Assembly: GCA_019057675.1 (NCBI GenBank)
Contig: JAHLWX010000010.1
Span: 1 to 35,823 of the forward strand
Reading direction: 5' to 3'
DNA: 35,823 nt
Origin: Candidatus Jordarchaeum sp. LHC_1308
GTDB taxonomy: Archaea; Asgardarchaeota; Jordiarchaeia; Jordiarchaeales; Freyrarchaeaceae
Below the pieces are notes generated by a model. The model had not been told where the DNA came from. It saw nothing but the letters and a program-made list of their open reading frames with translations, and searched no databases. Position 1 is the stretch's first letter. Each line of letters starts with the position of its first letter. The translations under genes and the position numbers were made by a program. Below, one piece after another: positions 1-35,823 of this stretch.

Positions 1-1232
1 CCTAAGTCAACCGCGGTGGCCATGAGAGCTGCCTTCACTGTTGAAGGGGTCAAACTCATATTGCTTAGGAGAAGGGCGACCGCTCCTGAAACGTGAGGTG
101 TTGCTTGGCTAGTACCACTCATAGTTACGTATCCGCTGGAGTCGTCGTAATCCAGGGAGACTATGTTTACTCCTGGTGCCACGAGGGTTACGCCCACCCG
201 ATTGTCAGATGTTGGGCCGCGGCTTGAGAAGTCCGGTATAATGTTGGATGACGTGACTGCGCCGACGCATATTGCCAGCGCCGCCTCGCCTGGAGCATTT
301 ATCGTGCTGCTGTCAGGTCCCTCGTTGCCAGCTGCGGCAACCACAACAACCCCGTGCAGCGTAGCATTGTTGGCTGCCTGGCACACAGGGTCGTTGGGGT
401 CATTTATCAGGGCGCCAGCAGAAATAGAAATGACATTAGCACCCCGAGTTACCGATTCATTAATTCCTTTGATTAAGTCGTTAAGTTTACCTTCGCCTTT
501 TCTGTCGAGAACTTTTATGTTTAGGAGTTGAGCGCCAGGGGCAACTCCTACGTATTTTCCTTCACAGTATCCTGCGATTATTCCAGCCACGTGTGTTCCG
601 TGCCCGTTAAGGTCTCCGGAACCTTCTCCCAAGACAAAACTTTTATTGTATATTATTTTGTCGGGTGGTAGTGCTTCGTGTGTGTTTATTCCTGTGTCGA
701 GGACTGCGACTTTGATTCCTGTTCCATTTATGCCTAGCCTGTGGAGGCGTGTTGCGCCTATTTGCTCTATGTTTGCGGAGTATGTGGTTGTTGTGGCTTG
801 TAGGGCGCCGTAAATTGTGCTGTGGACTTTGACTTTGTAGTTGTGTATTACGGATTTCACATATTTCTGAGTTGCAATGTTGGTTGCCATGCCTAAGGGG
901 GCTTTGATTAGGGTGCCACCAATTATGCTGTATGTTTCGAGTATTGTGATGTCTCCGAGGAACTTGAGAAGGCCGACTCCCTTAGTAGACGATATTCCTT
1001 GGAAGGTCACTATCATTTCGACTTCCTGGCTAAGTTCTCCTTTTTCCATCATTGATTGAAGCCTGTAATCGATCTTTGATAGGATGTCGCCTTTAGGCTG
1101 GCTCGCTAGCGAGGCAACCGCCACTACGACTGGTGGCTGTTGATTGGTAGGTTTTTGTAGCAATGTAAGGGATATTACGGTGGTCAAGATAACTAAGAGG
1201 AGAACTATGGTTTTTCCATTTGATTTGTTCAA
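1..1232 (-). CDS. Secreted subtilisin-like serine protease (S8), C-terminus beyond the left edge
   Basis: Minus-strand reading frame open from TTG at 1232 (GGAGGT at 1242-1247) to the window edge. N-terminal hydrophobic signal, I9-like propeptide, then AVLDTGI (Asp), DLNGHGTHVAG (His), AAAGNEGP (oxyanion Asn), MSGTSQATPHVSGA (Ser). Absent from the supplied ORF track because it runs off the edge. Confidence 0.93.
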   Translation of the reverse strand, partial: MNKSNGKTIVLLLVILTTVISLTLLQKPTNQQPPVVVAVASLASQPKGDILSKIDYRLQSMMEKGELSQEVEMIVTFQGISSTKGVGLLKFLGDITILETYSIIGGTLIKAPLGMATNIATQKYVKSVIHNYKVKVHSTIYGALQATTTTYSANIEQIGATRLHRLGINGTGIKVAVLDTGINTHEALPPDKIIYNKSFVLGEGSGDLNGHGTHVAGIIAGYCEGKYVGVAPGAQLLNIKVLDRKGEGKLNDLIKGINESVTRGANVISISAGALINDPNDPVCQAANNATLHGVVVVAAAGNEGPDSSTINAPGEAALAICVGAVTSSNIIPDFSSRGPTSDNRVGVTLVAPGVNIVSLDYDDSSGYVTMSGTSQATPHVSGAVALLLSNMSLTPSTVKAALMATAVDL

Positions 1233-1389
1233 GGGTGGCGACCTCCGTTTTTCCGAGAATTATTCGTTTGTTTCGCTCATAATGTTTTTGGTTACATCAA
1301 ACGCCTTTTTTAATGGAGAGAAAAATTATTAAAGGGGGATGTACGATTGCCTTTCGTACGCTTACTTTTCCCATACGAGGGGGTTTCCT

Positions 1390-2016
1390 ATGGATGCAGA
1401 AAAAGTTAGAACGCTACTTTCTCTTAGGGGCTATAACATTCTTGAAGTAAACGACGTTGCTAAGGAAGAAATCTTCGTAATTGACGTTGAGAAGGATGGT
1501 ATAAGTCAAAGGTTTGTTGTTAAGGTGGCTCCCCCAAATAAGGTTGTCGGAACGGCGATGATCAGGGAAGTCAGGGAGAAGATGGAGGAGTTCAAGGCTG
1601 ACAGAGGAGTGATCATGGGCGGTAAGAGGAGTACGCCCAACGCTGAGGAGATGGCTGAGGAGGGGGGCATTGAGTTACTAGTCGACTATCCTCGATTCAA
1701 CATATTTGATCATGAGCTGGTTCCGAGGCATGAAGTTATCAGCGAAGAGGAGAGAAAATGGTTGTTTGAAACCTTCCATGTCAGGGAGGATCAGCTACCA
1801 AAGATAAAGGACACTGACCCAGCGGTTAAAGCTATAGGAGCGAAGCCGGGGGATATAGTCAAAATAACGAGGAAAAGCGTCACCGCCGGAGAAATAATAT
1901 TTTATAGGTATGTAGTTAAGGGGAGGTACATGCCTCAGATAGCCAAGGAAGAATACGGAGTCGCAGAGGAAGGCGAGGAAGAGGTGACAGAAGAAGGAGA
2001 ATTTGAGGAGCTGTGA
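1390..2016 (+). CDS. rpoH: DNA-directed RNA polymerase subunit H (Rpb5 family) with an extra N-terminal domain and acidic C-terminal tail
   Basis: C-terminal half [73 protein letters not shown] is a clear RpoH/Rpb5 assembly domain. About 100 aa precede it. ATG at 1390 preferred over the ORF-track start at 1339. Confidence 0.92.
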
Positions 2017-2083
2017 GTGGTCTGGATGTGTTGAAGCAAATCTCATGGCAGATAGGAGGTAATGCGGCTTTATGGTGGCAAAA

Positions 2084-2758
2084 TTAAGGACTTATCATGA
2101 GCTCAGCATATTTTAGTGAAAGGGCTATTTGTTCGCTTCCTTTTCCGGTTGCTATGTCGAGGTGTCCTGGAAAAAGGTATGTGACGTCCAGTTTGCTCAG
2201 TCGCCTAAGGGAGGAGACTAGTTGCTGCGGGTTTCCTGTGGGAAAGTCCACTCTGCCGAAGCTTCCGCCAGTGAAAACGGTGTCTCCGGAGAAGAGCATT
2301 TTTTCCCGTGGTTCATAGAGACATATCGAGCCTGCCGTGTGTCCGGGAGTGCTTATTACTTTTAGGGAGAGGCTGCCGACTTCTATGATGTCTCCTTCCT
2401 TGAGCTGGACATGAACCTTGACTGGGGTGAAGGGGATGCCGAATTCATCAGCTAATGTGAGCAAACCCCCATTTTCCACGCTGTCAGCCTCCTTATGGAA
2501 GACTAGCACTTCTGGAGATGATTCCTCTGTTATTTTTGCTAGACCGCCACTGTGATCTACGTGGACGTGTGTTAAAACAACTTTGGCTATGTCCTTGATG
2601 CTTAACCCATCTTTCTTCAATTGCTCTTTAAGTTCCTCGTAGAAAATTCCCGTTCCAGTATCGATCATGACGAGTTCTCCTTGGGAGGCCACGATGAAAA
2701 TGTTTGAATCGAAGAGTCGGCCAGGGCAATAGTAGACGTTATCCGTTACTTTCATCAA
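2084..2758 (-). CDS. Metallo-beta-lactamase fold hydrolase (glyoxalase II-like)
   Basis: THVHVDHSGG, STPGHTAGSICLY, FSGDTVF and FPGH motifs. Confidence 0.9.
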   Translation of the reverse strand: MMKVTDNVYYCPGRLFDSNIFIVASQGELVMIDTGTGIFYEELKEQLKKDGLSIKDIAKVVLTHVHVDHSGGLAKITEESSPEVLVFHKEADSVENGGLLTLADEFGIPFTPVKVHVQLKEGDIIEVGSLSLKVISTPGHTAGSICLYEPREKMLFSGDTVFTGGSFGRVDFPTGNPQQLVSSLRRLSKLDVTYLFPGHLDIATGKGSEQIALSLKYAELMISP

Positions 2759-2821
2759 GATCGCCTCGCTCTGGGAAGTCTCAGAGTGTGCTACGGAGGC
2801 TCTTTGCGAGGAGCTTACAAT

Positions 2822-2836
2822 AAAAATATATAAACC
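2822..2836 (+). promoter_or_regulatory. Putative archaeal TATA box upstream of the 2889 ORF
   Basis: AT-rich aaaaatatataaacc in the intergenic region between the divergent 2758 (-) and 2889 (+) genes. Confidence 0.4.
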
Positions 2837-2888
2837 GTTGCTCCTTATAAGGTTGTGATTATGTTCCGATTTATTATGGAGGGGGAAA

Positions 2889-3392
2889 ATGCCTTTTCAT
2901 AGGAGGGAGCATTTAGGGGGTAAGGAAGGAGGAGGTAAGGAAGGGGCTGTGGAACATGGTGTAATCATGGAGGGACTAGAGAAAATATCAACTATGCTGT
3001 CGGAGTATGTGAGGGAGGTCGAAAGAAGGATTGAGGTCTTAGAGAAAATGTTTTTCGGTCTTGAAAGAAGAATTGCTGAAGTTGAGGGGAGGGTTTCTTT
3101 AGCCGAGAAGAAGATAGAGGAGCGATTTGCAGAGGAAAGAGCTATCAGGGTACCGTCGTCCATAGTGGAGACTGTAAAGGCGCAGCCACCATCCGTTGCA
3201 TTCGCCGAGAAGGAAGAAAAAAAGGTGCTTCAAGGTGCGGCGAAGGCTGTGGATAACGTGGTGGAAGAAGAAGGAGAGGCTGAGAAAGCCGCTGAGGCTA
3301 ACGAGGAATGGGGGTTCTCTGGAGAGGGGGGATTAACCAGTGTCGTTGCGGAATTTAAAAAGCTTTTAAGCGAAGACAAGGAAGAAAAATAA
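2889..3392 (+). CDS. Charged coiled-coil protein of unknown function
   Basis: 167 aa ORF with heptad-like, Glu/Lys-rich composition and a TATA-like element upstream. Confidence 0.6.
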   Translation: MPFHRREHLGGKEGGGKEGAVEHGVIMEGLEKISTMLSEYVREVERRIEVLEKMFFGLERRIAEVEGRVSLAEKKIEERFAEERAIRVPSSIVETVKAQPPSVAFAEKEEKKVLQGAAKAVDNVVEEEGEAEKAAEANEEWGFSGEGGLTSVVAEFKKLLSEDKEEK

Positions 3393-3407
3393 CCGTTGAG
3401 TATGTCT

Positions 3408-3947
3408 TCAGATACTTAATAGGAAGGAACTTTGTGGCGTTGTGAAACCGATGAATTCTTCTTTCTCATTGAACATGGCGTATATTATGCCTATTTCCCT
3501 GTCTTGGTCTTTATCGTAGACGTCAAGCTTCGCTCGAGCATACTTAAATTTTCCGGCACTACGTTCTTCCAAGTATTTGACTGAAAAGTTCCCTTTGAAC
3601 ATTAATGGATATGCAACGATGGATGATGCCCTCTTTCTCAGTATCTGGTCGTGGGGAAAAGAGGCGACATCATCAAAGATCGCCGCGACACCCGCATGGT
3701 CGCTGAAAACAGTATTTATTTCTGAGACCGTGTATATCTCGCTTAGAGACGCCAAATCGCTTCCGAGAAAGCGTGGATCAGATGTTTTTGAGTAAGACTC
3801 CAACTTCTGGAGGTCGACATTAATCTTCCACATCCAAGTCTTTGAGTCTACTTGAAGCACACCACTCAACTTCTTCTTTAATTCAATGTTCACCCGACAA
3901 CACTCCCCTTCCAATTTTAATAAATGGAGTCTTTTTACGAGGTTCAC
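3408..3947 (-). CDS. Hypothetical protein
   Basis: Intact 179 aa ORF filling the gap convergent to 3392; no recognisable motif. Confidence 0.6.
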   Translation of the reverse strand: MNLVKRLHLLKLEGECCRVNIELKKKLSGVLQVDSKTWMWKINVDLQKLESYSKTSDPRFLGSDLASLSEIYTVSEINTVFSDHAGVAAIFDDVASFPHDQILRKRASSIVAYPLMFKGNFSVKYLEERSAGKFKYARAKLDVYDKDQDREIGIIYAMFNEKEEFIGFTTPQSSFLLSI

Positions 3948-4262
3948 CTAGAGGAAGAAAAGATGTCTTCATGCTATTAAATTTAATGTAGCCACAAATT
4001 TAGGAAAAATCAAGATGATAATTCTTCCAAGGAAGAATATATAAAAAAGCGTATTATTCAAGACGATAATGTAAGCCGAGATGATGAACCACTTGAAGGT
4101 TAAAGGAGAAAGCTCCCTTCATGGGGTATGTTGATGTCGTTCATGGTTGTTTCGTTGCCACCAAGACTACTTTTATATTTAACATATTTATATTTTAGAT
4201 GGTGAAAGCGAGATTAGAAGAAGATAACTGAAGGTAGAGGATAAACTGAGAAGGTGAAGTGA

Positions 4263-5033
4263 ATGACAGAGTCAATAAGGATTCTAATGGACGAGTTTCA
4301 CAATGAAGAAACCAGACTTAGGATATATAATGATTTAAAGAACAGGATGGTTGGCGAGTGGGGAATAGAGCTCTATATAAACGCTTCAAGCCCGCTTACT
4401 CCTGCACTTCTAGGGGACTATTCGGCTTTGGTAATTATAGGTCCTAAGAAGGGTGCCAGAGGAACCGAGTTTAGGCCTGAGGAGATGCAGGCGGTCATTG
4501 AATTTGTTAAGAACGGGGGCTTAGTGCTTTTCACTCCGAGCTATAGTAGCAGGGAGTATAAAGAAAACTTCGTTAACATGCTTGGGATAGATTACCTGGG
4601 TGCAAGTTCGAGGGTTGCGACGGATTACTCTCCTCACCCGTTTGTGAGGGGCGTTAGTAAGTTGCAAGCTCCATGGTTTAGGACGACGATGATGAGTTTC
4701 GAGTGGAAGCCTATAGTTAGGGTTCCGCTGGGAGTTAGGTCGTTCCCTGTTGTTGCGATTAGAGAATATGAAGAGGGAGCATTCATTTATGTTGCAAGTA
4801 CTATGCTCTTCTCCATGAACTTCCTTAGAAGATTCGATAACGCCAGGCTAGTTGAGAACATGTTTATATGGATGCGCGACTCAGGGAAACCTATTATCAT
4901 GAAGGAAAAAGAAAAAGTACCAACAGAGAGGGTTCCGATGCCACCTCTAGGGAAAAAGTTCTGTCCACATTGTGGTTCTGAAGCCCCACTATACGCTATC
5001 TACTGTCCGAACTGTGGAGCTCACCTTGAATAG
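4263..5033 (+). CDS. GATase-like / GIFT (DUF4350-like) domain protein with C-terminal double-CxxC zinc ribbon
   Basis: ILMDEFHNEE...YSALVIIGPKKG...FVKNGGLVLFTPS resembles GIFT/DUF4350-like domains. C-terminal FCPHCGSEAPLYAIYCPNCGAHLE. Confidence 0.65.
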   Translation: MTESIRILMDEFHNEETRLRIYNDLKNRMVGEWGIELYINASSPLTPALLGDYSALVIIGPKKGARGTEFRPEEMQAVIEFVKNGGLVLFTPSYSSREYKENFVNMLGIDYLGASSRVATDYSPHPFVRGVSKLQAPWFRTTMMSFEWKPIVRVPLGVRSFPVVAIREYEEGAFIYVASTMLFSMNFLRRFDNARLVENMFIWMRDSGKPIIMKEKEKVPTERVPMPPLGKKFCPHCGSEAPLYAIYCPNCGAHLE

Positions 5034-5195
5034 GTAGCAAGACGTTTAGCTTCCAATAAACATTTCCTTTGAAACGTATCGCCAAAAAACTTCTTGTTTT
5101 AGGGTTAGAAAAATAGCAAGACATTATAGGTATTTTTTTATTTTTATTTTTTGTCATCGTTATGAGGAGAGGAGAGAAGGGGCGAGTGGCTTAGG

Positions 5196-6996
5196 TTGAT
5201 AGATGCTAGCGGAGTTTTTGGTAACGGGCGTATGCTGGGAGTTCTTAATCGGGAGGGAGATGTGAAATGGCTATCATGGCCAATGATAGACTTTCCTAAT
5301 CATGTCGAAAGGGTCAGTTTTGGCTTCTCTTGGAGGAGACACGAAGAGTGGTTGGGTAACGGGTGGAAGCATCAGGCAAGTTACGTTGATGGAACCAACG
5401 TGATTCTTTTAACTAGTTGGAGGAGAGGCTGGCGAGTTTCCAGATATGTTTTTGCCTTGCCCGATGAGGACGTTGCTGTGTTCTCTTTTAATGTGTTGGG
5501 AGGAAATGATAGGGAGGGAAACGTTGCTATAGAGTTTTTCGGACATTTCAGGGTTTCTGAGAGCGAAATAGGTAACACCGTCTTTTACGACGTGGAGAGA
5601 GAGGCGGTGGTGTTCTACAAAAGAGGATATTACTTCGCGGTTGGAGGTGACAGGCCTGTAAACGAGTTCTCATGCTTCAGAATGGATGGAGGGAATGTTC
5701 TTGGCCTCAGGTGGAGGGTTAGAAGAGGACGCGGTAATCGCTACGCTTTAGGAGACGTTGGAGGTTATTTGAAGTGGGATTTAGGGGAGTTATCTGCCAG
5801 GGAAGGAGAAGTCACTGTTTATGTGTGCTGTGGTGGAACAGATGACGAGGCTATTTCTCTTCTTAACGAAAAAGCGAAGGAGCCAGCTAGAAAGCACTTG
5901 GAGGAAGCTATCGACGAAGGAAATAAATTTAGGTCTAGGAGCAGGATAGCTGGCGTAGGGGTTGCACGCTCCCTGCTCGCTATGAGGCTTCTGTGCGATA
6001 GTGGAGGCGGAATTATTGCAGCCCCAGAGTTTGACCCGAAGTTTCAGCATAGCGGAGGCTACAGGTATGTTTGGGGCAGGGATGCTACTTTCATTGCTTA
6101 CGCCTTTGACGTTGCAGGATATCATGAATTATCGAGAAAGTTTTACGTTTGGTGTTCAGAGCTCAAAAGGAGGGAGGGACTACTCTTTCAGAGATATTGT
6201 TGCGATGGGGCGCTTGCATCCCAGTGGGGGGAGGTTCAGCTGGATGAGACTGGGGCGGTCTTATGGGGGTTAAGAGAACATGTTGAAATGACTGAAGACT
6301 ACGATCTTCTCTTGACTCTATCACCTGTGGTTGAGGAGATGGCTGATGGACTGGCGAGAATGGTGGATGACAGGGGGGTTCTTGCGCCGTGCTTTGACTT
6401 ATGGGAGGAGAGGAGTGCACGCATACTCTACAGCGGCCGTTTACGCTGGACTCGAAAGTGCGGTGAACGTGATGGAGGAACTTGGTGGCACTGAGAAAAT
6501 TGAAGTGTGGCGTGGGGTTGCTCGCAAGCTGAGGGAAAACTTCGACCAATTTTTCTGGAACGGAAAGCATTATGTTCGAACCCTAAGCGCCAGCAGTTTG
6601 AAGCCGGACCTAACGCCTGACCTATCCCTCCTAGGGCTGGCGGTTCCCTACAAGTTTGTGGAGCCGACCAGCACTAGAATGAAGACCACTGTTGAGTGGC
6701 TTGAAAAAGAACTGAGACACAAAGGGGGAGTTTACAGGTATAAGAAAGATAAATATCTTGGAGGAAACTTCTGGACTGTTGCAACGCTTTGGCTGGCACT
6801 CTATAAGGCAGAGTTAGGGAGGAAGGAGGAGGCGGAGGAGCTTGCTGAATGGTGCATAGCTCATTCTAACAAGCTCGGACTTATGCCTGAGCAAGTACAC
6901 AGGAGAAAAGGGGTGCCTTTATCAGCGACGCCTCTAGGTTGGTCTCATGCATTTTACATTATGCTTATGAGAAAGCTGGAAGGAGGTTCTCTGTGA
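5196..6996 (+). pseudogene. GH15 family glucoamylase/trehalase-like protein, split by a frameshift near 6405-6415
   Basis: ORF 5196..6494 carries GH15-like N-terminal and (alpha/alpha)6 segments (YRYVWGRDATFIAYAFDVAGYHE, FDLWEER). ORF 6331..6996 continues in another frame with GVHAYSTAAVYAGLES...LMPEQVH...ATPLGWSHAFYIMLM. TTG start. Confidence 0.8.
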
Positions 6997-7742
6997 GGGA
7001 GGAGTTAAGCAGGGAGGAAGTTGAAAGGTACCGCAGGCAGATACTCATCGAAGGATGGGGGGAAGAGGGACAAAGAAGGCTCAAGAGGGCTAGCGTCGCC
7101 GTCATAGGCCTTGGAGGGCTGGGTTCACCTGTATCGATTTACCTTGCAGCTGCAGGCGTGGGTAAACTTGTCTTCGTTGACATGGGTGACGTTGAGCTGA
7201 GTAATTTAAACAGGCAAGTGCTTCACTGGAGCAAAGATATAGGCAGACCAAAGGTTGAAAGCGCTAAGGAGAAGATTAAGGAATTGAACCCGAATGTTTC
7301 CGTTGAAACACTTAAGGAAAAGGTTGACGAAGATAATGTCCACCAAATAGTTAGTAGGGTTAACGTGGTGGTTGACGCCATGGATAACTTTGCTTCTAGA
7401 ATATTGGTCAACAGGGCCTGTGTCGATGAGGGAAAGGTTTTCGTCCACGCGGGAATCTATGGATTCCAAGGACAACTAACAACTATAATACCCGGAGAAG
7501 GGCCATGCCTCCAGTGCATTTTCCCTCACCCGCCACCAGCCGAGGAAATAATACCAGTAGCGGCGCCAACTCCGGGAGTTTTAGGCTGCATGCAGGCGAA
7601 CGAAGTGATAAAGGTTATCACGGGAATAGGTAAACCCCTTGTCGGGCGCCTACTGATATACGACGGGGAAGAATCGCGGGTTATGGTCATAGAGGTAAAA
7701 AGAAGCGAGGAGTGCCCCGTCTGTGGCTCCCTTAGCGCCTAG
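6993..7742 (+). CDS. ThiF/MoeB/HesA-family E1-like adenylyltransferase
   Basis: RYRRQILIEGWGEEGQRRLKRASVAVIGLGGLGSP, LSNLNRQ, DAMDNFASR; Zn Cys pairs CLQC and CPVC. GTG start overlaps the preceding stop (GTGA), with aggagg upstream. Confidence 0.92.
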   Translation: MREELSREEVERYRRQILIEGWGEEGQRRLKRASVAVIGLGGLGSPVSIYLAAAGVGKLVFVDMGDVELSNLNRQVLHWSKDIGRPKVESAKEKIKELNPNVSVETLKEKVDEDNVHQIVSRVNVVVDAMDNFASRILVNRACVDEGKVFVHAGIYGFQGQLTTIIPGEGPCLQCIFPHPPPAEEIIPVAAPTPGVLGCMQANEVIKVITGIGKPLVGRLLIYDGEESRVMVIEVKRSEECPVCGSLSA

Positions 7743-7744
7743 CT

Positions 7745-8338
7745 TCATAGTTCAGCGCCACACCTCGGACAATATATCGCCCATTTAGGCGGCTTGAAAC
7801 CGCATATGGGACATGTGCGTTTTTTCGGTTGTGACTCCACTTCGCCGAATACGTGAAGCTGCGTCGCCTCCAGTGCTTCCATCACTTCTTTTTCAGCTTT
7901 CTCGACGTTCCAGAAACCAATCACCAAGGGAAACAGAAAGAAGAAGAAAATGAAGCCGAAGAAAAGAAAAACTAGGGAGACAAGGAGGGAGGCGGCTACT
8001 ATAGCTAACGAGAGAAGGAGGGGAATTCTGCTTAGTTCTAGCGAGAGTTCATAGTGCAAGTCGTCGTTCACCCGAAGCAAGCGGAGAACCCCCTTAACAC
8101 CGAGACCCATGCGTAGTTTCCACTCATAAGTGCCCATTCTCTTTACTCTTAAATGAGTAAATGAGAGTTCACGGTCAAGGGCATCAGCGAAGACGCCCAT
8201 GCGGTTTGCCTCACCGAGAATGACGCCGCTACACTTACGCACCCTCAAACAACCACCACCATTTATTTCATAATAAATCTGGCTTGAGCCAAGTTGCACT
8301 TTAGTTTCCCATTCGAGTTTCCGAGTTAATTTATTCAT
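7745..8338 (-). CDS. Membrane protein with C-terminal zinc ribbon
   Basis: Two central hydrophobic segments; C-terminal TCPICGFKPPKWAIYCPRCGAEL. Confidence 0.7.
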   Translation of the reverse strand: MNKLTRKLEWETKVQLGSSQIYYEINGGGCLRVRKCSGVILGEANRMGVFADALDRELSFTHLRVKRMGTYEWKLRMGLGVKGVLRLLRVNDDLHYELSLELSRIPLLLSLAIVAASLLVSLVFLFFGFIFFFFLFPLVIGFWNVEKAEKEVMEALEATQLHVFGEVESQPKKRTCPICGFKPPKWAIYCPRCGAEL

Positions 8339-8494
8339 TTGAAATAAAAAGTTCTTTTCTTAATAACACGAAAGAGGACCATGAGACTCTTTCGGGATGG
8401 AAAAAACAGAGATTATTTCCCAGTAGGAGTCCCCGCAAGGGGGGTTATGTCAGCCTCCTTAAATCTTTCGATACTCAAATGAAAATCATCAACT

Positions 8495-8914
8495 TCAAAT
8501 GCCAAGAAAAGAGACCTTCGCCTTTCCTTCTGAAGAGCTTCTGAGGAACCTCACAGTCGGTCCTTCACTCGTATGCTTTATGAGTTCTATCATGGTTCTA
8601 TTACGGAAGGAATAAATGTATTCGAAGGCATCTATTTCCGCTTTCAGGGTAATATTAATACTGTCACTAAATATTTCTTCTCGTCGAGAGAAGTGGAAAA
8701 TTCTGATGTCGCTGGCCTTAAGCCGTCCACAACCACGCTGACGTAGCGTATAAACGGATTCGAGAAGCAACCCTTCAACTAGGATGACACTTGAAAGATA
8801 AAATGTTTTCTGAGTTCTAGAAAAATTGCCCAGGCTTATTTGTGCACCGGAACATCTTAATTTGATTTTTCTCTCAGAGTTTGATCGAAAGATTAAAGTG
8901 CGAGATTTAATCAT
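8495..8914 (-). CDS. Hypothetical protein
   Basis: Intact 139 aa ORF; no recognised family. Confidence 0.45.
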   Translation of the reverse strand: MIKSRTLIFRSNSERKIKLRCSGAQISLGNFSRTQKTFYLSSVILVEGLLLESVYTLRQRGCGRLKASDIRIFHFSRREEIFSDSINITLKAEIDAFEYIYSFRNRTMIELIKHTSEGPTVRFLRSSSEGKAKVSFLGI

Positions 8915-8928
8915 TGGGTGCGTGAGAG

Positions 8929-9261
8929 GTGGTAACCGTGGCTTCCGAGGCGCTCAAGGAAATCAGGAAGTTTGAAGCTGAGGCAGTAAAGAGGATTTTA
9001 GAGGCGAGTGAGGAAGCTAAAAGGATAGAGGCTGAGGCTGAAGAGAGGGCGAAGCAGATAGAGAGCGAGAAGATTGAGAAGGCGAAGAATGAAGCGGCGA
9101 AGAAGAGAGAAGCTGCAAGAAAGGAGGCAGAGAAGGAGGCCGAGGAAATCATTAAGAGAGCTGAAGAGGAAAAAACCGCTATTAGGAGTCAAGTGGAGAA
9201 GAAGCTTGAGGAAGCTGTTAAAGTAGTTTTGAACGTAGTCTTGTCTGGGGGGTCTGTGTGA
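8929..9261 (+). CDS. A-type ATP synthase subunit H (peripheral stalk)
   Basis: 110 aa Ala/Glu/Lys coiled coil, overlapping the subunit E start by 4 nt. Confidence 0.8.
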   Translation: MVTVASEALKEIRKFEAEAVKRILEASEEAKRIEAEAEERAKQIESEKIEKAKNEAAKKREAARKEAEKEAEEIIKRAEEEKTAIRSQVEKKLEEAVKVVLNVVLSGGSV

Positions 9262-9917
9262 GCGAAGAAGTTGAAGTCAAAATTTTTGAGGAAACACCTG
9301 TCGAGGAACGCCTGGAAAAAATAAGGAAGAAGATAATGAAAGACGCCGAAAAGCAGGCTAGCGAAATACTAGGTGAGGCGCAAGGAAGGGCAGCTAAAGT
9401 CATTGAGGAGGCAGAGAAAAGGGCTGAGAGAAGAGCCAGTGAAATACTGAGAAGAGAGGCCGAAGAAGCGGAAAGGGAGAAGAGAAAAATAATAGCCGAG
9501 GCGAAACTGAGGGCAAGACAGATTGTGACGGCGAGCAAAGAGGAAGGAGTAAGAAGAGTGTTCGAGGAGGCGAGAAAAAGACTTGAAGCGCTAGCGTCTT
9601 CTAAAGAATATGTTCAGGCCCTCGAAAAAATGATTGAAAGAGGCGCACTAGCTTTAGGCGGTGGAAACTTAGAGGTCGTCCTCCCAGAGCAACATGCGAA
9701 CATCGATTTAAACTTGGAAAAAATAGCGGAAGAGGTGAGCAAAAGATTAGGAGTAAAAACAAAGCTGGAAAAAGCGAGGGAAACAGTATACGCAACAGGC
9801 GGTGTAATAATACGGAAAAGCGACGGAAGCTTGCTGATAGACAACACGTTCGAAACAATTTTAGAAAGAGAGGAAAAAAACCTTAGGACAAAAATAGCCA
9901 AAATACTTTTTACTTAA
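9258..9917 (+). CDS. atpE: A/V-type ATP synthase subunit E
   Basis: N-terminal stalk coiled coil plus C-terminal globular domain ending ATGGVIIRKSDGSLLIDNTFETILEREEKNLRTKIAKILF. Confidence 0.9.
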   Translation: MSEEVEVKIFEETPVEERLEKIRKKIMKDAEKQASEILGEAQGRAAKVIEEAEKRAERRASEILRREAEEAEREKRKIIAEAKLRARQIVTASKEEGVRRVFEEARKRLEALASSKEYVQALEKMIERGALALGGGNLEVVLPEQHANIDLNLEKIAEEVSKRLGVKTKLEKARETVYATGGVIIRKSDGSLLIDNTFETILEREEKNLRTKIAKILFT

Positions 9918-10071
9918 CCATTTTTAAATTTGAAAACTATCCTTGAAGGAGAAGCTGAGAACAACTTTATTATTTTTTAAGCTGAAGTTGAAAAGCAGAG
10001 TTATAAAAAGCTGCGAATTTACTTTGAAATTTTCAGAAAAACAAAAAAGAGTAGAGTAGTTATTTTTTATT

Positions 10072-10404
10072 TTACATCAGCATGAATGCAATGACTAACC
10101 CGTAAATTGCGATAGCTTCTATGAACACTATGTATATCATCGTTCTGCCGAACATTTCGGGTCTCTCTGCTATTGCTCCTATGGCTGCAGCGCCTGCAGT
10201 TCCCATGCCTATACCTGCTCCTAAGCCCGCGGTTCCTATGGCTACCCCGGCGCCGAGTTTTCCTAACCCGCTTTCAAGGGATGGCTGAATAAATGTCAAA
10301 GTTTCTTGTGCGAGTACAAGAGAAGTAGCGTATGCTAAGGCTATCGCTAAAACCGCTACTGCGATTTGTAGTAGGATCATTCGTTTTAGCAGTGGGTTTG
10401 CCAT
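10072..10404 (-). CDS. atpK: A-type ATP synthase subunit K (proteolipid) with N-terminal signal-like helix
   Basis: Gly/Ala-rich c-subunit hairpin GAGVAIGTAGLGAGIGMGTAGAAAIGAIAERPEMFG...IVFIEAIAIYGLVIAFML with the ion-binding Glu; preceded by a signal-like TM. Confidence 0.93.
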   Translation of the reverse strand: MANPLLKRMILLQIAVAVLAIALAYATSLVLAQETLTFIQPSLESGLGKLGAGVAIGTAGLGAGIGMGTAGAAAIGAIAERPEMFGRTMIYIVFIEAIAIYGLVIAFMLM

Positions 10405-10423
10405 TTCATCACCTCTTGAGGTT

Positions 10424-11500
10424 TTATGGAGTTATTACTATTAGCTCGCGTATCGTTGTCGGGTTCACGCTTTCACTTTTCCCTACGAGTATTATTTTAA
10501 TGTTTCGTAGCTCGTAATATTTGAGGTCTAGGTAGGCGAGTACCGTGCCTATGTGGAATGGGTAGCCTATCACAGAGAGGAATGTTGTCTGAAGGTAGTA
10601 TTCTTCGAAGGCGTGTTCAACCGACGTTAGGGTTGGGCTTTTTTCGTATGCTTCTTTAACCCTGTGAGCGAGCTCCCTATAGGGTGTTGCGGCTAGCATG
10701 TTTAAAGCTTCTTCTAGGTTTCGCATGGCGAGCAAATTTCTTGCTATTAGATACACTCGATGTGAGACAGGTATTAGCATTTCTTCAATTATCTGTGGTT
10801 CAACCCCTTGTAGCTTTGCCCTTATGACTGTCATAATGTTTGTTAGGTCGATCCGTAACCCGAAAAAATAACGAGCATACCTTTGGTCAACGTTGTCAAG
10901 GTATCTTCTCATTGTTTTCCAGATTTCGTCGTAAAAGTATTTGTCGAGCTCTGCTTCGAGAGACATTGTCGACCTTGTTGCCTCGTACCTTTGAAGTGCT
11001 TCTTGGAGACGGCGGCGGAGATAGGAGTCGGAGATCTTATCTACTAGTTGAGGGATACTCTGCACTGCTAGGAGACGCTCGTATTCCTCGCCTTCCTCAG
11101 GCGTTAAAGCAACGAGGTGTTTTCGAACATGATCTCTCGGCTCGCCGCTGTGTACAACTCTTATTATGGCTTTTAAGTTTCGGTAATAATAGGATCCATT
11201 CACATATTTTAAGACGAAGTCTCCAATATTTTTAGGTAAGCTTTTTGTTATGGATTTTACTTCTTTCGCGTATATCTGTCTCAGTGCTGCGTCTACTTCC
11301 TCCATGTCTATTGGGGGTTGCAATGCAACCCTTGACAGCTCGTCCCAGTATGGGGTTGCGCCCAAGAACCTTACGGCTTCATCTAGGTCTGACGCTTGAA
11401 TTAGCCTCTCGTACTGGGAGATAGTAAGCATTTTCGATTTGAGTCCTTTCACTCTAGCGTTTGCGAACGCGTAGTTTTTTGGACCTTTAATGAAAGACAT
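10424..11500 (-). CDS. atpC: A-type ATP synthase subunit C
   Basis: YAFANARVKGLKSKML...ANARVK-type start typical of AC39/NtpC; ends FHIGTVLAYLDLKYYELRNIKIILVGK. Confidence 0.92.
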   Translation of the reverse strand: MSFIKGPKNYAFANARVKGLKSKMLTISQYERLIQASDLDEAVRFLGATPYWDELSRVALQPPIDMEEVDAALRQIYAKEVKSITKSLPKNIGDFVLKYVNGSYYYRNLKAIIRVVHSGEPRDHVRKHLVALTPEEGEEYERLLAVQSIPQLVDKISDSYLRRRLQEALQRYEATRSTMSLEAELDKYFYDEIWKTMRRYLDNVDQRYARYFFGLRIDLTNIMTVIRAKLQGVEPQIIEEMLIPVSHRVYLIARNLLAMRNLEEALNMLAATPYRELAHRVKEAYEKSPTLTSVEHAFEEYYLQTTFLSVIGYPFHIGTVLAYLDLKYYELRNIKIILVGKSESVNPTTIRELIVITP

Positions 11501-11589
11501 CTTATATCACCGGCTCCTCCAAATGAAGATGAAGACCACCTAGTAACCCGGCTTCAAATAGCCAGCCTGACTCTTAAAAAAATTTTTAT

Positions 11590-11991
11590 TCATTTTTCAC
11601 GTGAGCAACAATCCGACAGTTTTTGTGGCTCGCCGAGATCACCTTCAGCCTCTCGTTGCTGAGCTCTTAACAGCTCAAGTATGTCTCTTGAAGCTTTTCT
11701 GCGCCTGTCCGCCTCCTCGTGTTTTACGTTTTCGACTAATGGTTTTTTGGCGAACGACCCACCAACTCTCTCTCTTCTCTCTAGCACCTGAATAACTTTG
11801 TAGGTGTTGTACACTCCGATCCCAAATCCAAGAAACGCTCCGATAAATACCGAGAAAGGCGCAATCCATGGAATCTGCTTCCCCAAATATTGTCCTATGT
11901 AAGCGCCGGCGACGACCATTACAGGTATTTCGCTACCCACCATAATCCAGCGCCCAACGCTGCCAACATTTGGCCTACCTGCCTTTGACAA
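11590..11991 (-). CDS. AtpZ/AtpI-like two-TM protein with charged tail, in line with atpC-atpK
   Basis: MVGSEIPVMVVAGAYIGQYLGKQIPWIAPFSVFIGAFLGFGIGVYNTYKVIQ resembles the AtpZ-type hairpin (GxxxGxxLD...GxxxGxxxGxxNxY). Confidence 0.6.
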   Translation of the reverse strand: MSKAGRPNVGSVGRWIMVGSEIPVMVVAGAYIGQYLGKQIPWIAPFSVFIGAFLGFGIGVYNTYKVIQVLERRERVGGSFAKKPLVENVKHEEADRRRKASRDILELLRAQQREAEGDLGEPQKLSDCCSREK

Positions 11992-12059
11992 TGTAGACCC
12001 CCTTTAGGAATAAAATAATCGTTTATTTCATTTAAACATTGTTTTCTCTCTAAATCTCT

Positions 12060-12805
12060 GAAAAGGGCGAAGACTTTAGAAGAAGCGGAAAGTTTGCTGT
12101 TATCGGTCTACCCTTGCCACATAAATGAGCTTAGAAGGATGAAGAATTTTAACCCTGAGCTTAAAGAGAAAATTGTCCTGAGGGCGAGGTTGTTTTGTAG
12201 CCACGCAGTAAGCCATAACGACATGACTCCTCTGCCTTAACGAAGTTGAAGTTCAAACATAAGGACTTGATTGAGCTTATAGAGCTGAGATGAAGGGAAC
12301 GACAGGGCTATAGTGAAAAACGACCAGTTGTAAAAAGCGTTTTTATTCTGTCATCAAGGCATTGGAGAAGTTTCCTGAAATTTTCCTTTATTTTAGATGG
12401 CTGTATGAGTTGTGAAGACACGACAGGCGGAATGCTCAGATATCTCTCTAGGAGATGCATAGGCGTTTGGAGAGAACGGAGAAACCGAGTCTTTCCTTAT
12501 TCATAAATCGTAGCGGAATGGGCGAGAAAGCCCTTAACCTTGCCCTATCTGAGAGGCTCATTAAGAAGGAAGTGAAGGCGGTTGACCCAAAAGTCGTGGT
12601 AGGGTCTCAGAGATACATTTTAACCAAGAAAAGAAGGTATGTTAGAGGCACCAAAAAATGGTATGTGTTTCACGCTATACGAGCCATCACGAGCTTCATA
12701 TCAAAGGACGAAAGATGGCTTCCCTTGCTAAATATTTGGGTCGAGTTTCTGGTTAAGCCCCAAATCATTACGTGTGGAACTGTTGGAAAACATTTCTGCA
12801 CTTAG
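12060..12805 (+). pseudogene. Decayed coding region, origin unclear
   Basis: Protein-like fragments in shifting frames broken by stops: KRAKTLEEAESLLLSVYPCHINELRRMKNFNPELKEKIVLRARLFCSHAVSHNDMTPLP*, TKLKFKHKDLIELIELR*, FYSVIKALEKFPEIFLYFRWLYEL*, and the 12455 ORF. Confidence 0.4.
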
Positions 12806-13036
12806 CGATGCCGATCATTAAGTTGTTATTGGAGCGACTGAACAAGTACACTTTTACACGTTGGAGTTCTGTAACTGAGACTCCTTTAAACCCGGTATTG
12901 ATGCGTCAGGGAGCTGTGTATCAAAAGCTAAATTAAACTGGAGGCTTCCGAAAAAAATAAACTTTAAAAGGTTATTTTAAGTTATTGAGGGGCTACAGTG
13001 TGTCGAGAGAAGTTTTTAGTTGGGGGGAGTATTTAA

Positions 13037-16000
13037 ATGGACAGGTTCAGGGGCGATGAAGGGGCTAAGCGTTCCTTGGATAAGGCTAACAAGTTGTTTA
13101 GTAAGGGGAGAGAAGCTGAGGCGAGGGGAGACGTTAAAGAGGCAAGTAGAAGATTCAAGGAGGCAAGCGATATTTACGCTTCTATTGGCGAAAGAAGTGC
13201 TTTTGTTGATTCTGAGTTTCTTAGGGGTCACTGCATTGCTTTTCAGGCATTGTCCGAACGGGCTGTTGACAAGTTTAGAGGATTAATCGAGGAGGCTATT
13301 GGGGTGATCAATGAGGTTAGAAAGAACTACATTAAGGATTACACGTCAAGAGGGGTAGAGAGGGATGTGTGGATAAGTTATTGTGTGAATTTCATTAACG
13401 CTTTAAGAATCCTTCTGGAGGAGGATGTTCCAGCTAAGAGAGAGACGTGTATGCGGCTTATAGGGGAAGGGGAGACGTGTGTTGAGTGGTTGGAGAGACT
13501 TGAAGAGAGCGAGAAAGCAGGGTTTCTCCTTTTCTGGATCGGATTCGCGTGTGTGAGGAGCGCACCGTGGTTTGAGAAAGGAGAGATGGTGGATGTGCTG
13601 CGAAAAGCAGCGGAGAGTTTTAGTAAAGCTAAGAAGTTCTTTGAGGCTGCTAGACGGCCTCGTCCCTACCTTTGCCTTGAAATGATGCAGGAAATGTGTG
13701 ACGTGAAGCTCGCGTTGGAGGAGCAGAGCTCTGTCCAGTTGAAGACCTTAACCGTTGAGCCTAAGGAGGAGCGATGCAGGAAAATTCACGGTTACAATCT
13801 TGCATTGATGGAGTTGTATTCAGCCGTGAAAGAAAGGTTTTTCGCTGAAAAGCAACGAAGGACGTATAGCGCATTGGGCAGTGCTAGAGAGACGGCCAAG
13901 TGGCTTGAAGGAGTAGGGGACTGCGGTTTAGCGGCGGACGCATACTTTTTATTGGCGAAGGCATGCTACGAGGCTTTCAAGATGACCTTGTCAAATAAGA
14001 GGAAAAGAGAACTGTTGGAGGAGTGCTACGAGGCGCTGAAAAAAGCGTACATGTATGCGAGAGCCCAGATGAAAGTCGATGTTGCTGTAAAGGCCCTCAT
14101 CACGATGACGAGAGTGATAGGGGAGTACGTTAAATTAGTTGATAGTAATGCATTGAAGATTAAGCTGGTTAGGGAAGGAGCTTCCTATAGCCGGGAGGCT
14201 TTAGATGAAGTGAGAAAACTACCTGAGGATGTAATGTTTATTGGTGAATTTTACGGTAGTGTTGCCAACTACTTGACGGCGGCGGCTGAAGTTGAGGTGA
14301 ATGAGGGAGGAAGAAGAGATCTTTTGGAAAAAGCTATAGAGTATGGCGAGGTGTCGCTGGAGTATGAGGAGGAGAGCAAGAGAAAGGGAGATTACATGTA
14401 CTGTTTGGCTGAAGCATACTATATGCTCGGTAAAAGTGGACAGGCAGGCGCGTTTGAGAAGGCTGTAGAAATAGTTAAGAAAGCACGTGAAGGCTTTATT
14501 TCTGCTGAGGATTTGGTAGGCACTGTTAGGTCATTTATGCTTTCAGGGGACATTCAGAGAGAAATATGGAGACAGAAAAGAGGAGGGGAAGGATACTTGA
14601 GAGCTCGACAGGAGTATCTGGAGGCTGCGAGGATAGCTGCAGGCATGGATTGGAAGGAGATGGAGGGGGAAGCATTAGTTAAACTAGCGGAGCTTGAAGA
14701 CGAAAAAGGCAACTATGTGCAGGCATCTGAATACTACGTTCAGGCTCTCGAGAAGTTTAACAGAGTGGCTGAGGGGGGAGGGGAAGATGCAAAGGAAAGG
14801 ATGAAAATCATTGAGGCAAGGATTAGTATCGAGAAGGGTAAAGAGCTGCTGAAAAGCCGGCTTTCTGAGGCAGCATACTACTTTAGGAGAGGAAGCGAGT
14901 TGTTACTGAGGGAGAACAAGTATGACGCCGTGTTCTACCAGTCCTTGAGTGAGTTCCTAGAGGCAGAGGAAATGAGCGTGGATAAGCCGCGTGAAGCGTT
15001 GGAATTGTTGAAGACGGCAAGCGAACGACTTAAGATGCTAAGGGAAATAGGAGACAATAAAAGGGCCGTGGCCCTCTTGAGTCTGTGTAGAGGGAAGGAG
15101 CATTTAGAGGAGGGGTTAGCCTTATATGCTGAGGGTTCATATTCACCTGCACTCGTTAAATTTTCTATGGCAGCGAAGGCATTAGGGGAAGCGGCGGAGC
15201 TTGGGGAATGGGACTGGGAGAGGGCGGAGGGTTACGTGTTCTTCGCGCAAGGCTTGGAGCGGTTTATTAGAGGTCAATTGGGGGCTCGTGATGAATACCT
15301 AGAAGCTGCTGGTCTTTTTAGAGAAAGCGCCAAGAAGTTTGTGACCAGCAAGATGAGGAATACGGCCCTCGGGTTTACTGATTTATGCTACGGGTGGCAT
15401 AAGTTTTCAGAGTATTTTGAAGAAGAGAAAGAAAGAGGGGACAGTTATATTGAGACTAGAACACATTTCGAGAGAAGCTTGAATTTCTTCGTAGAAGCTG
15501 GACTGAGCAATTATGCTAAGTATGTCGAGGGATTAGAGCACTTTCTTGACGGAGAGAGATATGTAAAGAAACTAGAGGAGGCTGACGAGAGGTATTATTC
15601 GCTTGCCGAGGAGAGCTATAATAAGGCTAGGGAAATATTTTCGGATGCGGGTTATGTTGGACTTGAAAGGGAAGTTGAAGAAAGGATTCAAGAGCTGAGG
15701 GAGAGAGAGGCAAAAAGAAGGTATCTAGAAAGCGTTATTGGTGATGATAAGGAGACTAAGGAAAGTTTAAGAGACGGGTTCGTTGCCGTAAAGTTTAACG
15801 AGCCAGCAGATATGAGCCTTTTCAGGGTAGGGGATAAGATCACGGTTAATATGGATTTTGTAAATATTGGGGATGCACCAGCTACTCTGGAAAGGTTGGA
15901 AAATGCAGTCCCTCAAGAGTTCAAGCTTGTAGGCAAAACAGCAGAAACAGTCAAAGGTGGAGATATAGTCCTCGGGAGAAAGCTAGCTCCTTGGGAAAAG

Positions 16001-16138
16001 ATTAGCCTAGAGATAAAAATTGTGGCGGAGAAGAAGCAAGAGGTGAAATACCAGCCAGTTGTAATATTCAGGGATAACAAAAACAGGAAAAGATACTTTA
16101 AGCCAAAGCCAATTTTAATATTGGTTAGTGAGGGTTAG
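13037..16138 (+). CDS. Giant TPR/alpha-solenoid protein with C-terminal beta-sandwich-like domain
   Basis: 1033 aa; repeated A-x-x-Y/F helical hairpins typical of TPR; C-terminal VGDKITVNMDFVNIGDAPATLERLENAVP...LAPWEKISLEIKI resembles CARDB/DUF11-like domains. Confidence 0.85.
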   Translation: MDRFRGDEGAKRSLDKANKLFSKGREAEARGDVKEASRRFKEASDIYASIGERSAFVDSEFLRGHCIAFQALSERAVDKFRGLIEEAIGVINEVRKNYIKDYTSRGVERDVWISYCVNFINALRILLEEDVPAKRETCMRLIGEGETCVEWLERLEESEKAGFLLFWIGFACVRSAPWFEKGEMVDVLRKAAESFSKAKKFFEAARRPRPYLCLEMMQEMCDVKLALEEQSSVQLKTLTVEPKEERCRKIHGYNLALMELYSAVKERFFAEKQRRTYSALGSARETAKWLEGVGDCGLAADAYFLLAKACYEAFKMTLSNKRKRELLEECYEALKKAYMYARAQMKVDVAVKALITMTRVIGEYVKLVDSNALKIKLVREGASYSREALDEVRKLPEDVMFIGEFYGSVANYLTAAAEVEVNEGGRRDLLEKAIEYGEVSLEYEEESKRKGDYMYCLAEAYYMLGKSGQAGAFEKAVEIVKKAREGFISAEDLVGTVRSFMLSGDIQREIWRQKRGGEGYLRARQEYLEAARIAAGMDWKEMEGEALVKLAELEDEKGNYVQASEYYVQALEKFNRVAEGGGEDAKERMKIIEARISIEKGKELLKSRLSEAAYYFRRGSELLLRENKYDAVFYQSLSEFLEAEEMSVDKPREALELLKTASERLKMLREIGDNKRAVALLSLCRGKEHLEEGLALYAEGSYSPALVKFSMAAKALGEAAELGEWDWERAEGYVFFAQGLERFIRGQLGARDEYLEAAGLFRESAKKFVTSKMRNTALGFTDLCYGWHKFSEYFEEEKERGDSYIETRTHFERSLNFFVEAGLSNYAKYVEGLEHFLDGERYVKKLEEADERYYSLAEESYNKAREIFSDAGYVGLEREVEERIQELREREAKRRYLESVIGDDKETKESLRDGFVAVKFNEPADMSLFRVGDKITVNMDFVNIGDAPATLERLENAVPQEFKLVGKTAETVKGGDIVLGRKLAPWEKISLEIKIVAEKKQEVKYQPVVIFRDNKNRKRYFKPKPILILVSEG

Positions 16139-16143
16139 AGAGG

Positions 16144-16548
16144 TTGATATACGCTTTATGGATCATGGGCAAGAATGGTGAAAGCATTTTCTTTAATTCT
16201 TATGAAGAAAAAATGGAAGAAATTAGCAAAAATTACGAAGTGGTGAGTGGGCTTCTAGCAGCAATTAAAATGTTTGCCAAGGATGTTTCAGGGGAGGAGG
16301 CGTCTTGGATTACTCTCGAAGACAAGACCTTCATGTATAAAGCGGTGAAGGAGGTCTATTTTATACTATATGTAAGCGAGGAGGAGAAGGTGGATGACGT
16401 GTTTGACAAGTTAGAGGAGGCTTATATTACCGCTGAAAACAAAGAAGAAGTAGCCAAAAAAGTTAATGAAATAATCATGAGACACAACAGGAGGAGACAA
16501 TTAGACGAGCTTGGTGACATACTTCGAAAGGTTGGTGGACTTCCCTAA
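16144..16548 (+). CDS. Small longin/roadblock-like (profilin-like fold) protein
   Basis: ALWIMGKNGESIFFNSYEEKMEEISKNYEVVSGLLAAIKMFAKDVSGEEASWITLEDKTFMYKAVKEVYFILYVSEEEKVDDVFDKLEEAY matches the longin strand/helix pattern. TTG start 6 nt after the TPR gene stop. Confidence 0.5.
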   Translation: MIYALWIMGKNGESIFFNSYEEKMEEISKNYEVVSGLLAAIKMFAKDVSGEEASWITLEDKTFMYKAVKEVYFILYVSEEEKVDDVFDKLEEAYITAENKEEVAKKVNEIIMRHNRRRQLDELGDILRKVGGLP

Positions 16549-16717
16549 AACGTATAAAAGATGACGGGATGTGATGCGGCAATGATCTTCTATCAGAAAG
16601 TTTTGTTGAAAAAGTAGATTTTTGGTGCTTTTTCTAGGCGGAAAACCAAAAAGTAAAAAAGAGGACGACCATGAAAGATTGGAAGTAGCATATTAAAGCT
16701 TAAAGGAGAAGGGGACA

Positions 16718-17545
16718 GTGATGGTCGAGGAAATTCTTCGAAGGGCAAGAGAACTTGAAGAGAATGGGTTACGTGAGGAGGCGGAGAAAAAATACATTGA
16801 AGCCGTTAAAGAGGTTGAAAAAGAGGTGAGTGATTTTCTTGGTGAAGTCTACTTGGAGGTGGGGCTTTTCTATACTAGGCATGAAGAGCTCGAGAAGGCT
16901 CTTGAGTTTTACAAGAAGAGCTTAAGTTTCTATGAAGGGAGGGGGAATGAAGAGGGGGTTGCAGACGCTGCCTACAACCTATGCGTTACGTATCTTGAAA
17001 TGGGCGAGTATGATGAAGCAGAAAAATACGGGATGAAGGCTATTGAAATTTATCGAAAAAGGGGGTTGAAGGAGGGGGTTGCAGACGCGGCTTATGCTTT
17101 GGGACTAGTTTACATTGGAAAGGCGGATATAGAAAAAGGAATCGAGTTTCTCAAAGGGGCGCTTAGCATTTATAACGAGGAGGGAAATGACGATGCTGCA
17201 AGCAGCGTCCTCTTAGATATAGGTGAGGCATACTACAGGTTGGAAGAGACCGACAGTGCTATTGAGCATTACCTGAAGGCATTGATGATCCTTGAGAAGG
17301 TAGGGGATAAGCTGACAAGCGCATACCTCATCAAGCGAATTGGTGACGCCTACGGTGACAAGGGCGATATGCGCAAAATGATTGATAGTTATTTGAGAGC
17401 GGCGCAGATCTACGCAAAGGAAGGAGACCGCGAGGCGGCTCGAGAAATAGTAGAAGAAATCGAGGAGAACCTATGGGATCTCACGCGTTCAACCCGTAGA
17501 GCAATAGTTAAAAAACTGGATGAGATCAGAGCGCTACTAGAATAA
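16718..17545 (+). CDS. TPR protein (consecutive canonical repeats)
   Basis: Canonical TPRs: EKALEFYKKSLSFYEGRGNEEGVADAAYNLCVTYLEMGEYDEAEKYGMKAIEIY... Confidence 0.92.
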   Translation: MMVEEILRRARELEENGLREEAEKKYIEAVKEVEKEVSDFLGEVYLEVGLFYTRHEELEKALEFYKKSLSFYEGRGNEEGVADAAYNLCVTYLEMGEYDEAEKYGMKAIEIYRKRGLKEGVADAAYALGLVYIGKADIEKGIEFLKGALSIYNEEGNDDAASSVLLDIGEAYYRLEETDSAIEHYLKALMILEKVGDKLTSAYLIKRIGDAYGDKGDMRKMIDSYLRAAQIYAKEGDREAAREIVEEIEENLWDLTRSTRRAIVKKLDEIRALLE

Positions 17546-17563
17546 AGGTTGTTTACTTCCTTG

Positions 17564-20500
17564 TCATTCTCCTATAATTTCGGCTAGCATTTTTAGCCTG
17601 GTCAGCGTGCGCTTTAATCTGGGAAGTTTCTCGTGGATTATCCGTATTCTTTCGAAGTCATCCAGGCTCTCGTCTGAAAGCATTATTTCGAGCTCTTTGA
17701 ACACGGCCCTCACCTCGTTGATCATGGTTCTCATGTAGTAGGCAAGCTCTTGGTCAAGTTCGGGTATGAATGCTTTCCTTTGGAACCGTCTTCTCCTCAC
17801 GAAGTAAGCCCCGACGACTAATGCCAGTACCGATGAAGTGGCGAGAAAGCCGAGCAAGATGTCTTGTGTTGTGGAAGGGGGGTAAAAAACGTAGGGCGAC
17901 TCAGGAGGTGGGGGAAGCACCGTGAACGTGAGCGTCGCAAACGTTGAGGTATGACTGGGGGAATCGGCCCATATTATCAACGTATAGTTTCCGCTTTGCT
18001 TTGTAAGCTCAGTGAAGATTAACGTCGTGTAGTAGCCGTCCTTGTAATGGAAGCACCACATAGGTATGGACGTCCCATTTGGGAGGTTGAACACTGCAAA
18101 TATTGTCAGGTTCTTGTAAACGTCTTCTCCCTCGTTTGAAGTTACGTGAATTAAGAAGTAGATCCTGTCCCCAAGATATATTTTCCCCTCTCTAGGTGTG
18201 CTCATCACTAAATTCAAGTTGAGCTTGTTTGCCATAAGCCACTCGAAGGAATTACATAGTAGCTCGGCGTTATCGTCCTCTTCCACGTGAAAGAGGGAGG
18301 CAAAATCCGAGTCGCCGAACACTAAAACCTTGCCCACCCCATGCGCAGCGCCAGCGATGAAAACCTGTCCTTCAGTTAAAGCAAAGGCGCCCATTGACTC
18401 GTTGACCTCAAAGGTAACTGGTGAATAAAAGATGACCGATGATAACTTGCTAGTGACCGGGTGTTGCTTGAAGCTGGTGAGCGTCAGGTTTCCGGTGATG
18501 CTTGAAGTAGCCTTTATCCCATATGGTTCTATGATCTCATTTATAATTGTGAAGTTTTTAGGCTCAACCATTACGAGGAGACTGCCGCCGCTCTTCACGA
18601 AGAGCTCTATTGATTCCAGCTCCGCTTGGCTAAATGGTAGCTCTGGGTCGCATATTATTAAGGTATCGTACATCATCAGGATTGTCCCGTTGATTTCCTG
18701 CAGGAATGGTATCTCGTCAAGTTCATGCATGCATGAACGGGCGATCCCGTAGAGACTGAAGTATCCGGTGAATATGCTGTCGAGAGATTCCTCAAGGTGC
18801 TCAAAATCTATCAGGTTGTGGGCGCTGTCAAAGAGCATTCTTCCCTGAGGATAAACGACCGTAAATGACACCGACACCGGGCATTCGACTCCATCCAGCG
18901 TCACCTTAATGGCACCACAGTATTCTCCGGGATTTGGAAGGTTGAAGAACCCCAAGGAAGCCGGTAATGTGACTCCTTCAAAGTTTAAGGTTGATGGGGT
19001 CGTAGTGTTTATCGAGATCTCAATGGTTCCGAAGCGATTTACGAATGCCGGCACTATTGACGCAGCGGTCAGCTTAGATGCACCACCCTCAACTGAAATC
19101 CCGACGTTACTCACGTTCCCCGTAGATATCACGGTCAGATTGTAATATGCAAAGTCTATTGGGAAACTGATGGGAAATGGATCATATGGTATTCTCGTCG
19201 GGAACACTGCACTATCAGGTGGAGGCGAGCCTATGAAGATGTTTCTCGCCAAGTAGTTGTCCAGCAGGTAAAACTCCGTTACATTGAGCTGCTGGATGAC
19301 TTCCGTTATGTTTGCAAGGAGCTCGGGGTTTAAGAGGTATTCTAGGGGTAGAAGGGAGAATTCACATGTAACCCATCCCACCGAGTATATGCCGCCACTC
19401 GTCGGACGCCACACGGCATCCAGATTCACAGGCACATGCGGCTGAAGACCTTCAATCTTGAACTCCTCGGCATAATAAACGGTGCTACCATCCCCAGACC
19501 TGTTTGCAAAAAAGAAGACAGAGGCGTTAGCTGCAATACTCCCCACGTTGAGTACCATGCACCTGGAGGCATAGTCTGATCCCAGCTGATGCAGGCGAAC
19601 TATTGATGCGTTGACAATACAGAGGTCGATGACGCTCAGCTGCTCCTCAGCCCCTATAGCCTCTAACAATGCTTCTCGAGCATCCGTCTGGTTGCCTCCG
19701 AAGGAGAGGGCTGCAGTGAATGAGGACGAGTTGCCGGGTTCAAGGCGCTGCGAGAGAAGCCACCTTGCCGCCAGCCCCAAGCCACCAATATATCCTGAAT
19801 TATTATACTCCGAGTTGTTTGAGAAAAGACCCTTCGAGGCGCTACTAAACACCTCGTCTCTTTCTCCTACATCATAACCTACAACAGAGAAGTTCCCTTT
19901 AAAAGCCAGCCACAGAGCTTGATCCTCATTACATGTACTGTTGACTTCCAGAGTCTCCGTTTCGTCGTCGAAAAAGCCATACTCGTATGATGGAGACTCG
20001 CCTAGGAATAGGGAGGGGTTCCAGAAATATGTGAGGTAGACATCTGAGATCGCTTTTTCCCCTACGTTGATGAAGGTCATGGTTACTTTGAAGGCGTTTA
20101 TGGCGTGACTCATAATGTAGTTGCTCCAGCACTCGAAAGCCAAAACTACTAGAAGGCGGTCCACTTGCAGTATGGAAACCAGTTTCTCATAACCGGTGGT
20201 TTCGTTTACATATGAAACGTGGAGTTCTCGCAGTATTTTCCCGGTCGTAAACCACATGGTATCTCCGCCATCATGAGAAACGCCAAATATCCCCTGCAAG
20301 AGGTGGGAAGAGTTGAAGCCTGACGTGTTATTGGAGAGGAGCATGGCAGTGAAGGTTCCGCAACTACCAACCAAGCAGTAGCTTGAAAGATCTGTGCCAT
20401 TAACGAAGAGAGGAGCGGGAGGCAATCCTATGGTGTAAGTTCTCCTATCTAAGTTAAGTGAAATTCCACCCTTGGATTTAAGATAACTGTAAGCGGAGTA

Positions 20501-21844
20501 TGGATTAACGAGGCCCGCCCCTTGAATGCTGGGGGGTTCGCCAAGGTCAACTGCACTCTTGAGAAGAGTGATCTTTATGGATTCAGGGCCGGCATACATG
20601 GAAGATTGGAGAAGAAGAGCGGATAACCCTGCAACGTACGCGGCAGCGGCAGCTGTAGTTGAAGCCACCGTGTAGTTTTCGTCTATAGGAGTTCCATAGC
20701 CGGTTAAGTTAAATTGGGGGATAGAGATATTGAAACCCAAATTCGGAGGACGAGCGCGACATGAGACCACATTATATCCTGGGGCAATCACGTCGGGTTT
20801 AGTCCACATATAGAAGCTTGGACCTCTCCCGCTGAACGTGCATGTTCTTCCAGAAGAAGAGTTGTAGGCTCCAACCGTTATCGCGCCTAATGCCGATCCA
20901 GGAGAACCTATGCTTATGTAGGCTGGCCCCTCGTCGCCTGCCGCAGCGACCACTATTACCCCCATGCGGGTGGCTGCATCCACTGTTAGGCAAAGAGGAT
21001 CATCTGGTAGTCCTGGCACAGGGAAGGAGGCTAGTATTATGTCTGCTCCGTGGCTGACGCTCCACTCGACTCCTGAAAGTATCCATGAGTATAGGCTTAG
21101 TCCTTCGACGTCGAACACTTTCACGTTCATGAGGAGCGCTCCCGGTGCCACGCCCTTATATGTTCCGTTGGAGGCGACACCTGTTCCGGCGACTATGCCT
21201 GCCACGTAGGTTCCGTGCCCGTTAAAGTCGTAGGGGAACGGGTCGTAGTCGACCATCGATACGCTGGCTATAATTTTGGAGTCATTAGTGGATGGATCAT
21301 CGTCTAAGTCGTCTAGATCTGGGTGAGACGAGTCTATTCCACTATCCAAGACTGCTATAATGACGCCGCTTCCATTGAACCCCTCGTCCCATATTTGTTT
21401 GACGTCAAAGTTCACGTTTGTTCCTGCTCCACTGCTTCCCTTGGCTCCTAGGCTTGATGTGAGCTTCACCTGACTGTTCAGCCATATGCTTCTCACTTCT
21501 GGTAGCCCCGCTACATTGAATACGTCAGCTGAGGGGATTTTCATTAGGGCTGCGGGGATGAGCGTGTATGTTTTTTCGATCACGGTTCCCGGCGAAGCTG
21601 CCTTCACAGCGGCGCATCCCGCTTCAGGGTTAACCGTGAAAACCACGATTGCGGGTATAGGATCCCAGCCAAGCTCCATTGCCTCTATTATTTTGGGATC
21701 TATTAGAGCCCCCTTTTCGTCGAGTGTTTTATCGGGTGAAATGCTTAGAGTGGAGGCCCAACTTGGAGTTGAGAGGAAAGCTATGGAGAGAACGAGAAGG
21801 ATCATTATGAATGAGAGACTCTTCACGTATTTAATGCTAGGCAA
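17564..21844 (-). CDS. Membrane-anchored S8 subtilase-like protein, predicted inactive, with GATase/GIFT-like domain, TM and cytoplasmic coiled coil
   Basis: Signal peptide; IIAVLDSGIDSSHPDLDD (Asp) and DFNGHGTYVAG (His) present, but the Ser motif reads TTAAAAAYVAGLSALLL and the oxyanion motif reads AAAGDEGP. C-terminal TM LLGFLATSSVLALVVGAYFVRRRR. Confidence 0.92.
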   Translation of the reverse strand: MPSIKYVKSLSFIMILLVLSIAFLSTPSWASTLSISPDKTLDEKGALIDPKIIEAMELGWDPIPAIVVFTVNPEAGCAAVKAASPGTVIEKTYTLIPAALMKIPSADVFNVAGLPEVRSIWLNSQVKLTSSLGAKGSSGAGTNVNFDVKQIWDEGFNGSGVIIAVLDSGIDSSHPDLDDLDDDPSTNDSKIIASVSMVDYDPFPYDFNGHGTYVAGIVAGTGVASNGTYKGVAPGALLMNVKVFDVEGLSLYSWILSGVEWSVSHGADIILASFPVPGLPDDPLCLTVDAATRMGVIVVAAAGDEGPAYISIGSPGSALGAITVGAYNSSSGRTCTFSGRGPSFYMWTKPDVIAPGYNVVSCRARPPNLGFNISIPQFNLTGYGTPIDENYTVASTTAAAAAYVAGLSALLLQSSMYAGPESIKITLLKSAVDLGEPPSIQGAGLVNPYSAYSYLKSKGGISLNLDRRTYTIGLPPAPLFVNGTDLSSYCLVGSCGTFTAMLLSNNTSGFNSSHLLQGIFGVSHDGGDTMWFTTGKILRELHVSYVNETTGYEKLVSILQVDRLLVVLAFECWSNYIMSHAINAFKVTMTFINVGEKAISDVYLTYFWNPSLFLGESPSYEYGFFDDETETLEVNSTCNEDQALWLAFKGNFSVVGYDVGERDEVFSSASKGLFSNNSEYNNSGYIGGLGLAARWLLSQRLEPGNSSSFTAALSFGGNQTDAREALLEAIGAEEQLSVIDLCIVNASIVRLHQLGSDYASRCMVLNVGSIAANASVFFFANRSGDGSTVYYAEEFKIEGLQPHVPVNLDAVWRPTSGGIYSVGWVTCEFSLLPLEYLLNPELLANITEVIQQLNVTEFYLLDNYLARNIFIGSPPPDSAVFPTRIPYDPFPISFPIDFAYYNLTVISTGNVSNVGISVEGGASKLTAASIVPAFVNRFGTIEISINTTTPSTLNFEGVTLPASLGFFNLPNPGEYCGAIKVTLDGVECPVSVSFTVVYPQGRMLFDSAHNLIDFEHLEESLDSIFTGYFSLYGIARSCMHELDEIPFLQEINGTILMMYDTLIICDPELPFSQAELESIELFVKSGGSLLVMVEPKNFTIINEIIEPYGIKATSSITGNLTLTSFKQHPVTSKLSSVIFYSPVTFEVNESMGAFALTEGQVFIAGAAHGVGKVLVFGDSDFASLFHVEEDDNAELLCNSFEWLMANKLNLNLVMSTPREGKIYLGDRIYFLIHVTSNEGEDVYKNLTIFAVFNLPNGTSIPMWCFHYKDGYYTTLIFTELTKQSGNYTLIIWADSPSHTSTFATLTFTVLPPPPESPYVFYPPSTTQDILLGFLATSSVLALVVGAYFVRRRRFQRKAFIPELDQELAYYMRTMINEVRAVFKELEIMLSDESLDDFERIRIIHEKLPRLKRTLTRLKMLAEIIGE

Positions 21845-21941
21845 ACTTGAACCCCTTCATAATTTTTCTTTACCGTGTATGTTAAATTTTTTGGATGGAT
21901 CGGATGTTCTGGGAGTTCGGAGAAAATAAGGGAGGGATTAA

Positions 21942-22877
21942 GTGTTGGCTGGCAGGTGCAAATGGTGCGGTGACGACATGGAGGTTTTTCTTCCCTATGC
22001 TCGTCTTGGACTGTGTAAGAGCCACTTCAAGTATTACGTGGTTAGGAGAGTTAAACGCACCATAGAAAGGTATGGGATGATAAAGCCCAGGGAAAGGGTT
22101 CTCGTGGCCTTGTCGGGTGGAAAGGACAGCCTAGTGCTGCTCCACGTCCTTTCAACGATGAACGAAAGTAATGACCCTAAGATTTCTCTTAAGTGCGAGG
22201 TTGAAGCGGTGACGTTGGATCTTGGTATAAGAGGCTATTCTGAGGGGTGCGTTGAGACGGCGCGTGCTTACTGTGAAAAGCTTGGTGTTCCGCACCACGC
22301 GGTCAAGATGGTTGAGCTGGCAGGGTTCACCATGGACGACGTTGCTTCTCGGAGAGGTAGGCCTGTTTGCTCCGTTTGTGGTGTCGTTAAGAGACATTTC
22401 CTTAACAAGGTAGGTGTTGAGATGGGATTTGACCGGCTTGCCACCGGACACAACCTTGACGATGAAGCAGCGGTCATCTTCTCAAACTATCTGTCGGCGA
22501 ATGTGGAGTTCTTATCCCGCCAGTCGCCTATCCTCCCTTCAAGGGAGGGAATGATATCTCGTATAAAGCCTCTTTTCGAGATCTCCGAGAGGGAAACAAT
22601 GATTTATGCTCAGTTTCAGGGGCTTACGCCTATCGACAGAGGATGCCCTTACGCTATTGATCCATCAACGCATAGATTCAAGATGGTGCTCAACGTCCTA
22701 GAAAAAGAGATGCCAGCCACGAAAATAAGAATGGTTCGAGGATTCTTGGAAAGAGTGAAGCCACTGCTCGAAAGAGACGGGACGACACCACTAAGGAAGT
22801 GCGCCATGTGTGGGTATCCTTCGCCCTCAGAAATTTGCAGCTTTTGCCGCCTCAGGAAAAATTACGGGCCAATGTAG
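21942..22877 (+). CDS. tRNA 2-thiolation enzyme, TtuA/Ncs6/CTU1 family
   Basis: CKWCG N-terminal Zn motif, VLVALSGGKDSLVLLHVL PP-loop, CSVCGVVKRHFLN, ATGHNLDDEA, C-terminal CAMCGYPSPSEICSFC. GTG start. Confidence 0.93.
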   Translation: MLAGRCKWCGDDMEVFLPYARLGLCKSHFKYYVVRRVKRTIERYGMIKPRERVLVALSGGKDSLVLLHVLSTMNESNDPKISLKCEVEAVTLDLGIRGYSEGCVETARAYCEKLGVPHHAVKMVELAGFTMDDVASRRGRPVCSVCGVVKRHFLNKVGVEMGFDRLATGHNLDDEAAVIFSNYLSANVEFLSRQSPILPSREGMISRIKPLFEISERETMIYAQFQGLTPIDRGCPYAIDPSTHRFKMVLNVLEKEMPATKIRMVRGFLERVKPLLERDGTTPLRKCAMCGYPSPSEICSFCRLRKNYGPM

Positions 22878-23278
22878 CTTATGGTGAGCTTCAATTGCTT
22901 AACTCCTCTGTTCGACATGAGCTTTTCCGAGAATTCCTTTATCTTTTCTGCTTTACCCTTAACTATAACCACTTCCATGCAGTCACTTCGAGTAAGATGA
23001 GCGTGAACCGTCGCAACCACTATGTCGTTATACTCGTGTTGAATATCCGTTATGGATTCTTCCAGTCCTCTGACGTCATGATCATACATCACAGAGATAA
23101 CGCCGGCACTGTCGCCTGAATGCGAGAACGCCTTATATTCAGTGAGGAAGTTCCGCATGGCGATCTGAACAGCCTTAGACCTGTCCATATCCAAAAGAGA
23201 AATGAACTCGTCAAACTCTTCTAATAACTCTGATGGGAGCGAGACGCTGATCCTAGATACTCCTCTTCCCTCATGCAA
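22862..23278 (-). CDS. nikR: Nickel-responsive regulator NikR (ribbon-helix-helix plus ACT-like domain)
   Basis: RISVSLPSELLEEFDEFI RHH domain; metal site QHEYNDIVVATVHAHLTRSDCMEVVIVKG preserves H-x10-H-x-H-x5-C. Confidence 0.93.
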   Translation of the reverse strand: MHEGRGVSRISVSLPSELLEEFDEFISLLDMDRSKAVQIAMRNFLTEYKAFSHSGDSAGVISVMYDHDVRGLEESITDIQHEYNDIVVATVHAHLTRSDCMEVVIVKGKAEKIKEFSEKLMSNRGVKQLKLTISYIGP

Positions 23279-23324
23279 AGTAAGACACCCCTCAGTTAGC
23301 CGACAACATATAAAAAAAGATGAA

Positions 23325-23334
23325 AGTTTATATA
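23325..23334 (-). promoter_or_regulatory. Putative TATA box upstream of nikR
   Basis: Minus strand tttatataaac-like element about 50 nt upstream of the nikR start. Confidence 0.35.
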
Positions 23335-23361
23335 AAAAATGCTCCTGAGGAGCCTTCTCAC

Positions 23362-23907
23362 TTATGTTTTTCCTTTCGTGATCTCCATGAATTTATCACA
23401 TGCATTTACAAGAAGTAAAACATAGTGCTTTATTTCTTCGGATGTCAGATCGGTGTCTGCCGTTTCGACGCTGACGAACACCACATCATCGTTGTCCACA
23501 CCGTATTTTATGCCGTTCTGCCTGAAGTTCTCCTTCAGGAGAGCGTAGAAAAGAGGGAGGCGCGATTCTTCAGGTATATCTGAGACGTTGGTAAGCCAAG
23601 CCACTATGAATAACCATGACTCGTCAGGGGAAGTCAAAACGACCACGGTTAACTCGGAGAAGTAATCGGTCTCCCAGCGCATCACTATAGCATCCTTCTG
23701 CTTAACGTACTTGAAACCCGCTTCATCAAGAAGACTTGCAACCTTATCCAACAACAAACAAATTCCACCTTTCCTTTTAGGAAGCCTCGAGAGCTTGAAG
23801 CCAGAAGCAGGCTTAGACTCCCAAGTCCTAAAATAATACTCACAACGGGAATTAAAAAGGGTTTCTAAAGTTAATATTAAACAATCCCCGGCTCTGAAAA
23901 AGAACAT
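23362..23907 (-). CDS. YbjN-like / T3S-chaperone-fold protein
   Basis: LLDKVASLLDEAGFKYVKQKDAIVMRWETDYFSELTVVVLTSPDESWLFIVAWLTNVSDIPEESRLPLFYALLKENF... resembles YbjN; true start may be internal. Confidence 0.5.
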   Translation of the reverse strand: MFFFRAGDCLILTLETLFNSRCEYYFRTWESKPASGFKLSRLPKRKGGICLLLDKVASLLDEAGFKYVKQKDAIVMRWETDYFSELTVVVLTSPDESWLFIVAWLTNVSDIPEESRLPLFYALLKENFRQNGIKYGVDNDDVVFVSVETADTDLTSEEIKHYVLLLVNACDKFMEITKGKT

Positions 23908-23941
23908 ATAAAGAACATAAAAAAATAAGGAAGGAGGATTT

Positions 23942-25711
23942 TTAGATTATCCCTGCAAAGTAATTTGCATAGTGGAGGAGAACTTCTGCCGCTCTGTTTG
24001 CCATGCTGTATATTGGGCTTGGGTATACGCCAAATGCTACGCATGCAAGTGCTAGAATCGCTATGGGTAGAGCCATGACTAGGGACTCCCTCTTGTTTAA
24101 TGCCTTGACACGGTCGGATTCCGGTGAGAACCATATGACGTACAGGAGCCTAAGGTAGAAGGCTGCTGAAAACGCGCTCGCCAGAACCGTTATGAGGGCC
24201 ACAGCCACCCACACCCATCCTTCTGGCACGAAGGGGGAATACCAGACCGCTGAGAGGACTATTAGTGCCTTGCTCCAGAAGCCGTTGAGCGGCGGTATGC
24301 CCATTAGTGCAAGTGTTCCTATGGCGAAGCTCATGCTGGTTATTGGAGTCTTGCGCCCTATTCCTGAGAGGTCGCTTAGCATCCTCGAGCCTGTAGAGTG
24401 TAGGTAGACTCCTGCCCCTAAGAAGAGAAGACCTTTAGCTATAGCGTGGTTGACGAGGTGGAAGAATGCTGCTGTGACTCCTGCGGCTGTGCCAACGGAT
24501 AGGCCTAGCATTATGAATCCTATGTTGAGTATGCTACTGTACGCCAGAAGTCTTTTCAGGTCTTGCTGGAGAAGAGCCATTATGTTTGCGACGATCAGCG
24601 TTATTACACCGAAGATAACCAGGGCATAGTTCCAGTTGAATGGATAGCTGTAGCCGGGGAACCCTGTTGGGAACGCCAACGGAAGATTGTATGGTGGAAC
24701 ATCAAGCCTTACAATCCACGGCCAAGCACCAGTTATGGGGAAAAGCACGAAAAGGCTTCTTGCCATAGAGTAGACGCCAGTCTTTATAACTACGCCTGAA
24801 AGCATAGCGCTTATTCCGCTGGGTGCGGCTGGGTGGGCGTCTGGAAGCCAGGTGTGTACTGGGACTATTGCCGCCTTAACGCCGAACCCTATGATGAGCA
24901 GTATGATTATCATATAGAACACTTGGCTTCCAAGTAGGAAGCCCCACGGGTTCAGCGTCTGTGACAGGTTGATTAGTGTTCCAATGTAGGCGAAGTTTAG
25001 GGTTCCTGTTAGCCCGTAGATCAGCGATATGGCATAAAGCACCATGCTACTGCCGACTGCGCCCATCACGAAGTACTTGAATCCTGCCTCGACAGGCTCC
25101 CACTGCTCTTTTCTGAATCCAACAAGAGTGTACGCTGAGACCCCCATGATCTCGAAGAACACGAAGAGAGTGAACAAGTCCCCTGCGAAAGCAATTCCAT
25201 TCATCGCGGCGACGAGTATGAGGAGCAACGTGTAGTACTTCGTCTTCCCAGTGTCGTGCTCCATGTATCTTATTGAATAAACGCACACGATGAGGCCGAG
25301 TCCGGTGAAGGCTGCCGCCATCAATATGCTGAGGAAGTCTACGGCGAACACCGATCCGGTAGGCGGCATCACCGCCCTATAGAGAAGCCAATTCTGCCCA
25401 TTTATGAACACTTGGTACGCAAAGGTAAGCCAGTATCCTGCGGGCATGTATTCGTAGTAGAGAGTTACAGGTATGAAGACGCCGGTTGTTGTGAATGACC
25501 AGTCAGATATTGCCTGCAGATATCTCAACTGCCAGTAGGTTGTGAATATGTAAAGTGAGGTTATGGCAAACCCTGTAACTGCCACTATTTCTCTAGCTAG
25601 TTGCAGTTTTCCATTTGCGATTCTTTCGAATATTGTTCCAATGCCTAGGACAAGGATTGCGAAAACTATCGGGACAATTATTGGGTATAGGAGAGTTGCA
25701 TCGCTTAACAT
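23942..25711 (-). CDS. NuoN/MrpD-like proton-translocating antiporter subunit
   Basis: Proton-antiporter family motifs: VFFEIMGVSAYTLVGFRKE, KAAIVPVHTWLPDAHPAAPSGISAMLSGVVIKTGVY, LKRLLAYSSILNIGFI. Confidence 0.88.
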   Translation of the reverse strand: MLSDATLLYPIIVPIVFAILVLGIGTIFERIANGKLQLAREIVAVTGFAITSLYIFTTYWQLRYLQAISDWSFTTTGVFIPVTLYYEYMPAGYWLTFAYQVFINGQNWLLYRAVMPPTGSVFAVDFLSILMAAAFTGLGLIVCVYSIRYMEHDTGKTKYYTLLLILVAAMNGIAFAGDLFTLFVFFEIMGVSAYTLVGFRKEQWEPVEAGFKYFVMGAVGSSMVLYAISLIYGLTGTLNFAYIGTLINLSQTLNPWGFLLGSQVFYMIIILLIIGFGVKAAIVPVHTWLPDAHPAAPSGISAMLSGVVIKTGVYSMARSLFVLFPITGAWPWIVRLDVPPYNLPLAFPTGFPGYSYPFNWNYALVIFGVITLIVANIMALLQQDLKRLLAYSSILNIGFIMLGLSVGTAAGVTAAFFHLVNHAIAKGLLFLGAGVYLHSTGSRMLSDLSGIGRKTPITSMSFAIGTLALMGIPPLNGFWSKALIVLSAVWYSPFVPEGWVWVAVALITVLASAFSAAFYLRLLYVIWFSPESDRVKALNKRESLVMALPIAILALACVAFGVYPSPIYSMANRAAEVLLHYANYFAGII

Positions 25712-25727
25712 TTCACCATGCCTCCCT

Positions 25728-27623
25728 TCATATCATCATAAGTACGGTTAATATGTTGGCTATCTGCCTTATCTGCTCCCACCCATAAATCGTTGGTAGG
25801 AATGGTGCGGCGCCAAAGAGGGGTGCGAAGAACTGCATAGCCATGTTTGGTGCTATGCCGAGGATGACGGTGAACACTACTAGTATTATCGCTGGTGCGA
25901 TGTATTTCAGCGGGAGCTCCTTGGCGTCTTCGAGGCCAGACTTTACAGGCCCAAAGAATATGCGGCGTACCGCCCACAGGTAATAGGCTAGCGTAACGGC
26001 GGTGGCGAGAACCATTAGTCCTAGGAGGAGGTACTGGTTGGCTACAGCGCCTCCGACGAAGATCATCCACTCGCTCGCAAAGCCACTCAGCGGAGGTATC
26101 CCTGCTAAGGAGAGAGCAGAGATCACGGCAAGCGTCGCTGTTAGAGGCATCTTGCCCGCAAGTCCTCCCAGCTTATCGAAGTCAAGGGTTCCGAACTGCC
26201 TGAGGAGTAGGCCTGCTATCATGAACCAGGTCGCTATGCATATTCCATGGTTTATTATGTGGAAGAAGGAGCCTGTGACGCTGAAGAACGTGTTCATGGC
26301 GTATCCAAAGAATATGTAGCCCATCTGGCTCATTGAGGAGTATGCAAGCATTGCCTTCAGGTTCTTCTGGGTTAGAGCCATTATTCCTCCGTAGAATGCT
26401 GTTATTATGGCGAGTATTCCAAGTCCAATAGTCATCATAGAAACGGATGGGGCAAGGTAAAGGGACACGATTCTAGCTATACCGTACGCTGCTGTTTTTG
26501 TCATCGCCGCGCTCAGGAGGAGGGTTACAGGCATTGGGGCCTCCATGTATGTGTCTGGAAGCCATGTGTGCAGCGGAAATATCGCCATTTTAACAGCGAA
26601 GCCCACAAGTACGAGTGCGACTGGTAGCACCATCACTGCCCCTATTATTGCCAGAGCGAGCCATAACTGAACTTGCTGGCCTAGGAGTGTTGATGCCATC
26701 CAAGGAATGAGGTTGCCTATGACGCTCGAGTATATGAAATTCTGGTAAGCGTTTATGATAATGCCCATTTCCTGCATGTTGAATGTTCCGAGGTTTATTC
26801 CTGTCATGAGCATGCCGACCAACATAAAGGCTGAGCCGAACGTGGTCCACAGGAAGTACTTGAGGGCTGTTACGCCGCGTTTCTCAGTCAGCCCATAGTA
26901 GGCGACGAGGACATATGTGGGTAAGAGCATTAGTTCCCAGAACACAAAGAATTCTATTATGTTCGTTGAGAACACGACACCTAGCATGCCGCCTATGAAG
27001 AGGAGGAGGCTGGCATAAAATGTTCCTGGTTGCTTCAAGTCATCCATGGACTTTGCACAGTAAAACATGACTAGTGCTCCTAGCCCTGATATCAGCATAG
27101 CGACCGGAGCACTTAGGCCGTCGGCGACTAGCCCTGCGTCAAGTGGGAGGAGCACAAGTGGGTTCATCGATACTACTATTGGGCTCTCTATCCTGAAGGC
27201 GGGTTGAGGAATGACGTTGTAGTATGGGCGGAGCATAAGCCTGTACTGGAAGAAGTGGAAGGCTGGGTAAACCACTGAACGGTCAAACGGGTTCGGGTAG
27301 TAGGGCACCGCGCTTGTAACTAGAGATGCTTGCCACGATGAAAGGTTGACGTTAAGCGCCACGTTCTGGAATGGCACGTACACCACTAGCTGGTAATCCT
27401 TTGACACCAAGTCAAATGAAATGGATGCCATCAAGTTGTACGAGGTGAGAAGAGTGGAAGAGACGTGTATCACTAGTATGGCTGATATAGCGGCTGCGGC
27501 TACGGAGAGCCACGCTGCTGCTTTACCCCATTTTTTGCCTACTGAGTAAACTATTGGGCTTAAAGCAATCAGTACTGCTACTGATGCTGCAAGTTCGTAT
27601 CCGGCTAACATGTCAAGTATCAT
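25728..27623 (-). CDS. NuoM-like proton-translocating antiporter subunit
   Basis: VFWELMLLPTYVLVAYYG, KMAIFPLHTWLPDTYMEAPMPVTLLLSAAMTKTAAYG, LKAMLAYSSMSQMGY. Confidence 0.9.
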   Translation of the reverse strand: MILDMLAGYELAASVAVLIALSPIVYSVGKKWGKAAAWLSVAAAAISAILVIHVSSTLLTSYNLMASISFDLVSKDYQLVVYVPFQNVALNVNLSSWQASLVTSAVPYYPNPFDRSVVYPAFHFFQYRLMLRPYYNVIPQPAFRIESPIVVSMNPLVLLPLDAGLVADGLSAPVAMLISGLGALVMFYCAKSMDDLKQPGTFYASLLLFIGGMLGVVFSTNIIEFFVFWELMLLPTYVLVAYYGLTEKRGVTALKYFLWTTFGSAFMLVGMLMTGINLGTFNMQEMGIIINAYQNFIYSSVIGNLIPWMASTLLGQQVQLWLALAIIGAVMVLPVALVLVGFAVKMAIFPLHTWLPDTYMEAPMPVTLLLSAAMTKTAAYGIARIVSLYLAPSVSMMTIGLGILAIITAFYGGIMALTQKNLKAMLAYSSMSQMGYIFFGYAMNTFFSVTGSFFHIINHGICIATWFMIAGLLLRQFGTLDFDKLGGLAGKMPLTATLAVISALSLAGIPPLSGFASEWMIFVGGAVANQYLLLGLMVLATAVTLAYYLWAVRRIFFGPVKSGLEDAKELPLKYIAPAIILVVFTVILGIAPNMAMQFFAPLFGAAPFLPTIYGWEQIRQIANILTVLMMI

Positions 27624-27640
27624 TTTTCATCGCCTCCCTT

Positions 27641-30052
27641 CTACCAGAATATTAACAATAGGAACATGAAGACCAAGACGCCGAGCAACAAGTACATTAT
27701 ATTCATGTACGCTATGCCCGTCTGCGTCTTCCTGAACGAATCGGATATTTTAACTGTGACTGTAGCCGCTACGTAGTTAAAGCGGTCAAGTCCTCTCTCG
27801 ATATAGTTGTACATTGCTGATGCGAGCTTCAGGAATCCGTCGACGAAAACCAAGTAGTATATTTGGTTGATGTACCAGCGGTTCCATAGGAACTTCCATA
27901 TAGCGGCGCCAACCCGGCTACTAGTGACTCTAGACGGGTCTCCACGCCTTGATATATAATAACGCCAAGCTGGGACGAAGCCAACGATGAATAACCCGAG
28001 GGATACCGCTATGCTTGTCCACGCGCTAGCGAGCTCTGAGAGCCAGCCACTATATGTGGTCAAGTGTAGGTACTCGTAGGCTTCGAGGAGCATTATCTGT
28101 TCATGGGTTAGAATGTGGTTGATGACGAAGTGCGGGTACTCGGAGAACGAGAGTCCTCCCAAGAGGACTGGGTGAATGTACTCTGCCTCGAGTAGGTGGA
28201 CTCCTAACGGTCCGAGGAAGAATTGCCTGAAGAGGGGTTCAATCCATCCTGCCACCAAAGTCGCTGTTGCGAGTAGTACGAGGGGCACCCACATGACTGG
28301 TGGCGCCTCCTTTATTGAGCCATGTTCCTCCTCGATTTTCTTGACGTGTCTACTTGGTTCCCCGTGGAAGACTAGGCCTATCATTCTGAACGTGTAGAAG
28401 GTTGTTATCGCCACAATTATTGCTGCTAGGACATACATCGCAAGCTGGTTCGCTTTGAGTGTAGCTCCGAATATTGCTTCCTTGCTGAAGAAGCCGGCGA
28501 AGCCGGGGAAACCTGCAAGTGAAAGGCCACCTACGACCATGCATGTATATGTTATAGGCATCTTTTGTTTGAGGCCGCCCATCTCAAACATGTCCTTGGT
28601 TTCGACGGCGTGAAGCACTGCTCCGGCGCAGAGGAATAGGAGCGCCTTGAAGATTGCGTGAGCCATTAGGTGGAACGTCCCGGCGGCGAAGCCTGCAACG
28701 GACATCTCAGATGTGCCCACGACGCCCAAGGCGAGCATCATGTAACCGATCTGGCTGATAGTGGAGTACGCGAGAACTTTTTTGAGCTCTCTTGAAACTA
28801 CACCCATAGTGGCCGCTAGGAAGGCTGTGAAGACGCCTATGGATGCCACGGTATTGAAGAAGGTGCTTAAGCCGTACTGTGTGGCTGTGTATAGGAAGAT
28901 CCACTGCCCGGAGGTTAGCATGAGCGTTGAAGCGTACTTGGCTGGTTCAATGGCTGCTTCCAGCAGTAATTGCTGGGAGCCGTAGAAGATGGGGAGCATG
29001 CGTGCCACAAGATACACGCCTGCCTTAACCATCGTGGCGGCGTGTATGAGTGCTGAAACCGTCGTTGGCCCTGCCATTGCTTCAGGCAACCATTCGTGCA
29101 ACGGGAACTGTGCCGACTTGGCTACTGGCCCACCGAAAAGCAGGAGGGCTACTGTTGGCAACAAGCCTCTAACCGCTAGGTCTGTAACCCAGCCAATGTT
29201 GCCTGTCGCGAAGTTTATGGCCGCGTTCTGCTGCAATTGCATGAGGTTGAATGTTCCAGAGAAGAAGAATATTACTGCTATCGCTATGAACAAGGCAACA
29301 TCTCCTATTTTCGTCATTATGAATGCTTTCATGCCGCAGAGCGCGTTGTACTCGCCTTCGGTTAGCCTGTACTCGGGGGTGTCTTTCGGCACTGTGCATG
29401 GTTCCTCTTTTTTGTGCCAGAATCCTATCAGAGCCCAGCTGCACAGACCGACGATCTCCCATCCTATGAAGAGCTGTAGGAGGTTGTCGGTTATCACGAG
29501 CATCGTCATGCCGCCTATGAAGAAGTTCATGAAGAACCAGTATCGTGTGAGGTCGGGGTCTCCGTGCATGTATCCCAGTGAGAAGACCATTATGAGGAAA
29601 CCTATGCACGTTACAACGCAGGACATGAAGACGCTTAATGGGTCGACTAGGACGCCTGCATAAATGCCTTGAGGGATCATGAAGGCGTACGGCGCCTGCC
29701 AGAACTCTATCGGGGGAGGAACAGGGAGCCAAGGTATCCAGAGCACCTTTGCGTCGTATGGTAGAAGCGAGAGCCACCGTAAAGTTATGGGTATGCTTAC
29801 GCCTTGAATGGTTACTGTCTGAGTTATGTCCCAAGGTATGGGGCTTTCTCCTATCAATATTTCAGGTTGCGGAAGCATTGTAAAACCGCTCAATACGTCC
29901 GGTATCATCGAGACGGCGAAAACTGCTGCCGCTGCTGGGAAAAGGACTGCAAGTATGTCTCTAACTTTGGAGTGTATCTTCGCGAGAAGAGGTATTAGAA
30001 CCGCGCCAACCATGGGTATTACCCAACATAACCAAGCCGCGTTAGAAAGCAT
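27641..30052 (-). CDS. NuoL-like proton-translocating subunit with long C-terminal extension
   Basis: FIGWEIVGLCSWALIGFWHKKE, KSAQFPLHEWLPEAMAGPTTVSALIHAATMVKAGVYLVAR, LKKVLAYSTISQIGYMMLALG. Confidence 0.93.
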   Translation of the reverse strand: MLSNAAWLCWVIPMVGAVLIPLLAKIHSKVRDILAVLFPAAAAVFAVSMIPDVLSGFTMLPQPEILIGESPIPWDITQTVTIQGVSIPITLRWLSLLPYDAKVLWIPWLPVPPPIEFWQAPYAFMIPQGIYAGVLVDPLSVFMSCVVTCIGFLIMVFSLGYMHGDPDLTRYWFFMNFFIGGMTMLVITDNLLQLFIGWEIVGLCSWALIGFWHKKEEPCTVPKDTPEYRLTEGEYNALCGMKAFIMTKIGDVALFIAIAVIFFFSGTFNLMQLQQNAAINFATGNIGWVTDLAVRGLLPTVALLLFGGPVAKSAQFPLHEWLPEAMAGPTTVSALIHAATMVKAGVYLVARMLPIFYGSQQLLLEAAIEPAKYASTLMLTSGQWIFLYTATQYGLSTFFNTVASIGVFTAFLAATMGVVSRELKKVLAYSTISQIGYMMLALGVVGTSEMSVAGFAAGTFHLMAHAIFKALLFLCAGAVLHAVETKDMFEMGGLKQKMPITYTCMVVGGLSLAGFPGFAGFFSKEAIFGATLKANQLAMYVLAAIIVAITTFYTFRMIGLVFHGEPSRHVKKIEEEHGSIKEAPPVMWVPLVLLATATLVAGWIEPLFRQFFLGPLGVHLLEAEYIHPVLLGGLSFSEYPHFVINHILTHEQIMLLEAYEYLHLTTYSGWLSELASAWTSIAVSLGLFIVGFVPAWRYYISRRGDPSRVTSSRVGAAIWKFLWNRWYINQIYYLVFVDGFLKLASAMYNYIERGLDRFNYVAATVTVKISDSFRKTQTGIAYMNIMYLLLGVLVFMFLLLIFW

Positions 30053-30076
30053 TTTTCACACCCTCCATTTCATCAT

Positions 30077-30511
30077 TTACCATTTTAGTCTCCTCATTTT
30101 TTGGACGTCTAACGTTCCATAGTGCCTGTAGAGAGCGACAACGAATGCTAATGCCACAGCGGTCACGCAGCCCGCCAGCACTATCGAAGTCATAACCATG
30201 GAGTGCGCAAGAGGATCGACAAATAGCGGATTGTACTGAATGGTGCCAATGATAAGGCCGCCGTATAGAGTTAGAGTTGTGGGATCAGTGAAGCCAGCGG
30301 TGTATAGAAGGACGTAAAAACCTTGCATCCACTGTATGATCCATCTGTATGCTGACAGCGCTATGAGGTTGAGGTGTGCTGCGTTGACGAGTATCTCTAT
30401 TCCGATCACAATCTTGATCAGATTCCTCTTTGTCGCAACAGTATAGAGGCCTATTCCATATAATAGGGCTGCAACACCAAGGTATAAGCCCGGAGAGATG
30501 GGTATAGCCAT
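30077..30511 (-). CDS. NuoK-like subunit
   Basis: Three-TM protein with RNLIKIVIGIEILVNAAHLNLIA (conserved membrane Glu and NuoK motif). Confidence 0.9.
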   Translation of the reverse strand: MAIPISPGLYLGVAALLYGIGLYTVATKRNLIKIVIGIEILVNAAHLNLIALSAYRWIIQWMQGFYVLLYTAGFTDPTTLTLYGGLIIGTIQYNPLFVDPLAHSMVMTSIVLAGCVTAVALAFVVALYRHYGTLDVQKMRRLKW

Positions 30512-30517
30512 CTTCTT

Positions 30518-30835
30518 TCACCCCTTCTGTTCCTTTTCCACTCTAAACAGTATGGCTGCACCTATCGCTGCTGCAACTATTGCTACGCCCTGGAACATTG
30601 TGTCAATGAGCCTCATCGACCACATGTAGACGCCTTCGTAGAACCCTATCTGGACCGCCGGAATCTCCGTTACGCTTACGTTTGGCATGAGTAAATCCAC
30701 GGTGTAAGCAAATACCTGGTATGAGAACGGGGTAAGCCACAGGGTTTTGACTAGAAACAGTGTAACCGCACCAGCCAAGACTATGCCTGAAAGTATCCTA
30801 GCAATTTTTAAAGCAAGTTTTCGCCTCTCACTCAA
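30518..30835 (-). CDS. NuoJ-like C-terminal part (separate small membrane protein)
   Basis: 105 aa membrane ORF between NuoJ-N-like and NuoK; 4-nt overlap with the upstream ORF. Confidence 0.65.
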   Translation of the reverse strand: MSERRKLALKIARILSGIVLAGAVTLFLVKTLWLTPFSYQVFAYTVDLLMPNVSVTEIPAVQIGFYEGVYMWSMRLIDTMFQGVAIVAAAIGAAILFRVEKEQKG

Positions 30836-31092
30836 TCCTCCTCACGCTCCACAGGTTCTTGGGCGACATTAATTGTTACTAGAAGAAGAACCGCTATGGC
30901 GCCTGCGAAAATCGCTAGTTGGAGCACTGCAACCCAAGGAGCGAAGAGCAAGTAGAAGAGGATCCCTAGTACTATGCACATGCCAGCAAATGAGACCACA
31001 GCATAGTCAAGGCGCTTAACCTCAACGGCAATCACTGCCAACACGGTGGCAAGGACTAAAAGCAAGCCGTGAAGAATAGTGGGATCCAACAT
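30832..31092 (-). CDS. NuoJ-like N-terminal part
   Basis: 86 aa; LDYAVVSFAGMCIVLGILFYLLFAPWVAVLQLAIFAGAIAVLLLVTINV fits NuoJ TM1-3. Confidence 0.7.
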   Translation of the reverse strand: MLDPTILHGLLLVLATVLAVIAVEVKRLDYAVVSFAGMCIVLGILFYLLFAPWVAVLQLAIFAGAIAVLLLVTINVAQEPVEREED

Positions 31093-31369
31093 TTGAAGTC
31101 GCCTCTCCTTTTAGAGATTTTTATTCGCAGTAACGGAAGAAGTTTGGAATACTCTCAATATTTAACTTTAACGTTTTTCAAGAACCTCCTCTACAAGGGG
31201 GAAGAGGTTGGTTTAAGGTTACTTGATGAAAATGCACGTTGGAGGGAGACCCATTAAAAGATAGATCATGGCGAAAAAGAGCAACGACACTTCTCCTAGA
31301 TTTAAAAGGGAAGATTTAAAGAGGAATAAAGTTAAATAGGTTTCTTTTTTTATTGGTAGTCTTGGCAGT

Positions 31370-31505
31370 GGGCCCCTAGCTCAGCCTGGTAGAGTCTGCG
31401 GCGCCATGAGCACCCGGTTCGCACCCGGGAGGCCGCGGGTGCCCCCTTAAGGGGCCGCGAATTCAAAACCCAAAACGGGTTGAGTAAATCCCGCGGGGTC
31501 CACCA
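31370..31505 (+). tRNA. tRNA-Ala(CGC) interrupted by three short introns
   Basis: Mature: GGGCCCC UA GCUC AGCCUGGUA GAGC A CCCGG UUCGCAC CCGGG AGGCC GCGGG UUCAAAU CCCGC GGGGUCC A CCA (77 nt). All stems pair; G3:U70 is the Ala identity pair. Introns approx 31395-31410, 31441-31462, 31465-31485. Confidence 0.9.
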
Positions 31506-31928
31506 TTATTCATGTTTTCTTGTAAGAGTACGTTAAGTTTTCCTTCTAAGTGGGATTCCTAGATTTTGCCTCTCCGTTTTTACGGATAATACACTTAATA
31601 TATCCTAGGCGGATGGCATAATTGGCATTAACGTGTCGTTCTTGCAGTTGGTGGTGGAGGACATTGAACTCGTTAGCTGATATTAGAAGACAAAAACATG
31701 TGAATCATGACGAGCCTTTCCTTCGTTTAGCCACGCTACTGATGGTAGTTGCTTGTTAAGCGCCTGCATCCTCCTCTTTGGGAAAATGTTTTTTAATCTT
31801 CTGATTTCTGTTGGCTGGGAAATTTGTTGTTGACTTGGTTGATTAAGAGGCATGGTCTCCTAGATGGGTCCTGAAATACAATTGTAGGGGTTTTCGGAAG
31901 GTGCCCTTGCTGGCTGGATGATGGTGAG

Positions 31929-33854
31929 GTGGGGATAGTGTACGGTTATGCTGGTAAGATCCTTATGGTTGACCTTTCAAAAGGAAAGGTCAAGAGTGTT
32001 AGGTTGAGCGAGACGCTCATCGAGTTTTTCCTCGGCGGATTAGGGGGAAACTTAAAGCTTGTATCGGAACTTACCGAGCGTTGGGTTAACCCATATTCTC
32101 CTGATGCTTCCTTAGTTTTTGGTGTTGGCCCGCTTGTTGGTACTATGGCGCCTGGAGCGGCAAAGGTTTCAGCAGTCTGTAAGTTCCCGTTAACGGAGAC
32201 TTATGGCTTTGCCTCTGGAGGTATCTTGTTCGGGCTAATGATGAAGGCGGCAGGCTACGATCACATTGTGGTTAAAGGGCGCGCTAGGAAGCCAGTATAC
32301 TTGGGCATTTTTGATGATGGCGTGGAGATTTTGGATGCAGGGGATCTCTGGGGACGGGATGTTTATGATGTCACAGGTGAGCTGCAGGGGCAGCATGGGC
32401 CATGTGGAGTCTTGACTATTGGAAGTGCTGGAGAAAAACTGGTTAGGTTTTCCGTTGCCGTAATGGATTCATGTTCAAGTCTTGGAAGGGGAGGGATGGG
32501 GGCTGTTATGGGATCCAAGAACTTGAAAGCAATTGTCGTTAGGGGAGAGAAAGGAGTGGAGGTGGCTGATGAGAAAACTTTTTCCAAGACAGCGGCAGCC
32601 ATTATTGAGGAGATATGCGGTAAGTCTCATTATGAAACATGGGTCAAATTCGGCTCGATGGCCTGTTGGGAGTTTAGAACAGGACTGATAAAGGCATGGC
32701 CGTGTGATGGCTGGAGGGGGCTTATGCCGGGAAAGGAAGCTGAGGCGTTGTTTGGGCCAAGAGTTTTCGTTGAAAAAGTTAAAGAGAAAACACTATCTTG
32801 TCCTTCATGTCCTGTCGGAGACAGACTCATCGCGAGATTTACCGGGGTAGAGGAAGGAAAGGTGTGCATGTCTCAGTTCTTCGGGCCTGCCTATGCTTTC
32901 GGGGTGCGTTGCAAGGTTGGTGACGGCGGGAGAATCGCCTACTGCTACTACCTAGCTAACAAGTATGGGATAGATTACACTACTTTGGCTTCCACCGTGG
33001 AGCTGGTCAGAGCTCTGAAAAAAAGAGGATACGTGAAGGATAAGTTTGGTGATGATGGCTTCGAGGAGACAGTAAATTTGATCCGCGCGATTTCCCTGAG
33101 GGAGGGGCTGGGCGGTATTTTGGCTGAGGGGCCTTTAAGGGCGGCGGAGAAGTTTGGTGGAGGCCTCCTCGAAGATGTAGTTAGCATTAAGGGCATGGAT
33201 CCTCCGCTTGACGGACGATTTAACTTTGGCACCGAGGCGTTCGAAGTAGTAGTTAACCCTATGGGAGGACACTATATCTCAGGATTTTCCTTAACATTCA
33301 TGGTTGGTGCCAGCGTTAACAAGCTAAAAAAGTTCTGCCGTCAAATAGGCGTTCCTGATGATGCAATCAGAAAGATATTCACACCTTACTTTAACGTTGC
33401 AAAGATGACGCGTTACGTTGAAGACTGGTACGCGCTTCTTTCATCGCTTGGCATCTGTTGTCGTCAACCAGTAGCTCAAGGGTATTCTGTGCCAGTCTTG
33501 GCTGAGCTTTACGCTTCAGCTACGGGAATAAAGATGCCGCCAAAGAAGCTCTTGAGGACAGGGGAGCGTGTTTGGAATCTTCTAAAATTACTTAACGCGC
33601 GAGAGGGATTTTCTAGGAAAGATGATGTTTTCCCCGAGCTATGGCTGAAGGAGCCGCTTAGTGGGGGCAAAATCACGATGACGCTCATGGATTATTATAG
33701 GAGTAGGAAAATAGGAGTTAATGAAGCCGAGAAACTCCTTGACGACTATTATGCGGAGCGAGGCTGGGATCTCGAGAGCGGGGTGCCAACTGAGAGCAAG
33801 CTTACTGAGCTGGAGCTGACGTCAACGGCTAGGAAAATGAGAGTCATAGAGTAG
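31929..33854 (+). CDS. Aldehyde:ferredoxin oxidoreductase family (tungstopterin), divergent
   Basis: YAGKILMVDLSKGKV, SSLGRGGMGAVMGSKNLKAIVVRG, CPSCPVGD, KYGIDYTTLAS, SLGICC. Confidence 0.93.
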   Translation: MGIVYGYAGKILMVDLSKGKVKSVRLSETLIEFFLGGLGGNLKLVSELTERWVNPYSPDASLVFGVGPLVGTMAPGAAKVSAVCKFPLTETYGFASGGILFGLMMKAAGYDHIVVKGRARKPVYLGIFDDGVEILDAGDLWGRDVYDVTGELQGQHGPCGVLTIGSAGEKLVRFSVAVMDSCSSLGRGGMGAVMGSKNLKAIVVRGEKGVEVADEKTFSKTAAAIIEEICGKSHYETWVKFGSMACWEFRTGLIKAWPCDGWRGLMPGKEAEALFGPRVFVEKVKEKTLSCPSCPVGDRLIARFTGVEEGKVCMSQFFGPAYAFGVRCKVGDGGRIAYCYYLANKYGIDYTTLASTVELVRALKKRGYVKDKFGDDGFEETVNLIRAISLREGLGGILAEGPLRAAEKFGGGLLEDVVSIKGMDPPLDGRFNFGTEAFEVVVNPMGGHYISGFSLTFMVGASVNKLKKFCRQIGVPDDAIRKIFTPYFNVAKMTRYVEDWYALLSSLGICCRQPVAQGYSVPVLAELYASATGIKMPPKKLLRTGERVWNLLKLLNAREGFSRKDDVFPELWLKEPLSGGKITMTLMDYYRSRKIGVNEAEKLLDDYYAERGWDLESGVPTESKLTELELTSTARKMRVIE

Positions 33855-33867
33855 GAGGAGGGTAGAT

Positions 33868-34251
33868 GTGTGGTTTGAAGGGGAAGGACGGATGATGGTT
33901 TGGTGTAGTCTAGTAAAATTGGGAGGTGGATTGGTTTTCTGCTTAGGCGGTGGGGATGAACCCCACATTGGGGCGGTCTCCGTGGCAATTCCTTATAGGC
34001 GGAAGGATGGAGAATGGTCCGTCTCAACTTCGACTATAACGCTTCCATCTCATAGGGACGACGTAATTACGCGGATAATTGTGGAAAAAGTTGCTAAGGC
34101 GACTGGCAAAGTCGTTGTGGCAGTTGGGGGCGTACACTTAGAGAACGCCACGAAAAACGAGATAGATGAAGTTGTCATGAACATGGAGAAACTTGCCGAG
34201 AGAATTGCAAACGAGCTAAGGACAGGTATAACTGCCGATGCGGTCAAGTAG
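33868..34251 (+). CDS. LpdD-like (prenylated-FMN chaperone-like) protein
   Basis: GGGDEPHIGAVSVAIP...STSTITLPSHRDDVITRIIVEKVAKATGKVVVAVGGVHLENATKNEIDEV matches my recollection of the LpdD-like signature. Confidence 0.6.
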   Translation: MWFEGEGRMMVWCSLVKLGGGLVFCLGGGDEPHIGAVSVAIPYRRKDGEWSVSTSTITLPSHRDDVITRIIVEKVAKATGKVVVAVGGVHLENATKNEIDEVVMNMEKLAERIANELRTGITADAVK

Positions 34252-35208
34252 AGATGTCACAAGGCGCTTAAGAGATTGAGGAGGAGCACCGCCACGCTCG
34301 ATTCTATCGTAATATTCTATTTTCGAGTCCACTATGCGTGATATTACAGCAGCCACGGAGAGGGGAAGAGCGAGGAGGCTATATCCACCCTCAAGTATGA
34401 ATGAGACTCGCCCCTTACAGAATTCATCGGCAACTGAGAGAACGTGTCCAGTGATTTCTGCATGGTCTAATGCTTGGAGGAAAAGGTTTCCGATGGGGTC
34501 AGCGTAGTGTGTGTCCAAGCCAAGTGACACAACTATGAAGTCAGGTCTGAACCATTCCGCTACGCCATGGAAAACTCTTTCGAAAACCCATAGGTAAGGT
34601 TTTCCCCGAATCCCTAAAGGCAGTGGGACATTGACCGTGTAGCCCTCCCCTTCCCCATATCCATTCTCGTCCAGCCAACCGGCGCCCGCAACCTCTTGGT
34701 CATACTCATGGAATGAAAGAACTAGAACTGACGGATCCGAGTAGAATATCTGAGCAGTTCCATCACCTGGATGACTATCAACATCTAAAATCAATACTTT
34801 TCTAATCCCCCTGCGTTGAAGGCGCTTCACGGCTACAGCCACGTTGTTGAAAAAGCAAAGTCCCGAAGTGTGACCTTGCCCAGCGTGGTGTCCCGGAGGA
34901 CGAATCAACGCTAGTGAACGGCGGCATCTTCCCTCCATAATTGCTTCAACTGCCTCTATGGCGCCCCCCGCAGCTAGACAAGCAAGCCTGAACGTGTCCT
35001 TAGACGTGAAGCTGGACGAACCCGCTTCGCCTCTCTCAAACCTAGAAAGCTCCCTCACCAAGTCATAAAGGTATGGGCTATGCGCGCTTAATATGTCCTC
35101 CTTTGACGCTTGACGCGGGGAAACAACATCCAAGAACTCTAAAAGTCCATACTCCCTTAACTTGTACATCGTCAACGACACTCTTTCAGGACGCTCAAAA
35201 CTCTCCAT
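34216..35208 (-). CDS. Histone deacetylase/AcuC/acetylpolyamine amidohydrolase family
   Basis: LIRPPGHHAG, GLCFFNNVAVA, ILDVDSHPGDGTAQIFY, SLGLDTHYADP, ILEGGY. Confidence 0.93.
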   Translation of the reverse strand: MESFERPERVSLTMYKLREYGLLEFLDVVSPRQASKEDILSAHSPYLYDLVRELSRFERGEAGSSSFTSKDTFRLACLAAGGAIEAVEAIMEGRCRRSLALIRPPGHHAGQGHTSGLCFFNNVAVAVKRLQRRGIRKVLILDVDSHPGDGTAQIFYSDPSVLVLSFHEYDQEVAGAGWLDENGYGEGEGYTVNVPLPLGIRGKPYLWVFERVFHGVAEWFRPDFIVVSLGLDTHYADPIGNLFLQALDHAEITGHVLSVADEFCKGRVSFILEGGYSLLALPLSVAAVISRIVDSKIEYYDRIERGGAPPQSLKRLVTSLLDRIGSYTCP

Positions 35209-35379
35209 CCAAGGCTTAAGGAAAAACGAAACATGAAGAGAACCATATGATTCATGATAAACAAGTATAAGTGACGTGAAAACCGCCCCCTCATAGCTTT
35301 GAGAAATGCGGATGCATTCATTGCTTAGATCAACTTAAATAAGGCCTCAAAAAGAAATTTGCGTAATAAAAGAGGATAA

Positions 35380-35553
35380 CGGGCCCCGCGGGATCTGCCC
35401 TGGGAAACCCATTTGAACCCTTAGCCGGGAGGAGAAGCGTTCCACCCTGCGACCACCAGCTCTCCGCGTCTGAAGACGCCGCAGGCGTACGCCGCTGACA
35501 TATTATTGTTGGCGCCCTGTTAGGCTTTTGGATCCTAGCTGGGCGAGGGGCCC
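35380..35553 (-). tRNA. tRNA-Arg(GCG) interrupted by five short introns
   Basis: Minus strand mature: GGGCCCC UC GCCC AGCUAGGAUA GGGC G CCAGC CUGCGGA GCUGG UGGUC GCGGG UUCAAAU CCCGC GGGGCCC G (75 nt), all stems fully Watson-Crick. Introns 35519-35531, 35487-35509, 35462-35478, 35421-35448, 35393-35410. Confidence 0.88.
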
Positions 35554-35623
35554 ATTTTTAAAAACGGGAGGCAAACGTATTAAACCTTTTCTTTGGCAGC
35601 GCGTACTCGGAGTTGATGGCCTT

Positions 35624-35823
35624 TTACATTTTTGGCGGTATTTCTATGCCGAGTATTTTCATGGTGTTTTTCAGTGATTGTAAAGCGACTTGTACAAGCG
35701 CTAGGCGGGCTTTTCTAGTTTCTGGGTCGTCGACCGAGAGAACTGGGCATTCCTCATAGAACTTATTGAAGCGCACCGCCAGCTGATATGCGTATTCAGC
35801 CAAGATGTTTGGTTTAAGGTTTT
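35624..35823 (-). CDS. argS: Arginyl-tRNA synthetase, C-terminal end (gene continues beyond right edge)
   Basis: Translated minus strand NLKPNILAEYAYQLAVRFNKFYEECPVLSVDDPETRKARLALVQVALQSLKNTMKILGIEIPPKM* matches the ArgRS anticodon-binding C-terminus (FNxFYExCPVL, RxARLxLVxxxxxxLKNxxxxLGIExPxxM). Confidence 0.9.
   Translation of the reverse strand, partial: NLKPNILAEYAYQLAVRFNKFYEECPVLSVDDPETRKARLALVQVALQSLKNTMKILGIEIPPKM

Follow-up and report, generated by a model that had tools for sequence, protein, structure and literature searches.

At positions 31370 to 31505 on the plus strand of the window analyzed here, a 35.8-kb stretch from a genome bin of 1.9 Mb (∼84% complete), lies a gene of 136 nt comprising a 77-nt tRNA and inserts of 16, 22, and 21 nt. 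It is flanked by two protein-coding genes that serve as synteny anchors: a divergent NuoJ-like gene upstream (30832..31092, minus strand) and a gene resembling aldehyde:ferredoxin oxidoreductase (AOR) downstream (31929..33854, plus strand; named by inspection). Both have the same arrangement in two genomes of the genus, G002 (QC4) and G003, with identities of 90–93% for the NuoJ-like and 78–79% for the AOR-like gene. A TATA-like box (AGTTAAATAG, 31330..31339, plus strand), read by eye in the sequence, precedes the 5′ end of the tRNA by ∼30–40 nt, and AT-rich boxes also precede the genes of relatives. The neighboring NuoL has 89% identity to Candidatus Jordarchaeia isolate QC4, and its next-best relatives are Jordarchaeia/Freyarchaeota; judged from sequence, the host belongs to the Asgard archaea (Jordarchaeia, a group also known as Freyarchaeia) and is not a crenarchaeon.

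Removal of the three inserts, as proposed in an earlier note on this DNA, leaves a 77-nt form with an encoded CCA that ARAGORN calls as tRNA-Ala(cgc) with a full cloverleaf. The acceptor strands (GGGCCCC...GGGGUCC-ACCA) and the D-, anticodon (CGC), and T-stems are all intact, and the mature tRNA has a discriminator A and a G3:U70 pair, the latter being the alanine identity pair. The unspliced region receives no call from ARAGORN or Rfam in the window. An intron-aware parser requiring acceptor pairing, conserved tRNA positions, a CCA, and BHB-scored introns recovers exactly this gene with a score of 54.2, and nothing else reaches a score of 15 on either strand of the window or in three Markov-resampled windows, so that a three-intron gene arising by chance is not a credible explanation. 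The region is thus confirmed as a real tRNA-Ala(CGC) gene with three introns, two of them in the T-loop as the earlier note had read it. Only seven tRNAs pass the Rfam cut-off in the bin, which is expected if most of its tRNA genes are disrupted.

The central BHB helix has 4 of 4 base pairs at all three junctions. Exon 1 (31370..31392, tRNA positions 1–22), identical in the syntenic G003 gene, is followed by a 16-nt D-arm intron at 22/23 (31393..31408) with helix UGGU/GCCA and bulges AG↓A and UG↓A. An initial placement at ∼24/25 described the same cut shifted through a GAG duplication, and it is the 22/23 register that gives the 4-bp helix. Exon 2 (31409..31439, positions 23–53), delimited by the spliced-form tRNA call and alignment with relatives, contains the anticodon CGC, the variable loop, and the 5′ strand of the T-stem; no intron interrupts the canonical 37/38 site in the parsed gene, as had been noticed. 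The second intron (31440..31461, 22 nt) has the helix CGCG (positions 48–51)/CGCG, bulges GG↓U and AA↓U, and an inner hairpin GCCCC-CUUAA-GGGGC. It had been placed at ∼54/55 through an ambiguous U, but the copies in G002 and G003 begin with A, so that only a boundary at 53/54 restores the T-loop.

Only 5 nt of mature sequence, the micro-exon UUCAA (31462..31466, positions 54–58), separate this intron from the third, the upper value of the 2–5 nt spacing estimated earlier; the micro-exon is invariant in all five same-genus Ala genes with two T-loop introns. The third intron (31467..31487, 21 nt) has the bulges AA↓A and AA↓A and a central helix in which AUUC, or GUUC once intron 2 is spliced, pairs with GAGU. 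Its inner hairpin (ACCC/GGGU) is offset by one nucleotide and slightly degenerate here, with one A fewer than in relatives, and outer helices are weak or absent, making these relaxed motifs. Among equivalent cuts, 58/59 gives the full central helix and was chosen on that ground; some ambiguity exists within the range 56–60 first suggested for this intron, and 58/59 is the best placement. The equivalent 58/59 cut in the Ala(GGC) gene of G003 gives a loop UUCAAGU. Exon 4 (31488..31505, positions 59–76), taken from the spliced-form tRNA call, contains the 3′ strands of the T-stem and acceptor, the discriminator A, and the CCA. Self-splicing introns, including group I, were rejected as an explanation: there is no Rfam match at gathering score and the introns are only 16–22 nt long.

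The locus and its Ala paralogs were compared in three genomes of the same genus (G001, G002, and G003) and four of the sister family (G004–G007). The syntenic Ala(CGC) gene of G003 has an identical mature 77-nt sequence and a 16-nt D-arm intron, and both of its T-loop sites are empty, which fixes the intron boundaries. This empty-site evidence covers the two T-loop introns; a 16-nt intron also occupies 22/23 in G001, G002, and G003. The CGC gene of G002 likewise has this mature sequence, and the UGC genes of G001 and G002 differ from it only in the wobble base of the anticodon (plus one CCA base in G001). Across these genes the exons are identical or nearly so, at intron identities of roughly 68–88%.

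Such conservation bears on whether the locus could be a decaying pseudogene that keeps tRNA pieces by chance, a reading prompted by its invisibility to tRNA finders when unspliced. Despite divergence of the introns, all 77 exon positions match both the intron-poor syntenic ortholog and the CGC gene of G002, the four stems are intact, and a second intact tRNA-Ala(CGC), which according to the earlier note might be the functional copy, was looked for and not found in the ∼84% complete bin. We consider a pseudogene very improbable; the gene is, on this comparative evidence, very probably functional.

Both T-loop introns also occur in Ala(UGC) of G001, in Ala(CGC) and Ala(UGC) of G002, and in Ala(GGC) of G003, and neither occurs in Ala(UGC) of G003. 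In the sister family, an Ala gene of G007 has the 53/54 intron only, those of G005 and G006 have a 59/60 intron only, and G004 has both by inspection. In the G004 gene (G004:C422:1-400) the 3′ strand of the acceptor is missing where expected, which may reflect a further intron, an assembly error, or a pseudogene. The short spacing and the one nucleotide that the two motifs have in common might suggest a single nested, twintron-like insert with UUCAA belonging to the intron, and a nested BHB had been one of the initial ideas. However, a T-loop of 2 nt would result if all 48 nt between 53/54 and 58/59 were excised, whereas the first intron alone (G007), the second alone (G005 and G006), or neither (G003) each give the standard UUCAAAU loop. 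Since each T-loop intron stands alone in some relatives, they are adjacent independent introns, and the nested reading deserves almost no credence.

The BHB motifs are themselves maintained across the five same-genus double-intron genes, with 96% of BHB cells paired compared with 29–53% when the partners are slid, and three BHB pairs change on both sides. The inner helix of intron 2 varies with its pairing kept, and that of intron 3 changes on both sides in relatives. A shuffle control for covariation, in which 36 of 500 shuffled sets score as high as the real one, is weak, as the alignment has just five related rows and many of its columns are invariant. As a separate observation, Ala anticodons differ at the syntenic nuo/AOR locus (CGC here and in G003, UGC in G002/QC4) and at a second Ala locus identified by eye from flank similarity (CGC in G002, UGC in G001 and G003), which suggests wobble-base switching or gene conversion among isoacceptors.

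Two EndA-family proteins are encoded in most of the Asgard genomes searched. Broad specificity in the EndA of Aeropyrum pernix is conferred by its Lys44 loop. The alpha protein of the genus has A. pernix EndA (3p1z) as its best match (163 bits) and keeps the catalytic Tyr, His, and Lys as well as a Lys in the Lys44 column; the beta protein, which is present in this bin, has an Ala in the His column. The genus is accordingly predicted, from these residues, to encode an EndA of the broad-specificity (alpha-beta)2 type with a catalytic alpha and a noncatalytic beta subunit, and the crenarchaeal-type enzyme anticipated in the earlier note was right in kind. EndA alpha and RtcB were not found in this bin (∼84% complete); alpha is present in same-genus genomes and RtcB is encoded in G001–G003, and we attribute the two gaps to incompleteness of the bin, reading both enzymes from the relatives.

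We therefore have high confidence in a functional tRNA-Ala(CGC) whose three BHB introns are removed by protein: the gene would be transcribed, an (alpha-beta)2-type broad-specificity endonuclease would cut the precursor at each BHB, and RtcB would rejoin the ends. The T-loop introns pose a particular problem for such a pathway as they flank the 5-nt micro-exon, and cutting at both simultaneously would free the 5-mer UUCAA. Either cutting and ligation would proceed successively, or the 5-mer would be held in place. UUCAA is common to both motifs, with U54 being the third nucleotide of the 3′ bulge of intron 2 and also paired in the helix of intron 3, so that both motifs are unlikely to be engaged at once. 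In addition, the last A of intron 2 forms one pair of the central helix of intron 3.

To estimate the order of removal, each central helix was constrained to form in every partly spliced precursor, and the free-energy cost was calculated with the protein ignored. Across the five same-genus Ala genes, the intron 3 helix costs 0.4–3.4 kcal/mol with intron 2 present and 2.8–10.1 kcal/mol without it, because the T-stem closes and an A-U pair becomes G-U when intron 2 is removed. The intron 2 helix costs 0.2–3.5 kcal/mol in any context. The trend is the same in four genes with the inner helices enforced. In the genes with a lone 59/60 intron (G005 and G006) the motif costs 1.3–1.6 kcal/mol with the closed T-stem as outer helix, indicating that the method does not simply penalize T-loop introns. 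With moderate confidence, the model energies place removal of intron 3 (58/59) before that of intron 2 (53/54) in this gene. A hand model with intron 2 leaving first, its removal restoring the T-stem, was discarded when the energy calculation pointed the opposite way.

Ordered splicing, as the earlier note had envisaged it, is plausible for the Ala genes, but the effect is absent from Asn genes with a similar intron pair. The same introns might instead be removed in any order, or with 53/54 first, by a broad-specificity EndA tolerant of relaxed motifs; with intron 2 gone and the T-stem closed, intron 3 would extend the loop and could still be cut. Three observations accord with such flexibility: little order dependence in the Asn genes that carry a 52/53 and 59/60 pair, the coexistence of the G005/G006 intron with a closed T-stem at low motif cost, and the fold lacking introns 1 and 2, in which the T-stem is closed and intron 3 sits in its loop. 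Set against this, each of the five same-genus Ala genes has a costlier 58/59 motif without intron 2. The increase is about 1–2 kcal/mol, a small effect, in Ala(GGC) of G003 and several kcal/mol in the other four. We regard removal in any order or 53/54 first as quite possible, if short of probable. The stricter proposal, that intron 3 must leave first because the two motifs share RNA, the last nucleotide of intron 2 contributing to the intron 3 helix while the T-stem is held open, can be advanced only tentatively. If intron 3 does have to leave first, UUCAA would be ligated to its two neighbors in succession, and only the final step would complete the T-loop and expose it to its universal modifications.

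T-arm intron pairs are not confined to the Ala(CGC) genes of this genus but are also found in Ala(UGC), Ala(GGC), Asn, and Ile genes. The tRNA-Asn(GUU) genes of G002 and G003 (minus strands) are interrupted at 22/23, 52/53, and 59/60, the two T-arm introns enclosing an exon of 7 nt. The tRNA-Ile(GAU) genes of this genome (G000:C6:24350-24700, minus strand) and of G001 (C14) have a T-arm pair at 53/54 and 59/60 around a 6-nt exon and appear to contain four introns each (D-arm, 37/38 region, 53/54, and 59/60), in a weaker parse scoring 42.9. Position 55 in these genes is C and not U; the Ile gene of G003 has one intron and U55. In G003 (C1 near 908 kb, plus strand), a candidate gene resembling tRNA-Met(CAU) may likewise contain four introns (weak parse, score 39).

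Single T-arm introns are frequent among the parsed genes. The double-intron T-arm was also searched for in 232 Asgard genomes with a covariance model, which gave strong matches only to the five known same-genus genes; since the model derives from a single T-stem sequence, its silence elsewhere says little. Most of its weak matches were Thr or Ala genes carrying one intron at 53/54. Ala and Thr tRNAs in distant families of Asgard archaea also have a T-loop intron at 53/54, and that of an Ala gene in G017 (C174) has the same CCGCGAA 3′ end. A consensus pattern of the D-arm, run in G000 and G003, was too noisy to serve as a tRNA inventory. One region of G007 (C13:4478-6484) holds a dense one-strand array of about a dozen tRNA hits, many of them intron-free and unlike the rest of that genome, which may be a mobile element, a virus, or a contaminant contig.

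The gene belongs to a known kind, but its layout is unusual. The heavy tRNA intron load of this lineage was already published in 2024: in complete genomes of Freyarchaeia, for which Jordarchaeia is a later name, and Atabeyarchaeia, introns occur in 92–95% of tRNA genes, over half of them with several, and often at noncanonical positions (PMC11291895). T-loop pairs, micro-exons, four-intron genes, and splicing order do not feature in the passages of that work considered here. Small noncanonical BHB introns, up to three per tRNA gene, and a broad-specificity (alpha-beta)2 EndA are likewise known from Thermoproteales such as Pyrobaculum and Thermofilum, and BHB introns of the T-loop have been described in archaea (PMC4033280, PMC6379350, PMC3218864); for Thermoproteales, three introns per gene is the maximum according to a review (PMC4033280). 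Here, in contrast, the host is an Asgard archaeon and a single T-loop holds two introns separated by a 5-nt micro-exon. We found no published example of this arrangement in a search that lay outside the intron tables for Thermoproteales (Sugahara 2007/2008; Fujishima 2010) and Supplementary Data 4 of PMC11291895, which may contain such pairs.

The tRNA-Ile(UAU) of Cyanidioschyzon merolae similarly has three BHB introns (12/13, 37/38, and 53/54), its T-arm intron being at the same 53/54 position, but it is a eukaryotic gene with one T-arm intron only and includes the canonical anticodon intron. Its splicing is ordered, the 53/54 intron leaving before the anticodon intron, and the former blocks formation of pseudouridine-55 by Pus4 (PMC9602550). 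By analogy, modification of positions 54–58 may also wait for splicing in the gene described here.

This gene thus shows that an Asgard archaeon can have a tRNA whose T-arm is divided by two introns enclosing an exon of 5 nt, which severely tests the ability of the tRNA endonuclease and RtcB to retain the fragments. Asgard archaea are the archaeal group closest to eukaryotes. Such genes are missed by common tRNA finders, so that tRNA counts of these genomes are biased. The relatives, with neither, either, or both introns in matching tRNA-Ala genes, form a ready series for the study of splicing order and of intron gain and loss.
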